This document shows positions 1 through 64,000 of a stretch of 64,000 bases of DNA, piece after piece. Each line of letters opens with the position of its first letter. The stretch's first letter is position 1. Below the pieces are notes generated by a model. That model was not told the origin of the DNA and did no database searches. It saw only the letters and a list, made by a program, of their open reading frames with translations. This DNA is from Nitrospiraceae bacterium (GTDB taxonomy: Bacteria > Nitrospirota > Nitrospiria > Nitrospirales > Nitrospiraceae), in contig CAKKRE010000023.1 of assembly GCA_919902505.1 (NCBI GenBank), positions 1-64,000 of the forward strand, written 5' to 3'. A program made the translations under genes and the position numbers.

Positions 1-1081
1 TGGAGTCTTCCAGAAATTCTTTGTACATGAGTTGGGCCGTTTCACGGTCACGATCCGTGCCGTGGTGTAACAACTCCGCGTAAATCAGAATGGGATGTGC
101 GGCGGGAATGCGGTGCTGACTCTCAGGCTTCTGAATCACGCGCGGGGAAAAGCTTTTCAAGATAGTAATGGGGCCCCCAGAAACCGGTAACCACTTGAGA
201 TTTTTCAAGGCCTCCTTCTCTTGCCACGATTCGACGAAAAGTGTGAGCGAGTTCCCCTGATAATGGTGAATGATTGCGTCAGCTCCGAATCCTCCCGTGA
301 CAGACCATGATAATGCTTGCTGCATTGCATATTGGCCGAACGTCTTCGCGACAGTAGGAAGGTCATTCCTCAGATCTCGATACTCCCCGGCAAAGAACTT
401 TGGACGAAGACGGCTGGCATAACCTTGCACCCACCGATCGAACAGTTCTTTTCGACGAATCAAACGAACGCGATCTTTGGCAGTGGGTTCGAGATACCCT
501 TGTTCGAGGAGATCCCGTTTCACCCAGCCAACCGTACCAAGGGCAACACCATTCTCGCCTACGAGATCTCGATAAGGGCGGTTGATGGATTCAGGTTCTA
601 CGAGTAGACCAAAAAGAAGCGTGAGGCCACTCGGTTGGAAGAGCCTCGTTGGTTTGTCCTTTGGAGAGAGTGGCGGCCTTTTCCCCTCGATGTAGAGGTA
701 GAGCCCCGGCGAGCGCTTCAGGAATAGATTTCCGGCCGTATCGATGAAGTTGACACCGGCTTGTTTCAGCTGGTTGGCGAGAACTGGGTTGATATAGTCA
801 GCGAGCAACAAGAGTTCCGTTGCCTTGCGCCATCGTTTGCGATCGGCATGTGCCCGGATGAGTAGGTGGTGAATCGCTTGCGGACGAAGATGCGTCTTTA
901 CCTCAAACAGGTACCGATAGGTCTCACCCGTAGTTTTGATTGTCAACTCACCATCCCACCCCTGCTCGCCCTCTCGTTTCACATTCACTATACGAAGAGG
1001 GTGGACAGCCTTGAGTTGCTCGAGGCTGGAAGTAACAATCTTCGATTCTTGTGCGAGGGGCTTCGTCATGTCCGGAAACAT
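1..1081 (-). CDS. AbiEi-type antitoxin / transcriptional regulator, partial at left edge
   Basis: The frame is open from an ATG at 1081 (second in-frame ATG at 1069) to the window edge, giving about 360 residues with no stop. The central stretch AGVNFIDTAGNLFLK, preceded by an L-A-D-Y-I-N-P helix, is what I associate with the AbiEi_2 family (COG4861-like, type IV toxin-antitoxin regulators), and the N-terminal part has the E-x-K nuclease-fold-like strand LFEVKTH. AbiEi proteins repress their own operon and counter AbiEii, a nucleotidyltransferase toxin that normally lies directly downstream; here that would be left of the window. There is no strong Shine-Dalgarno, so the start is uncertain. 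The family call rests on motif memory, not a search; the open frame itself is secure. Confidence 0.7.
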   Translation of the reverse strand, partial: MFPDMTKPLAQESKIVTSSLEQLKAVHPLRIVNVKREGEQGWDGELTIKTTGETYRYLFEVKTHLRPQAIHHLLIRAHADRKRWRKATELLLLADYINPVLANQLKQAGVNFIDTAGNLFLKRSPGLYLYIEGKRPPLSPKDKPTRLFQPSGLTLLFGLLVEPESINRPYRDLVGENGVALGTVGWVKRDLLEQGYLEPTAKDRVRLIRRKELFDRWVQGYASRLRPKFFAGEYRDLRNDLPTVAKTFGQYAMQQALSWSVTGGFGADAIIHHYQGNSLTLFVESWQEKEALKNLKWLPVSGGPITILKSFSPRVIQKPESQHRIPAAHPILIYAELLHHGTDRDRETAQLMYKEFLEDS

Positions 1082-1170
1082 AGCACGTTCATGAATCGTG
1101 AACAACTCGATTCAGTGAACGGATAGATCCACCGAGGCGGCGACGCGACGTTGTTATTGAATGTGCGGTA

Positions 1171-1488
1171 TCAGGGGTTACGGTCCTTCGACCTTCGCGC
1201 CGGTCGCTTCACCGGCACGTGCTCGGTCGACAGCAGCGTCTGCGCTTCCGCGATCGCCTCCAGCAGGGCGTTCCGTTCCTTGTCTAACTCCTGCACATAG
1301 GGCACGCCGTTCACGAACTCTTCCGCTGCCGCCATCAACGCCTGCATCGCCGCAGCAATTTCGTCCTGTGCAGCAGGGCGGGATGGTGTGGTTGCACGGG
1401 AGAGGGCGCGCCTTCTTCTGGGCCCGACATAGAGCTGCGGGGCGGTCGGGTTATCTTTTTCCAATTCCGGTCGTCTCGATCTCGCCAT
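1171..1488 (-). CDS. Small coiled-coil hypothetical protein
   Basis: A 105-residue protein starting at an ATG with a good ribosome site (GGAGGAACA just upstream). Residues 1-40 are Arg/Pro-rich. Residues 41-90 are an Ala/Glu/Leu-rich helix likely to form a coiled coil (DEIAAAMQALMAAAEEF and LDKERNALLEAIAEAQTLL). The tail is basic (RPARRSKDRNP). I do not recognise a family. It lies upstream of, and in the same direction as, the AbiEi-like gene with about 90 bp between them, so the two could be co-transcribed. It may be part of the accessory region. Confidence 0.5.
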   Translation of the reverse strand: MARSRRPELEKDNPTAPQLYVGPRRRRALSRATTPSRPAAQDEIAAAMQALMAAAEEFVNGVPYVQELDKERNALLEAIAEAQTLLSTEHVPVKRPARRSKDRNP

Positions 1489-1949
1489 TGTTCCTCCAGG
1501 TCATCAGGCACCGATGTGCTACCGGGACACTCTACTCGATCCTTGGTGACGATTGCATCGGCACCCAAGACGGAGAGGCGATCGGGAGGAATCGGGACCT
1601 GCAAACCCACAAGGGGGAAGACCCGGATAGTCCAGGGGTTCATCTAGCAGGATGCGGAAAAAGTCCGCCAGCGGCGTTCTCGCATCGTTTCGCGGCTCAC
1701 CGTACCGCACGAGTACGATTCGCCTCTTCGCTCGCTGCGGCCTTGCTGGACGGCCTTTTTGCGCATCCTGCGGGTGATGCTGATACCGACACGGCGCACG
1801 AGTTGATCACAACGTATTACGCAACCATCGAGTTGTTCCGCAGCCTGCTAGTCCTGGAACTTAGCGGCACGGAGTAGAGATAAAGCAGAACAGCGTGTCG
1901 AATCCAACGACCGAGGGGATGGACCCGATCAAAAATGGAGGGAGCCACC
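1489..1949. other. Intergenic stretch holding repeat copy 1
   Basis: No convincing gene. Short open frames on both strands lack ribosome sites and family-like composition. The only recognisable structure is the inverted-repeat element at 1648-1770. Confidence 0.5.
1648..1770. repeat. Terminal-inverted-repeat element, copy 1 (123 bp)
   Basis: Begins CAGGATGCGGAAAAAGTCCG and ends CGGCCTTTTTGCGCATCCTG; the two ends are near-perfect inverted repeats of each other. Related copies lie at 13762-13997 and 52739-52861. The interior shares the blocks GCGTTCTCGCATCG and CTCGCTGCGGCCTTGCTGGA with copy 3. It has no open frame of its own. The size and the inverted ends resemble a MITE or a large REP-type palindrome. 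Confidence 0.8.
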
Positions 1950-2129
1950 ATGCAGAAGCACATCGAACGCCCGGTTCATCGGAGCGAGACGCAACGGGTT
2001 GATGCTGAGAAGCAGGAAGTCTGGCCCCTGACTGCGCGCGAGTTCATGGAACTGCCCGTATCAGGGTTGCTGTCAGCGGGTAAGCGACTCACATTCACCC
2101 GGTTCGCCCCATCGGATCAAGCGGCCTAG
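1950..2129 (+). CDS. Small hypothetical protein
   Basis: A 59-residue protein. The chosen ATG follows a strong GGAGGGAG ribosome site at 6-7 bases; an in-frame ATG 15 bases upstream overlaps that site and is less likely. The sequence is hydrophilic, with a central WPLTAREFMELPVSGLL segment. I recognise no domain. The good ribosome site is the main support; downstream DNA is repetitive non-coding sequence. Confidence 0.45.
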   Translation: MQKHIERPVHRSETQRVDAEKQEVWPLTAREFMELPVSGLLSAGKRLTFTRFAPSDQAA

Positions 2130-2341
2130 TGAAGCGTAAAACGTAAAACGTGAAGATGCGTAAAACGTGGCCAGGGGGAAATAAGAGCGTAGGGCCCATA
2201 GCGTGTAGCGTAAAGCAAAGACGCCTGCTCTCGCTTGCTGGCCATAGGCTATGAGCTAAATGCCATAGGCTCTTGTCTGCGGATGAGAGACGAACGACGT
2301 GTCACGAACGACGGACATGAGCGCCGCTGCCGAGCGTGAGA
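2130..2341. repeat. Low-complexity intergenic DNA with GTAAAACGT and CCATAGGCT repeats
   Basis: The first part holds three short direct repeats around GCGTAAAACGT (about 2133-2169), then related GCGTAGGG/GCGTGTAGCGTAAAG units. Further on, GCCATAGGCT occurs twice (about 2240-2270). No gene is seen. Confidence 0.5.
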
Positions 2342-3046
2342 TCAGCTGGTACTGTTTCCTTGCGGGCATGAGAGGCTGGGGCTGATGCGGCCGGCGTCCC
2401 ATTTCCAGTAGAGGCAAAAGTCGGTGCGGTGCGGCTCGTTAAAAATGTCCCGGTAACAGACCCGCCCGTGAAAATAGATCGCGGACTTGCCGCTCTTGAT
2501 GGCATCGACCTCCGCAGCCGTGAGGGGGCTTTCCCTCGCGATGCTTGGGCGCTTGGGCGTTCCGATGAACCATTTACCCGCCTTCGGATCCGGTGTGACG
2601 TGGCGACACTCGTCGTTGACGAGCCCACGCGTCAGAGGGTAATCCATCACAAGAATTCGAGAGAATGCCCCGTTGTCATATGCGGGGGTCCGCCCGATAT
2701 TGCGAAAGCTGTCGTGGATGCGCGGCACCAGGCCTTCCTCGATCGCACTGATTCCCTGGGGCCGCACATCGATATAGGCGCGCAACTGTCGTTTCGCCGC
2801 CTCTTGAACGATATAGTTTTCCCAACTTGGATAGCCGGTCGCAAAGGCCGCGACAATCGCCGCGATGACCACGCTCCAAAACATCGTCAGTTTCAGCCGG
2901 AATTGCTTGTTCGCGGCGTCGGAGAGTAATTGGGGCGGCGGCAGGTCGTGACTCCCGTGTCCCTGAGCCGAAGGAGCTTGGGCTTGCGGAGACAGACCGG
3001 CCTGGTTTGCAGTATCGGTCCGGTCTGTTTCGTCTTGACTCGCCAT
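2342..3046 (-). CDS. Single-pass membrane protein of unknown function
   Basis: A 234-residue protein. Residues 1-50 are hydrophilic and Gln/Pro/Ala-rich, followed by one membrane helix at about 52-72 (LTMFWSVVIAAIVAAFATGY) and a C-terminal domain of about 160 residues, probably periplasmic. That domain contains four to five Cys and a compact beta-rich pattern (YIDVRPQGI, IYFHGRVCYRDIF, RTDFCLYWKW). This architecture (cytosolic linker, one helix, small beta domain ending in a Cys-Tyr-Arg-Asp segment) is common in uncharacterised proteobacterial proteins, but I cannot name the family. Several antisense frames in the region are shadows. Confidence 0.6.
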   Translation of the reverse strand: MASQDETDRTDTANQAGLSPQAQAPSAQGHGSHDLPPPQLLSDAANKQFRLKLTMFWSVVIAAIVAAFATGYPSWENYIVQEAAKRQLRAYIDVRPQGISAIEEGLVPRIHDSFRNIGRTPAYDNGAFSRILVMDYPLTRGLVNDECRHVTPDPKAGKWFIGTPKRPSIARESPLTAAEVDAIKSGKSAIYFHGRVCYRDIFNEPHRTDFCLYWKWDAGRISPSLSCPQGNSTS

Positions 3047-3306
3047 GGCATACTCCCCATTCGTGGTTCGTACCAGGAAGGCTCGTCACAAAGCTTGTAG
3101 GCGGAGAGCGTGGTTTCCACTATAGGAAAGTCGAAGGCGTAAGGCAACAGGAAGAAGGCCAAGGCATGGAGGTGTTCCGGTTGCGCGAGTCTGCAGGATC
3201 GACTAGCCTGGATTATTCAGAATGCCGTCGCGAAGCGTTCCCGGCGTGTATGTGGAGATGAGAGGAACTGTTCGCCCTGTTCCAGGGGTGAGAGAGGAGA
3301 AGCGCT

Positions 3307-4575
3307 GTGAGTGCTACCGATCAGATTCTGCCGACGAACGCTGAGGACTCTGTTCGCATGCGGGCTCTGGCAACCGGACTGCTATTGTTCATGGCGCTGC
3401 TGTTCGTCGTCGCTCTGTTCAACCAAGAGGCGCATCCCTTGTTTGCATGGCTTCGGGCCTTCGCTGAGGCCGCAATGGTGGGCGCGCTCGCCGACTGGTA
3501 TGCGGTGACGGCGCTGTTCAGACACCCCCTCGGCTTGCCGATTCCGCACACGGCCATCATCCCTGGGAATACTGAGCGCATTGCCTCCAATATCGGCAGC
3601 CTCACCCAGCGGAAGCTGGTCACACCCGAGGGAATTGCCCGCTTGGTCGGCTTCTGGCGTATCCCTGAAGAACTGATCGAGGCGTTGCTCACTCCCGAAC
3701 GCAGGCGTGCGGTGAATCACGAATTCGTGCAGCTGCTCGCTCAGGCGCTGAACGCGTCGGAAGATGCGGCGATGCAGCGGATGCTGCGCGACATTGCCAC
3801 CAAGGTCATTCGGGGCGTGAGCGTCGCCCCCCTGGCCGGTCAGATGCTGGCCGGCTTTCTCGGGAGCCACCAACGGGATCGCCTCCTGAACGACATACTC
3901 TCTGCTGTGCTCGAGTACGTGGACGCCAACAGAGACTCGTTGGGCAGGACGGTGGCTGAAAAACTCCCCTGGTCGCGCGTCCTCAGTTTTGTGAAGTTGG
4001 ATTACCCCGTCTCCCGCAAAGTCCTGGATTCTGTCTACGACACCCTCTGCACGATGCGGGACGATCCGCACGATCCGATGAGGCGGAAGGCGATTGAGCG
4101 GCTCCACGAATTGTCTCAGTGGCTCATGCATTCCGACGACGCGTTGAGGCGCGAGGCGTCTCTCAAAGAAAAGCTGCTGGCGTACGACACGCTGTTGCAG
4201 TTCCTTGACGATTCATGGCACCAGCTCAAGCGATGGATGCTGGACGATTTGAGCCAGGACCCCTCCGACATCCGGGCCTATCTCGATGCCGCCTTGGCCG
4301 ATATCGGGCGCACGTTGCAGAAAGACGCCGCCTTGCGCGCCATGTTGCATGATGGGGTGCAGGGTCTGGTCGAGGCGCTCGCCACCAGACACAGCGACAA
4401 GATCGGGGCGTTGGTGGCCAACACGGTCAGGGAATGGTCGCCGGCTCAGATGGTGGAGACCATCGAGCGGGAAGTCGGCAAAGACCTGCAGTACATTCGC
4501 ATCAACGGGACGATCGTCGGAGGCCTGGTGGGATTGCTCCTGCATGCCCTGGCGCTGTTGATCGGGGGGCGGTAA
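3307..4575 (+). CDS. DUF445 family inner-membrane protein
   Basis: A 422-residue protein starting at GTG directly after a GAGAGGAGA ribosome site. It matches the DUF445 (YjiN-like) family: an N-terminal membrane helix (about 20-40), the conserved AEAAMVGALADWYAVTALFRHPLGLPIPHTAII region at 50-85, long amphipathic helices through the middle, and a C-terminal membrane helix (about 400-420) after the typical YIRINGTIVGGLVGLL segment. The family is widespread and its biochemical role is unknown; it is thought to anchor at the inner membrane at both ends. It appears to be a single-gene unit, facing the Fic gene. Confidence 0.9.
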   Translation: MSATDQILPTNAEDSVRMRALATGLLLFMALLFVVALFNQEAHPLFAWLRAFAEAAMVGALADWYAVTALFRHPLGLPIPHTAIIPGNTERIASNIGSLTQRKLVTPEGIARLVGFWRIPEELIEALLTPERRRAVNHEFVQLLAQALNASEDAAMQRMLRDIATKVIRGVSVAPLAGQMLAGFLGSHQRDRLLNDILSAVLEYVDANRDSLGRTVAEKLPWSRVLSFVKLDYPVSRKVLDSVYDTLCTMRDDPHDPMRRKAIERLHELSQWLMHSDDALRREASLKEKLLAYDTLLQFLDDSWHQLKRWMLDDLSQDPSDIRAYLDAALADIGRTLQKDAALRAMLHDGVQGLVEALATRHSDKIGALVANTVREWSPAQMVETIEREVGKDLQYIRINGTIVGGLVGLLLHALALLIGGR

Positions 4576-4648
4576 ACCGAGGGAGTGCTGCCATCGCGAA
4601 GCGTGGACCTACTTTGTGGGCCGGCAGGGAAGAAGCGGGCGGGAGAGA

Positions 4649-5653
4649 TTACGCTAAGGTGTAGCGGCCGGCTTTCTGGGTGCCGCTGCGTTGCACCAGT
4701 CCTGCTTCGAGGAGCGGGTTCAATAGATCCATGGCTCCTTGCTTGGAGACCCGCACGCTCTCGCGAATCTCCTTGGGGGTCATCGACCGGCGGTCCTTCA
4801 ACAACTGCAGCAATTGCTCTTGGCGTGGCCGCAACATCACCTTTTTCGGTGCGACGCTCGCTCCGAGACGCTGAATACGCATCCAGACTCGATCCAAGGT
4901 CACTCGCAAGGCCTGGGCGCAATACTCGATCCATTGGGTGAGGTCGTCTCCCTGTTTTCGCACGTTCGCCAACGCCGCATAATAGGCAGGGCGATCCTCG
5001 CCGTACACTTCGTCGACAGAGAAGATATGGTGCGTATCGAATCCTCGTCGGTAGAGTTCCCACAAAGCCAAGGCTCGCCCCGTGCGCCCGTTGCCGTCAG
5101 CGAACGGATGAATGGCTTCAAATTGATAGTGGAGAATGGCTGAGGAGATCACCGGCGACCACTCACGTGATGGTCCGTTCCACCATGCCAGGAGCTCCGC
5201 CATCAACCCGTGGACCAGTTGCGGCTCGGGCGGTGTATGGCGGCCCACATAGACCTGGATGTCGCGGTACCGGCCCGCGTCGCCTTGATCCATGACTTCG
5301 GCGGCCAGTGTTATGTGGAGGGTGAAGACATCTCGATGGGTCACGCGTTTCTTGTCGGCATGGCGCTCAACATGCCGCAGTCCTGCGAGATAATTCAGGA
5401 CTTCTCGTTTGGCGCGAGAGGGTTCGGCCGGAAGACCGTGTCCTTCTTCGATGAGCCGGACTTGTTCCAGCGTCAATGGATTGCCTTCAATCGCTGTAGA
5501 GCTATGGGTGTTCCGCACGCGTGCGTCGCGTTGGAGGCTGGGCATCCAGGGAACCTGAACGGTGGCCGACATAATTCTTTCCCGTAACACGGCGATCCGT
5601 TCGAGTTCGCCGACGACTTGGGCGGAGACGGCAAATTTCGGTTGGTACGGCAT
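4649..5653 (-). CDS. Fic family AMPylase-like enzyme
   Basis: A 334-residue protein. Fic enzymes usually transfer AMP from ATP to a hydroxyl side chain of a target protein. The complete catalytic motif HPFADGNGRTGR is at residues 182-193. The inhibitory motif (S/T)xxxE(G/N) is present near the N terminus as STAIEG, residues 52-57, placing it among class II, auto-inhibited Fic proteins. The C terminus (about 265-334) looks like a winged helix: RSMTPKEIRESVRVSKQGAMDLLNPLLEAGLVQ. This helix-turn-helix is typical of stand-alone Fic proteins that may regulate their own gene. Three direct repeats lie just upstream of the start. The target cannot be inferred. Confidence 0.92.
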   Translation of the reverse strand: MPYQPKFAVSAQVVGELERIAVLRERIMSATVQVPWMPSLQRDARVRNTHSSTAIEGNPLTLEQVRLIEEGHGLPAEPSRAKREVLNYLAGLRHVERHADKKRVTHRDVFTLHITLAAEVMDQGDAGRYRDIQVYVGRHTPPEPQLVHGLMAELLAWWNGPSREWSPVISSAILHYQFEAIHPFADGNGRTGRALALWELYRRGFDTHHIFSVDEVYGEDRPAYYAALANVRKQGDDLTQWIEYCAQALRVTLDRVWMRIQRLGASVAPKKVMLRPRQEQLLQLLKDRRSMTPKEIRESVRVSKQGAMDLLNPLLEAGLVQRSGTQKAGRYTLA

Positions 5654-5670
5654 CGGACACAGGGTAAGTG

Positions 5671-5703
5671 ATGGGTCAAGTATGAGTCAAGTTATGAGTC
5701 AAC
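5671..5703. repeat. Three direct repeats ahead of the Fic gene
   Basis: ATGGGTCAAG, ATGAGTCAAG and ATGAGTCAAC occur at 11-12 bp spacing. On the Fic coding strand they read as iterated TTGACTCAT units that include a -35-like TTGACT. They sit 18-50 bp upstream of the Fic start, as operator repeats would. Confidence 0.45.
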
Positions 5704-5870
5704 CCTGAACTCAGAAAGGAATCGTGACGTTGGAGCATGGGGCGCAAAGTCGGCGGCAGGAAAGAGGAGGGGATTCCCGTTCAATCCGCCTGATGGCCTC
5801 GCGGATATTCTGGAGGCGCTGCGGCTGTGGTATACGCTCAAGGTGGTCCTGGGCCCATTATCTGCGCGCC

Positions 5871-7229
5871 TCAGGAAATCTGCGGCTCACTGGGGTGAGG
5901 CGCGCCGGACGGGCGAGGAATTGTGGCCGGTTCGGCGGCGGGTGCGACGTGCCCGGCATCGAGCAGGATGGCGACGAGCATATCGCTCATGACGTTCACG
6001 CCGGAGCGAGCGCGGGCGATGATCCAATCCACCGTCATGATGAGTGGAATGGCCGCAATGATGACATGGTCCGGCAGGCCCGCGGCGGCCAGCACCAGCG
6101 GCAGGACAATCAGTCCGGCTTCGGGAATGCCCGCCACGCCGGCCCCTGCGATAATGGAGGCGAGCACGATCAACACCTGTTTCACCATCGGCAGGTCGAA
6201 GCCCAGCGCCTGCGCGAGAAAGAGGGCGGCCATGGCTTCATAGAGGGTGATGCCGTCGTTGTTGAGGTTCGTCCCGACACAGGCTGCGAGGCGCGACGAT
6301 TGCGGTGAGACATTCATGCGGTGGAGACACTGGAGTGTCACCGGCACGGTCGCGAGGCTGCTGTTGCAGGACACGGCGGTCAGGATGGCGTCGGCCCCCT
6401 GGCCCAGGTAGACCTTCGGCGACTTTTTCCCCACCAGCCAGGCGAGGAGCGGATAATAGATGAGCGCGTGGGCCGCGAGTCCTGCGAGCATGGCGACGAG
6501 GAAGATCCAGAGCACGGAAAAGACGCCGATGCCGGCCTTGCCCACGACCTGCGCCACGACGCCGAAGACGGCGAGCGGCACCACCAGGATGATCCATTCG
6601 AGTATCTGCACCAGCCAGACATAGACCCACTCGATGCCGCGCACGAGGGCATTGACCAGCCCGGTGGTCTGGTCCTGTTCGCTCCGGACCATCCGCAGGG
6701 TGGCGCCGAGCACCAGCGCGAGGAGGACGATGCCGATGATGTTGTTGCTCGAAAACGGGTCGGTGATGGTGCGGGGAATATAGGAGGCGAGGTACTCGAT
6801 CGGGCTTTGAGCCCCAGCCTGCACGTTGGCCAGCACCGTTGCGGAGGGCTTGGTGCCCGGCACCAGTTGGAGCAGGGCATCGACGCGGCCCTGCCAGGCC
6901 AGGCCCGGCTGCCAGGTGTTCATGATCGCGAGGCCGATGGCCATGGCCACGGAGACGTTCACGAGGCAGATCAGCAGCAGTTTGCCCCCCTGGCGCAGCG
7001 GAATGGTGGTGCGGATGAGCGCATCGAGGATCGCGAAAAAGATCAACGGAATAGCAAGCGTCTTGAGCAGGGTGACGACGAAGAGGCCGAGTGTGCCCAG
7101 CTGCGCATTGCGCAGACCGCCCCAGTAGGGGTCCTGCCCGAAGATGGCACCCAGTAGCCCGCCGCAGATCACGGCGATGAGCACTTGTGTATAGAGCGGC
7201 AGCGGGATCCAGCGATGCGTCGGCTTCAT
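5871..7229 (-). CDS. Dicarboxylate/amino acid:cation symporter (DAACS family)
   Basis: About 452 residues from the ATG at 7229; the longer frame from 7346 adds a non-membrane leader and is less likely. It is a secondary transporter of the GltP/DctA fold with about eight membrane helices and two hairpins. Visible landmarks are the hairpin-1 serine motif (NSSLATVP), the TM7 motif as NNDGITLYEA instead of the usual NMDGT, hairpin 2 (AGVAGIPEAGLIVLPL), and the TM8 segment DWIIARARSGVNVMSD. The residue that in aspartate carriers is Asp before the Arg is Ala here, as in dicarboxylate-type members, so an organic acid substrate is more likely than an amino acid. Immediate neighbours give no pathway. 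Confidence 0.85.
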   Translation of the reverse strand: MKPTHRWIPLPLYTQVLIAVICGGLLGAIFGQDPYWGGLRNAQLGTLGLFVVTLLKTLAIPLIFFAILDALIRTTIPLRQGGKLLLICLVNVSVAMAIGLAIMNTWQPGLAWQGRVDALLQLVPGTKPSATVLANVQAGAQSPIEYLASYIPRTITDPFSSNNIIGIVLLALVLGATLRMVRSEQDQTTGLVNALVRGIEWVYVWLVQILEWIILVVPLAVFGVVAQVVGKAGIGVFSVLWIFLVAMLAGLAAHALIYYPLLAWLVGKKSPKVYLGQGADAILTAVSCNSSLATVPVTLQCLHRMNVSPQSSRLAACVGTNLNNDGITLYEAMAALFLAQALGFDLPMVKQVLIVLASIIAGAGVAGIPEAGLIVLPLVLAAAGLPDHVIIAAIPLIMTVDWIIARARSGVNVMSDMLVAILLDAGHVAPAAEPATIPRPSGAPHPSEPQIS

Positions 7230-7444
7230 GTCGGTCTCTAGTGGAGGCGGAAGAATACCGTAGTCTTCACTGGATAACATCCCGCTGGAGGGAAAGGCTA
7301 GCCCGGACTCTTCAGGAAGACCGCTTCGTCGTCTGAGCCTCTCCATCGATCAATAGAACATCAGCACCAGTGCCCCCATTGCGGGGACGGTGTGAAAGGA
7401 GTATTTTCTTACGCATTCCTACCCCACCATAGAAGGAGGCTATC

Positions 7445-8629
7445 ATGAGACGCTTCCGACTCCTCTCCTTGACCCTCGGGCTGCTGCTTCTCTGCGCGGC
7501 GTCGGTTCGGGCGGAACTGTTGGCCCTGCTCAACTACGAGAGTAAACCAGACCAATCGGTCAGACGGGAAGGCATCGCGATCATGGACATCGATCCCGAG
7601 TCGTCGGACTTCGGGAAGGTCTTGATGGAGATCCCGCTTCCGCCGGACCTCGTCGCGCACCATATCTTCTTCAACCGCGACCGGACGAAAGCCTACATTA
7701 CGGCCTTAGGCAAACGCGTCCTCCACGTCATGGACCTCACCCGCTTTCCCTATCGCCTCCGCGCCATCGAGGTGCCCGACTGCCAGGTGCTGGAAGATTT
7801 GGTGGTGTCGGACGATAACCGGACCTGGTACCTGACCTGTATGGGATCGAGCGCGGTGATCATGGGCGATGCCGTGAAGGACAAGCCGATCAAGACCATC
7901 CGTACGCCGGACGGCGGGGGCGCGTCCGTGCTCTATCCGCACGGCATTGCGATTCACAACGGGATCGACCGTGTGCTGATTACGAGCACGGTGAAGCCCG
8001 ATATGTCGGATGCGGGCGACTCGGTGACGGTGTTGCAGGCGAGTACCGGTGCGGTGCTCTCGACGCACAAAGTGTCTTCTAAACCGTCACCGGCCAAGGC
8101 TGCCCCGGTCGAAGTGATGTTCGCTCCCTTTTCGAACCCGCCGGTGGTGCAGATCACGAACATGTTGGAGGGCACCTTGTGGACCGGCACCTGGGATGCG
8201 GCCAGCCAGTCGTTTTCGTTTCAGCAGGTGGACGACTACGGGCCCCGGCAACAGGGCATGCCGCTGGAGATGCTCTACAACGCGAAAGGGGACCGATTGT
8301 TCGTCACGACGGCGAAGCCGGGATTCGTGAATCTCTACGACAATTCCGACCCCAGTCACCCGCGGTTTCTCCAGGCCATCCCCGCGGCCCAGGGCGCCCA
8401 CCATAGCGTGTTGTCGCCCGATGAACGCTACCTCTTTGTCCAAAACAGCCTGCTCAATCTGGAAGGCATGAGCGACGGGTCCATCACCGTGATTGATCTG
8501 TCCAAAGGCGGGACGGTGCTGGGGAGTATCGACACGTTGAAAGCGCAAGGGTTCAACCCGAACTGCATTATGCTGCTGCCGAATCATTTCCGGCAGGCCG
8601 ACTTGCGCGCAAACCTCGTTGCAAAGTGA
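7445..8629 (+). CDS. Periplasmic beta-propeller protein, YncE-like
   Basis: A 394-residue protein with an AGGAGG ribosome site and a clear signal peptide (residues 1-23, ending VRA). The mature part is a run of WD/YVTN-like blades: DRTKAYITAL, DDNRTWYLTC, GDRLFVTTAKPG, DERYLFVQNSL. The HGIAIHN and AHHSVLSPDE segments are typical of surface-layer/YncE-like seven-bladed propellers. The role is unknown; such proteins often act as scaffolds or bind small ligands in the periplasm. The gene stands alone, about 110 bp ahead of the moa promoter. Confidence 0.75.
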   Translation: MRRFRLLSLTLGLLLLCAASVRAELLALLNYESKPDQSVRREGIAIMDIDPESSDFGKVLMEIPLPPDLVAHHIFFNRDRTKAYITALGKRVLHVMDLTRFPYRLRAIEVPDCQVLEDLVVSDDNRTWYLTCMGSSAVIMGDAVKDKPIKTIRTPDGGGASVLYPHGIAIHNGIDRVLITSTVKPDMSDAGDSVTVLQASTGAVLSTHKVSSKPSPAKAAPVEVMFAPFSNPPVVQITNMLEGTLWTGTWDAASQSFSFQQVDDYGPRQQGMPLEMLYNAKGDRLFVTTAKPGFVNLYDNSDPSHPRFLQAIPAAQGAHHSVLSPDERYLFVQNSLLNLEGMSDGSITVIDLSKGGTVLGSIDTLKAQGFNPNCIMLLPNHFRQADLRANLVAK

Positions 8630-8738
8630 AACGGTGTGAGGGCACAAGGCAGGCACACGTGCCGGCGAAGGCGGATGTTCAGTGCGAGATTGGAGGAAAC
8701 TCCAGCATCCTGTTGCCCGGCTACGCCCGCTTCCCTTC

Positions 8739-8768
8739 TTGACTCCCATTTTCACCGGCTCCTATAAT
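8739..8768 (+). promoter_or_regulatory. Sigma-70-type promoter for the moa operon
   Basis: TTGACT at 8739-8744 and a perfect TATAAT at 8763-8768 with an 18-bp spacer, 42 bp before moaC. Confidence 0.7.
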
Positions 8769-8810
8769 TCGGCGGTTCACACGCGGCAACCAGCTGATTT
8801 GGCGTAGAGA

Positions 8811-9308
8811 ATGGCCGAGTTTACGCATTTCAACGAGTCGGGGCGGGCACGGATGGTCGATGTCGGGGCGAAGGCCTCCACCGAGCGTCTCGCGACGGCG
8901 CAAGCCACGGTATTTCTTCAGCCCGGGACCCTCGAAAAGATCCGGCAGGGGAAGATTGCCAAGGGGGATGTGCTGGCCGTCGCCCAAGTCGCCGGGGTGA
9001 TGGGGGCGAAGAAGACCCCGGATTTGATCCCCATGTGCCATCCCATCCTTCTGACCAGCGTCGATATTTCTTTCACCGAAACAGCCGAACCCGATCAGGA
9101 CGGGCGTTGCGCGATCACGATCACCGCCACGGCCAAGACCACCGGTCCGACCGGCGTGGAAATGGAAGCCATGACCGCCGCTTCGGTTGCGGCGTTGACG
9201 ATCTACGATATGTGCAAGGCGGTGGACCGTGGCATGAGCTTCGGCGACATCTGCCTGTTGACGAAATCCGGCGGGAAGTCCGGCCTCTATACCAGGAAGG
9301 TCGGCTGA
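8811..9308 (+). CDS. moaC: Cyclic pyranopterin monophosphate synthase MoaC
   Basis: A 165-residue protein, usual length. It converts the MoaA product (3',8-cyclo-GTP) to cyclic pyranopterin monophosphate. Family signatures are [15 protein letters not shown] (residues 75-90) and [28 protein letters not shown] (about 119-147). It is the first gene of moaC-moaD-moaE-moaA, read from the promoter at 8739-8768. The gap to moaD is a single base, implying translational coupling. Confidence 0.97.
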
Positions 9309-9309
9309 G

Positions 9310-9567
9310 ATGGTCACGATACAACTTTTCGGCATGACCAAGATGCTGGCCGGTAACCGAGGGACGCTGTCGCTCTCGCTCCACGACGGGAAGCGGGTGA
9401 AAGATCTGGTGTCGGTGATCGATGCGGCCTATCCGAAGATCGGCGAGTTGTTGCAGAAGAAAAAGGTGCTGGTGTCGGTCAATCAAGAGATCGCACACGA
9501 GGATCTTGAAGTGAAAGATGGGGACGAAATTGCGCTGTTGCCACCCTTCGCGGGTGGTAATCGATAG
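9310..9567 (+). CDS. moaD: Molybdopterin synthase small subunit MoaD
   Basis: An 85-residue ubiquitin-like protein that carries sulfur as a C-terminal thiocarboxylate to the MoaE active site. Family features are the beta-grasp fold pattern and the ending EIALLPPFAGG. It is unusual in having two extra residues (Asn-Arg) after the Gly-Gly; the standard protein ends at Gly-Gly so that it can be adenylated. Its position between moaC and moaE supports the assignment. Either the extension is removed, or another MoaD in the genome does the work, or this is a sequence or annotation quirk. Confidence 0.9.
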   Translation: MVTIQLFGMTKMLAGNRGTLSLSLHDGKRVKDLVSVIDAAYPKIGELLQKKKVLVSVNQEIAHEDLEVKDGDEIALLPPFAGGNR

Positions 9568-9576
9568 GAGCACAGG

Positions 9577-10050
9577 ATGAGTCTCGAACAGGTCACCAAA
9601 GCCGATCGGCCCGCGACCGACGATGACGCGATGCTGGTCCGCGTCCAACGGGAAGACTTTTCGATCGACGAGGAACTCACGCGGGTACGCCGGCGCTCCA
9701 AACGGATCGGCGGCATTGCCACGTTTCTGGGCACCGCCCGTGACCGCTCGAAGGGGAAGGATGTGGATGGCATCACCTTCGAGCATTACGAGGGCATGGC
9801 GCAGAAGAAACTCCGCGAGATTCGTGAGCGTGCCATCAAAGATTTCGGCGTGATCGAAGTGCTGGTCCTGCACCGGTACGGTGAGATCACCATCGGAGAG
9901 AATATTGTGCTGATCATCGCCGCGGCTGAGCATCGCGCCGAGGCCTTCCGTGCCTGTCAGTGGGCGATCGACGAACTGAAGCAAATTACGCCGATTTGGA
10001 AACTCGAGCACACCCCCGAAGGAGAGGTGTGGGTCGAGGAGCACCCATAG
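9577..10050 (+). CDS. moaE: Molybdopterin synthase large subunit MoaE
   Basis: A 157-residue protein that, with MoaD, inserts two sulfurs into cyclic pyranopterin monophosphate. The core starts at about residue 22 (VQREDFSIDEEL). It contains the conserved segments GGIATFLGTARDRSKG, ITFEHYEGMAQKKL, VLHRYGEITIGENIVLI, HRAEAFRACQWAIDELK and the Lys-bearing ITPIWKLE. An N-terminal extension of about 20 residues precedes the usual family start. It lies 9 bases after moaD. Confidence 0.96.
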   Translation: MSLEQVTKADRPATDDDAMLVRVQREDFSIDEELTRVRRRSKRIGGIATFLGTARDRSKGKDVDGITFEHYEGMAQKKLREIRERAIKDFGVIEVLVLHRYGEITIGENIVLIIAAAEHRAEAFRACQWAIDELKQITPIWKLEHTPEGEVWVEEHP

Positions 10051-10103
10051 CCCCTGTCAGGGGCGAGCAGTCAGGGGGGAGAGGCCCGCGCCTTCGAGTC
10101 ACT

Positions 10104-11168
10104 ATGGACCACCGCACGCTCGATACACCCGCGCCCACAATTTTCGACCGCTTAGGACGTCCGCTCCGCAGTCTGCGTCTGTCTGTGACCGACCGCTGCA
10201 ACCTTCGGTGCAAGTATTGTATGCCCGAAGACGACTATGCCTGGCTGCCGCGCGATACCATCCTGACCTTTGAAGAGATGGCCGAACTCACGGCGATTTT
10301 CACGGAGCTGGGGGTGGACAAGGTCCGGCTTACGGGCGGGGAGCCGCTGTTGCGTCGGGACCTGCCACGGTTTGTCCGGCAGCTGTCGGAGAATCGCCGG
10401 ATTACGGAAATCGCCCTCACGAGCAACGGCGTGCTCATGGCGGACCAGGCCGCCGACCTGTCCTTCGCCGGGTTGAATCGCGTCACGATCAGTCTGGATA
10501 CCCTGCGGGCCGACCGGTTCCGCACCTTGACCAAGCGCGATCTCCATCATCAGGTATTCGACGGCATCAAAGCGGTGGTGCAGGTCGGGTTTCCCTCGCT
10601 GAAATTCGACACCGTCATCATCAAAGGCTACAACGACGACGAACTCATCGATCTGATCGAATACGGAAAAACAGTCGGCGGCGAGGTCCGGTTCATTGAA
10701 TACATGGATGTGGGAGGGGCCACGGACTGGTCCATGAATCAGGTACTTTCGCGGGCGGAGATGCTGGAGCACATCGGCCGACACTACGGCGGGGTACAAC
10801 CGATCGCTGAGAACAGTGTCGCGCCGGCGGAGCGGTTCCTATTGCCGGACGGCACCAGCTTCGGCATCATTCCGTCCACCACCACGCCCTTTTGCCGCTC
10901 CTGCGATCGGAGCCGGCTCACGGCCGACGGCATGTGGTATCTCTGCCTGTATGCGAAGGACGGCCTCGACCTGCGGGCGCCGCTGCGCCAGGGCCGTTCC
11001 CGCGACGAGATCAAATCGTTGATCACCGCTGCCTGGGAAGGGCGGGCGGATCGGGGTGCCGAAGAGCGCAAGGCGCTCGAAGCGCTCGGCCTGCGGGAAC
11101 AACGACTCATTGAGATCAACCGTCTACGCGAAGATCCGCACCTGGAAATGCATGCGCGAGGGGGCTGA
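10104..11168 (+). CDS. moaA: GTP 3',8-cyclase MoaA (radical SAM)
   Basis: 354 residues from the ATG at 10104; the open frame reaches back into moaE but that part is not MoaA-like. It catalyses the first step of molybdenum cofactor synthesis from GTP. The radical-SAM cluster cysteines are in RCNLRCKYC (C32, C36, C39), followed by LTGGEPLLR. The second iron-sulfur site is FCRSCDRSRLT...LCLYA (CxxC-x13-C). The C-terminal Gly-Gly needed for activity is present (HARGG). It is the last gene of the moa run, 53 bases after moaE, with AGGGGGGAGAGG in the gap. Confidence 0.96.
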   Translation: MDHRTLDTPAPTIFDRLGRPLRSLRLSVTDRCNLRCKYCMPEDDYAWLPRDTILTFEEMAELTAIFTELGVDKVRLTGGEPLLRRDLPRFVRQLSENRRITEIALTSNGVLMADQAADLSFAGLNRVTISLDTLRADRFRTLTKRDLHHQVFDGIKAVVQVGFPSLKFDTVIIKGYNDDELIDLIEYGKTVGGEVRFIEYMDVGGATDWSMNQVLSRAEMLEHIGRHYGGVQPIAENSVAPAERFLLPDGTSFGIIPSTTTPFCRSCDRSRLTADGMWYLCLYAKDGLDLRAPLRQGRSRDEIKSLITAAWEGRADRGAEERKALEALGLREQRLIEINRLREDPHLEMHARGG

Positions 11169-11228
11169 CCGTCGGTTCATGCTGTTCCTATCACCGGGGC
11201 AGTCGACGCACCTCTCTCGGAGCAGCGG

Positions 11229-11936
11229 ATGTTCGATTCTCATACCCTGACCATCTTGAGTCTTGGATTCGTGCTTGGGCTGCGCCATGCCTTGGACGCG
11301 GATCATCTTGCCGCGCTCTCCACGGTATTGGCGGAGCGTCCGACGGTGCAGGCGTCCACGGCCATCGGGTTTTTTTGGGGACTCGGGCATACGCTGATGT
11401 TGTTGTGCGTGGGGACCCTGCTGTTGGCGTTGAACCTCACGATTCCAGAAGCCCTGGCCAGCCTGTTTGAGTTTGCCGTCGGGGTGATGCTGGTGGTCCT
11501 CGGCCTGTCGCTGGCACTCCGGATCTACCGGGAGCAATGGCACCTCCATACGCATGAACACGATGGGCGGCCGCACGTTCATTTACATAGCCACCATCTG
11601 CAGCCGGATCACGCGCACGGACATTGGTTTCAAGGATCGCTGCGACCGCTCTTGATCGGAATGGCGCATGGGTTGGCCGGATCGGCGGCGCTCATGTTGA
11701 TCGTGCTTTCGACGGTGACGGGGATCGGCCAGGGCATCGGCTATATCGTGGTGTTCGGCGTGGGGTCGATTCTCGGCATGGTCGGCGTCGGGGCGGTACT
11801 GAGTTTGCCGGTAGTCTTTTCTGTGGCCGTCGGACCACGGGCCTATTGGATGATGCAGGGTCTCGCCTGTCTCGCCAGTATCGGCTTGGGACTCCTCATG
11901 ATGGTCCGGATCGGGCTGGGCAACGGTTGGTCCTAA
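11229..11936 (+). CDS. NiCoT/UreH-like metal transporter
   Basis: A 235-residue membrane protein with about six helices. Helix 1 carries the nickel/cobalt transporter signature HALDADH (HxxxxDH). A His-rich cytoplasmic loop lies at about residues 103-136 (HLHTHEHDGRPHVHLHSHH...HAHGH), followed by the second helix bundle with GMAHGLAGSAALMLI. It is annotated in related genomes as a urease accessory protein UreH or NicO-like. The substrate is probably nickel or cobalt, by family, although the gene directly follows moaA and no urease or hydrogenase is visible here. Confidence 0.8.
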   Translation: MFDSHTLTILSLGFVLGLRHALDADHLAALSTVLAERPTVQASTAIGFFWGLGHTLMLLCVGTLLLALNLTIPEALASLFEFAVGVMLVVLGLSLALRIYREQWHLHTHEHDGRPHVHLHSHHLQPDHAHGHWFQGSLRPLLIGMAHGLAGSAALMLIVLSTVTGIGQGIGYIVVFGVGSILGMVGVGAVLSLPVVFSVAVGPRAYWMMQGLACLASIGLGLLMMVRIGLGNGWS

Positions 11937-12125
11937 CTGCCGGCGTGACTCGGCTCATCACCGAGTCGCTGACGCCCATCATGTGAGGCCTTCCACGAAC
12001 CACCCGTGCAAATCTGTGTGCGCCTTTTAGAGAGGTATGTTATTCTGCCGCGCAGTGCGGAGGACACATCCACAAGCTTCTGATGGAGCGCCGGGGTTCG
12101 AGGGACGTTCCGGGAATCCACAGCC

Positions 12126-12914
12126 ATGAATGTCCGGGTCCTGGGCTGTCATGGGTCCGGGCAGCTGATTCCGGGGGAGAACGGTCCGATCCAGTGCGGT
12201 ACCTGCGGTTTTCTGGTCAATGACCAGTTGCTCGTGGATGCCGGCACGATCGGGTCGCGTCTGTTCCTCGATGAGCAGCGGCGCATCCGGGTGGTCCTGC
12301 TGACCCATCTGCATTTCGATCATATTCGTGAATTGCCGATGCTGGCCGATAACCTGGTCGGCGAGATCGATGAGCCGGTGGTCATCGCGGCCATTCCTGA
12401 AGTGTTGGATGGGCTACGCGCACATATTTTTAACGGAACGGTGTACCCTGATTTCTTCCGGCTGCCCGATCCAGCCAGGCCGGTGTTCATCCCTTACGAG
12501 TTGCGAGAGGGACGAGAGGATCTGCTGTGCGGGATGGGCGTGACGCCGATTCGCGTCAACCATGTCGTGCCGACCGTGGGATTTATCCTTCGCGAAGGGG
12601 CACACAGGGTGCTGTATAGCGGCGATACCTATCGAACGGACGCGCTCTGGCAGGCGACAAAGGAAGTAACCGGGTTGCGGGCGGCATTTATCGAGAGTTC
12701 GTTTCCCAATGAGATGGATGAGTTGGCGCGTGTGGCGAAACACCTGACTCCGGCGCTGCTGGCACAGGAATTTGCCAAGATGGCGCGGCCGGAGTTGCCG
12801 GTATACGCCTACCATCTCAAGCCGCGGTTTCGCGAACAGATCCGGCAGGAGCTCGGGCAACTGGGTATTCCTCATTTGACCGCGCTTGAAGAGGGTCAAA
12901 CCCTTGTACTATAG
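12126..12914 (+). CDS. MBL-fold hydrolase, class II cyclic-nucleotide phosphodiesterase-like
   Basis: A 262-residue protein. The metal site THLHFDH is at residues 60-66 (H61, H63, D65, H66). Further metallo-beta-lactamase ligands are at VNHVVPTVGF, YSGDTYRTD and YAYHLKPR. The wide spacing and the GTNGLIPGENG-like start (GSGQLIPGENGPIQCGTCGFLV) resemble class II 3',5'-cyclic-nucleotide phosphodiesterases. Actual substrate is unknown. It precedes accD by 10 bases and probably shares its transcript. Confidence 0.75.
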   Translation: MNVRVLGCHGSGQLIPGENGPIQCGTCGFLVNDQLLVDAGTIGSRLFLDEQRRIRVVLLTHLHFDHIRELPMLADNLVGEIDEPVVIAAIPEVLDGLRAHIFNGTVYPDFFRLPDPARPVFIPYELREGREDLLCGMGVTPIRVNHVVPTVGFILREGAHRVLYSGDTYRTDALWQATKEVTGLRAAFIESSFPNEMDELARVAKHLTPALLAQEFAKMARPELPVYAYHLKPRFREQIRQELGQLGIPHLTALEEGQTLVL

Positions 12915-12924
12915 GTGAGCACAG

Positions 12925-13761
12925 ATGGCATGGTTTAAAAAAGGCAAAACCGAGGAAGCAGAGCCCCCCAAACGCTCCAAAGTGGCGGAGGGCATGTGGC
13001 TGAAGTGTAATCACTGCCGGGAGATTGTGTATCGCAAAGAGGTGGACCGGAACAATAAGGTCTGTCCGAAGTGCGACTATCACTTTCCCATTTCGGTGAT
13101 CGAACGCATCAATCTGCTGGTCGATCTCGGGACCTTCAAAGAGTGGGACGCTGAGTTGGAGCCGCAGGACCCGCTGCAGTTTCAGGATACGCGGACCTAC
13201 AAGGACCGGATCAAGGCGCAGCAGGAAAAGACCGGTCGCAAAGACGCCATGGTCATCGGCCAGGGGGCGATCAACGGGCGCAAGGTGGCCCTGTGTGTGT
13301 TCGATTTCGGGTTCATGGGCGGCAGTATGGGATCGGTCGTCGGCGAAAAAATCTGCCGCGCCGTCGATCGGGCTTTGGAGGGACGGTTGCCGCTGATCCT
13401 CGTCACGGCCTCGGGCGGCGCCCGCATGCAGGAGGGTATCCTGTCGCTCATGCAGATGGCCAAGACGTCCGCGGCAGTGGCGAAGTTGGGAGAGGCGAAG
13501 GTGCCGTTCATCTCCATTTTAGCGGATCCGACGTTCGGCGGAGTGACCGCAAGCATTGCGATGCTGGGAGACGTCATTATTGCCGAACCGAAGGCGCTGA
13601 TCGGGTTTGCCGGTCCGCGCGTCATCGAGCAAACCATCAAGCAGCAATTGCCGGATCAGTTTCAACGGGCCGAGTTCTTGCTGGATCACGGCATGATCGA
13701 CATGATCGTCGAACGGAAACAGTTGAAAGAAACAGTGAGCACGCTGGTCGGACATTTCTAA
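12925..13761 (+). CDS. accD: Acetyl-CoA carboxylase carboxyltransferase subunit beta
   Basis: A 278-residue protein that, with AccA, transfers the carboxyl group from biotin to acetyl-CoA to form malonyl-CoA. It has the N-terminal C4 zinc finger (C28, C31, C47, C50) and the crotonase-like core: [45 protein letters not shown] and [12 protein letters not shown]. Start and length are standard. The upstream MBL gene is 10 bases away; repeat copy 2 begins immediately after its stop. Confidence 0.97.
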
Positions 13762-13997
13762 CAGGATGCGGAAAAAGTCCGCCAGCGGCGTTCTCGCGTC
13801 GCTCAGAGGCTCACCGTACTGCCACGGGACAAGAGCCTGTCTTGGCAGGCTCGGGGGTGGGCGGGTAAGAATGAACGATTCGCCTCTAGGACACTGGGCG
13901 CTCACCGGCTCGCGCCCGTCCGCAGACGTGACGCTCATTACTCTTCGCGTCGCGGACCTCGCTGCGGCCTTGCGGGACGAACTTTTTGCGCATCCTG
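13762..13997. repeat. Terminal-inverted-repeat element, copy 2 (about 236 bp, expanded)
   Basis: Begins CAGGATGCGGAAAAAGTCCG one base after the accD stop and ends TTTTTGCGCATCCTG. The outer parts match copy 1. The centre holds about 110 extra bases, including a palindrome AGAGCCTGTCTTGGCAGGCTC around 13830-13850. It fills most of the accD-folC gap, and no gene is seen in it. Confidence 0.75.
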
Positions 13998-14090
13998 CTG
14001 GCAATTCCAACATGCGACGTGACCTGATCGTGGTGTCTGGTGCAAAAGTGGATTTTCCCGCAGTCTTCTAGCGCAGGCGAGTTCTCACGC

Positions 14091-15395
14091 ATGACCACAA
14101 TGACCTATTCCGCCACCGTCCAGTTTCTCTACGGCCTGCAGCAGCACGGCATCAAGTTGGGGCTGGAGACGATCCGTGCCCTGCTGACCAGGGTGGGGGA
14201 GCCGCATCGTCGTTTCCCGGTGCTCCATATCGGAGGGACGAACGGCAAAGGCTCAACAGCCGCGATGACTGCGGCCATCTTGCAGGCTGCCGGATATCGG
14301 GTGGGGCTCTACACGTCGCCGCATCTGATCGACTTCCGTGAACGTATCCGTGTCAACGGTGTGATGATTCCTGAGGACACTGTCAGCAGACTGGTCGAGA
14401 CGTTACAGGGTGCTGCCGCTCCCGATCTCGCGCCGACTTTTTTTGAATTCACCACGGCGCTGGCGTTCCAGTATTTTGCGGACTGCCAGGTGGATGTGGC
14501 GGTACTCGAAGTTGGGTTGGGCGGACGGTTCGACGCCACCAATGTGGTGGAGCCGCTGGCCAGCGCCATTACGACGATCGGCCTGGACCATGAGGCTTAT
14601 CTTGGTTCGACATTGGAGGCCATCGCATTTGAGAAGGCAGGCATTGTGAAACCAGCCGTGCCGATCGTGCTGGGTCGTATCGAATCCTCGATTCGCCGGG
14701 TCATTGAACAGCGCGCGTCGGAGGTGGCGGCTCCGGTGTATGTTGTGGCTCGCGAGTTTTCCTGCGATGGCCCTTCAACGGCTGATTGCCGGTATGCCGG
14801 CTGGTCGGCGCAGTACGATCATCTCTCCTGCCCGCTCCAGGGACGGTTTCAACTGGACAATATCGCCTGCGCGCTGGCCTTGGTCGAGCTCGCCCGCGAG
14901 CGCGGTTTGGTCGTGTCTGAGACGGCGGTGCGGGACGGATTGCAGCATGTCGCATGGGAAGGCCGGTTGGAAATGATCGGCGAGTCGCCGACCGTCATGG
15001 TGGATGGGGCGCACAATCCCGCGGCTGCGGCTGTGCTGGCCGAATATCTCGCCGATTGGCGCCGTGGCAGGCCTGCTGCGAGGATCAGCCTGATCGTGGG
15101 GATGATGCGCGATAAACATCCACGCGAATTCCTTGCGCCGTTGTTGCCGCAGGCGGATACGTTGATTCTGACACAGGCGGATCTGCCGCGTGCGTCCACC
15201 GGCTCGGAATTGCGCACGCTCCTGCAAGACTGTGCGCCCACCGCCCAGGTGGCGGCCACCCCCGCCGATGCACTGGCTGCCGCGAAGCGATCCGCCGCTC
15301 CGTCCGATCTGATTTGTGTCACGGGCTCCTTGATGCTGGTCGGCGAGATCAAGGCCCTTCTCCGAGGGTGTTCCCTCTCACCTGTTCGTGGTTGA
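14091..15395 (+). CDS. folC: Bifunctional dihydrofolate/folylpolyglutamate synthase
   Basis: 434 residues from the ATG at 14091; the open frame starts earlier but its leader is not FolC-like. It adds glutamate to dihydropteroate and to folates. Visible features are the P-loop GGTNGKGSTAAM, the substrate loop LYTSPHLIDFRERIRVNG, VLEVGLGGRFDATNVV, and the C-terminal ligase domain with MVDGAHNPAAA. The next gene overlaps its stop, so folC and lptD are likely co-transcribed. Confidence 0.95.
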   Translation: MTTMTYSATVQFLYGLQQHGIKLGLETIRALLTRVGEPHRRFPVLHIGGTNGKGSTAAMTAAILQAAGYRVGLYTSPHLIDFRERIRVNGVMIPEDTVSRLVETLQGAAAPDLAPTFFEFTTALAFQYFADCQVDVAVLEVGLGGRFDATNVVEPLASAITTIGLDHEAYLGSTLEAIAFEKAGIVKPAVPIVLGRIESSIRRVIEQRASEVAAPVYVVAREFSCDGPSTADCRYAGWSAQYDHLSCPLQGRFQLDNIACALALVELARERGLVVSETAVRDGLQHVAWEGRLEMIGESPTVMVDGAHNPAAAAVLAEYLADWRRGRPAARISLIVGMMRDKHPREFLAPLLPQADTLILTQADLPRASTGSELRTLLQDCAPTAQVAATPADALAAAKRSAAPSDLICVTGSLMLVGEIKALLRGCSLSPVRG

Positions 15396-17880
15396 GATGG
15401 GGCCAGACCGCTATTCGGCTTCGATACGGCGGCGGGCGACTGGTTGTCCGTTCCCGATTGTTCTCCTGACTCTCCTCCTCAGTTGGTTGCTGCTGGTCGA
15501 ATCCGTCTCGGCGCAATCAACGGTGACCACCGCCTCACCGAGCAACCAACCTCTCACCGTGACGGCCGAACGCATCGACCATCTGCAGGAGCAGGAGGTG
15601 TACGAAGCGGACGGGTCGGTGGTGGTGACGCAAGGCTCGTTTCGACTCACGGCCGATCATGTCACGATCAATTCGCTGCCGGGTACCTTAGTGGCGACCG
15701 GGCATGTGCATTTCTTCGACCCGAGTTCCGATCTGAAGTCGGAGCGGCTGGAGTTGAACGTGAATACCGAAGCCGGAGTCATCACCCACGGGTCGATGTA
15801 TATCCGGCCGAGTAACTCGTTCTTTACCGGTCGCAGCATCCGGAGGCTGTCCGAGGATCACTATCGCATCAAAGAGGGGACGTTCACGAATTGTGACGCC
15901 AAAGACGGCGAAGTGCCGGCCTGGCGATTCAAGTTCGACGATCTCGATGTGAACACGGGGGAGAGTATCGGGATGAAGCGGGCGTGGCTCTGCATGCGGG
16001 ATACGCCCATCATCCCCGTGCCGACCCTGACCTATCCGCTCAGTAATCGTCACAGCGGGTTCCTCATTCCCACGCCCGGCTACGACAATCGCTTCGGGCT
16101 GCACTACCAGCAGGGCTATTTCTGGGCCATTAACCCCAGCCAGGACCTGACGATCGCACCTTCGTATTATTCGGATCTCGGGTATGGCAGCGATTTTACC
16201 TATCGCTATTATCTGGACCGGCGGTCGAGCGGGCAGTGGTTCGCCAGCTTTCTGCAGCAGACGAAACTGCCGAATGTGTCGGGCGTCGATCAGACCGCCT
16301 CGGATGAGCGGCGCTTGCGAGGCTTGATCAGCGGCCAGCATGTTCAACAGGTCACGGACACACTCCTGGTGCGAGGCCAGGCGTCGTTTGTGTCGGATCG
16401 GCAGTATCTCCAACAGTTGAGCAACTCAGGCGCGCAGCGGGCCTCTCCCAGCGGCGAATCCACGTTGCTGGCGACCCAACGTCTGCCTTACGGCAGCGCC
16501 TATTTTCTGGGCCAGTATCTCCAGCCGTTGAACTCCGGCGGTCCCGACACCTTCCAGCGCCTCCCGGAGGTCGGCTATGTGTTGCCGAATACCTCGGCGT
16601 TCGGGCTGCCGCTGCTCATGAACCTCGACAGTAACTTTGTGAATTTTTATCGCGAACAGGGGTTCGCGGTGAACCGCATGGATTTTATGCCCGGCGTCAC
16701 CACCGATGTGATCGATGTCGGGCATGTGATCGGGTTGACGCCGCATTTTAAGTTCAAGGAAGTCTACTATACGCGCGGCATTCAGGAGGCGAGTCCGCTC
16801 CATCGCGAGACGTTTTGGGCGGCTATGGATGCGTCTTCCAGGCTGAGCCGCAGGTATACCGGTGGGGACGGCGGGAGTTTCCTGCACACGATCGAACCGA
16901 GTGTGATGTACGAATACGTGCCGGGAAGTAACCAGTCTCAGATCGCCCAGATCGATCAAGTCGATGACATCCCGAAGAAAAACTTATTAACCTATTCACT
17001 CCGGACCAAGTTGCTCGAACAACAGGTGAACGGCCAATCGTTCAACTGGCTGGACTTGACCCTGGCACAGAGTTATCACGTGGGCGGGGTGCAGACCCGC
17101 GCGCGGGAGTTTACTCCCGGCGTGTTACCGTTCCTGGGATCTCTCACGCAGCCCTTGCAGCCGGCGACGGTGGAGGTGCAGGGGAGAAAACTGTCCGACT
17201 TGTGGCTACGGGCGGTGATCGGCAATACCGCGCCAGAATTCTTTCGTCCACCCGGTGTCAACGAAGCGCTCGGAAAGAATGTGACGGGCGGACAGATGTT
17301 ACCTCCGACGAATTCGTATCTGACGGTCGATGCATTTCTCGATCCCTACCGGGGGACGTTCAGCCAGTGGAATACCGATCTTCGGGTGCAGCAATCCAAC
17401 TATTGGTACGTGGAGGTCGGGCAACGGTTCAGTCGTGACGGCAACCGGGTCCGGCGCGGCGATATTTGGAATCCGGTCTCGTTTAATGAGGTCTATGCCC
17501 CCACCGAGGAGATCCAGTTCGTCACCGCGGGCGGCGGATTCCGAACACCGTGGGGCTGGACCGTCGGTGCCAAGGGCTATTACGATGTCAAAGGCGGCCG
17601 CAGTCCGGAATACGATGTGGTCGCCCTCTATCAAAATCCCTGCAAGTGCTGGTCGCTCGGGCTGTATTACCTGCAGTTCCCGGATCGCCAGAGTTACTCC
17701 TTCATGCTGAGTATGACCGGCATCGGATGGACGGAGAACTTCGGCACGATCGTGGCGCGCACGATTTTGGGTCCATTGCTGGTCGGGGATCGCGGCTTGC
17801 CCTGGGCAGCACCGGGTGGCCCCTATGGGCGATCCGTAAATCCGTTGCCGGTGCAGTCGATGCCGATGGGCCGGTATTGA
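15388..17880 (+). CDS. lptD: LPS-assembly protein LptD
   Basis: About 830 residues from a GTG overlapping the folC stop; an ATG at 15397 is an equally possible start. LptD is the outer-membrane barrel that, with the lipoprotein LptE, inserts lipopolysaccharide into the outer leaflet. A signal peptide ends near residue 43 (VESVSAQ). Next is the OstA/LptA-like beta-jellyroll (about 55-190: LTVTAERIDHLQEQEVYEADGS..., GTFTNCDAKDGEVPAWRF), then the large beta-barrel domain ending RTILGPLLVGDRG. The start of the periplasmic domain and the Cys-containing GTFTNCDAKD segment are characteristic. It demonstrates a diderm, LPS-bearing cell. Confidence 0.93.
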   Translation: MVEMGPDRYSASIRRRATGCPFPIVLLTLLLSWLLLVESVSAQSTVTTASPSNQPLTVTAERIDHLQEQEVYEADGSVVVTQGSFRLTADHVTINSLPGTLVATGHVHFFDPSSDLKSERLELNVNTEAGVITHGSMYIRPSNSFFTGRSIRRLSEDHYRIKEGTFTNCDAKDGEVPAWRFKFDDLDVNTGESIGMKRAWLCMRDTPIIPVPTLTYPLSNRHSGFLIPTPGYDNRFGLHYQQGYFWAINPSQDLTIAPSYYSDLGYGSDFTYRYYLDRRSSGQWFASFLQQTKLPNVSGVDQTASDERRLRGLISGQHVQQVTDTLLVRGQASFVSDRQYLQQLSNSGAQRASPSGESTLLATQRLPYGSAYFLGQYLQPLNSGGPDTFQRLPEVGYVLPNTSAFGLPLLMNLDSNFVNFYREQGFAVNRMDFMPGVTTDVIDVGHVIGLTPHFKFKEVYYTRGIQEASPLHRETFWAAMDASSRLSRRYTGGDGGSFLHTIEPSVMYEYVPGSNQSQIAQIDQVDDIPKKNLLTYSLRTKLLEQQVNGQSFNWLDLTLAQSYHVGGVQTRAREFTPGVLPFLGSLTQPLQPATVEVQGRKLSDLWLRAVIGNTAPEFFRPPGVNEALGKNVTGGQMLPPTNSYLTVDAFLDPYRGTFSQWNTDLRVQQSNYWYVEVGQRFSRDGNRVRRGDIWNPVSFNEVYAPTEEIQFVTAGGGFRTPWGWTVGAKGYYDVKGGRSPEYDVVALYQNPCKCWSLGLYYLQFPDRQSYSFMLSMTGIGWTENFGTIVARTILGPLLVGDRGLPWAAPGGPYGRSVNPLPVQSMPMGRY

Positions 17881-17928
17881 GCCGCGGAATCTCGCCTGAC
17901 TGGTCGAGATTGGACGGCCTGTAACGCG

Positions 17929-18492
17929 ATGCGGACATGGTGGGGGAGGCGCATCCTCATGCGACGACACCGGCTTTTCCTGTTGGTCGGGTTGTGCTTG
18001 TGGGTTGCGGTTCAGGGGGCGGTTCCGGCTCAGCCGGCTGCGGCGGAGCAGCCATCGCATCTTCAACGCGCGGCGGTGTTTCTCAAAGCCGCTGACTACC
18101 GTCAAGCGGTGGAGGCCTGTCAGTCGGCGGTGCGGGAAACCCCCTCGGCTCGAACCTATGTCTTTCTCACCTATGTGTATCACGCGCTCGATGGCTACCT
18201 TGAGCACCTGGCGACCACCGATCAATGGGTCCGCGTGGAACAGCTCTACCTGAATCTCGCGACCGGACGGAGTGAAGATCTGATTGATCCGCCGGATGTG
18301 CTCGCGCGGATCGCCAAAGAAGTGATCCAGCAAGCGGTGCAGCGACAGTCTGACGTCACCGCGGCGATGGCGGCTCGCTTGGATGAGGCGCTGGTGAAGC
18401 AGTTCTGGCAGGAGCAGGATGCGTGGCGACGCGCCAGGCCGACGGACTGGTGGTCCGGTGTACCACCTGAGTGGCACTGGGACAGGCCGTGA
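17929..18492 (+). CDS. Secreted TPR-like hypothetical protein
   Basis: A 187-residue protein (an internal ATG at 17959 would give 177). A signal peptide covers about residues 12-40 and ends near AAAEQ. The mature part is helical; LQRAAVFLKAADYRQAVEACQSAVRETPSARTYVFLTYVYHAL is a single tetratricopeptide-like helix pair. The tail is Trp-rich (DWWSGVPPEWHW). It lies about 50 bases after lptD in the same direction and may assist envelope assembly, which is only an inference from location. Confidence 0.6.
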   Translation: MRTWWGRRILMRRHRLFLLVGLCLWVAVQGAVPAQPAAAEQPSHLQRAAVFLKAADYRQAVEACQSAVRETPSARTYVFLTYVYHALDGYLEHLATTDQWVRVEQLYLNLATGRSEDLIDPPDVLARIAKEVIQQAVQRQSDVTAAMAARLDEALVKQFWQEQDAWRRARPTDWWSGVPPEWHWDRP

Positions 18493-18493
18493 T

Positions 18494-18521
18494 TTGACTC
18501 TCTGCAAAACCGTGTTATAGG
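18494..18521 (+). promoter_or_regulatory. Probable sigma-70 promoter for trxA
   Basis: TTGACT at 18494-18499 and TATAGG at 18516-18521 with a 16-bp spacer, about 75 bp before the trxA GTG start. Confidence 0.5.
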
Positions 18522-18596
18522 ATGACGGACGGTGTGTGGAACCGCTTCAGCACATCGAAAAACGATGACATGGTAGGTCGAGCGAAGGAGGACACT

Positions 18597-18944
18597 GTGG
18601 CAGGCGATGCGTTGAAGGCGACTGATGCGACGTGGAATGAGGATGTCATGAAGACATCCGAATTAGTGATGGTGGATTTTTGGGCGGTCTGGTGCGGGCC
18701 CTGTCAGATGGTCGCGCCGATCGTCGATGAATTAGCAACAGAATATGCGGGTAAGATCAAGGTTCGTAAGCTGAATACCGATGAGAACCCGGAAATCGCC
18801 GGTCGCTACCAGGTGATGAGCATTCCGACCATTCTATTTTTTAAGAACGGTCAAGCGGTCGAGCGGCTGGTGGGGGCGCGCCCGAAGCGCCAGTTCAAAG
18901 AAATCATCGATTCGCTTCTTGCGCAACATTCCGGCGCTGCCTAG
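18597..18944 (+). CDS. trxA: Thioredoxin
   Basis: 115 residues from a GTG that follows GAAGGAGGACACT; the longer frame from 18522 adds 25 residues that do not belong to the fold and would start on top of the likely promoter. It reduces protein disulfides in the cytoplasm. The active site is WCGPC (C33, C36), with the cis-proline segment SIPTILFFKNG. A promoter-like pair lies just upstream, and recN follows after 18 bases. Confidence 0.95.
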   Translation: MAGDALKATDATWNEDVMKTSELVMVDFWAVWCGPCQMVAPIVDELATEYAGKIKVRKLNTDENPEIAGRYQVMSIPTILFFKNGQAVERLVGARPKRQFKEIIDSLLAQHSGAA

Positions 18945-18962
18945 CGCCTGATCCTCAGCGGC

Positions 18963-20660
18963 ATGCTGACCGAGCTGCGCATCTCGAATTTCGGCGTGAT
19001 CGAGCAGCTGGCTGTCCGTTTCGGCTCCGGCTTCATCGTGTTGACCGGTGAAACCGGAGCCGGCAAATCTCTCCTCATCGATGCGGTGACGCTCCTGGTC
19101 GGGGGCCGTGCCTCGACGGATCAGATCCGTGCCCAGTCCGATGAAGCCGATCTCGAAGCGGCGTTTGTGTTGCCGTCAGACCATCCCCTTCTCCATCTGC
19201 TCCAGACCAAGGAATTCGCCCGTCCGGGTGAGACGGATATTGTCATCCGCCGCGTGATTTCCAGGACGGGGCGCAACCGGACCTACCTCAACGGCAATCT
19301 CTGCCCGGTTCATCTTCTGGAGGAACTGGGCGGCGCATTGGTGGATGTGCATGGCCAGCACGAGCAACAATCGCTGTTGTCCTCTGCGGCTCAGCTGGAG
19401 GCGTTGGATGCCTTCGGCAGACTTCATACGCTTCGTCAGGACTATCAGGTCGCATATCGGTCGTGGCAGGAGCGGGTGGCTGAACGTGAGATGCTGACTG
19501 CGCACATCGCCCAGCGCCGAGAACGTGAGGATCTGCTGCGTTTTCAATTTCAGGAAATCTCCGATGCCGCTGTGGAGGCGGGGGAGGACGCGCGGCTTGA
19601 ACAGGAACGCCCGCGCCTGATGCATAGTCAACAACTGGGAGACCTTTCCGACCAGCTTCATGAGTTGCTGTATGCGGGTGATCAGGGCGTGCTGAGCCTG
19701 TTGGCATCCGCGCGAAAACTGCTCTCGAAGATGGTGTCGATCGATCAGGCTGCCGTCGAGTGGACGCAGGTAGTAGACGACGCTATCGTTCCGCTGAGGG
19801 ACCTGGCCGACCAGATCCGGCACTATCGTGATCAAGTCGAGGCCAACCCGGCACGATTGATGGAAATCGAGCAGCGGCTGGATCGACTGCATCGGCTGAG
19901 CAAGAAATACGGCGGATCGTTGGATGCCATGCTGGTGCTACAAGACTCTCTACGTGCTCAACTGGCCCAATTGGACACAGCGGAAACCCAGCTGCAGGAC
20001 CTGGCCACTGCCGTGGAGGATGCCGCACGTCGCGTGGGTGAGCTCGCCGGGCATCTCTCCCGCAAGCGAATCGACGCGGCCAAGAAACTCACGACGCAGG
20101 TGACGAAAGAGTTGAGCGCGCTTCGGATGGAGCGAACCCGTTTCGCGGTGGAGGTGCTTCCGCTGCCCGGCGAGACGGCCTACGGCCAGATGGGCCACGA
20201 TGCCGTGGAGTTTGTCTTTTCGGCCAATCCAGGCGAACCACTCAAGCCGCTTGCCAAAGTGGCTTCCGGGGGGGAACTGTCCCGTGTCATGTTGGCATTA
20301 AAAACGATTCTGGCCGAGAGCGATCGAGTTCCCGTGCTGATTTTTGACGAAGTCGATGCCGGAGTCGGCGGGGCGGTGGCTGAAGTGATGGGGGCACGCC
20401 TCCGGGATCTCAGCCGGCACCACCAGGTGCTCTGTGTGACGCATCTCCCGCAGGTCGGGTCCCAAGCCCATGCGCATTACCTGGTCGAGAAGCAGGTGCG
20501 CCAGCAGCGCACCGTGACGCAAGTTCGGTTGCTGACGGAGCGCGAGCGGGAAGAGGAAGTGGCGCGGATGTTAGCCGGGGTCACGGTGACCAACAGTGCG
20601 CGCGCGGCGGCGGCTGAAATGATCGGCAGCGCAAAGGAACGACGGGCGCGATCGGATTAG
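18963..20660 (+). CDS. recN: DNA repair protein RecN
   Basis: A 565-residue SMC-like ATPase that holds broken DNA ends during recombinational repair. It has the Walker A motif GETGAGKS (residues 29-36), the coiled-coil arms in the centre (about 150-370), the ABC signature KVASGGELSRVMLALK and Walker B VLIFDEVDAGVGG near the C terminus, followed by VTHLPQVGSQAHAHYLVEK. Length is standard. The stop codon overlaps the stop of the convergent HD-GYP gene. Confidence 0.96.
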   Translation: MLTELRISNFGVIEQLAVRFGSGFIVLTGETGAGKSLLIDAVTLLVGGRASTDQIRAQSDEADLEAAFVLPSDHPLLHLLQTKEFARPGETDIVIRRVISRTGRNRTYLNGNLCPVHLLEELGGALVDVHGQHEQQSLLSSAAQLEALDAFGRLHTLRQDYQVAYRSWQERVAEREMLTAHIAQRREREDLLRFQFQEISDAAVEAGEDARLEQERPRLMHSQQLGDLSDQLHELLYAGDQGVLSLLASARKLLSKMVSIDQAAVEWTQVVDDAIVPLRDLADQIRHYRDQVEANPARLMEIEQRLDRLHRLSKKYGGSLDAMLVLQDSLRAQLAQLDTAETQLQDLATAVEDAARRVGELAGHLSRKRIDAAKKLTTQVTKELSALRMERTRFAVEVLPLPGETAYGQMGHDAVEFVFSANPGEPLKPLAKVASGGELSRVMLALKTILAESDRVPVLIFDEVDAGVGGAVAEVMGARLRDLSRHHQVLCVTHLPQVGSQAHAHYLVEKQVRQQRTVTQVRLLTEREREEEVARMLAGVTVTNSARAAAAEMIGSAKERRARSD

Positions 20661-21799
20661 GTCGTCGGTGAGGTTTTTGCGATCGCGAGGGCGGGCAGGG
20701 AAGATTTGCATTCCCGCACGACTTGGGCAAACAGCTCTGTCAGTTTCGGGTCGAAGTGAGTGTCCGCTTGGAGCACGATCTTGCGGATGGCGTCGTCGAT
20801 GGACATCGGGAGGTGTCCCGGCATATCGACCGTCAAGTTATCGAAGGCTTGGGCGATGGCGACGATGCGTGCCAAGAGCGGAATGCCTTCTCCCTCCAGC
20901 CCATGGGGATTGCCCAGTCCGTCGAATCGTTCATGGTGATAGGCCACGATCTGTCCCACCTCGGCCTGAAATTCAAGCGGTAGCAGCATCCGCGCGCCGG
21001 CCTCAGAGTAGGCTTTGGCGAGGGCCCCGTTCTTGATACTGTCGTCATCGTCCGCTGCATACTTATAGTTGGGAATACTGATCTTCCCGATGTCGTGGAG
21101 AAACGCGCCCAGCGCGAGCGCCTTCTGATCGGGAAGGGAGAGGTTGAGCTGGTTGGCAAGAAGCGAGGCATAGAAGCTGACGCGGCTGCAGTGGTTCAGG
21201 AGTTGGCGGTCCTTCGCTTCGAGGAGGTCGGATAACAACGGGATCAACGCCGTGACATCGCCTGTACTGGCGGCGGGTTCCGGGGCGGATTTGCCGATGG
21301 AGAAATAGTTGGCTTGCAGATCTTTCCACGCCTGGGCTGCTTCCTGTTCCGTTCCCCACAAGGCGGTCGATGTTTTGAGAAACGAACGCAGGTAGTCCAG
21401 CCGCTGCTTTTTCTCGAGTGTTTGGTTGATGAGGGCGATCAGTTCGGTCACATTGAAAGGCTTGAGCAGATAGCCCGCGGCGCCGTGCCGGATGCCTTCC
21501 ATCGCAGACTTCAAACTGCCGTAGCCGGTAATGATGATGACTTCGATGTCGGCATAGTCCTGCTTGATGTCTTGCAGCAGATCGATTCCCTGGCGGTCGG
21601 GCAGCTTTTGATCGAGGGTGATGAGGTCGATATGCTGGTCTTTGAGGACCCGCAGGGCTGATTTGGCGTTGTCGGCGGAGTGGATGGTGAAGAACGGACG
21701 AAGGATGACTTTGAGCGCGTCCCGTGGACCGGTTTCATCATCGACGACCAGTACCGACGGCTTCGTGCCTACGTATTCAGGTGATGTATGGGTCCCCAT
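20657..21799 (-). CDS. Response regulator with degenerate HD-GYP domain
   Basis: A 380-residue protein. The REC domain (residues 13-130) has its phospho-acceptor at D63 and the usual K of KPF at 113. The output domain (about 180-350) is an HD-GYP-type fold: HDIGK at 235-239 and HHERFDG at 288-294. The signature GYP is GNP (296-298), and the N-terminal His of the fold is in NHCSRV. HD-GYP proteins hydrolyse cyclic di-GMP, but loss of the Tyr may alter activity or specificity. It is the last gene of the minus-strand signalling cluster and sits tail to tail with recN. Confidence 0.85.
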   Translation of the reverse strand: MGTHTSPEYVGTKPSVLVVDDETGPRDALKVILRPFFTIHSADNAKSALRVLKDQHIDLITLDQKLPDRQGIDLLQDIKQDYADIEVIIITGYGSLKSAMEGIRHGAAGYLLKPFNVTELIALINQTLEKKQRLDYLRSFLKTSTALWGTEQEAAQAWKDLQANYFSIGKSAPEPAASTGDVTALIPLLSDLLEAKDRQLLNHCSRVSFYASLLANQLNLSLPDQKALALGAFLHDIGKISIPNYKYAADDDDSIKNGALAKAYSEAGARMLLPLEFQAEVGQIVAYHHERFDGLGNPHGLEGEGIPLLARIVAIAQAFDNLTVDMPGHLPMSIDDAIRKIVLQADTHFDPKLTELFAQVVRECKSSLPALAIAKTSPTT

Positions 21800-21987
21800 T
21801 CAGAGCGCTCCCGGGTGCATTGCAGGCTTCACTGAAGGCCAAACGCAAAACCTATACCGCTCCTGATTGTGCTGATCGTTCAATATATAGCAGGTCTCGT
21901 CTATTCAGGCCACTAGATATTTGATGTAGGTGTTGTCACCTTTGAGTAAATGAGACAGGCTGCGGAGCACCGTTGTGCCAACCTGTG

Positions 21988-23400
21988 TCATTCCTGAGTC
22001 AGCGGAGGCTCTGGATTCGCCCCGTTATCGGGCCGGCTGATGCCCAAGGTATCCATGCGGTACTTCAGCATGCGGCGACTGATCCCCAGCATGGCGGCCG
22101 CGTGGGTTTGTACGTAGGTCGTTCGCTTGAGCGCGTCCAGGATGATTTCCCGTTCGAACTCCATGACGGCCTTTTCGAGCGATAATCGTCCCGCCAACGT
22201 GTCGTCCCGGAGCGAGGTCGATCGTGTATCGGTTCGCAGGATATTCGGTAAGTGCTCCGGGGTGATGACGGTGGAGCCTTTCGACCAGATGAACGCCTGC
22301 TCGATGATATTCTCCATCTCGCGGACGTTTCCGGGCCAGGGATAGTGCGAAATCAACTCCAGCGAGTCTTTGGTGAATTCCTGGGGAGGACGTTTCTCTT
22401 CTTCGATGCGTTTCGCCAGAAAGTGTTTGGCCAGCAGGGCGATGTCTTCGCCCCGCTCGCGCAGGGGCGGCAGGAACAGCGCGATGACGTTGATGCGGTA
22501 ATACAGGTCCTCGCGGAACTGGTTCTTCCGGACCATCTCATCGAGGTTCTTGTTGGTGGCGGCGACGATTCGGACATCCACCTTGATGGACTGCACGCCA
22601 CCTACGCGCGTGAACTCACGTTCCTGTAGCACGCGTAGGAGTTTGGCCTGTGTCGCCGGGCTGAGATCGCCGATCTCATCGAGGAAAAGCGTGCCGGTAT
22701 GCGCCAATTCGAACTGGCCCACGCGCCGGGCTGTGGCATCGGTAAAGGAGCCTTTCTCATGGCCGAACAGTTCGCTTTCGATCAAGGTTTCCGGCAGGGC
22801 CGCGCAGTTGAGCGCCACAAACGGGCGTTCGCGTCGCGCGCTGTTGTAATGAATGGCCTTGGCCACGAGTTCTTTTCCGGTCCCGCTCTCGCCGGTTATC
22901 AGGACGGTGGTGCGACTGTCGGCCACTTGCTCGATTTTCGCGTAGATTTCCTGCATCGCCGGGCTTTTGCCGATCAGATTGTGAAAGGCATACCGCTGGA
23001 CGACCTGCGCGCGTAGTTGACGAACCTCTTGTTCTAATTCCTGTTTGCCCAGCGTGCGCTCAATGACGATTTGCAGCTCCTCGACATCGAATGGCTTGGA
23101 TAGATAGTCGGCTGCCCCCAGTTTCATGGCATCGACGGCCGTCTTGACCGATTTGGTCCCGGTTAGCATGATCACCGGTACGGCACGATTCTCGGTGCGC
23201 ATTGCCTGGAGCGCCGCCAGACCGTCTGTTCCCGGGAGGATCACGTCCAGCAGGACCAGGTCCGGCGCATCGTGTTTGAAACTCTTGAGGCCTTCCGCGG
23301 CGTCCGCCGCTTCGAGGATCTCATAGGTCGGTTCCAGCACTGTTCTCAGCGAGGCGCGAACACGCGGCTCGTCATCGACAAGTAGTACCCGTTTTTTCAT
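21988..23400 (-). CDS. Sigma-54-dependent NtrC-type response regulator
   Basis: 470 residues from the ATG at 23400, which follows GGGAGTAAC and starts one base after the kinase stop. Domains are REC (1-120, phospho-acceptor D52), AAA+ (about 140-375) with Walker A GESGTGKE (170-177) and Walker B LFLDEIGD, and a Fis-type helix-turn-helix at the C terminus (AAMLGISRRMLKYRMDTLGI). The sigma-54 contact loop reads GSFTDA (217-222) instead of GAFTGA; the essential Phe-Thr is kept. It is the cognate regulator of the kinase encoded immediately upstream, with which it is translationally coupled. Confidence 0.94.
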   Translation of the reverse strand: MKKRVLLVDDEPRVRASLRTVLEPTYEILEAADAAEGLKSFKHDAPDLVLLDVILPGTDGLAALQAMRTENRAVPVIMLTGTKSVKTAVDAMKLGAADYLSKPFDVEELQIVIERTLGKQELEQEVRQLRAQVVQRYAFHNLIGKSPAMQEIYAKIEQVADSRTTVLITGESGTGKELVAKAIHYNSARRERPFVALNCAALPETLIESELFGHEKGSFTDATARRVGQFELAHTGTLFLDEIGDLSPATQAKLLRVLQEREFTRVGGVQSIKVDVRIVAATNKNLDEMVRKNQFREDLYYRINVIALFLPPLRERGEDIALLAKHFLAKRIEEEKRPPQEFTKDSLELISHYPWPGNVREMENIIEQAFIWSKGSTVITPEHLPNILRTDTRSTSLRDDTLAGRLSLEKAVMEFEREIILDALKRTTYVQTHAAAMLGISRRMLKYRMDTLGISRPDNGANPEPPLTQE

Positions 23401-23401
23401 G

Positions 23402-24682
23402 TTACTCCCGTGCGGCTGAAACTGTGGTGCGTGCATCCGGTGCTGGAAGATTTACGGAAAACGTCGAACCTGCGCCGACTCGACTTTCCACCAATAGCGT
23501 GCCGCCATGTTCGCGGACGATTTGATGCGCGGTGGTCAGGCCAAGGCCGGACCCATCGCTCGCGCTATTGGTATGCTTGGTCGTAAAAAACGGATCGAAA
23601 ATATGCTCCAGGTGGTCCGGGGCAATGCCGCACCCCTCGTCCTCCACCTCCAGTTGTACCCAGGCTGTGTGGCCGGCTTGCGGCAGCACGCGTGTGCGGA
23701 TCTGAATCACGCTGTTGCCGTTGGGCATGGCATCGAGCGCATTCAGGAGCAGGTTTAAGAGCACCTGTTTGATCTGCTGGCGATCGAGCGAGAGCGTGGG
23801 TAGTTGAGGGGCCAGTGTCGTGTGCAGACGAATTCCTCGATGCGAGGCGGTGGACGAGACGAAACCGAGGCAGGATGTCACCAGTTCGTTCAGGTCCACG
23901 TCGCTCGGCTGCGGGGTCATGTAACTCGCATAGTCGAGGATTTCGTGCAGCAGCCGCTCGATGCGATGGACGTCTTCAATGGCGACTTGGCTGAATTCAC
24001 GGATGAACACCGGGTCTTGCTGGCGTTGCGGGGCCAGCTGAATAAAAGTCTTGATCGAGGTGAGGGGGTTACGGATTTCATGCGCAAACCCGCCCGCCAT
24101 AATTTCCAACGAGCGCAATCGATCGGTGCGTCTCATCAAGGTGGAGGAGCGCCGAAGGTCGTCCTGCGCCAGGTGATGATCCAAGGTATTGCAGGCGATG
24201 CGTGCGACGGTCTCTGCAAGGATCACGGTTTCTTCGTTCAGGTGACACTCCGTGCCGATCGGCCCAAGGGCGCAGAGTCCGAGAAACTGCGTCTTGTTCC
24301 GGAGAGGAAGGCACACCGCTGTCTGTATCGACATCATGGCTGAGCCGGCGGGCGAAGATGAGGCCTGGTCGTATCGGAGCAGGCGTGGCCGGTCGGAAAG
24401 ACACGTGATAAGGGCGTGGTTATCCGGCAGGCTAGCCGGCAATGCCGTAAGCGTGCTGTGTCCCAGAGAGGCAAGGAGATGGTATTGGCCGTCTGCTTCT
24501 CGTATCCATATGGCGGCTTCCGGCAAGCGCAACTGTTCGCTGAGGATCCTCAAGATGCACTCGCCGACCTGCGTGAGATCGGTGGCCTGTCCCACCGATT
24601 CGGCAAACGCGCCGATCATTCTGATGGGGGCTTCGGAAGCAGAAAGAATAGGGGTGTGCCGAATGTGCTCGTGGAGTGCCAT
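23402..24682 (-). CDS. GAF-containing sensor histidine kinase (NtrB-like)
   Basis: A 426-residue, apparently soluble kinase without membrane helices. A GAF-type sensor domain covers about residues 25-170 (LTQVGECILRILSEQLRL, AVCLPLRNKTQFLGLCALGP). HisKA follows with H201 in FAHEIRNPLTSIKTF. HATPase_c holds the N box (QVLLNLLLNALDAM), G1 (VEDEGCGI), F box (IFDPFFTTK) and G2 (GSGLGLTTAHQIV). It phosphorylates the NtrC-type regulator encoded one base downstream. Its signal is unknown. It follows the fusion gene after 106 bases. Confidence 0.95.
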   Translation of the reverse strand: MALHEHIRHTPILSASEAPIRMIGAFAESVGQATDLTQVGECILRILSEQLRLPEAAIWIREADGQYHLLASLGHSTLTALPASLPDNHALITCLSDRPRLLRYDQASSSPAGSAMMSIQTAVCLPLRNKTQFLGLCALGPIGTECHLNEETVILAETVARIACNTLDHHLAQDDLRRSSTLMRRTDRLRSLEIMAGGFAHEIRNPLTSIKTFIQLAPQRQQDPVFIREFSQVAIEDVHRIERLLHEILDYASYMTPQPSDVDLNELVTSCLGFVSSTASHRGIRLHTTLAPQLPTLSLDRQQIKQVLLNLLLNALDAMPNGNSVIQIRTRVLPQAGHTAWVQLEVEDEGCGIAPDHLEHIFDPFFTTKHTNSASDGSGLGLTTAHQIVREHGGTLLVESRVGAGSTFSVNLPAPDARTTVSAARE

Positions 24683-24788
24683 AGTCCTGCGCAGAACATA
24701 TCAACCCGGACACCATCGTGCATGTGGTGTCGTCCGACGCGTCGCCTGTCGTGTGTTAGTGACTGAAGTATATATGCGAGGTATTGTT

Positions 24789-27700
24789 TCAGCCAGCGGA
24801 ATCAGGTTTTTCAGCGAGGGCGACCAGAATCTGTCCGGAGAACGTACGCACGAGTCTGGCCGGAGTAGATGTGACTTGGGCGAGGGCGGCGCTCAGGCTC
24901 TCTTCCTGGAATGCGTGTAGGTGACCGACGCGCAGGGCGACGCAACACTGAGCCATGCGATTGAGGGCAAGGCGAGCGTCTCCCGAGAAGGCATCGACGC
25001 CGAGTTCCTGCAAGGATGAACGATAGGGGAGGGCCATATCTGCCAAGGGGGTGATGGCGCTCACGATGAGTTTTCCGCCGGGTCGAAGCACGCGGAACAG
25101 TTCGCGAAGAGCATGGAGAGGAGAGCGTGAAAAGCTGAGGGAGAGATTCGCCACGATGCGATCGAACGAATGGTCCGCGAAGGGAAGCGTTTCTACGGAT
25201 CGACCAAGTACCCACTGCTGACTGACGGGTGTCGGCCCGGAGATACGTCCGGAGAACAGCCGATCCACGTGCTTCAAGGCGTCACTCGTCGCGTCCTGCG
25301 CGGCATGCAGCGCAGCCACTGAGAAGTCTATACCGAAGTATCGAAGCGGCTGATTCTGGTTCCAGGTTTGAGCGCGGAGGCGGTAGGAGAGGTTCAAGAG
25401 CAGGAGTCTGGCGAATGAATGAATGCCACACCCGACATCGAGCAGGGCCAGGCCTCCATCGAGTGGTTGGAGGAGTTGATACAGCTGGTCGATATATTGC
25501 CAATGCGTGGGGAGTTCATCCAAACTTCGTGTGAGATCGGTCTGTGCGGCCCAGAGTCGCTCGCGGCCTGCCGTTCCGGAGGCATATTTGATGCGGAGTC
25601 GATCACGTTCGAATCGTGCGCGGATGGAGGTTATGCGTGAGAGATTCAGGAGAGCCGGGGCGGTGGGATAGGGGAAGCGGTCCGGAGTAAGGCAGAGCTG
25701 TGCGATTCGGTGCCAGCTTGCGTGCAGTGCCGTTGGTGCGACAGCGTCGGCAGGTAGAAGGGGAGCTTGCAGCATTACGCGACTGCCTCTTGATCCGAGC
25801 CGATGCAGCGCCTCCTCCACGAGTGCCGGCGTCGGCGAAGGAGTCAGGTAGTCAGCAGCGCCTGGGCCGGTCGTCAGAAACACGACCTCGGTTCCGCAAT
25901 GCGAGAGGTCCTCCTGAAGTGCGGTGCTCTCTGTATATTGACCGGCCACGGCATCGGCCACGAAATGATCGATGTCGAGTGGAATCCCCAAGAGGTTGCC
26001 GAGCCCGAGCCGCGTTCCAGCCAGATGTTCACCTACCAGATCCCGCTGATGAAGGCTTGTCAGGCAGTTTCGGATGTCGAGTGTCGGATTGAGAAGTAAG
26101 AGCCGGCGGACTCGCCTGTGCCAGTCCTGGCGCCGCAACGCGATGCGGCCGAGCAGGTCTGGTGCCAGCAACGTGAGGGGGATTCCGTGGAACTCTTTCT
26201 GCGCAAAGATCAGTATGGTATCGAGATCGTCTTCCAGGGATGTGAGCGTAGTTTGCGTGGGGTCGCCGTCGCTCAATCCGATGTGTCGGCTGTGATCATA
26301 GCGCAGGACTTGTAGGCCGCATGCAGCAAGTGTGTAGGCGAGGGCGACATAGGCCTGTTGTGTCGTCCCGTACCCCGGGCAGAGCAGTACCAGTGGGCAC
26401 TGTGTGCCGTCTACTCGTCTCGGAACATCGTGAGACAGTGCAATCGTGAGGCCCTCACGATTGCGTAGGTGGTGTGAAACGGTGAAGACCGGCGAGTCTG
26501 ACACCGGTTCGGCGAGATCTTGCGAAGTGCCGATCCGCGGCGAGATGAGGGCCCGGAGTTTCTGCTCCTGCGCGGGCGATAAACCCTCAAAGCGCACACC
26601 GAATCGGCGTCGGACTTCTTCTGGCGGTGCGGGATTCGAGATTGTCCTGATCTGAGGTTGTGTCCAGACAATCCTCGCAGGCCAAGGGCTTTCAGAACCC
26701 TCAGGCAAGGCGGCGACGCTTAACGAAGTGTTTGGCTCGACGGGCGCCAAGTGAAAGATCTGCCGGCCTATAGGGAAGTCGTAGCCTCCCGGCAACTCGA
26801 TGCAAGCCCCATCCAGGCTCATGTTGACCGTCACTCCGAGAATAGGGGTTGGCGTGGCTGATGAACCGACCAGTCGAATCGGGCATGGGACGTTTAGACG
26901 TGCGGTCTCACGTCTATCTGTCGGCGCTGCGGTGGAGGGGAGGGGGGCGTCGGGGTTGTTCGTGGCGGTGGTGAAAAGAGGAAGGATCAATCCTTCGAAC
27001 GTGATGATTGTTGAACCGTCTTGCAGCCCGTCGAGAAGAGAACGGAGGACATTGCGGTCGCGCTCGCCGCCCGGTGAAAAGGAAATCACAAAGTTCTTGA
27101 TGGCAGAGAGAGGCAGGTCCGTAAGTGCAGCCGGTCGTTCATGCACGACTCCTTGAAGTTCCAGGAAGCTCACCGGTGTCTTGATCACCACGTAGGCTGG
27201 TTGCAGATGAATGGAGGCCGACAGGTCATGGATGGTGAGGAGGGCGCCGCCGGTGCTCATGTTTCGTAAGACGCCTCGAAGGGTGGTGCTTCCGACGGAT
27301 AGTTGCACGGGGAGCGCGAACAGCTTGCGTTCGGAACGCCGTCGGTCGGGTCGTTGTCCGGCGACGTGCTGAGATTGAACTCGAACAATGGCGGGTTTGG
27401 CGGGCGAGGCTGTGGGAGATTCAGCGCCCTCATCCGCGAAGAGATGAGCGGGAACAGGAATTCGTACCGTGATGGTCAGACCGCTGTCTGGTGCATGTTC
27501 TATTTCGATGGCGCCATCATGTGCCTGGACAACCTGGTGAGCCCGAAAGAACTGCTCGGGAGAAATATGGAGATCGGGCTGTTCGCCCATGGGAGCAGCG
27601 GTGTGTTTGGAACTTTCCTTGATGGTGAAGCTCACATACTCGCGCGAGGCGCTCGAATGCAGCGGACGCTTGCGTGAAGCGAGTGAAGGAGTGTCTCCGG

Positions 27701-28991
27701 CCAGCAGTGCCGTCTGTAGCAGAAGATGAGACGGAGCGTTGGGCAAGGACGTGTATTGGTGTGCATAATTAAGGAGGATTCTCACGAGATCCTCCAGCGC
27801 GTCCGGTGAGCCCAGAATGAGTGGAAGGTGTTGAGCCAAGTGCGTGGTTACGAGGAGCCCCGAGCCTTCTGTCTCGTGCCGGATCGTGTGCACCACGGTC
27901 TCAAGAACATGGTGCAGATCGAGGGGGGCAAATTCTAAAGGAGGAGCATGGATGGCTTGAGCCAGTTGGTGGCCAAGTTGGCTGGCCTGCGACGCCTTTT
28001 CGATCATGGTTTCGACATGCTGCTCGATTTTGCTGTGCTGAATTGAGCTGAGTAATCGTTGTGAATCCTGCAGGAGCGTGGTGAGGGGCTGTTGGAGCTG
28101 GCGGGATACCCGGGCCGCCTCCCGGGAAAGCGTGAGTTGACGGGTGGTTTCCTGGAGGCGTGACTCCAACTCGGTGAGGCGGTCCTGTTGCGCCTTCTGT
28201 TGGGAAAGGTCGCGCAGGACCCCGACCGTGCCGAGGTAACGATTGGCCGAATCGAAAAGCCCCTTGGCTGTTACCTCGACGGTGATCGATGCGAGTGGTG
28301 CATCTGGTAAGGCCTTCCGATGAAGAGTGAGCTCAAGTCTGCGTACCGAGCGGCTGCCGGCCCGTCGTTCGTTCAGGCGAAAGCGTCCTGTTGCCTCTTG
28401 CAGGGGAGGGAGTAGAAGCGAATAGTGTCGTCCGGCAAGCTCCTCGGGAGTATAGCCGAGCATGGTGGTGACGGTGGTCCCCACGTAGACAAAGCGACCG
28501 TCCCGATCAAGCTCGTACACCAAGTCGCTCAGCGTGTCGATGAACCGCTGGTGTCGCTGAAAGGTGTGGTCCAGTTTCATTTGGAGGTCGCGCTTTTCAA
28601 CCGCCTCCTGGACGGAAAACAACAACTCGGTGATAAAGGCGGGTGACCGTTTGAACAGGAGGAAGTCAGCGCCGTTTTGCAGCGCTTGGACGGCGGTTTG
28701 GGAATCGCTCTCAATCGTTTGGAGGATGATGGCCGCATAGGGAGCATGGCGACGAAGGCGGGAAAGAATGTCGAGACCGCGTTCAGGGCGTAAGTCATGA
28801 TCGATGAGGATGATTTGCCATTCGCCCTGATGGCTGAAGGTCAGGGCTTCTTCGGATGAGTAGCCTGCCTCGATCCGGCAGCCAGGGAAAAAGCCTCTCA
28901 GGCTGGAGGTGACCAGTTTGATTTCATCCGGTTGTTCGTTGATGAGGAGGATGTTGAGTGACGGTTCAGACAGCGACATGGAAGATTTCAT
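24789..28991 (-). CDS. REC-PAS-pseudokinase-PilZ-PilZ-LuxD-like-methyltransferase fusion
   Basis: About 1,400 residues from the ATG at 28991 (AGGAACC upstream; ATG 28979 is possible, 29075 is less likely). Domains in order: REC 12-130 (D64); PAS 145-265; kinase-like region 290-515 with SRQLQQPLTTL where an H box should be, so the His is Arg, and no clear G boxes; PilZ 1 at 545-665 with RxxxR (R551, R555) and NMSTGG; PilZ 2 at 690-820 with RRETAR and NMSLDG; alpha/beta-hydrolase 833-1077 resembling LuxD acyl-transferases (RYDHSRHIGLSDG) but with APDLLGR where the nucleophile Ser is expected; class I methyltransferase 1167-1395 with LLDVGCG and LPFADHSFDRIVANLSL. Both PilZ motifs for cyclic di-GMP are intact. 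It is first in the signalling cluster. The function is unknown; domains are called by eye. Confidence 0.85.
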   Translation of the reverse strand: MKSSMSLSEPSLNILLINEQPDEIKLVTSSLRGFFPGCRIEAGYSSEEALTFSHQGEWQIILIDHDLRPERGLDILSRLRRHAPYAAIILQTIESDSQTAVQALQNGADFLLFKRSPAFITELLFSVQEAVEKRDLQMKLDHTFQRHQRFIDTLSDLVYELDRDGRFVYVGTTVTTMLGYTPEELAGRHYSLLLPPLQEATGRFRLNERRAGSRSVRRLELTLHRKALPDAPLASITVEVTAKGLFDSANRYLGTVGVLRDLSQQKAQQDRLTELESRLQETTRQLTLSREAARVSRQLQQPLTTLLQDSQRLLSSIQHSKIEQHVETMIEKASQASQLGHQLAQAIHAPPLEFAPLDLHHVLETVVHTIRHETEGSGLLVTTHLAQHLPLILGSPDALEDLVRILLNYAHQYTSLPNAPSHLLLQTALLAGDTPSLASRKRPLHSSASREYVSFTIKESSKHTAAPMGEQPDLHISPEQFFRAHQVVQAHDGAIEIEHAPDSGLTITVRIPVPAHLFADEGAESPTASPAKPAIVRVQSQHVAGQRPDRRRSERKLFALPVQLSVGSTTLRGVLRNMSTGGALLTIHDLSASIHLQPAYVVIKTPVSFLELQGVVHERPAALTDLPLSAIKNFVISFSPGGERDRNVLRSLLDGLQDGSTIITFEGLILPLFTTATNNPDAPLPSTAAPTDRRETARLNVPCPIRLVGSSATPTPILGVTVNMSLDGACIELPGGYDFPIGRQIFHLAPVEPNTSLSVAALPEGSESPWPARIVWTQPQIRTISNPAPPEEVRRRFGVRFEGLSPAQEQKLRALISPRIGTSQDLAEPVSDSPVFTVSHHLRNREGLTIALSHDVPRRVDGTQCPLVLLCPGYGTTQQAYVALAYTLAACGLQVLRYDHSRHIGLSDGDPTQTTLTSLEDDLDTILIFAQKEFHGIPLTLLAPDLLGRIALRRQDWHRRVRRLLLLNPTLDIRNCLTSLHQRDLVGEHLAGTRLGLGNLLGIPLDIDHFVADAVAGQYTESTALQEDLSHCGTEVVFLTTGPGAADYLTPSPTPALVEEALHRLGSRGSRVMLQAPLLPADAVAPTALHASWHRIAQLCLTPDRFPYPTAPALLNLSRITSIRARFERDRLRIKYASGTAGRERLWAAQTDLTRSLDELPTHWQYIDQLYQLLQPLDGGLALLDVGCGIHSFARLLLLNLSYRLRAQTWNQNQPLRYFGIDFSVAALHAAQDATSDALKHVDRLFSGRISGPTPVSQQWVLGRSVETLPFADHSFDRIVANLSLSFSRSPLHALRELFRVLRPGGKLIVSAITPLADMALPYRSSLQELGVDAFSGDARLALNRMAQCCVALRVGHLHAFQEESLSAALAQVTSTPARLVRTFSGQILVALAEKPDSAG

Positions 28992-29381
28992 GGTTCCTAT
29001 GCAGTGGTGCGATCGTTCTGCTTCGATGCCGCCGGGCCGGCGACTGGGAATGCACCACCGCACAGTGATGAACATACGCTCGCTGTCGGAGGGACAATCA
29101 TGACCTCAGGAAGTCGGTTGGAGTGCATGATTGGTTCAATATCATACACCGTATTGAGAATCCCAGCCCGCTGCCTGAGGGGGGGCTTTTACTTCGGTAG
29201 GGGCGCTGGTTTCGGTGATCGCGCAAAAATGATCACCGCCTGGAATTCGGGTGCTATTGCTGTTGGGAAGAATGTTCCCAGCTTGAATGGCGCCGGCCGG
29301 GCCACGTGCGGAAAGCTTCAGGCGTGGAATGGGACGCCCACCGCAATCGTTGGACTGCGATGGGCGGGAAACGGTCTGTGC
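28992..29381. other. 390-bp intergenic region with two palindromes
   Basis: No gene is supported here; the overlapping plus-strand frames lack ribosome sites. Apart from the promoter area expected for the fusion gene, it holds two inverted repeats (29213-29238 and 29264-29280) described separately. Confidence 0.5.
29213..29238. repeat. 8-bp inverted repeat CGGTGATC-N10-GATCACCG
   Basis: Perfect arms with a 10-nt A-rich loop (GCGCAAAAAT). A second palindrome, TGGGAA-GAATG-TTCCCA, follows at 29264-29280. They lie between the 3' end of the gene at 29382-30383 and the start of the fusion gene. Either a transcript hairpin or a pair of operators is possible; there is no T-run, so a standard terminator is less likely. 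Confidence 0.4.
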
Positions 29382-30383
29382 CTAGCGCGCTGACGCGGTA
29401 TTGGCAGATTGCGGACAAACGCCAGGGGTCATATACAGCAGGTAGTTTCCCATCCCATGCTGAATATTCGGGTTTTGAAGCGGGTGGTGGTGAACCATCA
29501 CCATTTCGTAGTCGTCGCGTTTGGTGACTGTGAACCCTTTGCCATCCCGGTATACCTGATGAGGGAGAAAATCACGAAACGTGCCGTCGGCATCCACTTC
29601 GGGGACCGTTCGCAGGAGGGTTTCATTGGAGGATTTATTCTCTAGGGCCACCATCAGTAATTCGTCGTGTCCATGGGGGTAGGCGAATTTGACGCAGCCG
29701 TCCATGTTGAATTTCAGGGGGGCGGAGAGTGCGGAGACGCCAGGCTTGATTTCAATGCCTTCGTCGGTCTGGTCCGCGCCACGTTGGCCGAACTTGCTGT
29801 AGCAGACAATATTGACTCCGACCTGGTAGACATCCATTTCCTGCACCTTCGCGCCCTTCGGCGCGACATACATCGTAAAACGGGCCATCACGTCTTTCGT
29901 CGGCGGAGCCTTGTGGTAGAAGGCCACCACGGACATGAGGTTTTGCCCTTTCCCTAGCTTGACCCCGTACCCGTCCGGAAAACGTGCTTCCGTCATTTCC
30001 AAACCGGCACCGGCGAAGAACAACGGCTCGCCGTCGCAGGATACGCTCGGCTTGTCGTTATTCAGCATAAGGATGTGATGGAGGTAGTTCTTGGGCAGCG
30101 GCTTGCCGTCTTTCGTGAAGACCTCGGACTTATAGCCGATCATGTAGGTGTCGTCCGGCAACTGGAAGACCTTCTTGGGCATACTGGATGCCAGATCGCC
30201 GTCATGGCCGGTCGGCAAATCGACTGGACCGAAGGTGAGAGTGACCGTCTGGTCATCGATGGTAACCTTAGTGTCGCCTAAACTCGGCATGGTTGGAATG
30301 GCATGGTGATCGTGGCCACCGTCGGCGTAGACCGTACTGGTGACCATCAGCAGCATAACCATCGATAGCAGTGCACGATTCAT
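29382..30383 (-). CDS. Secreted His-rich protein with a PHM/Nod19-like pattern
   Basis: A 333-residue protein with a signal peptide (residues 1-20, VYADGG) followed by HDHH. The middle carries LPKNYLHHILMLNNDKPS, a Cys at VSCDGEPLFFAGAG, and VVAFYHKAPPTKDVMARFTMYVAP. The paired HH and the following barrel-like strands recall copper type II monooxygenase (PHM) or stress-induced Nod19 proteins, but this is a pattern match and the copper ligands are not certain. The C-terminal half has MVMVHHHPLQNPNIQHGMGNYLLYMTPGVC. It could bind a metal in the periplasm. It is not obviously linked to its neighbours. Confidence 0.55.
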   Translation of the reverse strand: MNRALLSMVMLLMVTSTVYADGGHDHHAIPTMPSLGDTKVTIDDQTVTLTFGPVDLPTGHDGDLASSMPKKVFQLPDDTYMIGYKSEVFTKDGKPLPKNYLHHILMLNNDKPSVSCDGEPLFFAGAGLEMTEARFPDGYGVKLGKGQNLMSVVAFYHKAPPTKDVMARFTMYVAPKGAKVQEMDVYQVGVNIVCYSKFGQRGADQTDEGIEIKPGVSALSAPLKFNMDGCVKFAYPHGHDELLMVALENKSSNETLLRTVPEVDADGTFRDFLPHQVYRDGKGFTVTKRDDYEMVMVHHHPLQNPNIQHGMGNYLLYMTPGVCPQSANTASAR

Positions 30384-30456
30384 AGCCCCTCCTCGTTATA
30401 ACAGACCGGCCGTCCGTGAGTGTGTATGAGACAATGTCGGGAAATAGGCCCACCCG

Positions 30457-31368
30457 TTAAGGAGCCGTCGGGGGCGGGGTCAGTCGCTTCCACAGGTAAG
30501 TACCGCCATGTTGCCGGGGCGGAATATTGTCTCTGGTGCCGACACGCACGTACCACCAGATTCCCTTGGCTTCGGTGCCGTCCTCCGAGATCACCACTTC
30601 AAACGCGCCTTCGCGGTCATTGCCGCTCTGTTTCCAGGTACCCTGCCAGCGCCGGTCGTTGAAGCTGGTGGTGGCGAACTGTCCCCCTTGCCAGGTGTAA
30701 GGACCGTTGCCGTGCGTATCGAGAGTGGCGACGTATTTCTTATTGTCTTCGATTTCAGTGACTTCCCATTCGCCGCTCAAGTCCGTGCCATTCGGCCCGG
30801 GCGCCTGATTGTCTGACACGCGACGCACTACGGCGCCAGGGTCGGCCAGGGCAATCCCCATTCCGGTGTCGGGCTGTCTGGTGGATTCGTGCCAGGTCAC
30901 GAGGATCCAGGTGCCGTCCCGTCGCTCCATCACTCCTGTCTCACGGAGTGGAAGCACCATGCGTTGGGTCAGGTCCGTTGCGTTGAGATAACGAACATAG
31001 TCGAGTTCCATCGCGAACCAGGCGATATCGCTCTTACGCCAGAATTGCAGATAGGTGATGGGAAGTTCCAGTTTGGCGACCGAGGTGAACTCGGTGTGCA
31101 TATCGGCAGCCAAAGCCGTCCATCCTACGTATTTGTGTCCGTCGATCGTGTAGCCGACGGCGTCGGCGTCGTGCGACATGTATTTAGCCATGGTGGGGAG
31201 ATCGCGGTCGGCGTTCGCTTGCACGATGAGGCGCAGAGTGGCTTCCGGATCAAGCGGTTCTTTGGCTGCTGCGAGTGAGCCGACTAGGCCGCTCGAGAGG
31301 CAGCAGATGAAGAGCCAGGACCGTAACCACAGGCGGCCATATCGGGGTGTCAAGGGTTGAACATGCAT
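30457..31368 (-). CDS. Secreted SnoaL/NTF2-like protein with C-terminal beta domain
   Basis: 303 residues from the ATG at 31368, chosen because it opens a proper signal peptide (SWLFICCLSSGLVGSLAAAKE); the longer frame adds an implausible leader. The first domain (about 38-165) looks like a SnoaL/DUF4440 ketosteroid-isomerase fold: EATLRLIVQANADRDLPTMAKYMSHDADAVGYTIDGHKYVGW and the ending ERRDGTWILVTWHES. The second (about 195-303) is a lipocalin-like beta domain: DLSGEWEVTEIEDNKKYVATL and GTYLWKRL. No catalytic residues can be assigned. Spaced TATTATC repeats lie in the short leader. Confidence 0.6.
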   Translation of the reverse strand: MHVQPLTPRYGRLWLRSWLFICCLSSGLVGSLAAAKEPLDPEATLRLIVQANADRDLPTMAKYMSHDADAVGYTIDGHKYVGWTALAADMHTEFTSVAKLELPITYLQFWRKSDIAWFAMELDYVRYLNATDLTQRMVLPLRETGVMERRDGTWILVTWHESTRQPDTGMGIALADPGAVVRRVSDNQAPGPNGTDLSGEWEVTEIEDNKKYVATLDTHGNGPYTWQGGQFATTSFNDRRWQGTWKQSGNDREGAFEVVISEDGTEAKGIWWYVRVGTRDNIPPRQHGGTYLWKRLTPPPTAP

Positions 31369-31462
31369 AGATAATATAGATAATAGGGAGATCTGTGGAT
31401 GAAAACCTCGGGATTGTACGAGGCGACAATTGAGCGAGGCTACCTGGTGCCCTGAGGTGGTG

Positions 31463-32269
31463 TCAATGGATATTTGCCCCATCGGGTATCTCAGTAATGG
31501 TGCAAGCCACCACGGTGACGTTGTCGATCCCCCCCGCATCGAGTGCCATTTGAATGAGGGTTTGGGTGGCAAGGGAAGGTATATGCTGATGAGGCCTCAC
31601 GGTCTGCAAAATGCGTTCGTCGGTCAACATTTTTGTGAGGCCGTCTGAGCAGAGCAGCAGGAGGTCTCCATCGAGAAGATCGAAGAAGAACAGGTCGCTT
31701 TCCAGGTGAGGGGCAAGTCCCATGGCGCGGGTGAGCACATGGCGGTCCGGGTGGCGCGCGGCCTGCGCAGGTGTGAGGCGCCCATCACGGACGTACTCTT
31801 CAATCAGGGTATGGTCCCGTGTGAGTTGCGTGATGGTGCCGGCTCTCACCAGGTAGGCCCGGCTATCGCCGACGTTCACAACAAGTAAGCGTGGCTTGGG
31901 CAGCGGGAGGAGATGGGCCATCACGAGAGTCGTGCCCATGCTGTGTAACGGCGGGTGGTGATCCGCATGGGCGAGGATGGAGGCATGGGCCTGCTCCGCC
32001 ATGGTCTTGAGACGGTAGATTGCGCGTTCTTCTTCGTCACGGTCGGGGGCAGATACAGTTCCGCCGAGAGTCGGCGCAAGTTCGGCAAGGGAGTCCATCA
32101 CGAGACGGCTGGCCACATCTCCTCCCGGGTGGCCTCCCATTCCGTCCGCCACTGCCCAGAGTCGATGTCGGTTCGCGACGAGGAAGGTGTCTTGATTTGT
32201 GGGACGGACCAACCCGCGGTCGGTCTGCCCGAACGCGGTCCATGCCCATCTGTTCCGGTCTGTGCTCAC
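31463..32269 (-). CDS. PP2C-family Ser/Thr protein phosphatase
   Basis: A 268-residue cytosolic phosphatase of the PP2C/Stp1 type. Metal-binding motifs are present: DTFLVAN at the N terminus, AVADGMGGHPGGDVAS, VVNVGDSRAYL, LTRDHTLIEEYV, LLCSDGLTKML and the C-terminal DNVTVVACTI. Length is normal. It starts one base after the stop of the YprB-like gene, so the two are coupled. No cognate kinase gene is seen in the window. Confidence 0.92.
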   Translation of the reverse strand: MSTDRNRWAWTAFGQTDRGLVRPTNQDTFLVANRHRLWAVADGMGGHPGGDVASRLVMDSLAELAPTLGGTVSAPDRDEEERAIYRLKTMAEQAHASILAHADHHPPLHSMGTTLVMAHLLPLPKPRLLVVNVGDSRAYLVRAGTITQLTRDHTLIEEYVRDGRLTPAQAARHPDRHVLTRAMGLAPHLESDLFFFDLLDGDLLLLCSDGLTKMLTDERILQTVRPHQHIPSLATQTLIQMALDAGGIDNVTVVACTITEIPDGANIH

Positions 32270-32270
32270 G

Positions 32271-33044
32271 CTATCCGGCCGGCGTCAATGACGGTGGACC
32301 GTAGCGCAGGGCGAGCCGGTCATATAGCCACTCCGCCAGTGGTTCGAGGTTTCTGGTGTCGGCGGCATTATAACGGACGAGTTGATCCAGTGCCGCCTCG
32401 TCGCCTGCGCGGTACTGGTGCCATAGACGAACGGCTTCCATGCCGTCGAGTGTCAGCAGATCGGAGTCCCGCGCGATGTCCAACTCGCGCTCGATGTGCT
32501 TGAGGCCTCCCTGCAGGCCCACGCGTCTCGCGGCGAAACAGAGATCGAAGTGAGGAATCGACACCCGCAGGCCCTTGAAACAGGTTTGGAGGTAGGGGAT
32601 ATCGAACACGCTGCCGAAAAACGTGATCAGCAAGTCGGCTTGGTCGAGTTCTTCCTGAATCACGCCAAGCGTCAGGTCGTCACCACTGATCAGGGTGCGC
32701 AGTCGCCCCTGGCGGTAGAGGCCGACGATGGTCACCTGCCCCTCGTGCGCGGACAGTCCGGTCGTTTCGATGTCCAGATAGAGTGCCCGTGGGCCGAAGG
32801 TGCGGAACAGCCGCCAGTGGTCGCGGGTATGCAGGCAGCCGGCAAAGTACCGGGCATTGCGGCGGTCGAGCTGCTCCTGCGCCGAGGCAAGATCGATATC
32901 GTACAGGACTTTGCGCGAGGGTGAGATGCCGGGGAGGTTCGGCTCACGGCGAAAGGTTGTCCAATCGGCGATGCCGCCTTCCCAGAGCCGCCGCTCCGTG
33001 GATGGGCCGATGCCGTTCAGATGGACGAATGTCGAGGTCAACAT
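32271..33044 (-). CDS. RNase H-like exonuclease domain protein (YprB-like)
   Basis: 257 residues from the ATG at 33044 (the frame opens at 33092; GGAGGGAG lies 14-15 bases before 33044). A short helix-hairpin-helix-like segment at the N terminus (FVHLNGIGPSTERRLWEGGIADW) is followed by an RNase H-fold, DEDD-type exonuclease: LYLDIETTGLS (first acidic pair), LITFFGSVFDIPYL, and YNAADTRNLEPLAEW with the last Asp. It resembles YprB-type nucleases. The physiological substrate is unknown. Its product is encoded just upstream of the PP2C gene. Confidence 0.8.
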   Translation of the reverse strand: MLTSTFVHLNGIGPSTERRLWEGGIADWTTFRREPNLPGISPSRKVLYDIDLASAQEQLDRRNARYFAGCLHTRDHWRLFRTFGPRALYLDIETTGLSAHEGQVTIVGLYRQGRLRTLISGDDLTLGVIQEELDQADLLITFFGSVFDIPYLQTCFKGLRVSIPHFDLCFAARRVGLQGGLKHIERELDIARDSDLLTLDGMEAVRLWHQYRAGDEAALDQLVRYNAADTRNLEPLAEWLYDRLALRYGPPSLTPAG

Positions 33045-33176
33045 AATGCGGGTCGCGATCTCCCTCCGCCGGGATTGTAGCCTTGATTTCAAGGGATAAA
33101 CAAGTTAGAGTCCGCGACTGGTGCGGAGTTTCGTGCGCTTGAGTTGTGCAGTGTATCACGGTGTAGATGAGGGAAC

Positions 33177-33587
33177 ATGACCACGAACGGATCGGCGAAA
33201 CGTATTCGAATCAAGGTCGGCGGGGTACAGTTGGAGGCGGAGTTAAAAGGCACGAGAACGGCTGAAGAACTCTACCGGGCGCTGCCCGCTGAGGGACCAT
33301 TGAATGTCTGGGGCGAAGAGTTCTATTTTAAGATTCCCGGAGTGAAGGACCATCGCGAAACGGCGACCACGCAGGTCAAAGTCGGTGACGTAGCCTTCTG
33401 GGGCGCCGGCCAGGTATTGGCCATTTTCTTCGGGCGTACGCCGATGAGCATGGGGGCCGATCCCGTGCCGGCTGACCGGGTCAATGTGGTGGGTCGCGTC
33501 GTGGGAGACGCGGCGACTCTGCGGCAGGCGATGAATGCCAGCACGATTCGAGTCGAACGGATTGAACAGGGGTCGTCGATCGGATAG
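33177..33587 (+). CDS. Cyclophilin-like fold protein
   Basis: A 136-residue protein of the Cyclophil_like (DUF369) type, small beta-barrel proteins related in fold to cyclophilins. Visible segments are IRIKVGGVQLEAELKGTRTAEELYRALP, WGEEFYFKIPG, VGDVAFWGAGQVLAIFFGRTPMS. The start follows GATGAGGGAAC. No prolyl isomerase active site can be assigned; function is unknown. It heads a plus-strand run toward the DUF507 genes. Confidence 0.7.
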   Translation: MTTNGSAKRIRIKVGGVQLEAELKGTRTAEELYRALPAEGPLNVWGEEFYFKIPGVKDHRETATTQVKVGDVAFWGAGQVLAIFFGRTPMSMGADPVPADRVNVVGRVVGDAATLRQAMNASTIRVERIEQGSSIG

Positions 33588-33644
33588 GCTCATGTGGAGT
33601 GGTCTGGTGAGCGGCCATAGTTTGTCGGCGGGGAGTCTTCTGCG

Positions 33645-33926
33645 ATGAGGCTGGCAAAAGAGCGGGTCCATCATATGGCGGAATCAGTGATCGCACGGCT
33701 CCACGAGCTGGGTTTTCTGGACGTCACCGGGGATCGAAAGGCGCTTCGGGATTCGTTGGAACAGACGATGACGGAAGAGCTCGGAGTGGAAGATCGCCTC
33801 AATGCCGAAGTGCGCCGGATGATGCAACCCTATGAACGGCAGATCGAGCAGGGACAGGTCGATTACCAGAAGATGTTCACGATGATCAAGCAGAAGCTGG
33901 TGCGTGAACGGGGCATCATTTTATAG
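33645..33926 (+). CDS. DUF507 family protein
   Basis: A 93-residue, highly helical protein of the DUF507 family: LAKERVHHMAESVIARLHELGFLDV, TEELGVEDRLNAEVRRMMQPYE, and the C-terminal DYQKMFTMIKQKLVRERGIIL. Function is unknown. A second DUF507 gene follows 72 bases later. They differ enough (about one residue in three shared) to be old paralogues. Confidence 0.75.
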   Translation: MRLAKERVHHMAESVIARLHELGFLDVTGDRKALRDSLEQTMTEELGVEDRLNAEVRRMMQPYERQIEQGQVDYQKMFTMIKQKLVRERGIIL

Positions 33927-33998
33927 GTGCTGACCGGTGTGTGAATCTTCGTCATAGAAAAGCGCAGAGTAGCCACACTCAGGACTGGAGTCCAATTC

Positions 33999-34274
33999 GT
34001 GATCAGCGACGATAAAGCCAGCCATCTTGCCCACCTCGCTCTCGGCGCCTTGAAGAAGAGCCCGCACTGCCGGTTTACTGAAGATGATGGGAAGGTGCTG
34101 CGCGAGATCAAACGGGTGGTGGCCGCAGAGTTGTTGTTGGAAGCGGAGATCGATAAGAAAGTACGGACCAAACTGGCGTCCTACTCACGACAAATCGTGG
34201 AAGGGAGTCCGGAATGGGACGTGATGTATCGGAAAACAGCTGAAGAAGAACAAAAAAAGCGCGCCAAGCCCTGA
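33999..34274 (+). CDS. DUF507 family protein, second tandem copy
   Basis: A 91-residue protein starting at GTG (GGACTGGAG upstream). Pattern matches the previous gene: SDDKASHLAHLALGALKKSPHCRF, LREIKRVVAAELLLEAEIDKKVRTKLASYSRQIVEGSPEWDVMYRKTAEEEQKKRA. The tandem pair is a recurring arrangement for this family, and the products may form a heterodimer; that is inference. Confidence 0.75.
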   Translation: MISDDKASHLAHLALGALKKSPHCRFTEDDGKVLREIKRVVAAELLLEAEIDKKVRTKLASYSRQIVEGSPEWDVMYRKTAEEEQKKRAKP

Positions 34275-34309
34275 TCCGGCGTCGCGAGCGATTTCGACGA
34301 GGTTGTGCG

Positions 34310-34750
34310 ATGAGAGTTGCTCTATGGATAGTGTTTTGCGTGATGGCGGTGTCGTTGCCCGCCTGTACCCATTCCAAACCGCAGCCGCTGGTTCCGTTGG
34401 AATTGGCCTATGGGGCCAAGGCTGACGCCATCGCTCTGAACAATCAGGGGATGCAAGCCTATCTGGCCGGCCAGGTGGCGGAAGCCAAGAATTTTTTCGG
34501 GCAGGCCATCAAGGCGTCGCCGGATTCAGGCCAGGCCCATTACAATTACGCGCTCGCGCTGAATGCATTGGGGCAAACGGACCAGGCCCGCCTGGAGTTT
34601 ATTGAAGCGGCGAATTTAGCTCCCGGGGATAAGGTGATCTGGGATTCTCCTGCGTTACGCCCCTTCGGCAGTCCTCAGGCACAAAAGGGGCCGCCCAGGG
34701 AACACCCCTATGGGACACAGCGTCCGGTGATCGGCAGCGGACCGCGCTGA
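34310..34750 (+). CDS. TPR lipoprotein
   Basis: A 146-residue protein with a lipobox (LPAC, Cys at 19), so it is likely lipidated. Two tetratricopeptide repeats follow: ADAIALNNQGMQAYLAGQVAEAKNFFGQAIKASP and GQAHYNYALALNALGQTDQARLEFIEAANLAP. The tail is Pro/Gly-rich. Such small TPR lipoproteins usually act as adaptors in the periplasm. Its partner is unknown. Confidence 0.8.
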   Translation: MRVALWIVFCVMAVSLPACTHSKPQPLVPLELAYGAKADAIALNNQGMQAYLAGQVAEAKNFFGQAIKASPDSGQAHYNYALALNALGQTDQARLEFIEAANLAPGDKVIWDSPALRPFGSPQAQKGPPREHPYGTQRPVIGSGPR

Positions 34751-34789
34751 CCGGCTGACACGAAGCGTTGTACTGGAGAGGATTGAGAC

Positions 34790-35257
34790 ATGGCTGACGA
34801 ATTGGACGTGGGAGCGAAGGCGCCGGATTTTTCCTTGCCGGACCAGGACGGCAGTACCGTGACGCTGAAGAGCCTCAAGGGCAAGCAGGTGGTCCTCTAT
34901 TTTTATCCCAAGGACGATACCTCGGGCTGTACGAAAGAGGCCTGCGATTTCCGGGATTCCCTTGCGCCGATCAAAAAGGCCGGGGCGGTGGTGATTGGAG
35001 TCAGTAAGGACGGGAAAGCCTCGCACCAGAAGTTTATCGCCAAGTACGGCTTGCCCTTTGCGTTGTTGAGCGACGAAGAGGCCGAGGTCTGTAAGGCCTA
35101 CGGAGTCTATAAAGAGAAGAGCATGTACGGACGGAAGTATCTGGGCATCGAGCGGAGCACGTTTGTGATCGATGCCACGGGTCGGATCAAGGCCCTTTTC
35201 CGGAAGGTGAAGGTGCCCGGCCATGTCGATGAAGTGCTGGCGGCGCTGAAGGCTTGA
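34790..35257 (+). CDS. bcp: Thioredoxin-dependent peroxiredoxin Bcp
   Basis: A 155-residue peroxiredoxin that reduces hydroperoxides using thioredoxin. The active-site block is YPKDDTSGCTKEACDF with the peroxidatic Cys first and a second Cys five residues later, the normal Bcp spacing. The C-terminal RSTFVIDATGRIKALFRKVKVPGHVDEVL is conserved. It may draw electrons from the trxA product at 18.6 kb. A small membrane protein gene follows. Confidence 0.95.
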   Translation: MADELDVGAKAPDFSLPDQDGSTVTLKSLKGKQVVLYFYPKDDTSGCTKEACDFRDSLAPIKKAGAVVIGVSKDGKASHQKFIAKYGLPFALLSDEEAEVCKAYGVYKEKSMYGRKYLGIERSTFVIDATGRIKALFRKVKVPGHVDEVLAALKA

Positions 35258-35299
35258 TCGGGCGGTCCCGACGCCGGGCCGATCCTCTCGCTGAATGAC

Positions 35300-35542
35300 A
35301 TGGATCCGCTGGAAAAAACCTCCCATGCCTGCCGTGCCGCCGCGCTCTCCATTGTGCCGGGGCTGGGCCATCTCTACATCGGGGAAAAGCGTGGCGGTCC
35401 TCTGCTCCTGGCCGGGGTGCTGCTGATTGTCCTCTGGCTGGCGCTGTTCTCGTTTGCCCTCGTCCCATTGATCGGGCTGGTGCTGTTTTGTATGGGAGAT
35501 ACCTATCTTACCGTCAGCCGCGATCGCGGCCTCCTCGCCTAA
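35300..35542 (+). CDS. Small two-helix membrane protein
   Basis: An 80-residue protein. SIVPGLGHLYIGEKRGGPLL resembles the TM2-domain entry loop, followed by helices ALLIVLWLALFSF and LVPLIGLVLFCMGDTYL. Unknown function; short but with coding-like composition and in the direction of its neighbours. Confidence 0.55.
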   Translation: MDPLEKTSHACRAAALSIVPGLGHLYIGEKRGGPLLLAGVLLIVLWLALFSFALVPLIGLVLFCMGDTYLTVSRDRGLLA

Positions 35543-35570
35543 CCAAGCCGCCCATCCTCAGAAAGGGAGC

Positions 35571-36428
35571 GTGGACCGTATCATGGCAAAATGGCTCCGT
35601 CTCGGGTCACGCTCGCTTCTGCTGTTGTGTCTGTTCGCTTGGGTGATGGCGGGCACCGGCGAGGCTGCCGAGAAAGTTCAGGGCATCCTGACGGTACGCG
35701 ATGCGTTGACGCTGCCGAATCACTCGGTCCGCATCGAGGCTCAACTCGGCGGGAAGGCCCCAGGTGAAAGTCCCCTATGGGGCGGCGTCGGCTTGCACCT
35801 GTCTATCGACGGCAAGCCGGTGGCGACGGCGAAGACTAATGAGAGCGGGCACGTGTCGTTCGACTATCTGCCGAAGATGCGGGGGACCTATGTCATCACG
35901 GTCTCGGTCGATGACGCGGCGTCCGTTGCGGCGGACAAGAGTGACGCGACACTCTGTGTGTGGGAGCGCCGGCGTCCGATCATTCTCGTCGAATTGGCGG
36001 CACTGATTCAGCCCGCAGCTCCTGACTCGACCGGAACGGCGGCTGAGGCATCCGTACAGCCTGTGCCTGATGCAGCCGACGAATTGTCGCGACTGACCCA
36101 GTATTACTACAACGTGGTCTATGTGACGGGCGGCGAACAGTTGCCGGTGGAAACCGCGATCGGGAACGTGCGTCGATGGTTGGAGTTGCACAAGTTTCCG
36201 CCCGGCTTTGTGGCGCCGTCGTCAGAAGGGCTGAGCGCTACGCTTGAGGCCTTCAAACAGGCCGGCTGGGCGACTATGAAAACCGGCATCGTCCGCACGA
36301 AGTCGTCTGCAGAAATGCTGCTGCAGCATCGATTCGAGGTGGTGGTGGTCCCCGAATTGCCCAAAGGCGAATTGCCGCGAAAGGCCAAGGCAGCCAAAGA
36401 GTGGAAGGATGTCAGAAAGAAGTTGTGA
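35571..36428 (+). CDS. Secreted protein with Ig-like domain and partial HAD-like fold
   Basis: About 285 residues from a GTG (or 281 from the ATG at 35583). A signal peptide ends near GEAAEK. Residues 38-130 form an Ig-like/fibronectin-like beta domain (NHSVRIEAQL, GVGLHLSIDGKPVATAKTNESGHVSFDYLP). Residues 165-285 resemble the second half of an LNS2/HAD-type domain: YYNVVYVTGGEQLPVETAIGNVRRWLELHKFPPGFV. The N-terminal DxDxT catalytic loop of a HAD phosphatase is not visible, so it may be inactive or split. No named family could be assigned with confidence. Confidence 0.6.
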   Translation: MDRIMAKWLRLGSRSLLLLCLFAWVMAGTGEAAEKVQGILTVRDALTLPNHSVRIEAQLGGKAPGESPLWGGVGLHLSIDGKPVATAKTNESGHVSFDYLPKMRGTYVITVSVDDAASVAADKSDATLCVWERRRPIILVELAALIQPAAPDSTGTAAEASVQPVPDAADELSRLTQYYYNVVYVTGGEQLPVETAIGNVRRWLELHKFPPGFVAPSSEGLSATLEAFKQAGWATMKTGIVRTKSSAEMLLQHRFEVVVVPELPKGELPRKAKAAKEWKDVRKKL

Positions 36429-36616
36429 GCGGTGTCGGGGAACGTGAGCGAGCGCGCACGAACGTCGCAGGGTCTTTTGGTTTGCCCGCGGCCTGTACTC
36501 ACAGGCGAGAAGGTATTGCGAGCGTTCATGGCTAGGGGACGATTCACTCCCGGGGCGAATCATGGTATGGTCAGCCCCTTGGTGGGCGTCATTTCATTGA
36601 AGGAGCAGGAGCCGGT

Positions 36617-37396
36617 ATGTTGTTAGAAGGGAAAAAGGGTCTGATCATCGGTGTGGCCAACAAACACAGCATCGCCTGGGCGATTGCCCAAGCTGCGGCG
36701 CGTGAAGGCGCGCAGATGCTATTCAGCTACCAGAACGAACGGTTGCGCGAAAACGTCGAGGAGTTGGTGCAGACTCTGCCCGGCGCGGCTGCTTGCGTGT
36801 GCGATGTCGGAGACGACAGTCAGATCGATGCGATGATGAAACAGGCTGCTGAGAAGCTGGGGCGGTTGGACTTTCTGGTGCATTCCCTGGCCTTTGCTCC
36901 GCGAGAAGAGCTCACCGGAGAATTCGTGAATACCACCCGTCAGGGATTTGCAACGGCTCTTGATGTCAGCGCCTATTCGCTCGTGGCCGTCACGCGGGCG
37001 GCGATGCCGCTGATGACGGAAGGCGGATCGATCGTGACGCTGACCTATCTCGGCAGCGAGCGGGTGGTACCGCACTACAATGTCATGGGTGTGGCCAAGG
37101 CGGCGCTTGAGGCGACGGTCCGGTATCTGGCGCACGATTTGGGGCCGAAGAATATCCGGGTGAATGCCGTCTCTGCTGGGCCGATCAAGACATTGGCGGC
37201 GCGTGGCGTGTCCGGTATCAGCAAGATGGTCGATCACCATCGTGCATTTGCGCCGCTGCGGCGGGCGACGGAGCAGGGCGAGGTCGGCGATACGGCTTTG
37301 TTCCTCGTCAGTCCCTTAGGTCGCGGCATCACCGGAGAGGTGATCTACGTCGATGGTGGGTATCACATTCTGGGGTCATTGGCCTCTGTCGACTAA
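36617..37396 (+). CDS. fabI: Enoyl-[acyl-carrier-protein] reductase (NADH) FabI
   Basis: A 259-residue SDR enzyme that completes each cycle of fatty-acid elongation by reducing enoyl-ACP. It has the typical divergent Rossmann start GLIIGVANKHSIAWAIA, the FabI-specific catalytic tyrosines (Y144 and Y154) with K161 in the Y-x6-K arrangement, and the ending GITGEVIYVDGGYHI. A strong AGGAGCAGGAG ribosome region precedes the ATG. It is not in a fab operon here. Confidence 0.96.
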   Translation: MLLEGKKGLIIGVANKHSIAWAIAQAAAREGAQMLFSYQNERLRENVEELVQTLPGAAACVCDVGDDSQIDAMMKQAAEKLGRLDFLVHSLAFAPREELTGEFVNTTRQGFATALDVSAYSLVAVTRAAMPLMTEGGSIVTLTYLGSERVVPHYNVMGVAKAALEATVRYLAHDLGPKNIRVNAVSAGPIKTLAARGVSGISKMVDHHRAFAPLRRATEQGEVGDTALFLVSPLGRGITGEVIYVDGGYHILGSLASVD

Positions 37397-37453
37397 GAAG
37401 CTAGCGGGGCTGCTCAGAGAGTCCCTGTCGCCCGCCCTGATCGAACCGATGCC

Positions 37454-38353
37454 ATGACGAGGCACAGGGGGGATATTCCTGCTTCGTCCATTTTGCCGAC
37501 CCTCTTCCTTATTCTTCTCACCATCGGCTCAGCCATTCCGTCCTTCTCTGCCGATCTCTCCGATCGGGAGGAGGACGGATTGCTGGGGCCTGTCCAGTCC
37601 GTCGAAACCAAAGAAAGCCTGCTGGTACAAACCGATCGATACGATCCACGCGGGCGCCTCATCGAGCGGATTCAAAGCGGCCTAGAGGCAGTTCAGGGCT
37701 TGTGGCCGCTGCAGTTTAGCTACCGCTATGACCAGGCCGGAAGGCGGATTGCCGAGGTCGTGCGGGATGCACGAGGCGATGTCGTGAAAGAGACCCGCTC
37801 GGTCTACGACGATCGCGGGAATCGCTCCGCCGAGCTGGCGGTCTGGGGCGACGGCACGTTCGAGAATGTCTCGCTGTATGAATACGATGAGGCTCATCGG
37901 CGGATAAGAGGGCTTCACTTTAATGGCGTACAAGTGATCAATCGAAATCTCTATGCCTTCGACAGTGCCGGACGGCTGGTGCGTGAGCGGTTCGAACGAA
38001 ACTATTACTACGATGCAGCCGGGGCTCAGGTCGTCATGAGCGATCGGTTCGATGCCGGTTATGAAGTGGCCATCGTCTACGATGAGCGGGGACAGGTGCG
38101 CGAGAAAGTCGTGTCCGATCTCCAGGGCCGACGGCAGGGCCGCTCGGAGTTTCGGTACGACGAACAGGGCAATCAGAACGAAGAGCGTATCTTCAATGTC
38201 GACGGACGAATCACGGACCGAAAAATCTACCGCTACGAATATGACGCGGTGGGGAATTGGATCAAAGAAGTGCTGCAGTGGTGGGAGGTCATCGATGGCC
38301 GTGAAACGCTCAAGCAGTCCTCCGTGAGAGAACGCCGCATTTCGTACTATTAA
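37454..38353 (+). CDS. Secreted RHS/YD-repeat protein
   Basis: A 299-residue protein with a signal peptide (about 14-33, ending SFSAD). The mature part is a series of YD repeats characteristic of RHS-type beta-structures: DRYDPRGRLIERIQ, YRYDQAGRRIAEVV, VYDDRGNRSAEL, LYEYDEAHRRIRGL, YAFDSAGRLVRERF, YYYDAAGAQVVMSD, IVYDERGQVREKVV, FRYDEQGNQNEERI, YEYDAVGNWIKEV. The protein is short and lacks a toxin tip, so it is not a polymorphic toxin in its present form. It is likely an isolated envelope protein. Confidence 0.8.
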   Translation: MTRHRGDIPASSILPTLFLILLTIGSAIPSFSADLSDREEDGLLGPVQSVETKESLLVQTDRYDPRGRLIERIQSGLEAVQGLWPLQFSYRYDQAGRRIAEVVRDARGDVVKETRSVYDDRGNRSAELAVWGDGTFENVSLYEYDEAHRRIRGLHFNGVQVINRNLYAFDSAGRLVRERFERNYYYDAAGAQVVMSDRFDAGYEVAIVYDERGQVREKVVSDLQGRRQGRSEFRYDEQGNQNEERIFNVDGRITDRKIYRYEYDAVGNWIKEVLQWWEVIDGRETLKQSSVRERRISYY

Positions 38354-38448
38354 CCTCCTGTGTTGAGCAGCACCCATGTCCGTGCCGCGGTGGAAACGAA
38401 CGCGGAGAGGTCGGTGCGGGACCAAAGGGTTTTGTGCCCACGTTGTGT

Positions 38449-38541
38449 TCATGGCATCGCGACCGGTGCAGAGACGGCTACCATCAGGATGGTGATCAAT
38501 CCCGCTTTCAACATTGCAGCTCCACCATGTCTCCTCCCGAT
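38449..38541 (-). pseudogene. Decayed start of a DRR-repeat secreted protein
   Basis: The ribosome site and signal-peptide region here (GGGAGGAGACATG, then an ATG at 38514 opening LKAGLITILMVAVSAPVAMP and a stop) parallel those of the intact minus-strand gene at 49226-49531 (GGAGGAGACATGATG, then LLKAGMIASLVMAVTAPAVTP). A one-base loss after the first ATG and the early stop disable it, and no Arg/Asp-rich repeats follow. It looks like a remnant of a duplicated gene. Confidence 0.5.
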
Positions 38542-38591
38542 GAGAGAGCTGTAGGGGGGGCGCCTGTTCTCCTCATCGCAGGGAACCCGCT

Positions 38592-39688
38592 CTACATCGA
38601 CTCTAAGTGCCTCAGCACCTCTTCGCCGACCAGCCTGTGCCCGGCCTCATTGTAGTGGGCATACCGCCGAAACGGAAATAGCGCCAACGGATCAGGGTGG
38701 GCAGCAAACACGGGGTGCAAGTCCACCACGTGCAGGTCGAGACGTCGGGCGATACCAAGCACCAGATCCCGGTCTTTGCTGGCCAGTTCGGAGATTCGAT
38801 ACCGCTCCCATGTGGGTAAATAGACAAACACGACACGTCCCTTCCACGTGTCGGCCGTTGCCCGGGCCTCGGCCAGAATACGCTCGAATAGTTGGAGGCT
38901 GCCGCAGCTGCCGGAGCTCCGCGATGGCGAAGGTGCTCAAGCAATTCGGCCGGTAAACCCTGTTCGGCAGGGTGTCGCTCATAGAACGACTGGACGGCCC
39001 GGCGGAGATGCTGCAACTTGATGATGGACTCGAACGAGGTCGGCGCCGGCGCCTCGGCTATGGCGGCATCCAGATAGTCCCTCAAGGCGCGATCGATTTC
39101 AGGTTGCCGTTCAAACAGATGTTGCGAAAATGACGACGCCACATACTTCATCAACAGCGGAGAATTCTTCTCCCATCCGTCGAGATCCCGCAAGTCATTG
39201 CCTTCATAGTAGAACCACAGCACCAGTTTCGGTTTGAGTATCGGCCCAGACTCTTTGAGCGCAGCCAAACTTGTCAGCGGGCCATGACTGTTCACGCCCA
39301 AATTCACCGTATCCGGATGCTGCGCCCGTATGATGGCTACAAATCCCTTATCCGACGGAACGCAGACGCCATGGGTATAGGAGTCACCCAGCGCAAGGAG
39401 TTCGGCCGGTCTCCGGTCCCAGATGCCGCGGGGATTGTGAAAGCCATGCTCATCGCTTTCATAGACGATATACTCGCCGCTTTCGTTGCAAAACACCGTC
39501 GTGGTCATGGCCATTCCCGCGACTCCCGCGACGGGGAGGAATTCCTCCTGTCGGCTGACCAACACGGATTGAATATGCTCCCTGGAAGACGGCGCGAACA
39601 ACACCATCGGAAAAACATCCGGATACGCCTTGACCCCATGTGCCCGCATATCCAGAACCACTTCCAGCCGCGACCCGTACGTTTCCAT
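38592..39688 (-). pseudogene. SGNH-hydrolase/acetyltransferase-like gene with a frameshift
   Basis: The first about 255 residues (from 39688) carry LALGDSYTHGV (GDS block), LGVNSHGP and LVLWFYYEGNDLRD. The frame then turns into nonsense; the correct C terminus lies in another frame ending at 38592, where VVFVYLPTWERY and AHYNEAGHRLVGEEVL give the last SGNH block. Translating the DNA shows that one base lost near 38915-38925 (CATCGCGGAGC) joins the two. A related protein would be a membrane-bound O-acyl or polysaccharide-modifying esterase. The N-terminal membrane segments may lie in the separate frame at 39705-39995, so a second lesion is possible. Assembly error cannot be excluded. Confidence 0.7.
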
Positions 39689-39704
39689 CCTGGGGAAAGC
39701 TCAG

Positions 39705-39995
39705 CTATGCTTGAGCTCCCAGAGAAGTGATCGCCGAACCGGAGTAAGCCAGCAGCAATTCGACCACATATAACCCGACAAGGATGGACACCCCGAAGAG
39801 CACGCTGTTGATCCTGAAGGATGCCGGCATTCGCACGCCGAGCCCCAACATCATCGCAAGTCCGAGCACGATCAGATAATGAAGCGACATTCCATGGCGC
39901 CAGACCAGGAACGCAAACAGCGCCACACAGAGCGTAGCCCCCCACATGAGCAGGATGCCGGCGAGGCGTCCTAATCGAAGCTCAAGATGTGCCAT
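39705..39995 (-). CDS. Small three-helix membrane protein (may be the SGNH N-terminus)
   Basis: A 96-residue protein with about three membrane helices (GILLMWGATLCVALFAFLVW, YLIVLGLAMMLGLGV, VLFGVSILVGLYVVELLLAY). It ends 16 bases before the ATG of the SGNH-like frame. In related families such helices precede the SGNH domain in one polypeptide, so this may be the same gene broken at about 39700. As drawn it is a stand-alone gene. Confidence 0.5.
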   Translation of the reverse strand: MAHLELRLGRLAGILLMWGATLCVALFAFLVWRHGMSLHYLIVLGLAMMLGLGVRMPASFRINSVLFGVSILVGLYVVELLLAYSGSAITSLGAQA

Positions 39996-40104
39996 TCGTT
40001 CGTCCAGCCCCCATGCGCCGATAGATGCGGTTCTGTACCCGCGTGAGCGTCTCTCACGGTATCGTTCAGCCGGTCTGAGATCGCCGTTTCCCTCGTACGC
40101 GCGA

Positions 40105-41307
40105 TCACTTTCCGTGCTTCGCCAAGATCGTTTTTATCGTCGTCCGATAGGCTTGCTCAAAGTGTTCCGGCCTGTGCTTGGCGGTCGCTGTCTCCCACGC
40201 GTTTCTGGCCCTGCGACGCAATGCATCGCCGGGCATCTCCGCGATCGTCCGTATTTCGCGTAGGATGGTTTCAATCGAGGCATCCGCTAAGAGCAGGCCA
40301 AAACCTTCGACATCCACGGAGGTTTCGTAGGTCACCACCGGAATCACCCCGGCAGCCATAGTCTCTATCACAGCCGCCGCTCCCGCTTCCGAACAGGAGA
40401 GAAACACGTGCGCAATGGATTGCTCCAAGATACTCCGAAACTGATCGCTGGATTTATCGAGCCAGCCGACGCATGTGATATTCGGTGTGTGAAATAGTTC
40501 GTCGCGATACGCGTTCACAAACTCCGGTTCATTGAGCACCGGCCCCACGACGGTGAGGTGGCACTCGGGCATTTGCGCGAAGGCCTCAAGGACCAGGTCC
40601 AGACCCTTATGGATCATGCCGCGGCTGCCGTACCACAAAAAGCGGTGGCGACAGGCCTCGAAATCTTTGGCTTCGAACCAGGGCCACGTCATTTGAGTGA
40701 TGGAGGGCAGTCGAAACATCGGCTTGCCTGAGTAGGCATAGGTGTTGATCGTGAACTCATTCCCGCAGGTGGTGAGGTAGTGCGCATGGTCGATGCCCAA
40801 ATGGGGCGTTTCCAATCGGTTAGCTGGAACGGTGATGCCCTTGCGCTGTTGGAAGGCCAGCATGCGATTCATTTCGGCCACGTTCTGGAAGACGGCCTGT
40901 GCGGTATCACAGTGAAAGATCTTGATGCACCTCTCGGGCAAATAGGCCTTGAGCCGTTGCAAATTGAATCGGACGTCTACCACCACATCATACGGCTTCC
41001 AGGGAATAAACCCCTGATTTTCGCAGTGAATGGCATCGACGTCATAACCCAGATCGAGGAAGGTCTGAGCCATCACCATGCCCTTAAAGTAGCTCGGGTG
41101 GCTGATGGGGACGGCCTCACCACGCTTCTGGCACAAGAAGCCCTCATTGTTATAGGAGATGAGGACGTTTCCTTTTGCTGTTCCTCTGGTGCGCAAGGAC
41201 ACCACGCCGCCGCGGAACTTTCGATCCACGGCGCGAAGGGCCATGATCGCTTCGCGGCACCAGAGCACTGATTGATAGCGCTGAAGATCGCGAAGTATGC
41301 GTTTCAT
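40105..41307 (-). CDS. Glycosyltransferase, GT-B fold
   Basis: 400 residues from the ATG at 41307, preceded by AGAGAGG; its ATG overlaps the stop of the upstream gene (TGATG). The C-terminal donor-binding half shows FLWYGSRGMIHKGLDLVLEAFAQMPECHLTVVGP and LSCSEAGAAAVIETMAAGVIPVVTYETSVDVEGFG, the latter corresponding to the nucleotide-sugar E-x7-E region. The N-terminal half has LISYNNEGFL and a His-rich pocket with HCDT. It is probably involved in surface polysaccharide or glycolipid synthesis. Acceptor and donor sugars cannot be inferred. Confidence 0.8.
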   Translation of the reverse strand: MKRILRDLQRYQSVLWCREAIMALRAVDRKFRGGVVSLRTRGTAKGNVLISYNNEGFLCQKRGEAVPISHPSYFKGMVMAQTFLDLGYDVDAIHCENQGFIPWKPYDVVVDVRFNLQRLKAYLPERCIKIFHCDTAQAVFQNVAEMNRMLAFQQRKGITVPANRLETPHLGIDHAHYLTTCGNEFTINTYAYSGKPMFRLPSITQMTWPWFEAKDFEACRHRFLWYGSRGMIHKGLDLVLEAFAQMPECHLTVVGPVLNEPEFVNAYRDELFHTPNITCVGWLDKSSDQFRSILEQSIAHVFLSCSEAGAAAVIETMAAGVIPVVTYETSVDVEGFGLLLADASIETILREIRTIAEMPGDALRRRARNAWETATAKHRPEHFEQAYRTTIKTILAKHGK

Positions 41308-42305
41308 CACCGACCTCTCTGCCATCCCTCTGGGATCGGCCATCCGACTTGCCGCCACCCGTCCACAGCGGCAATCCACTGATGGGAGTTCAGCCGCTGG
41401 GCGTCGATATGATGCATCCCACCCTGGGTCCAGAGCCTCCAGCTCGGGCCGAACAATGGCCCGAATGACGCGGGACGTTCACGATAGGTCGAGGGCGTCA
41501 GCTCCGTAATCTCGAAGGCGCGCACCCTGGTTCCATAGACAGGAAAACAGTCCTGCGCAAACCGGAGGATACGATTCCCGTCTTGCAGGACGCGGCCCGC
41601 CGGTCTTGCAATATGTGGGTTCGCCTGGATAATCGGCGACAGCGGATGTTCCTGCCAAGGGCCGCGAAGGGCAGGTGCCTGGTAGAGCCGAAGCGTGTCG
41701 TGGGCAAGGGCGGGGTTGGTTTCGGTGAATAACCACCAGCGATCGTCAGTCCTGAAGGTGGAACTGTCGGCAAACCGATGTCCTTGCAGCAAGGTATCGG
41801 TGCAGACCCACTCCGTCGGAAACGTCTTCGCTTCATACAGGCGCACACTCCCCGCTTGATGGGTTTCCGGAATCATATAGTATCGCCCCTGCCATTCAAA
41901 GACATAAGGGTAAGAGAGGTGAAAGGGTTCCCGGAGCACGATTTTCTGATAGGTCCAGGCGAATCCATCCCGGCTCGTTGCCCAGGCGATCTCCCCCCGA
42001 TCGGCATCGAAGTTATAGACTTCAAAAAACATGTGCCAGAGATCTCCCACATGAAGCAGGAAGGGATCCGCCACGAAGAGTGCTCTGACGTCCGACACCG
42101 AGTACCGGGTCAGTACTGGATTGCCGGTGCCTGAAGCGTGACGAAGCCGCAAGGGCGATGCCCCGCTCACGATTCCGATGGACCACTCCTGGTGAATCGG
42201 GCCCTGCGGACCCAGCAGGCGATCCGCGATCTTCGAAGGCCAATGCTCGCGAAGGTTTCGCTTCACATACCATTTACAGATTTGACGTAGTGCCGCTGCG
42301 GTCAT
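41307..42305 (-). CDS. GH43/32-like beta-propeller protein, GINT1 N-terminal-like
   Basis: About 332 residues from the ATG at 42305, which has GGAGGG four bases upstream; the longer frame from 42491 is discarded. The blades read FVADPFLLHVGDLWHMFFEVY, GEIAWATSRDGFAWTY, YPYVFEWQGRYYMIPETHQAGSVRLYEA, WWLFTETNP and RPAGRVLQDGNRILRFAQDC. This is the five-bladed fold of glycoside hydrolase families 32, 43 and 68, as found at the N terminus of plant glucosamine inositolphosphorylceramide transferases and in bacterial polysaccharide loci. Its stop overlaps the glycosyltransferase start, so both act in one pathway. Confidence 0.75.
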   Translation of the reverse strand: MTAAALRQICKWYVKRNLREHWPSKIADRLLGPQGPIHQEWSIGIVSGASPLRLRHASGTGNPVLTRYSVSDVRALFVADPFLLHVGDLWHMFFEVYNFDADRGEIAWATSRDGFAWTYQKIVLREPFHLSYPYVFEWQGRYYMIPETHQAGSVRLYEAKTFPTEWVCTDTLLQGHRFADSSTFRTDDRWWLFTETNPALAHDTLRLYQAPALRGPWQEHPLSPIIQANPHIARPAGRVLQDGNRILRFAQDCFPVYGTRVRAFEITELTPSTYRERPASFGPLFGPSWRLWTQGGMHHIDAQRLNSHQWIAAVDGWRQVGWPIPEGWQRGR

Positions 42306-42833
42306 GCACCCTCCGTTGCGGAAAGCGGGGGAAACTTCGGTTGCCGGTCCAATGGGTGCAGATCGAGCTCTGCTTCGTTCCGGAGTGGTGCCGACGGTCG
42401 GCTCGGCACCATACCGAATTGCGACGGCACTTGACCTTGCCTCAGCATACCAGTCGACCTCATACCGACCGAGTGATCCAGTTGTGCCCACACTGTCGTT
42501 GCACTCGTGTGTCGAGAAGGAAAAGACCTGTGAATCCCTGTTCGTTGCACCTTCGCCACCCAGGCATCACATAGGCAGCGATAGGACGATGGGGACGGTG
42601 TCGGATTCTCCCGCGAACCATGTTGTCCCGTGCATCCTGACCGCACTGCAGGGGAATGAGGCTTACGCGAGGAGAATTCACTAAGGCTCCGAGAGGCCTG
42701 ATTAAGGAGCCGTGACCTCGCCTTCAGAGGATGAAATATATATCTGACTTCATAGGGCATGGTCCACTGAGAAGGATCGTGCATGACGGAGTCATGCGCA
42801 GCCGCCCGATTGCACTCCTGGTAGGACGCGTTA
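42306..42833. other. 528-bp non-coding region upstream of the IS element
   Basis: No gene is supported. It includes hairpin-forming stretches: GCATGAC-GGA-GTCATGC (42781-42797) and GGCTCC...GGAGCC (about 42684-42710). AT-rich DNA (AAATATATATC) at about 42731 could hold a promoter. Confidence 0.4.
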
Positions 42834-44009
42834 CTAAGGAAGGTCTGATTTATTCCCTGTTGGTGATGTGCTATGAGGAGTGCAGCACTGAACGAGAGGC
42901 TCCCCATGCACCAGCAGACGTTTGCCGAGGTCCCGTTCGAACAGTATCGCAAATTCACTCGCCAGGAGCGGTTTCTCGACGAGATGAACCGCGTGGTGCC
43001 GTGGGCGGAATTGGTGGTGGTCATCGAGCCAGTGTATCCCAAGGCCGACGGGCCGGGCCGTCCGCCCGTGGGCGTTGAACGGATGCTGCGGCTGCATTGC
43101 CTCCAACAGTGGTTCAATCTTTCCGATCCAGCGGTTGAAGAGGCCTTGTATGACTCGCGCGCCATGCGGCAGTTCGTGGGCATTGATCTGGGGCGTGAGC
43201 CCGTGCCCGATGAGACGACGATCTGCACGGTTCGGCATCGCTTGGAAACCCACCAGTTAGGCCAGCAGCGTTTTGCCCGGATCGGGGCGGATCTGACGAC
43301 GCAGGGTCTGCAGGTGAGCCGAGGCACCATTGTGGATGCCACCATGATCAGTGCCCCCAGTTCACAAAGAATCGCCAGAAGGAGATCCCGAGAGGCATCA
43401 GACCAAGAAGGGCAACCAGTGGTACTTCGGCATGACGGCCCATATCGACGTCGACAGTCGGACCAAGCTGATTCATTCGGTGGCGGTCACGGCAGCCAAT
43501 GTGCATGACAGTCAGGTGTTACCGGAGTTACTGCATGGGCAGGAGACGCCGGTGAGGGGCGACTCGGCCTACAGTGGGCAACGTGACGTGATCCGGCAGT
43601 ACGCGCCCAAGGCCAAGAGCTTGGTCCAGGCGAAAGCGCATCGCCATCGACCGCTGAGTGAGGAGGAACGGACCCGGAATCGTACAAAGTCGAAGGTCCG
43701 TGCCAAAGTGGACATGCGTTCTTGGTGATCAAACGGATCTTCGGCTGGACCAACGTGCGATACCGCGGACTGACGAAGAATACCCACTGGTTGCATATCA
43801 GCTGCGGGTTAGCAAATCTGTACGTAGCGCGGCGGCTATTGTCGGGGACGTAGGCGACGTGAGTCCAGAGGTGGGCAGTGGGTCCTCGGCCGGTGGATGT
43901 GCCCCACAAACAGGCGCTCGGATCAGCAGATGCCCACTGAATTCGCCCTGGGGACCAGCCCAGGAACGGATTTCCGAATAGAACCGTGAATTAATCAGAC
44001 CTTCCTTAG
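42834..44009 (+). mobile_element. IS5-family insertion sequence with decayed transposase
   Basis: Inverted ends are CTAAGGAAGGTCTGATT at 42834-42850 and its complement at 43993-44009, with a few further matches inward. Length is about 1,176 bp, normal for IS5. CTAA and TTAG at the outer limits are complementary rather than directly repeated, so no clear target-site duplication is seen. The transposase it carries is frameshifted. Confidence 0.85.
42906..43853 (+). pseudogene. IS5-family DDE transposase, three frameshifts
   Basis: The N-terminal frame (42906 to about 43375) gives MHQQTFAEVPFEQYRKF, MLRLHCLQQWFNLSDPAVEEALYDS, DETTICTVRHRLE and [14 protein letters not shown]. The reading then needs two frame changes (through TKNRQKE) to reach [24 protein letters not shown] and [14 protein letters not shown] third change near 43715 is needed to reach [21 protein letters not shown] and a stop at 43851. 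Assembled, it is a full IS5 transposase with DDE residues in DATMI, GDSAYSG and a C-terminal Glu region. In this state it cannot be made without recoding. Confidence 0.85.
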
Positions 44010-44083
44010 CCGATTTCCCTCACGTTTACTTTTCAATCGTTCTTGCGTCTAACCCACAGACGATCAATGAAGGGGGGATGCCG

Positions 44084-44521
44084 ATGCCACAATCAAAAAC
44101 CATGTCTCTGTTGTTGGCCCTGGTTCTGGGGCTGTCAGGCTGTACGACGACGTTGATTCATGACGAGATGAAGCGGCCGGTGGCGACTGAGCGACATTGC
44201 GCGGGTAGCGAATGGGCGGACAACTCGTCGGTCGCGGTATTGCCTGTTCCGGTGGTGGCCTTTTTTGTGCCGCATTTTGATCTCAACAAGGTCAGCAGCG
44301 AGCCCTATCTCGGCCGGTGCGGTGACAGTACTCGGGTAGTCAATCGCGAGGTCTCGGTCAGCCGAGCGGCCTGCATTCCGGCGGGTCTTACTCGGATTGT
44401 GACCTTGGGTGTCTGGCAATGGTGTCCGTCGCACATTTCGTGGACGGCGGATCTCCTGCCCGAGGGTCCGAAGCCCACGGGGGCGATGCATGAGGCGTCA
44501 GCAGGGGGGCAGAAGCTGTAA
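44084..44521 (+). CDS. Hypothetical lipoprotein
   Basis: 145 residues from the ATG at 44084, six bases after GGGGGG; two other in-frame ATGs are near. The signal peptide ends with the lipobox LSGC. The mature part has hydrophobic VAVLPVPVVAFFVPHFDLNK, several Cys and a Pro-rich tail. I do not recognise a family. It begins the envelope-protein cluster after the IS element. Confidence 0.6.
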   Translation: MPQSKTMSLLLALVLGLSGCTTTLIHDEMKRPVATERHCAGSEWADNSSVAVLPVPVVAFFVPHFDLNKVSSEPYLGRCGDSTRVVNREVSVSRAACIPAGLTRIVTLGVWQWCPSHISWTADLLPEGPKPTGAMHEASAGGQKL

Positions 44522-44578
44522 GCGGGCCCTTCCACGAGGTATGAAGGGGCGGCAACATCAGTGACCAGGAGTGCATGT

Positions 44579-45208
44579 ATGCCCAGCGCGACACACATGG
44601 TTCGGGTAGCGATATTGGTAGGGATGGCCGCAGGGGGAACGGTTCAGGCGTCGATGGTAGGGGAGGGAAACTCTCGAACGAGTCGCGAGATTGTCGACAC
44701 GACTATGCGTTCGAGGTTGGTGTCGGAGCGGCAGGTGCAGGGGGCGGAAGACTTGCATTCCCGGGACCGTTCGCTGCGGGGCGATGATCTGAACCACGAT
44801 CGGCACAGCGGAGACCGTCGTGGGTCTGGTTCGTCGAATAGCGGCCCCGGCTCGTTCAATAGCGGATCGAGAAGCGACGGCAATCATGGCCGGCGGGGAG
44901 GAGATGACCCCAGGAGTTCTCAGACCGGAGATGTGAAGCCGGAAGATCGCCGGGCCGATCGCCAGCTAGACCGGCGTGATAATCGTCAGGAAGACAGACG
45001 GCTGGATCGTCGAGAGGATCGTCGGGCCAACAGCGGTGGCGAACTTCGAGGGCTTGATCGGGCTAACCATGTGGCGGGTGACCACGGCCAACGGGGCCGC
45101 GACAATGCCGGCGCAGTTCAAATGGACCGGGGAAGTCGTATGGAGCGAATCGAGCGGCCTGACCATTCGAGCCGCCCGGAGCGACCGGAACGGTCTGGAC
45201 GAAACTAG
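44579..45208 (+). CDS. Secreted Arg/Asp-rich repeat protein
   Basis: 209 residues from the ATG at 44579 (AGGAG seven bases upstream; the frame begins with a GTG at 44561). A hydrophobic signal peptide (about 6-22) is followed by a low-complexity, highly charged and probably disordered part. Residues 50-110 are Gly/Ser/Asn-rich; 115-165 are built of short DRR units (EDRRADRQLDRRDNRQ and so on). The same units make up the gene at 49226-49531. A structural, nucleic-acid or polyanion-binding role is conceivable; no enzymatic feature is present. Confidence 0.6.
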   Translation: MPSATHMVRVAILVGMAAGGTVQASMVGEGNSRTSREIVDTTMRSRLVSERQVQGAEDLHSRDRSLRGDDLNHDRHSGDRRGSGSSNSGPGSFNSGSRSDGNHGRRGGDDPRSSQTGDVKPEDRRADRQLDRRDNRQEDRRLDRREDRRANSGGELRGLDRANHVAGDHGQRGRDNAGAVQMDRGSRMERIERPDHSSRPERPERSGRN

Positions 45209-45423
45209 CGGGTGCTCCCTGAGAAAACCGGTCATCGCGTCAACGGACCGAGTGCGGAGTGGTGCGGGCTCATCGCTCGCATCGCACCACGCATGTTCCT
45301 TGTTCGCCGAATGCTTGAACGAATGAGGGGGGATCGGTTAGGTTGTGGCAATCTCACCCCTGCAAGAATACGTAATTCGACATAGGTCGGCGCATGCCGT
45401 CGACAGAAAGTGGAGGCATCGGG

Positions 45424-46347
45424 ATGGGTTGGTGGAGCCGTCGAGTGGTGGGGGTCGCCTTGTGCCTCCTTGGAAGCGCGACTATCGGGCTGGCAGCGGA
45501 GAAGACAGATCAGGGGCCGCAGTCGTCCGATCGGAACTGGCAGATCGGATTCACACCGAGTTATTCCACCGGAAATTTCGGTACCAACTCGACCAGCAGC
45601 TTTCTCTATGCGCCCTTATCCATGCGTCGTCTCTTTAAGGACGGCGATATTACGGTCATTGTGCCGTTTGTGACGTCGACCACTGATGGTCGGACGACGA
45701 TCGTCGGTGGGTCTGCCACGCGGGTGGATGACAGTTCAAACAGCGGGTCGAGCGGAAGTGGCTCCGATGACGACGGCGGATGCAGCGGCAAAGGGCAATC
45801 GGGATCAGGGAAGGACCGGGTCTGCGGTTTGACCACCCGGGGGCCGGGCCAAAAGGTGACGACGTCCGGGCTCGGCGACGTGATCATTAAGGGGCGTTAC
45901 TATGTCGCGGAGGAGGGGGATGCGATGCCCCTGATTGCCCTGACGGCCCGGGTCAAGCTGCCGACCGCCAATGAGCAACTCGGACTGGGGACCGGCGCAT
46001 TGGACTATGGCTTCGGTGTGGAGCTGTCCAAGATGTTCGGGGAGAACTGGATCGGTTTTCTGGATGCCGGATACAACATTATCGGCGATCCGGATGGCCT
46101 CCCATTCCAGAATCAGCATTGGTACGATGTGGGCGCGGGATACTTCGTGACCAAGGATTTCCTGGCCAGCGTGTATTTCGAGGAGTATCGCGCCATTGTG
46201 CCGGGGTTTGTGAATGCGCGCGACGTCTTTTTTGCGATGAACTATACGGTCTCTTCCGCGTGGCGATTGAACAGCGGCGTGACCGTCGGTGTCTCCAATG
46301 GAGCTCCGGACTATGCATTTTCCGTCGGCGCCAGTTACCGCTTTTGA
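45424..46347 (+). CDS. Outer-membrane beta-barrel protein (phenol MetA-like/transporter)
   Basis: 307 residues from the ATG at 45424 with GGAGG eight bases ahead. A signal peptide ends near IGLAAEK. The mature chain alternates as membrane strands and ends in Tyr-Arg-Phe, the typical outer-membrane signal (FSVGASYRF). Strands such as FTPSYSTGNFGTNS, LIALTARVKLPTANEQLGLG and YGFGVELSKMFGENWIGFLDAGYNIIGDP match the MetA-pathway-of-phenol-degradation family. A Gly/Ser/Asp-rich loop at about 115-145 is an insertion. It precedes the ECF sigma gene by about 95 bases and may be in its regulon. Confidence 0.75.
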   Translation: MGWWSRRVVGVALCLLGSATIGLAAEKTDQGPQSSDRNWQIGFTPSYSTGNFGTNSTSSFLYAPLSMRRLFKDGDITVIVPFVTSTTDGRTTIVGGSATRVDDSSNSGSSGSGSDDDGGCSGKGQSGSGKDRVCGLTTRGPGQKVTTSGLGDVIIKGRYYVAEEGDAMPLIALTARVKLPTANEQLGLGTGALDYGFGVELSKMFGENWIGFLDAGYNIIGDPDGLPFQNQHWYDVGAGYFVTKDFLASVYFEEYRAIVPGFVNARDVFFAMNYTVSSAWRLNSGVTVGVSNGAPDYAFSVGASYRF

Positions 46348-46443
46348 GCGGAGCCGGTGTCTGTTTACGAATGTGCCTGGCAACTCGTCAGAGTGGATAG
46401 TACGACTCAGGGGTGGCGGCCGGGCTGATACAAAACGGTGGAC

Positions 46444-47034
46444 ATGCCGGTTGAGCCACAGGCGGGAGGCGATGAGGCGAGACTCATTGCTCGAAGTCAG
46501 CAGCAGGATCATGAGGCCTTCGGCCAACTGGTCGATCGCTATGCCGGGGTGGTCGTCAACCTGGCCTATCGGATGGTGGGGAATCGTGCCGATGCGGAGG
46601 ATCTGGCCCAAGATGCGTTCTTGGCGGCGTTCAAGGCCCTGCCGACGTTTCGCGCCGATTCGAAGTTTTCGACCTGGCTGTATCGAATCGCCGCGAACAA
46701 GTGTAAGGATTGGCTGCGGGCCAAACACCCGGCGCCCGTGGATCTGGATGATCACGAGGCCGTGGTGGCTCAGGTGGTCGAGACGCATACGCCGGAACGA
46801 CTCCTGTCTCAGCAGCAAGTGGCACAACAGTTGGATGGGGCCATTCAGCGACTTCCGCCTCTCTATCGAGAGGCTTTTGTGCTGAAGCATGTCGAAGGGC
46901 TGAGTTACGAGGAGATGCAGGAGTTGCTCGGCGTGAATGCCGATACCTTAAAAATGCGCGTCTATAAAGGGCGCGTCCAGTTGAGTCGTGAGTTGTCGGA
47001 GTGGAATGACCTCCAGTCGTCGGTGTCGAGGTAA
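46444..47034 (+). CDS. RNA polymerase ECF sigma factor (RpoE-like)
   Basis: 196 residues from the ATG at 46444 (a GTG at 46438 is also possible). Sigma region 2 is at about 18-90 (HEAFGQLVDRYAGVVVNLAYRMVGNRADAEDLAQDAFLAAF, FSTWLYRIAANKCKDWLR). Region 4 is at about 125-180 (RLPPLYREAFVLKHVEGLSYEEMQELLGVNADTLKMRVYKGR). It directs transcription of an envelope-type regulon. Its own controller is likely the membrane protein encoded three bases downstream. Confidence 0.95.
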   Translation: MPVEPQAGGDEARLIARSQQQDHEAFGQLVDRYAGVVVNLAYRMVGNRADAEDLAQDAFLAAFKALPTFRADSKFSTWLYRIAANKCKDWLRAKHPAPVDLDDHEAVVAQVVETHTPERLLSQQQVAQQLDGAIQRLPPLYREAFVLKHVEGLSYEEMQELLGVNADTLKMRVYKGRVQLSRELSEWNDLQSSVSR

Positions 47035-47037
47035 CAC

Positions 47038-47724
47038 ATGGATGACCGGGACATCTTGATCCAGCGGTTTCTCGATCAGGACCTGACGCCGGAGGAGCGC
47101 GTGCAGTTCCTGCAGCAGGTGGACGCCGATCCGGGACTACGTCGCGAGTGGTTGAATCTAGAATTGGTAGTGGTGGAGGCCGGGCGTCTTCCACGGATCG
47201 CCCCGTCGAGGCAATTTACGGCGCGTGTGTTGACGGCCCTCGACCCCGAATCGAAGAGCATTCTCGACCGGTTCGTGGGGTGGGTGACCGCTCCTCGGAC
47301 CTTGCAATGGAATCTGGGCGGAGCCATGGCGGCGGCCTTTGTGGTGATCCTGGCTGTGTCGGGGTTGTTGCGGTTGGTACCTGAGCGGATCGTGGAGGTG
47401 CCGATCAGTAGCCCGTCGGCTCAGATGGTGTCGCTCGAGCAGGCGCCGGCTCCGACCACATATGTACGACTGGTATTGGTGCAGCCCGGGGCGCAATCCG
47501 TCTCGGTCGCCGGGGATTTCAACGGCTGGAATCCGAACCGAACGAGCATGGAACGGTCTGACGGTGGAGTTTGGACGACGACGATTCGATTAAAGCCGGG
47601 GCGGTATCAGTACATGTTCGTGATCGATGGGAAGCAATGGCTGGCGGACCCGCTGGCAACGGAAGATGCGGGTGACGGGTTTGGATCCCAGAATGCGGTG
47701 CTTGATGTCAGTACGACACTTTAG
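47038..47724 (+). CDS. Anti-sigma-like membrane protein with CBM48-like domain
   Basis: A 228-residue protein coded directly after the sigma gene. Residues 1-70 are a cytoplasmic helical region similar to anti-sigma N-terminal domains (DRDILIQRFLDQDLTPEERVQFLQQVDADP); there is no zinc-binding HxxxCxxC. A membrane helix follows at 93-113. The periplasmic end (140-225) is a CBM48/AMPK-type glycogen-binding fold: VAGDFNGWNPNRTSM and GRYQYMFVIDGKQWLADP. Such a domain as the sensor of an anti-sigma factor is uncommon, and would suggest glucan or peptidoglycan-like sugar sensing; this is inference. Confidence 0.8.
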   Translation: MDDRDILIQRFLDQDLTPEERVQFLQQVDADPGLRREWLNLELVVVEAGRLPRIAPSRQFTARVLTALDPESKSILDRFVGWVTAPRTLQWNLGGAMAAAFVVILAVSGLLRLVPERIVEVPISSPSAQMVSLEQAPAPTTYVRLVLVQPGAQSVSVAGDFNGWNPNRTSMERSDGGVWTTTIRLKPGRYQYMFVIDGKQWLADPLATEDAGDGFGSQNAVLDVSTTL

Positions 47725-47777
47725 CAAGCGGTCTCATAGGCTTGCATCACTCCCGACGCTTCGGTACTCTCCGTGCG

Positions 47778-48137
47778 ATGCGAAGCGTGATGCGAATCCT
47801 GGCGAGTGTGGTGGGTGCGAGCTGGCTGATGGCCTGCGCGGTCAGGCACGTGCCGGAGGCCCCCACACCCGTGTCGGGCGGCGTGCGGTTTTCGGTGTCG
47901 GTGCCGGCGGCCGAAACGGTCGCGGTCGTGGGCTCGTTCAACGGCTGGTCGCCGACGGCGCACGTCATGACTCGAGTGGGATCGAACGGATCCTGGTCGG
48001 CGGTCGTGCCTCTGCCGGGCGGTGAACATGCGTTTATGTATGTAGTCAATGGCGAGACATGGGTGGTGCCGCCGATGGCGGAGGATTTTGTGACGGACGG
48101 TTTTGGGAACACCAACGGTGTGGTGATAGTCCCATAG
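47778..48137 (+). CDS. CBM48-like lipoprotein
   Basis: 119 residues from the ATG at 47778 (the frame starts at 47742). A signal peptide ends in the lipobox LMAC. The rest is a single CBM48-like domain very like the C terminus of the preceding protein: VRFSVSVPAAETVAVVGSFNGWSP, GGEHAFMYVVNGETWVVPP. It appears to be a tandem duplicate of that domain, secreted and lipid-anchored. It may compete for, or present, the same ligand. Confidence 0.75.
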   Translation: MRSVMRILASVVGASWLMACAVRHVPEAPTPVSGGVRFSVSVPAAETVAVVGSFNGWSPTAHVMTRVGSNGSWSAVVPLPGGEHAFMYVVNGETWVVPPMAEDFVTDGFGNTNGVVIVP

Positions 48138-48147
48138 GGATGGTCTG

Positions 48148-49014
48148 ATGCGAATCCCGGTCAAGGGTCTTATTCTGGCGGCGATGTACCTGAGCGCAGT
48201 CGATCCGGTCTGGGCGGAGTCGATTTCCGCGCAGGATCATGATGAAATTGCGAGGCTGCGATCGGCGCGTGGGTTCGCGGCCGAAGAGGTCAGCCCGCTG
48301 CTCGAACAGGTCAACAAAGCGGGAGAGCGAGGCATTCCGACCGAGCCGCTGGCGAATAAGGTAAAGGAAGGCCTGGCGAAAGGGGTCGACCCCAAGCGCA
48401 TCGATCCGGTTCTGCGGCAAATGGTCACGCATTTTGAGTCGGCGCAGGAGGTGCTGCGAGAGGCCGGTACGCGCGGTGTGGTCGAAGGGAATCGCCGTGT
48501 TGCCGTTGAGACCTTAGCGGAAGCCTTCTCGCGTGGTGCCACGGCCGAAGAAGTGCGGGAGCTCACACGTCTGTCACAGGATGGAAAGCAGAAGGTGACG
48601 CAAGAGTCCCTGGCGGCCGGGGCCAAAAGCCTGGCCGTGATGAAAGAAGGAAAGATCGCCTCTAAGGAGGGCGCCGCGTTAGTCGGCGAAGGAATGCGCC
48701 AAGGGTACAAACCGTCGGAGTTACTGGAGCTGAGCCGCGAAGTCAAACGGCGCGGAGGGGAGTTTCGGGAGGGTCGCGTCAATATGCAGTCGCTGCGGGA
48801 GCAGGTGCGTCGTGGCGAACGGGGAGATCGACTGTTTCGGAATGAGCATGGCGATTCCGGCGGCGGCGATCATGGTGACCGCGGAGGAAATGCCGATCAT
48901 GAGGAGCGCGTAAGAGACGATCGCGGGAGCGGCGGCGGAGACCGTGGCGGTGGTTCTGATCGTGGAGGGCGTCCCGAGCGAGGCGGGGGCGGACACGGCG
49001 GTCGGGATCACTGA
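48148..49014 (+). CDS. Secreted helical protein with Gly/Asp/Arg-rich tail
   Basis: A 288-residue protein with a signal peptide (about 1-24, ending VWAES). Residues 30-215 are regular helices (LRSARGFAAEEVSPLLEQVNKAGERGIPTEPLANKVKEGLAKGVDPKRIDPVL...). From about 220 on it is a disordered Gly/Asp/Arg/His-rich tail (GDSGGGDHGDRGGNADHEER). The pattern resembles RNA-binding RGG tails or matrix proteins. It is the last gene of the cluster and is followed by a terminator. Confidence 0.65.
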   Translation: MRIPVKGLILAAMYLSAVDPVWAESISAQDHDEIARLRSARGFAAEEVSPLLEQVNKAGERGIPTEPLANKVKEGLAKGVDPKRIDPVLRQMVTHFESAQEVLREAGTRGVVEGNRRVAVETLAEAFSRGATAEEVRELTRLSQDGKQKVTQESLAAGAKSLAVMKEGKIASKEGAALVGEGMRQGYKPSELLELSREVKRRGGEFREGRVNMQSLREQVRRGERGDRLFRNEHGDSGGGDHGDRGGNADHEERVRDDRGSGGGDRGGGSDRGGRPERGGGGHGGRDH

Positions 49015-49042
49015 CAATGCATCGAATGAAATGGGATAGGTA

Positions 49043-49070
49043 AAGGGCTGCTCCGAAAGGAGTGGCCCTT
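49043..49070 (+). terminator. Rho-independent terminator after the 48148-49014 gene
   Basis: AAGGGCTGCTCC-GAAA-GGAGTGGCCCTT, 10 of 12 paired bases, followed by CTTCTTGTT. Confidence 0.75.
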
Positions 49071-49174
49071 CTTGTTAGTGGCCGTTCGCGGCCTTGTTTA
49101 TGCGACGATCGCGGCAGCTCGCGAGGGGACCCTCTGGACGAATAGGCTCGCCGTGTGTGTGATGGCGCATAAGA

Positions 49175-49208
49175 AAACGGCGCCAGGACTGATGTCCTGA
49201 CGCCGTTT
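49175..49208 (-). terminator. Terminator of the minus-strand DRR-repeat gene
   Basis: AAACGGCG-C-CAGGAC-tgat-GTCCTG-A-CGCCGTTT, a 15-base stem with one mismatch, followed on the minus strand by a T-rich run (TTTTCTT). It lies just beyond the stop of the gene at 49226-49531. Confidence 0.75.
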
Positions 49209-49225
49209 GTGTGTGGGGGAGAGCC

Positions 49226-49531
49226 TTAGCGGAAGCGGGCTCCACGATCGGCGCGGCGGTCTTCTTGACGTACATGCTGCCGGTCCAGCTGATGATCCGC
49301 CCGGCGATCCTGCTGTCGATCCATTTGTCGATCCTGCTGCCGATCCGCCCGGCGATCCTGTTGTCGGTCTTCCCGGCGATCGTTCTGCCGGTCTTGCTGC
49401 CGGTCGGCCCGACGATCTTCCTGCCGAATGTCGAGTTGCGCGAGCGCGATCGACGGGGTCACCGCCGGCGCCGTGACGGCCATGACCAAGCTGGCGATCA
49501 TGCCGGCCTTCAACAGTGGGTGATTCATCAT
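49226..49531 (-). CDS. Small secreted DRR-repeat protein
   Basis: 101 residues from the ATG at 49531, which follows a strong AAGGAGGAGAC; the frame opens upstream at 49621. A signal peptide (about 6-30) ends near SIALAQ. The rest is made of six or more tandem units like RQEDRRADRQQDR, almost entirely Arg, Asp, Gln and Glu. Its DNA is correspondingly repetitive. It is related in composition to the protein at 44579-45208, and a decayed copy of its 5' end lies at 38449-38541. Function unknown. Confidence 0.7.
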   Translation of the reverse strand: MMNHPLLKAGMIASLVMAVTAPAVTPSIALAQLDIRQEDRRADRQQDRQNDRREDRQQDRRADRQQDRQMDRQQDRRADHQLDRQHVRQEDRRADRGARFR

Positions 49532-49879
49532 GTCTCCTCCTTCTATGAGAGAGCGGGGTGATGGTTGCGGTGCGTGGTTGATTTTGGAGGGCGCCGCTTC
49601 GGCTCTCTCATCCGGTGGCACCCTCCAATCAACCTGTCATGGAGTAAGACGGCGGCCGGGATAAAAGGTAAACGGAGAGTAATAGTTACTCGAAAGAGAG
49701 AGAATCGGTGTCAGTGGTGCGACAGGTTCGGAGAGGGTGCTGCTGTACGCTGCTGTTCCAGCACAGGGGCTGTGGTGAAGCCTACGCCCGAGCAGTTCGA
49801 TCAGTCAGCGGTGTGACTCCCGCGTGTGTGAGGGCGGAGAGATCTTCGTGATGGTGACCTGGCATGAGTGGCGGCCGTG
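49532..49879. other. Non-coding stretch upstream of the DRR gene and 3' of cysA
   Basis: About 350 bases in which I see no gene. It should contain the promoter of the minus-strand DRR gene and the 3' end of the sulfate operon, but no clean hairpin was identified. Confidence 0.4.
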
Positions 49880-50977
49880 TTACGGCGTCAGAGGGCCGGT
49901 GATGGGCTTGCCGGTTTCCGAGCTGATGGTTCCGTCCGTGCCCTCTTGAGGAAGAATGCGGAAATGCGTGACGGCGAAGGAGACGGCTTGCCCCACGGTG
50001 AAGCGGCAGCGCCGGAATTCTTCCTTGTTCATGCGGGAGCGGAGAATCAGCCCATCCGGGGTTTCAATTTCGAGCCGGTAGGCTACCCCGAGGAAGTAGA
50101 TGTGCCGTAGTTTCGCCTGCTGACGATAGCGCGCGGGATCCTCTGCCACTTTGACGTAGTACGGACGAAATCCCACTTGCAGCGTCTGCCCGTCGGGAAA
50201 TCCTGGCGCGGGAAATTCGAGCGAACCGACCTGTACCTGCCCGCGCCGGGCGACGCCGGCGACGATATTCATCGAACCGATGAATCGCGCCACGAATTCG
50301 GTGGCCGGCTCTTCATAGACATCAGCGGGAGAACCGGCCTGCTCCAACTTGCCTTTGGAGAACACGATGATGCGGCCGGACACTTCCATCGCCTCTTCCT
50401 GATCGTGTGTCACGAACAGGCTGGTGACGTTCAGGTCCGTATGCAGGCGGATGAGCCACTCGCGCAACTCCTGCCGCACCTTCGCATCGACGGCGCCGAA
50501 CGGTTCGTCCATCAGCAGGACCGACGGACGCGGAGCCAGGGCGCGAGCGATGGCGACTCGCTGTCGTTGCCCGCCGGATAGTTGATGCGGATACCGACCG
50601 CCTAGTCCTTCGAGACTCATGAGCGCGAGCAGTTCCGTGACGCGCTGTTCGATGTCCCGCCGGTTCCATTTTTTGATGTTGAGCCCGAAGGCGATGTTGT
50701 CGAAGACCGTCAGGTGTTTGAACAGGGCGTAATGCTGGAAGACGAAGCCGATATTACGTTCCTGTACGGTCAGGTCATTGACTCGTTTGCCGTCGATGAA
50801 GATGTCTCCGGCCGTCGGAACTTCCAGGCCGGCGATCAAGCGCAGGACCGTGGTTTTTCCACTCCCGCTTGGCCCGAGCAGGCCGAGCAACTCGCCTTCG
50901 TGGACGACGAACGAGACATTGCCCACTGCCGTGCCCGAACCGAACTTCTTTGTGAGCCCGCGTACTTCGATCTTCAC
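49880..50977 (-). CDS. cysA: Sulfate/thiosulfate ABC transporter ATP-binding protein CysA
   Basis: A 365-residue ABC ATPase. Walker A is GPSGSGKTT, the Q loop FVFQHYALF, signature LSGGQRQRVAIARALA and Walker B VLLMDEPFGAVD, followed by the CysA-characteristic AKVRQELREWLIRLH. A C-terminal TOBE-like regulatory region is present (VARFIGSMNIVAG). It powers sulfate uptake through CysT and CysW. It is last in the operon, four bases after cysW. Confidence 0.95.
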   Translation of the reverse strand: MKIEVRGLTKKFGSGTAVGNVSFVVHEGELLGLLGPSGSGKTTVLRLIAGLEVPTAGDIFIDGKRVNDLTVQERNIGFVFQHYALFKHLTVFDNIAFGLNIKKWNRRDIEQRVTELLALMSLEGLGGRYPHQLSGGQRQRVAIARALAPRPSVLLMDEPFGAVDAKVRQELREWLIRLHTDLNVTSLFVTHDQEEAMEVSGRIIVFSKGKLEQAGSPADVYEEPATEFVARFIGSMNIVAGVARRGQVQVGSLEFPAPGFPDGQTLQVGFRPYYVKVAEDPARYRQQAKLRHIYFLGVAYRLEIETPDGLILRSRMNKEEFRRCRFTVGQAVSFAVTHFRILPQEGTDGTISSETGKPITGPLTP

Positions 50978-50981
50978 TGGG

Positions 50982-51797
50982 TTACTGCGCTCCTGCTTCC
51001 GCGACGGTCGATTCAGCCCTGGCCTTGGCGATCTCCAATACGGTCAAAATGGCAAAGGAGACAGCGAGCAGCGTCAGCGCCACGGCATTGGCCGCGACGT
51101 AGTTGAAATCGACGTAACTTTGATAGATATGCAAGGTGGCGGTCTGTGTGAGCAATAAGATATTCCCCGAGACCACGAGGACGGCTCCGAATTCGCCGAT
51201 TGCGCGCGCCACGGTGAGGGTCGCCCCATAGACCAGGCCCCAACGGAGTGCCGGCAGAGTCACCTTGAGAAACACCTGCCATTCGTCCGCGCCCAAGGTA
51301 CGGGCCGCTTCCTCTTCTTCGGTGCCGAGTGTGTGCAGTAAGGGCGTGAGCTCACGCACCATAAATGGGAAGGTGACGAACAGGGTCGCGAGAATCATGG
51401 CCGGCAGGGCAAACAACACCTTGATCTGTGCCCGGCCGGAAAATGTGCCCAGCAGGGTGTCCGGGCCGAACAGCAATATGAGCATGAAGCCGGCGATGAC
51501 GGGCGAGACCGCAAACGGCAGATCGATGACGCCGCTCACCAGGCTCTGGCCCCAAAACTTTTGCCGCGCCAACACCAATGCCGTCATGGTGCCGAAGATG
51601 AGGTTCAGCACCAACACGATCAGGGTGATTTCCGCCGTGAGGGTAAAGCCGTGCAAGGCTTCCGGCCTCGAGATCTCCGTCCAAAATGCCGCCAACCCCT
51701 CGCTGAAGCTCTGGCTTGCCATATAGAGGATCGGTCCGACCAGCAGCACAAGGAAGTACAGCCAGACGATTCCGATCAACAGCCAACGCATGCACAT
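50982..51797 (-). CDS. cysW: Sulfate ABC transporter permease CysW
   Basis: A 271-residue permease with six membrane helices. The EAA loop for contact with CysA is EEEAARTLGADEWQVFLKVTLPALRWGL. The segment ARAIGEFGAVLVVSGN and the N-terminal YFLVLLVGPILYMASQSF are typical for CysW. It pairs with CysT, encoded upstream. Confidence 0.94.
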   Translation of the reverse strand: MCMRWLLIGIVWLYFLVLLVGPILYMASQSFSEGLAAFWTEISRPEALHGFTLTAEITLIVLVLNLIFGTMTALVLARQKFWGQSLVSGVIDLPFAVSPVIAGFMLILLFGPDTLLGTFSGRAQIKVLFALPAMILATLFVTFPFMVRELTPLLHTLGTEEEEAARTLGADEWQVFLKVTLPALRWGLVYGATLTVARAIGEFGAVLVVSGNILLLTQTATLHIYQSYVDFNYVAANAVALTLLAVSFAILTVLEIAKARAESTVAEAGAQ

Positions 51798-51839
51798 GCT
51801 CCCATCACAACTGCTTTCTGCTCCGTGAGATCCATAGTC

Positions 51840-52721
51840 TCAGACTACCGCGGTCGGCACGGCGGACTCCGCGCGGCGCCCATCCTGCTGCCGGGTCCAT
51901 TGAAACCATCGTGGCAGACGTTCCCCCGGACGACGGGTCAACCGCTCCAACAGCAAGAGCACCAGAAAGGAGATCAGGAGAATCAACACCGAGACGGACG
52001 TCGCCGCCTGGGGGTTGTAACTCTCGATTTCTCCGTAGACATAGACCGACGCCACCTGCGTCTTCATCGGAATATTGCCTGCCACGATCACGATGGACCC
52101 GAACTCGCCGAGCGCCCGCACGAAGGTGAGGAAGACGCCGGTCAGCAGGCCGGGCAGGATCGACGGGACCGTGACCTTACAGAAGGTGATCCAGGGGCTG
52201 GCTCCCAACGTGAAGGCCGCTTCTTCCTGATCGCGTTCGAGGCCCATCAACACCGGCTGCAGCGAGCGGATGGTAAACGGCATGGTCACAAACACCATGG
52301 CCAGGATGATGCCGGGCTGGTTGTAGAGCACCGCCATTCCGCCCTGTTGAAGCCAGGTGCCCAGCAGACTGGTCGGTCCATAGATCGCGGCGATCATGAG
52401 GCCGGCAACCAGGGTCGGAATTGCAAAGGGCAAATCAACGAGGGCGTTGAGGAGCCACCGGCCCGGGAATTCGTAGCGCACCAGCACCAGTGCCGACAAG
52501 GTGCCGAATAGGGCATTGATGGCGGTCGCAATGGCGGCGGTTTCCACGGTGAGCCAGAGCGCCGCTGCAGCTTGGGGAGCCGACAGATCCTGGATGAACC
52601 GGTCCCATCCGGCTGCGAACGATTGATGCGCCAGCGCCGAGAGAGGAAGAAAGATCAGGATCAGCACATAGCCGACCGCGGCGGATCGCAAGGCGAGACG
52701 AAGTAAGAGATGCGAGGTCAT
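51840..52721 (-). CDS. cysT: Sulfate ABC transporter permease CysT (CysU)
   Basis: A 293-residue permease. The helices and the coupling loop EEAAFTLGASPWITFCKVTVPSILPGLLTGVFLTFVRALGEFGSIVIVAGN are those of CysT. The C-terminal tail (about 30 residues: RRPGERLPRWFQWTRQQDG) is longer and more basic than usual. It is separated from sbp by a 213-bp gap filled largely by repeat copy 3. Confidence 0.93.
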   Translation of the reverse strand: MTSHLLLRLALRSAAVGYVLILIFLPLSALAHQSFAAGWDRFIQDLSAPQAAAALWLTVETAAIATAINALFGTLSALVLVRYEFPGRWLLNALVDLPFAIPTLVAGLMIAAIYGPTSLLGTWLQQGGMAVLYNQPGIILAMVFVTMPFTIRSLQPVLMGLERDQEEAAFTLGASPWITFCKVTVPSILPGLLTGVFLTFVRALGEFGSIVIVAGNIPMKTQVASVYVYGEIESYNPQAATSVSVLILLISFLVLLLLERLTRRPGERLPRWFQWTRQQDGRRAESAVPTAVV

Positions 52722-52738
52722 GCGATCTTTCTGCGTGG

Positions 52739-52861
52739 CAGAATGCTGAAAATGTCCGCCAACTGCGTTCTCGCATCGTTCAGGCCCTCAACGTACCGCA
52801 AGGGTACGCCTCGGCCCTTCACTCGCTGCGGCCTTGCTGGACGGGCATTTTGAGCATCCTG
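52739..52861. repeat. Terminal-inverted-repeat element, copy 3 (123 bp), inside the cys operon
   Basis: Begins CAGAATGCTGAAAATGTCCG and ends GGGCATTTTGAGCATCCTG. Inner blocks (GCGTTCTCGCATCG, CTCGCTGCGGCCTTGCTGGA) and the short centre palindrome CGTACCGCAAGGGTACG match the other copies. It is the most diverged copy. Being between sbp and cysT, it would be transcribed as a hairpin within the operon messenger. Confidence 0.75.
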
Positions 52862-52934
52862 TGAAAGAATGTTCTTGTTGTGCCGTACCTGCGAGCTAGT
52901 TGAATTCTTGCGTGCCACAACAGTTTTCCATAAT

Positions 52935-53993
52935 TTATCGTTTGCTTGTCACGTCTTCGACAATCTTCGTCCACAGACCTTGCGCGCCGAATAGTTTGTT
53001 GCTCACCTGGTCCCAGCCGCCGATCTCTGCAATCGTGAAGAGTCGCGCCGGTTGTGGAAGCGTGGCGGCCTGGGTACCGGCATTCTTATCCAACGGGCGA
53101 AAGCCCAATTCAACAAACGCGGCCTGCGCCTCCGGTCCGTGAAGGAACGCGACGAACGCTTCTGCGAGATCCTTGGTTTTGTGGCGGTCGGCATAGGTGT
53201 CGACGACCGCCGCCGGGTTTTCGATCCAGACGGTTTCGGCCGGCACGATGATCTCATAGGGCCGTCCGCTCTTCACGCGTGGCAGCAACTCGTTTTCATA
53301 GGTCACGATGACATCGCCGACGCCGCGTTCGAACGTGGTCACCGATTCCCGACCGCTTTTGTCCATGACCTTCACGTTGCGTTGGATGCGGGTCAGTAGA
53401 TCCACGGCCTGCGAGGCCGCTGCATCCGCGGCCATCGGCTTTCCACCTGCGCGCTGTTCCGCCAGTTTCAAGCCGGCGCCATAAATCGCGATCACATCCC
53501 ACATGGCCCCGCCGGAGGTCTTGGGATTGGGGTAAAGAACTTCCACGCCTGAACGTGCGGCATCGTCCCATCCCTTGATGCCTTTGGGATTGCCCTTGCG
53601 TACGCCGAGGGCCACGACCGATGCGGAGATCATGCCCCCGTGGGGCGCCTTTCTCCAATCATGGGTAATCAAGCCGGCCTTGACGATTTGATCGACATCG
53701 CCTTCCAGCGAGAGCACGGCGACATCGGCATCGAACCCTCCGATGATAGCCCGGGCCTGGGCACCCGAGGCTCCGTACGAGCTGCGCACGCGTACATCCT
53801 GCCCGGTCTTTTGTTTCCAATGTCGTTGAAAGGCGGGGATGATGTGTCGTTCGTAGGCTTCTTTCGGCACGCTGTAGGCGGCCAGGATGAGATCACGGGT
53901 TTCGGCGGCCTGCACCGGCGCAGTTGCCAGTATGAGTGCGGTCAACCAGGCGCCGACTGCAAAGCTATAAATGGTACGTATCTGACGAGTCAT
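52935..53993 (-). CDS. sbp: Sulfate-binding periplasmic protein
   Basis: 352 residues from the ATG at 53993; the longer frame from 54191 overlaps the Rrf2 gene. A signal peptide ends PVQAAETR. The mature protein is a type II periplasmic binding fold of the Sbp/CysP family: LILAAYSVPKEAYERHIIPAF, SYGASGAQARAIIGGFDADV, the ligand loop NPKTSGGAMWD, and GVGDVIVTYENELL. It delivers sulfate or thiosulfate to CysTWA. It lies 22 bases after the Rrf2 gene and before repeat copy 3. Confidence 0.93.
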   Translation of the reverse strand: MTRQIRTIYSFAVGAWLTALILATAPVQAAETRDLILAAYSVPKEAYERHIIPAFQRHWKQKTGQDVRVRSSYGASGAQARAIIGGFDADVAVLSLEGDVDQIVKAGLITHDWRKAPHGGMISASVVALGVRKGNPKGIKGWDDAARSGVEVLYPNPKTSGGAMWDVIAIYGAGLKLAEQRAGGKPMAADAAASQAVDLLTRIQRNVKVMDKSGRESVTTFERGVGDVIVTYENELLPRVKSGRPYEIIVPAETVWIENPAAVVDTYADRHKTKDLAEAFVAFLHGPEAQAAFVELGFRPLDKNAGTQAATLPQPARLFTIAEIGGWDQVSNKLFGAQGLWTKIVEDVTSKR

Positions 53994-54015
53994 AGCAGGT
54001 CTCGGCTCCTTCCGC

Positions 54016-54441
54016 CTATTTCGAATGGGCGAATCGACTGAGCGTGTAATGGTCGAGAATGTTCGCGATGGCATCCCGCACCTCACCCATGGCCTGTTGG
54101 AGCGGGCACGAAGGTTTGGCTGCGTAGGGGCAGTCCGCGCACTTCTGGTAGGCGGTCTTGCTGACGCAGCTGATCGGGGCCAGGGGGCCATCCAGAATTC
54201 GGATCACTTGGCCCAGCGTGATTTCTTCCGGCGACTTGATGAGGGAATAGCCGCCCCGGACTCCTCGACGACTGGCCAGCAGGCCGGCGCGTTTCAGGGC
54301 GAGCAGAATCTGTTCGAGAAATTCTACGGGGATATTCTGCCGTTCTGCAATTTCATGGCGCTGGAGAACACGCCCGCCATAGGTCTCGCACAATTCGAGC
54401 AGTGCCCGGAGGCCATATTCGCTTTTCTTGGAGAACTTCAT
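54016..54441 (-). CDS. Rrf2-family transcriptional regulator
   Basis: A 141-residue winged-helix protein: MKFSKKSEYGLRALLELCETYGG at the start, the recognition helix VEFLEQILLALKRAGLLASRRGVRGGY. The C-terminal part holds four Cys (ISCVSKTAYQKCADCPYAAKPSC). Three-Cys versions of this loop bind an iron-sulfur cluster in IscR/NsrR-type members, whereas CymR-type members sense cysteine synthase. Its location as first gene of the sulfate-uptake operon suggests control of sulfur assimilation in answer to iron-sulfur or cysteine status. Confidence 0.9.
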   Translation of the reverse strand: MKFSKKSEYGLRALLELCETYGGRVLQRHEIAERQNIPVEFLEQILLALKRAGLLASRRGVRGGYSLIKSPEEITLGQVIRILDGPLAPISCVSKTAYQKCADCPYAAKPSCPLQQAMGEVRDAIANILDHYTLSRFAHSK

Positions 54442-54598
54442 GCGGGGAGATTTTGTCTAGTGAGTTGCTCAAGTTTTTGAAGAATAAACCAGCGCGTGCT
54501 GCGATTCAAGCGTTTCAGATGCCGAGCGGCGAGTGAGATGTGCTCTCCCCGGTGCCGGAATCGTGAATGCAACTCATTGAAATCGGAGGTTCTGTTTC

Positions 54599-54628
54599 TT
54601 GACACCCTGTAACCGTTCTTGCTAGCTT
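54599..54628 (+). promoter_or_regulatory. Possible sigma-70 promoter for glyQ
   Basis: TTGACA at 54599-54604 and TAGCTT at 54623-54628, spacer 18 bp, 55 bp before the glyQ start. The -10 element is poor. Confidence 0.35.
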
Positions 54629-54683
54629 CAGCCTGATTTTCATCAGCCACCACCAGCAGACTGCTGCTAGATCTGGATACCCG

Positions 54684-55604
54684 GTGAATTTCCAAGACCT
54701 CATTTTGACCCTGCATCGTTTTTGGGCCGACCGCGGTTGTGTCATCCACCAACCCTATGACCTGGAAATGGGCGCGGGCACCTTTCATCCGGCCACGTTT
54801 CTCCGTTCGCTCGGTCCGGAGCCCTGGCGCGCCGCCTATCCGCAAGCCTGTCGCCGGCCGACCGACGGGCGATACGGCGAAAATCCTAACCGCATGCAGC
54901 ACTACTACCAGTATCAGGTGGTGCTGAAACCGGCCCCCGACAATATTCAGGGCCTCTACCTCGAAAGCCTGAAGCAGCTGGGCATCGATCCGAAGAAGCA
55001 CGACATCCGGTTTGTGCAAGACGATTGGGAGTCCCCCACGCTCGGCGCCTGGGGCTTGGGCTGGGAAGTCCGGCTCGACGGCATGGAGATTACCCAGTTC
55101 ACCTATTTCCAGGAAATCGGCGGGATTCCGCTCAATCCCATCACGGGCGAAATCACCTATGGCACCGAGCGTATTGCGATGTACCTGCAGCAGGTCGATA
55201 ACGTCTATGACCTGGCCTGGACCGACGGTGTGAGCTACGGCGATGTGCATCACCGCAGCGAAGTGGAGTTTTCCCGTTACAACTTCGAAGAGGGGGAGGT
55301 GCCGATGCTCATGGCCACCTTCCAGTCATTCGAGGGCGAGTGCCAGCGGTTGCTGGACAAGAAGCTGACGTTGCCGGCGTACGACTACTGCATCAAGACG
55401 TCGCACATGTTCAATCTGCTCGACGCCCGCGGGGCGATCAGCGTCACCGAACGGACCTCGTACATTGCCCGTGTGCGGGCGCTGGCGCGTCGTTGCGCGG
55501 AATCCTACCTGGCCGACCGGGAAGCGATGGGACATCCCTTGATCAAGCAATCGGCCGGGACCGGCAAGCGCGCCGGCGCTCATTCACCCGTTCCAACCAA
55601 ATAA
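54684..55604 (+). CDS. glyQ: Glycyl-tRNA synthetase alpha subunit
   Basis: A 306-residue class II synthetase subunit that forms glycyl-adenylate, as part of the alpha2-beta2 type enzyme. It begins at GTG with [20 protein letters not shown]. Conserved segments are [51 protein letters not shown]-like [10 protein letters not shown] and [14 protein letters not shown]. glyS follows after 20 bases. The long minus-strand frame across it is a shadow. Confidence 0.97.
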
Positions 55605-55624
55605 TCCGTAGCCAGCACCTGACG

Positions 55625-57817
55625 ATGCCGACGAAAAAGACCATGACCAAAACTGCCTCACGCTCCAAGGTTGCCAAAGCCCCCAAGGCTCCGGCGACCA
55701 CGGAACTCCTGTTGGAAATCGGAACGGAAGAGTTGCCCTATCAGTTCGTCGCCCCGGCCCTGCGCGCTCTGCAGCAATCGGCCGAGACCCTGCTGAAAGA
55801 CCTGCGCCTCACCTATGGCACCGTTCGTACGATGGGCACTCCGCGGCGACTGGTGCTGTTGATCGAAGGACTTGCCCGGCAGCAGGCGTCGGCGGTCAAA
55901 GAAGCCATGGGGCCTTCCAAGTCGGTGGCGTTCGATCAAAATGGGCAACCCACCAGAGCAGCCGTCGGTTTTGCCGCGGGCCAGGGCATTTCTGTCGAAG
56001 ACTTGCAGGTGCGGCAGACGCCGAAAGGTGAGTATCTCTTCGCGGTCAAGCAGGAGAAGGGGCAGGCCGTGGCGGCGATTCTGACGCAGGCCTTGCCGCA
56101 GCTGTTGGGAAAACTGTCGTTTCCCAAAGCCATGCATTGGAACCAGACCGGGGTGCGCTTCGCCAGGCCGGTGCGCTGGCTGGTGGCGTTGTGCGGCGGG
56201 AAGGTGCTCCCGATTCACTTCGCCACGATCAAGGCCGGGAACCTCAGTCACGGCCATCGGGTGCTGGGTGCCAAGGTGTCCAGCCCGAAGGGCTTTGCGG
56301 TGAAGTCGATTGCGCACTATTTGAAGGAGACCGAACGGCATGGGGTGATTGTGGATCAGGAGCGGCGGCGCGCGATGATCCTCGACCAGCTGGCCTCGCT
56401 CGCCAAGTCGGCCCGCGGCCATCTGCACCAGGACGACGATTTGCTGGAGCAGGCCGTCTATATGGTGGAGTCTCCGCTGACGATTCTGGGTTCCTTCAAG
56501 CCGCACTATCTCTCGCTCCCGAAAGAAATCCTCATGACCTCTATGAAGGAGCATCAAGGGTACTTTTCGCTGGTCGATCAAAAGGGCGCGCTGCTACCGA
56601 ACTTCCTCGCCGTCACCAACATGAAGTTGTCGAACATGCAGCTGATTCGCGAAGGGAACGAGAGGGTCCTGGCGGCGCGGTTGGCCGATGCCAAGTTTTT
56701 CTTCGATGAAGATCGCAAGACCTCGTTGGTCGATCGCGTAGCGAAAGAGCTGGCGGTGACGTTCCACCAGAAACTCGGCAGCCTGCATCAGAAAACGCAA
56801 CGTGTCGTCGCGATGGCGGCCCATGTGGCCGGGCAACTCGGCGATGATCGACTGGTTCAGGATTGCCGCCGCGCGGCGGAACTCAGCAAGGCCGACCTCT
56901 TGACCGGCATCGTCGGAGAGTTTCCGACTCTGCAGGGGCTCATGGGCGGGGAGTATGCCAAACATGACGGCGAATCTCCGGTGGTCAGCGCGGCGATCCG
57001 GGAGCAGTACATGCCTCGCGCCATGGAAGGGGAGTTGCCTGAGTCGCTCGCGGGAAAAGTGCTGTCGTTGGCGGACCGCCTGGACAGCATCGCAGGATTT
57101 TTTCTCGTGGGCCTGGTGCCGAGCGGCTCCGAAGATCCCTTTGCCCTCAGGCGCCATGCCACGGCCATCGTGCGCATCGTGATCGAGAGCAAGTTACGGC
57201 TGAATCTCGCGCAAGCCATGCGGGCCGCGCAGGACGTGCTGAGCGGCCAGAATGTGGCGGCAGCACCTCAGTCAGGCAAGGGCGGCGCCCCCGATGTTAT
57301 CGGCTTTCTCTTCGAGCGGGTGCGTTTCTACGGAAAGAGCGCGCATCAGTTGCGGGACGATGTGATGGAAGCCGTGTTGAAGTCGGCCGATCGCCAGATC
57401 CTCGACCTGACGGATCTCTTCGACAAGATGCAGGCATTGCAGCAGATCACCCTGCGGGCGGAGTTCGATCCGCTGATCGTCGGATTCAAACGCGCCCACC
57501 GGCTGACCGAGAAGGAACAGTGGGACCGCAAGCCGGTCGAGTCCGGTCTCTTCCGGGAGGGGGCGGAGTCTGCCTTGCACCAGACCGTGCAGAGCAGTCA
57601 GCAGGACTATGCGGCGGCGATGCGCGGCGGGCAGTATGGACAGGCGCTCGATGTGCTGGTTCGAATGAAGGGTCCGATCGACGACTTTTTCAATGCGGTG
57701 CTGGTGAACGCCGACGATCCGGCGGTGCGCGAAAACCGGCTCTCCCTGTTGAAGAGCGTCGACGATTTGTTCATGTCATTCGCTGATTTCTCCCAGATTA
57801 TGGTACAAGGGACGTAG
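55625..57817 (+). CDS. glyS: Glycyl-tRNA synthetase beta subunit
   Basis: 730 residues from the ATG at 55625; the frame opens far inside glyQ. It completes the glycyl-tRNA synthetase by providing tRNA binding. Characteristic segments are LLLEIGTEELPY, VRTMGTPRRLVLLIEGLA, FPKAMHWNQTGVRFARPVRWLVALCGG, SLADRLDSIAGFFLVGLVPSGSEDPFALRR and the C-terminal DALR-like domain. A basic, Lys/Ala-rich extension of about 25 residues precedes the usual start. Confidence 0.96.
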   Translation: MPTKKTMTKTASRSKVAKAPKAPATTELLLEIGTEELPYQFVAPALRALQQSAETLLKDLRLTYGTVRTMGTPRRLVLLIEGLARQQASAVKEAMGPSKSVAFDQNGQPTRAAVGFAAGQGISVEDLQVRQTPKGEYLFAVKQEKGQAVAAILTQALPQLLGKLSFPKAMHWNQTGVRFARPVRWLVALCGGKVLPIHFATIKAGNLSHGHRVLGAKVSSPKGFAVKSIAHYLKETERHGVIVDQERRRAMILDQLASLAKSARGHLHQDDDLLEQAVYMVESPLTILGSFKPHYLSLPKEILMTSMKEHQGYFSLVDQKGALLPNFLAVTNMKLSNMQLIREGNERVLAARLADAKFFFDEDRKTSLVDRVAKELAVTFHQKLGSLHQKTQRVVAMAAHVAGQLGDDRLVQDCRRAAELSKADLLTGIVGEFPTLQGLMGGEYAKHDGESPVVSAAIREQYMPRAMEGELPESLAGKVLSLADRLDSIAGFFLVGLVPSGSEDPFALRRHATAIVRIVIESKLRLNLAQAMRAAQDVLSGQNVAAAPQSGKGGAPDVIGFLFERVRFYGKSAHQLRDDVMEAVLKSADRQILDLTDLFDKMQALQQITLRAEFDPLIVGFKRAHRLTEKEQWDRKPVESGLFREGAESALHQTVQSSQQDYAAAMRGGQYGQALDVLVRMKGPIDDFFNAVLVNADDPAVRENRLSLLKSVDDLFMSFADFSQIMVQGT

Positions 57818-57831
57818 CGGATGGTGAACGT

Positions 57832-58350
57832 TTGGACTCTACGTCAGAGAGCCTTCCTGAGTCACCCGAGGCGAGTGCCGCGGCCCAATTGAGGGCGACC
57901 AAGGTCCGGCGGTTTGCGTCCGGCATCAGCGTCGTCATGATGGTGGTGTGCAACGCGGTGTTCCTCTTCGGCATCTGGGTGACCGGCGTCAACTTCGAAC
58001 GGCTGGTGCGGACACCGGATATCTATGACTCCAGACAAGACATTTGCTTACGACTGGCCTACCAACATGTCCCCGGTTCGGAGAACCCGGTGCAGTTCTG
58101 CTCGGAGTGGCTCAACCTCGCCGATCCGACCGGGAAGACCCATACGTTTCAAAAAGACGCACAACTCAAACAGGGCGCAGACGGAAAGTTCTATTTCGAT
58201 TATGGACCGTTCGTGGACTACCGCCTGTTTGCGGTCGGCGCGTTCGTGGTGGGGATCATCGTGTGCGGCATTCGGGTGACCAGGCACGCCGTGAACCGCT
58301 ATCGCCTGCGATTGGAAGCCGCCGCCCGCCATTCGGTTCCGACTCATTGA
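57832..58350 (+). CDS. Two-helix membrane protein of unknown function
   Basis: A 172-residue protein apparently starting at TTG, 15 bases after the glyS stop. Membrane helices lie at about 32-54 (GISVVMMVVCNAVFLFGIWV) and 132-152 (LFAVGAFVVGIIVCGI). The middle domain of about 75 residues has two Cys (DICLRLAYQ...QFCSEWLN) and would be periplasmic. No known family. It lies between glyS and ppdK in the same direction. Confidence 0.6.
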   Translation: MDSTSESLPESPEASAAAQLRATKVRRFASGISVVMMVVCNAVFLFGIWVTGVNFERLVRTPDIYDSRQDICLRLAYQHVPGSENPVQFCSEWLNLADPTGKTHTFQKDAQLKQGADGKFYFDYGPFVDYRLFAVGAFVVGIIVCGIRVTRHAVNRYRLRLEAAARHSVPTH

Positions 58351-58375
58351 CCTCATAGCACAAGGAGAGCGTCGC

Positions 58376-61225
58376 GTGGCCAAGAAATACGTCTATTATT
58401 TCGGAGATGGGAAAGCCGAAGGCACCGGCAACATGAAGGAACTGCTCGGCGGCAAAGGCGCCGGACTGGCCGAGATGACGAACCTCAAAGTGTCCGTTCC
58501 CCCCGGCTTTACGATTTCCACCGAAGCCTGCGTCGAATATTACAAACGCGGCAAGGCCTATCCTCCCGGCATGATGGACGAAGCGCTGCAGGCCCTGAAG
58601 CGGGTCGAGCGGTCGATGAAGGCCGGTTTCGGCGATCCGGACAATCCCTTGCTGGTGTCCGTGCGCTCCGGTGCCCGCGCATCCATGCCCGGCATGATGG
58701 ATACCGTCTTGAACGTCGGCCTGACGACCAAGACCGTGCACGGTCTGGCCCTCAAGACGAAGAACGAGCGGTTTGCACAGGACAGCTACCGCCGCTTCAT
58801 CGGTATGTTCGGCAGCATCGTGATGGGGGTCAATCGCGAGCATTTCGAGGACATCCTCAAGCATAAGAAACGGGATCTCGGCGTGACGCAGGACACGCAC
58901 CTCGATGCCAAGGCGCTCAAGGAACTCGTGGTCAGCTTCAAAGAGCTGGTGAAAGAAGAGACCAAACGGGATTTTCCCGATGATCCGCTCGAACAATTGC
59001 GCATGGCGATCAACGCCGTGTTTTCCTCCTGGTACGGCGCCCGGGCGGTGACCTATCGACGACTCTACAATATTCCCGAGACGTGGGGAACGGCGGTCAA
59101 CGTGGTCGCCATGGTCTTCGGCAACATGGGCGAAACCAGCGGCACCGGCGTCGCGTTTACGCGCGATCCCGCGACCGGACAACGGAATTTCTTCGGTGAG
59201 TGTCTGACGAACGCGCAGGGTGAAGACGTCGTCGCCGGTATCCGGACCCCGCTGCCCGTCAACGAACTCGAAAAGTTCATGCCGCAGGCGTACAAGGATC
59301 TCGAAGCGACCTACAAAAAACTCGAGCGCCATTACCGCGACATGCTCGACCTGGAGTTCACGATCCAGGAAGGCAAGCTCTATATGTTGCAAACCCGCGT
59401 CGGGAAGCGCACGGGTGTGGCGGCCGTCCGGATTGCGGTGGATATGGTGAAGGAAGGCCTCATTACCAAAAAGGAGGCGCTCCAGCGCATCGGGCCCGAT
59501 CAACTGGCGCAGTATCTCTATCCCATTTTCGACGCGCAGGAAGAGTCGCGCTGCACGCCGCTCGGCAAGGGATTGCCGGCCGGTCCCGGCGCTGCCGCCG
59601 GAAAACTTGCGTTGACGGCGGATCGAGCGGTCGAGATGAAAGCCGCGGGCAATCGCGTGGTCCTTGTCCGGCAGGAAACCAGCCCGGACGATATTCACGG
59701 CATGAACGCGGCGTTAGGTTTTCTGACTGCGCGTGGCGGCATGACGTCCCACGCGGCCGTTGTGGCCCGGCAAATGGGCAAAGTCTGCGTGGCCGGCTGT
59801 GAAGCAATCGAGGTGTTGGATAGTCAGTCGGTGCGGATCGGGACCCAGGTGTTTCGCGAAGGCGAATACCTGTCGGTCAACGGTTCGACCGGCAACGTGT
59901 ATGGCGGCGACATTCCCGTCGTGGAATCAGAAGTGATTCAGGTGTTGCAGGGCAAGATGGAAGCCTCGGCTTCCGAGAAATACCAATTGTTCGAGTCGGT
60001 GCTGAAGTGGGCCGACGGAGTGCGCAAGCTGAAGGTCCGGGCGAATGCGGATGTGCCGGATCAGGCCCGTATTGCGCGCAGTTTCGGCGCCGAAGGTATT
60101 GGCCTGTGCCGTACGGAACATATGTTCTTCGCCGAAGACCGTATCCAGATCATGCAGAAGATGATTCTGGCGCGGAAACGCGAAGAGCGGGAAATGTATC
60201 TGGATCAGCTGCTGCCGTTGCAGAAGCAGGATTTCATCGGTCTTTATCGCGAGATGAAGGGGTTCCCGGTCACGATCCGTCTGCTCGATCCGCCCCTGCA
60301 CGAGTTCCTGCCGAAGCGCGAAGATCTCATGGTCGAAATTGCCCAGCTCGAACTCACCAGCGGCGCGCCGACGGTGTTGGAGGAAAAGAAGCGGTTGCTG
60401 GCTCGCGTGGAAGAGCTGCATGAGTTTAACCCCATGCTGGGTCTGCGCGGCTGCCGTCTCGGGATTACGATGCCGGAAATTACCAAGATGCAGGCGCGCG
60501 CGATCATCGAAGCGGCCTGCGAGCTGGCGAAGGAAGGCACCAAGATCGTGCCTGAGATCATGATTCCCTTGGTCGGCATGGTCTCGGAAATGAAGGCGCA
60601 GAAAGATCTGGTCCGCGAAGTGGCCACGGACACGATGAAGCGGTACGGCGTGAAATTGTCGTACCTGGTCGGCACCATGATCGAATTGCCGCGCGCCGCC
60701 GTGACCGCCGATCGTATCGCGGAGGAGGCCGAGTTCTTCTCCTTCGGGACGAACGATCTGACCCAGACGACGTTCGGGTTCTCCCGCGACGACGCTGCGA
60801 AGTTCATCGATTTCTATAAGACGGCCAATATTCTCGACAGCGATCCGTTTGCGGTGCTGGATCGGGAAGGCGTCGGATCGCTCATGCGCACGGCCATTGT
60901 GGGCGGACGCAAAACCCGTCCCACGATCAAGTTGGGCATCTGCGGCGAGCATGGCGGCGATCCCAGTTCCGTGGAATTCTGTCATCAGTTGGGCCTGGAT
61001 TATGTGAGCTGCTCGCCCTACAGGGTCGGCATTGCGCGATTGGCTGCGGCACAGGCGGCGCTGGCGGAGGCTGAAACGGAAAAAGCCAAGCCGAAGAAAG
61101 TTCAACCGAGCACCAAGCGGGTGGCGAAATCCAAGCCGGCCAAGAAGTCCGCAACGCATGCGCCGGTGAAGAAACGGCCCGCCGCCAAGCGTGTGGTCCG
61201 TCGCCCCAAGCGTACGAAACGGTGA
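58376..61225 (+). CDS. ppdK: Pyruvate, phosphate dikinase with H1-like basic tail
   Basis: A 949-residue protein starting at GTG. It interconverts pyruvate, ATP and phosphate with phosphoenolpyruvate, AMP and pyrophosphate. The nucleotide-binding domain (FGDGKAEGTGNMKELLGGKGAGLAEM, VRSGARASMPGMMDTVLN), the phospho-His swivel (GGMTSHAAVVARQMGK) and the PEP domain with catalytic Cys (LGICGEHGGDPSS) are all complete. The core ends at about 897. Then follow some 50 residues rich in Lys, Ala, Pro and Arg (AKPKKVQPSTKRVAKSKPAK and so on), as in histone H1-like tails. Its stop overlaps the ribD start by 4 bases. Confidence 0.95.
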   Translation: MAKKYVYYFGDGKAEGTGNMKELLGGKGAGLAEMTNLKVSVPPGFTISTEACVEYYKRGKAYPPGMMDEALQALKRVERSMKAGFGDPDNPLLVSVRSGARASMPGMMDTVLNVGLTTKTVHGLALKTKNERFAQDSYRRFIGMFGSIVMGVNREHFEDILKHKKRDLGVTQDTHLDAKALKELVVSFKELVKEETKRDFPDDPLEQLRMAINAVFSSWYGARAVTYRRLYNIPETWGTAVNVVAMVFGNMGETSGTGVAFTRDPATGQRNFFGECLTNAQGEDVVAGIRTPLPVNELEKFMPQAYKDLEATYKKLERHYRDMLDLEFTIQEGKLYMLQTRVGKRTGVAAVRIAVDMVKEGLITKKEALQRIGPDQLAQYLYPIFDAQEESRCTPLGKGLPAGPGAAAGKLALTADRAVEMKAAGNRVVLVRQETSPDDIHGMNAALGFLTARGGMTSHAAVVARQMGKVCVAGCEAIEVLDSQSVRIGTQVFREGEYLSVNGSTGNVYGGDIPVVESEVIQVLQGKMEASASEKYQLFESVLKWADGVRKLKVRANADVPDQARIARSFGAEGIGLCRTEHMFFAEDRIQIMQKMILARKREEREMYLDQLLPLQKQDFIGLYREMKGFPVTIRLLDPPLHEFLPKREDLMVEIAQLELTSGAPTVLEEKKRLLARVEELHEFNPMLGLRGCRLGITMPEITKMQARAIIEAACELAKEGTKIVPEIMIPLVGMVSEMKAQKDLVREVATDTMKRYGVKLSYLVGTMIELPRAAVTADRIAEEAEFFSFGTNDLTQTTFGFSRDDAAKFIDFYKTANILDSDPFAVLDREGVGSLMRTAIVGGRKTRPTIKLGICGEHGGDPSSVEFCHQLGLDYVSCSPYRVGIARLAAAQAALAEAETEKAKPKKVQPSTKRVAKSKPAKKSATHAPVKKRPAAKRVVRRPKRTKR

Positions 61226-62349
61226 GGTTGTCTTCCCGCGATCGTGAATACATGACCCTGGCGCTTCGCCTCGCGGCGAAGGGCCGGGGATCCACCAGCC
61301 CGAATCCCATGGTCGGCGCATTGGTGGTGACCCGCGGCCGGATCGTCGGTCAGGGTTCCCATCGCAAAGCCGGCGGTCCACATGCCGAAGTCATCGCCCT
61401 CAGCCAGGCCGGCTCACGGGCTAAAGGCGGCACCCTCTACGTCACCCTCGAACCCTGCAGTCATCTCAAAAAACGCACTCCACCCTGTGTTCCGCTGGTC
61501 ATTGCCTCCGGAGTCCGCCGCGTCGTGGTGGCCATGGTCGATGCCAACCCGCAGGTGAAGGGCAATGGGGTTGCGCAGCTGACGCGGGCGGGAATTCGTG
61601 TCGATGTCGGTTGCTGCGAGGCCGATGCGAGGCAGCTCAATGAAGCCTATCTTCATTGGGTGCAGACCGGCCGTCCGTTTACGATCCTGAAAGCCGGGAT
61701 GACGCTGGACGGGCAGATCGCCACTGCGAAGGGCGAGTCGCAATGGATTACGGATGAGGCCGCCAGACAGCAGGCTCATCGATTGCGCGCCGATGCGGAT
61801 GCCATTCTGGTAGGGATCGGCACAGTGTTACGCGACAATCCACAGTTGACCGCCCGGCTGATCGACGACCCGGCGCGGTTGGCTCCGCGGCAGCCGTTGC
61901 GCATTGTGGTCGATAGTCGATTGCGTATTCCCCTCAAGGCCAAGGTGCTGCAGGACCAGCAGACGGCTCACACGTTGATCGCTACGACAACGGCAGCTTC
62001 AGGGCGTAAAATTGCGCTTCTGAGGAAGAGGGGGATCGATGTGTTGGTCTTACCGAAGGCTGGTGGCCATGTGAACTTGCCGGTGTTGTGGGCGCGCCTC
62101 GGTCAGCTCGGCGTCACAACGGTCTTGGTCGAAGGCGGCAGCGACCTGAACGCGGCCGTGCTGCAAGCCGGATTGCCCCAGCGATTGATGTGTTATGTCG
62201 CCCCGTTGCTGCTCGGCGGGCAGGATGCGAAAGGAATCTTCGGCGGGCAGTCGCCGCACCGACTTCAGAATGCCGTACCCCTGAAGAATCTGCGCATCGA
62301 GCCGGTGGGGCGTGATATGTTGATACAGGCTGATTTCTCGACTCGCTAG
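61222..62349 (+). CDS. ribD: Bifunctional riboflavin deaminase/reductase RibD
   Basis: A 375-residue protein starting at GTG and overlapping the ppdK stop. The N-terminal deaminase has the zinc site HAEVIAL and TLEPCSHLKKRTPPC. The reductase domain (about 145-375) holds LKAGMTLDGQIATAKGESQWIT, DAILVGIGTVLRDNPQLTAR and VLVEGGSDLNAAVL. It catalyses two successive steps of riboflavin synthesis after GTP cyclohydrolase II. It may be translated with ppdK, although the pathways are not related. Confidence 0.95.
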   Translation: MRLSSRDREYMTLALRLAAKGRGSTSPNPMVGALVVTRGRIVGQGSHRKAGGPHAEVIALSQAGSRAKGGTLYVTLEPCSHLKKRTPPCVPLVIASGVRRVVVAMVDANPQVKGNGVAQLTRAGIRVDVGCCEADARQLNEAYLHWVQTGRPFTILKAGMTLDGQIATAKGESQWITDEAARQQAHRLRADADAILVGIGTVLRDNPQLTARLIDDPARLAPRQPLRIVVDSRLRIPLKAKVLQDQQTAHTLIATTTAASGRKIALLRKRGIDVLVLPKAGGHVNLPVLWARLGQLGVTTVLVEGGSDLNAAVLQAGLPQRLMCYVAPLLLGGQDAKGIFGGQSPHRLQNAVPLKNLRIEPVGRDMLIQADFSTR

Positions 62350-62356
62350 GAGCGTT

Positions 62357-63688
62357 GTGCGACATTCTTTCCGGCCCTTCGGCCGATTTCACCAACGCAG
62401 ACTTTTCCTGCTCCCGGTTCTCTTCTCGTGCCTGCTATGGGCGAGTCTTTCGATTCCGGCCACCCACGCCGCGGAGGAGGGGGCCTCGACCGACCTGGCC
62501 TCGCAGGTCTGGCAATATCTCACGACCCAGGATGCCGAACAGCAGCGCACCGTACTCGCGTCGATTGTGCAGCGACCGGACGCGACGGTGCAGGTCGTAC
62601 AGGAACTGTTGCGCAAAGGTCCGCCTCACGGGTTGCAGCCCGTGGGACTCCTGCCGGATGAGCAGATCGTCGTCCGCGAACGACCGTATCGGCTGAGTCT
62701 GTCCGTTCCTCAGAGTTATGAACCGACCAGAGACTATGCCCTGATCGTCTGTCTCCATGGCGCAGGATTCACCGGCGAGGCCTACTTGGATCGATGGAAA
62801 TCACGCTTGGGCGAGGGCTATATCCTTGCTTGTCCGACGTATCCTGCCGGAGCCTGGTTCACCAGGCGCGCGGAAGATCTGGTGCTGGCGACCGTGCAGG
62901 CCGTGCAGCAGCGGTACCGGATCGATCCCAACCGCATCTTCCTGAGCGGCATGTCCAACGGCGGTATCGGCGCCTGGCTGATCGGCATGCATCATGCGCC
63001 CCTGTTTGCCGGACTTGCGCCGATGGCCAGCGGAATCGATGACGTCTTGTTTCCGTTTCTGGAAAACCTCCGCACGACGCCGACCTATATCATTCACGGA
63101 TCACAGGATCAGGTGATGCCGGTGGAGTTGAGCCGGAAGCTGGCAGGAGAACTGAAAAACCTGGGATACCCCTACATCTATCGCGAGCATGATCGCACCC
63201 ATGCGATGGCCGGGGGCCACTTTTTTCCGCGTGAAGAACTTCCCGATCTGGTGAAGTGGTTCGACGATCAGCGCCGGACGCCGGTCCCGAAGGCGCTGAC
63301 GGTGGTGCGTGACGCCAGCCATTTGCTGCCGTTCGGTTGGGTACGGATCGATGCGACGGACCAGATCGCCTCCTTTTCAGAGGATCTGGTCGATAAACGG
63401 GACGACGACATCCGGCATCGCACCTACGCCAGGTTGATCGCACAGGTGGCCGGGCCGAACCGGATCGAGGTCAAGACTGATCGTGTCCGGCAATACACGT
63501 TGTTCCTGAACGAAGACCTTGTCGATCTGTCGAAGCCGGTCATCATCACCACCGATGGGCAGGTTTCCTTCGAGGGCGTCGTCACGCCACAGGTCGACAC
63601 GCTGCTGCGGCAGGCGCGTCTCAGACAAGACCCCGGACAACTCTACCCCGCTCAGCTGACCCTCTCAGTGCCGCAACGGCCTTCATGA
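62357..63688 (+). CDS. Secreted alpha/beta-hydrolase, esterase/depolymerase-like
   Basis: A 443-residue protein starting at GTG with AGGAG four bases ahead. A signal peptide (about 15-38) ends THAAEEG. The hydrolase domain (about 110-310) has the oxyanion segment IVCLHGAGFTGEAYL, the nucleophile elbow GMSNGG and a later Asp in HGSQDQVMP; the His is probably in EHDRTHAMAGGH. It resembles LpqC/PHB-depolymerase-type esterases. A beta-rich C-terminal domain (320-443) resembles the modules following such enzymes. The substrate is unknown. Confidence 0.75.
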   Translation: MRHSFRPFGRFHQRRLFLLPVLFSCLLWASLSIPATHAAEEGASTDLASQVWQYLTTQDAEQQRTVLASIVQRPDATVQVVQELLRKGPPHGLQPVGLLPDEQIVVRERPYRLSLSVPQSYEPTRDYALIVCLHGAGFTGEAYLDRWKSRLGEGYILACPTYPAGAWFTRRAEDLVLATVQAVQQRYRIDPNRIFLSGMSNGGIGAWLIGMHHAPLFAGLAPMASGIDDVLFPFLENLRTTPTYIIHGSQDQVMPVELSRKLAGELKNLGYPYIYREHDRTHAMAGGHFFPREELPDLVKWFDDQRRTPVPKALTVVRDASHLLPFGWVRIDATDQIASFSEDLVDKRDDDIRHRTYARLIAQVAGPNRIEVKTDRVRQYTLFLNEDLVDLSKPVIITTDGQVSFEGVVTPQVDTLLRQARLRQDPGQLYPAQLTLSVPQRPS

Positions 63689-64000
63689 GCAGGTTCAGGC
63701 CGGTCGCGCGACGAGCCGGCCTGATCGGGGTCGTGCTCACAGCCGGGCTGGCGGTCCTCGCGTCCGTCGGGCGAACTGAACCGGACCGGTGCTCCCTTCC
63801 CGCACACCATGCCGGTGTCGTCTTTCCGCTGGACCAAGTCGAGGCCGCCTGGGCCTGCCGACTCGAGCCGATCGTCACGCATTACACCACCGCCAATAAA
63901 GTCGGACCACAACGCACGCCTTTGCCGCAACCGGTCTTCCTTTATCTCCTGGATCATCCGGTGATGGCCGCCATGCTGGTCAACCGCCTCGATCTCGGGC
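63685..64000 (+). CDS. Exported protein of unknown function, cut by right edge
   Basis: The ATG overlaps the preceding stop (ATGA), and the frame is open through the window edge (105 codons). It has a twin-Arg-like start (ARRAGLIGVVLTAGLAVLASVGR) serving as a signal peptide. It continues with a Cys-containing region and VFLYLLDHPVMAAMLVNRLDLG. No family can be assigned from this fragment; it is translationally coupled to the esterase. Confidence 0.65.
   Translation, partial: MSRFRPVARRAGLIGVVLTAGLAVLASVGRTEPDRCSLPAHHAGVVFPLDQVEAAWACRLEPIVTHYTTANKVGPQRTPLPQPVFLYLLDHPVMAAMLVNRLDLG

Follow-up and report, generated by a model that had tools for sequence, protein, structure and literature searches.

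Introduction

YcgR and MapZ are PilZ-domain receptors for cyclic di-GMP (c-di-GMP); the methyltransferase that MapZ acts on, CheR, is a separate protein. LuxD of Vibrio harveyi (PDB 1THT), the myristoyl-ACP thioesterase encoded in the lux operon, consists of one domain and has a catalytic triad. The Phc quorum-sensing system of Ralstonia comprises the methyltransferase PhcB, the kinase PhcS, and the regulators PhcR and PhcQ (PMC8578825, PMC6989110).

The window analyzed here, a stretch of 64,000 nucleotides from a Nitrospiraceae bacterium (GCA_919902505.1, contig CAKKRE010000023.1), encodes a protein in which REC, PAS, histidine-kinase-like, two PilZ, LuxD-like, and methyltransferase domains follow one another. 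The initial annotation knew of no described system with this order, and the literature that we searched likewise yielded no description of the protein or of its domain order.

A single conserved frame encodes seven domains

The gene lies on the minus strand, where 1,400 codons stay open between an ATG at 28991 and a stop at 24789 (Table 1). The initial annotation had recognized the frame and its length correctly without giving the strand; the plus strand over 24789–28991 contains 37 stops. Each of the REC, PAS, PilZ, LuxD/Hydrolase_4, and methyltransferase matches exceeds its curated Pfam cut-off, including both PilZ stretches, and the kinase-like part is supported by hhalign, so that all seven domains stand in the order originally described. 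Of 24 same-genus genomes, 22 encode this long form as one uninterrupted frame, and five of these genomes are single-contig; in the remaining two the gene is cut by contig ends. A search across Nitrospirota recovered the same architecture in the genus and in sister genera, where the open frames span approximately 1,240–1,510 codons. The gene is therefore real and old, and an assembly fusion of separate genes is ruled out by the one-frame genomes.

The whole gene evolves with a dN/dS of 0.21–0.26. REC is the most constrained part (0.04–0.11), the hydrolase and methyltransferase domains show values of 0.14–0.29, and PilZ2 and the linker are the least constrained; purifying selection acts on every domain, more weakly on PilZ2. 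These values bear on the explanation that the whole locus is decaying and that the protein has no important function. Such decay would fit the fast evolution of PilZ2 and the altered motifs of two operon proteins described below, but the frame has stayed open across the genus and its sister genera, and the low dN/dS of the REC, hydrolase, and methyltransferase domains also argues against it. We consider this explanation very improbable. Upstream of the gene, a 333-residue protein (29382–30383) without a Pfam match is conserved and syntenic across the family. A scan for promoters and terminators gave a result near chance level.

Table 1. Features of the long-form gene and its operon in the window
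Feature	Position	Strand	Remarks
CDS, seven-domain protein, 1,400 aa	24789..28991	(-)	An alternative in-frame ATG upstream would put the start at 29075
REC	28647..28952	(-)	Residues 14-115, Pfam
PAS	28209..28550	(-)	Residues 148-261, Pfam
Pseudo-histidine-kinase (DHp + ATPase-like)	27447..28157	(-)	Residues 279-515, hhalign vs operon kinase
PilZ domain 1	27012..27347	(-)	About residues 549-660, Pfam
PilZ domain 2	26544..26918	(-)	Residues 692-816, best of two Pfam PilZ stretches
LuxD-like alpha/beta-hydrolase	25692..26480	(-)	About residues 838-1100, Pfam PF02273 (Acyl_transf_2)/Hydrolase_4, fold match 1THT
Asp945, nucleophile elbow	26157..26159	(-)	Active relatives have Ser here, every long form Asp
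Class I SAM-methyltransferase	24807..25499	(-)	Residues 1165-1395; Pfam Methyltransf_11 at 1184-1310
Operon gene 2, soluble GAF histidine kinase	23402..24682	(-)	H, G1, G2 boxes intact
Operon gene 3, NtrC-type response regulator (REC, sigma-54 AAA+, Fis HTH)	21988..23436	(-)	
Operon gene 4, REC-HD-GYP	20657..21799	(-)	GYP motif is GNP in the window

Input domains retain their signaling residues, and the kinase-like domain does not

In the REC domain, Asp64, Thr92, and Lys114 are invariant in all 23 genus orthologues that have this part, bearing out the phosphorelay input proposed earlier. Its acidic pocket is formed by Asn18 and Glu19, one acid of the N-terminal pair being replaced by Asn. The PAS match in NCBIfam runs on into the kinase-like helix region. 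This following region (residues 279–515) has no Pfam match and aligns over 216 columns with the HisKA-HATPase part of the operon kinase (hhalign probability 98.2, E 2.7e-14). In that alignment the phospho-accepting His corresponds to Arg297, invariant in 23/23 genus orthologues, and the G1 and G2 boxes are absent, in keeping with its designation as a pseudokinase. The two PilZ domains carry the canonical motifs, as was originally noted. Both RxxxR and NxSxxG are present in PilZ1 of all 25 genus orthologues; PilZ2 has RxxxR in 25/25 and NxSxxG in 21/25, with a relaxed constraint (dN/dS 0.33–0.84).

The LuxD-like domain has lost its catalytic triad

The acyl-transferase-like fold is supported by the PF02273 match and by the predicted structure of the window form, for which 1THT is among the closest solved structures (TM 0.75). 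The triad is gone in all 39 aligned long-form rows, among which two genes are each represented twice: the nucleophilic Ser is replaced by Asp, and the acid and the His are missing. Active relatives retain Ser-Asp-His, with an ambiguous His in L069, the most distant of them. The region of the would-be acid and His falls below a pLDDT of 50 in the model of the window core and is mostly well predicted in that of an active relative (L084); the models were built from 11–12 sequences and are of moderate confidence (mean pLDDT 76 and 80). A candidate catalytic His loop, EALHRL in the window, proved to be an alignment accident, its position not being conserved in the genus.

By these alignments, the long form has kept the fold and lost the catalytic residues, the nucleophile being replaced by an invariant Asp. 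Since the triad is absent from every long form, an active acyltransferase is ruled out and the proposed acyl transfer is not supported. The initial annotation, which envisaged a receptor integrating phosphorylation and c-di-GMP to steer methyl and perhaps acyl transfer, thus holds for the domain order, the phosphorelay input, the pseudokinase, and the PilZ pair, but not for this last activity.

The methyltransferase domain is retained unevenly

The predicted methyltransferase fold matches RebM, AtmM, and Coq5. Motif I reads DVGCGIH in the window and D-x-G-C-G-x-H in the genus, compared with the usual D-x-G-x-G-x-G, the third Gly being His in all 25 genus orthologues. Asp1185, the Gly-Cys-Gly, and the acidic residue at 1222, after strand 2, are kept in the same 25/25. 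These conserved residues, together with a dN/dS of 0.14–0.21 in the window genus, suggest that the enzyme may still be active there. In several sister genera with the same architecture, motif I is lost (VDIDGSNTD, VDAGIGQSD, and VDVGVGYGD), which excludes methylation as a function common to the long forms. The methyl transfer originally proposed is uncertain: the fold, the Pfam match, and the D-x-G-C-G of the genus agree with it, and the His substitution and the sister genera do not.

The same evidence bears on an alternative in which REC and c-di-GMP would gate an active methyltransferase, with the dead LuxD-like domain just presenting the acyl substrate. The predicted fold, the residues conserved across the genus, and the low dN/dS of the domain are what such an enzyme would show. 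Every member of the genus, however, has His where motif I normally has its third Gly, and the loss of the motif in the sister genera means that this activity would not be a shared long-form function. We regard this alternative as unlikely.

The long form heads a conserved operon with a soluble kinase

Downstream of the fusion gene, a GAF histidine kinase, an NtrC-type regulator, and an HD-GYP protein are encoded in an order that is conserved across the family. The kinase gene begins 106 bp after the fusion gene, leaving no room for a 7TM domain. In all 24 long-form operons, comprising 12 first seen, among them that of the window, and a test set of 12 others, the next gene encodes a soluble GAF kinase without the 7TM domain, as judged by a simple hydropathy scan for transmembrane segments; one kinase in the test set (L182) has a single borderline hydrophobic stretch. 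The NtrC-type regulators of the long-form operons checked carry GSFTDA at the GAFTGA loop, which reads GAFTGA in G034. The REC-HD-GYP protein of the window genus shows GNP, RNP, or SP-type variants of the GYP motif, which is intact in sister genera, and its HHExxDG motif is kept.

Active relatives are encoded beside a membrane kinase

The core of LuxD-like and methyltransferase domains was found in 42/198 Nitrospirota, 5/195 Verrucomicrobiota, and 1/345 Pseudomonadota genomes, the latter two samples including the genome on which each was centered. Matches also occur in named Verrucomicrobiota, in Nitrospirota, and in one Proteobacteria MAG. Among plasmids, only methyltransferase-domain matches were obtained, none covering the core.

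The window genome (G000) also carries, on contig C22, an intact paralogue with the order PilZ-PilZ-LuxD-like-methyltransferase and a complete triad and SAM motif, followed by a 7TM kinase (L026, 5321–11278). The paralogue gene (5321–8230) ends 33 bp before the kinase gene, whose 7TM-GAF histidine kinase product contains two HisKA_7TM stretches. The active forms examined are each followed, on the same strand, by a histidine kinase gene, with exceptions (L029, L068, and L069). Pfam HisKA_7TM and GAF were detected in the kinases scanned, namely those of C22, L065, L075, L084 (7601–9793), and the related operon L068, while the other neighbors show a BLAST match to the C22 kinase and predicted membrane segments. 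In L029 and L068, a PilZ-KASIII gene intervenes between the core and kinase genes; in L069, the most distant form, the kinase match is partial. The core and kinase genes of Verrucomicrobiota overlap by 4 bp. As an out-of-sample test, five further Verrucomicrobiota loci were fetched after the pattern had been seen, and all five show the adjacent 7TM-GAF kinase. This link, like the conserved operon and the intact paralogue in the same genome, is absent from the initial annotation.

The related operons of G034 and G169 retain the 7TM kinase, an intact methyltransferase motif, and the PilZ-KASIII gene. This ketosynthase fusion (L029, 7158–8756; L068, 6933–8498) has its Cys, His, and Asn in place. 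As a general partner it was rejected, since a full-length match was found in G034 only among the 61 relatives searched, and none in the window genome.

The presence of two forms in one genome raises the alternative that the long form senses what the intact C22 paralogue produces. Its dead hydrolase and SAM domains would bind that compound and report it to NtrC. Most genus genomes contain both a long and a short match, and a retained fold with an invariant Asp in place of the catalytic residues would suit a binding protein. Other genera of the family, however, have the long form and no second match in the search, so the source of the ligand would be missing there. We judge this alternative to be distinctly unlikely.

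A probable stepwise conversion of an enzyme

In the tree, all long forms constitute one clade (support 100/100), whose sister is the REC-PAS form of G034 and G039 (94/93). That form has Asn as the nucleophile residue, with the acid and His kept. The simplest order of events suggested by the tree would be a gain of REC-PAS, then loss of the nucleophile, then gain of the pseudokinase, and finally loss of the acid and His together with the 7TM part of the kinase. PilZ would have been added within Nitrospirota before REC-PAS and, later, the dead kinase domain. Intermediates of this path persist in living relatives: the active short form, the REC-PAS Asn form with acid and His, and the triad-less Asp long form.

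The active ancestor, comparable to the C22 paralogue, probably made or modified an acyl or methyl compound monitored by the adjacent 7TM kinase, a reading by analogy with PhcB-PhcS that draws on the coupling of the genes and on the joint loss of the enzyme residues and the membrane domain of the kinase. Since the ancestral enzyme is almost always encoded beside a membrane sensor, the active relatives may belong to an undescribed bacterial signaling system. A more specific proposal, which we hold to be less likely than not, is that the active LuxD-like-methyltransferase and the HisKA_7TM-GAF kinase form an undescribed signal synthase and receptor in Nitrospirota, Verrucomicrobiota, and, rarely, Pseudomonadota; that PilZ lets c-di-GMP control the Nitrospirota synthase directly; and that the window protein is a former synthase, now a dead-enzyme regulator. 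If true, this proposal would give Nitrospirota and Verrucomicrobiota a candidate signal, used between cells or for self-monitoring, whose genes are defined, and would directly link c-di-GMP to signal production.

A model for the seven-domain protein

As judged from sequence, the protein has lost its acyl-hydrolase and kinase residues and retains both PilZ motifs and the REC site, and its operon is conserved. The explanation that we favor, to which we give about an even chance, is that a LuxD-like hydrolase-methyltransferase under PilZ control gave rise to the window protein, now a signal integrator that is mostly pseudoenzymatic. In this model, REC would be phosphorylated, probably by the kinase of the operon, and the PilZ pair would bind c-di-GMP; these events would change the shape or dimer state of the protein. 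The DHp-like helices derived from a kinase may then pair with the operon GAF kinase, a step suggested only by their homology to that neighboring kinase, and this pairing would set the strength of NtrC and HD-GYP phosphorylation. The dead hydrolase, with its invariant Asp945, and the SAM domain would serve as ligand-binding, sensor-like modules rather than as a line for acyl and methyl transfer. The window protein would then clearly exemplify the evolution of a regulator from an enzyme.

Comparison with known systems

Measured against PrsK/PrsR of the XrtA/PEP-CTERM system, the operon kinase and the NtrC-type regulator score on TIGR02916 (112–144 of 300 bits) and TIGR02915 (440 of 502.6), below the curated cut-offs, and by that test they are not PrsK/PrsR members. 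The PilZ pair shares the canonical RxxxR and (D/N)xSxxG motifs with receptors of the YcgR/MapZ type. Unlike in MapZ, the PilZ domains here are fused in tandem to a REC-PAS-pseudokinase module and to dead or altered enzyme domains. When the profile of the active forms is compared with PDB sequences, LuxD stands far above all other matches (E 3e-34), and no solved fold is closer to the active form (TM 0.82). Whereas LuxD stands alone and keeps its triad, the forms described here are fused to a methyltransferase, and the window form is triad-less. The active relatives resemble the Phc system in gene logic: a methyltransferase gene is followed by a histidine kinase gene, often with response regulators, and fatty-acyl chemistry is probable. 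Synthases of the Phc type are PhcB homologues that produce a 3-hydroxy fatty acid methyl ester. Unlike Phc, the active relatives have a LuxD-like domain in addition, in many cases also PilZ, and their kinase is of the HisKA_7TM-GAF type.
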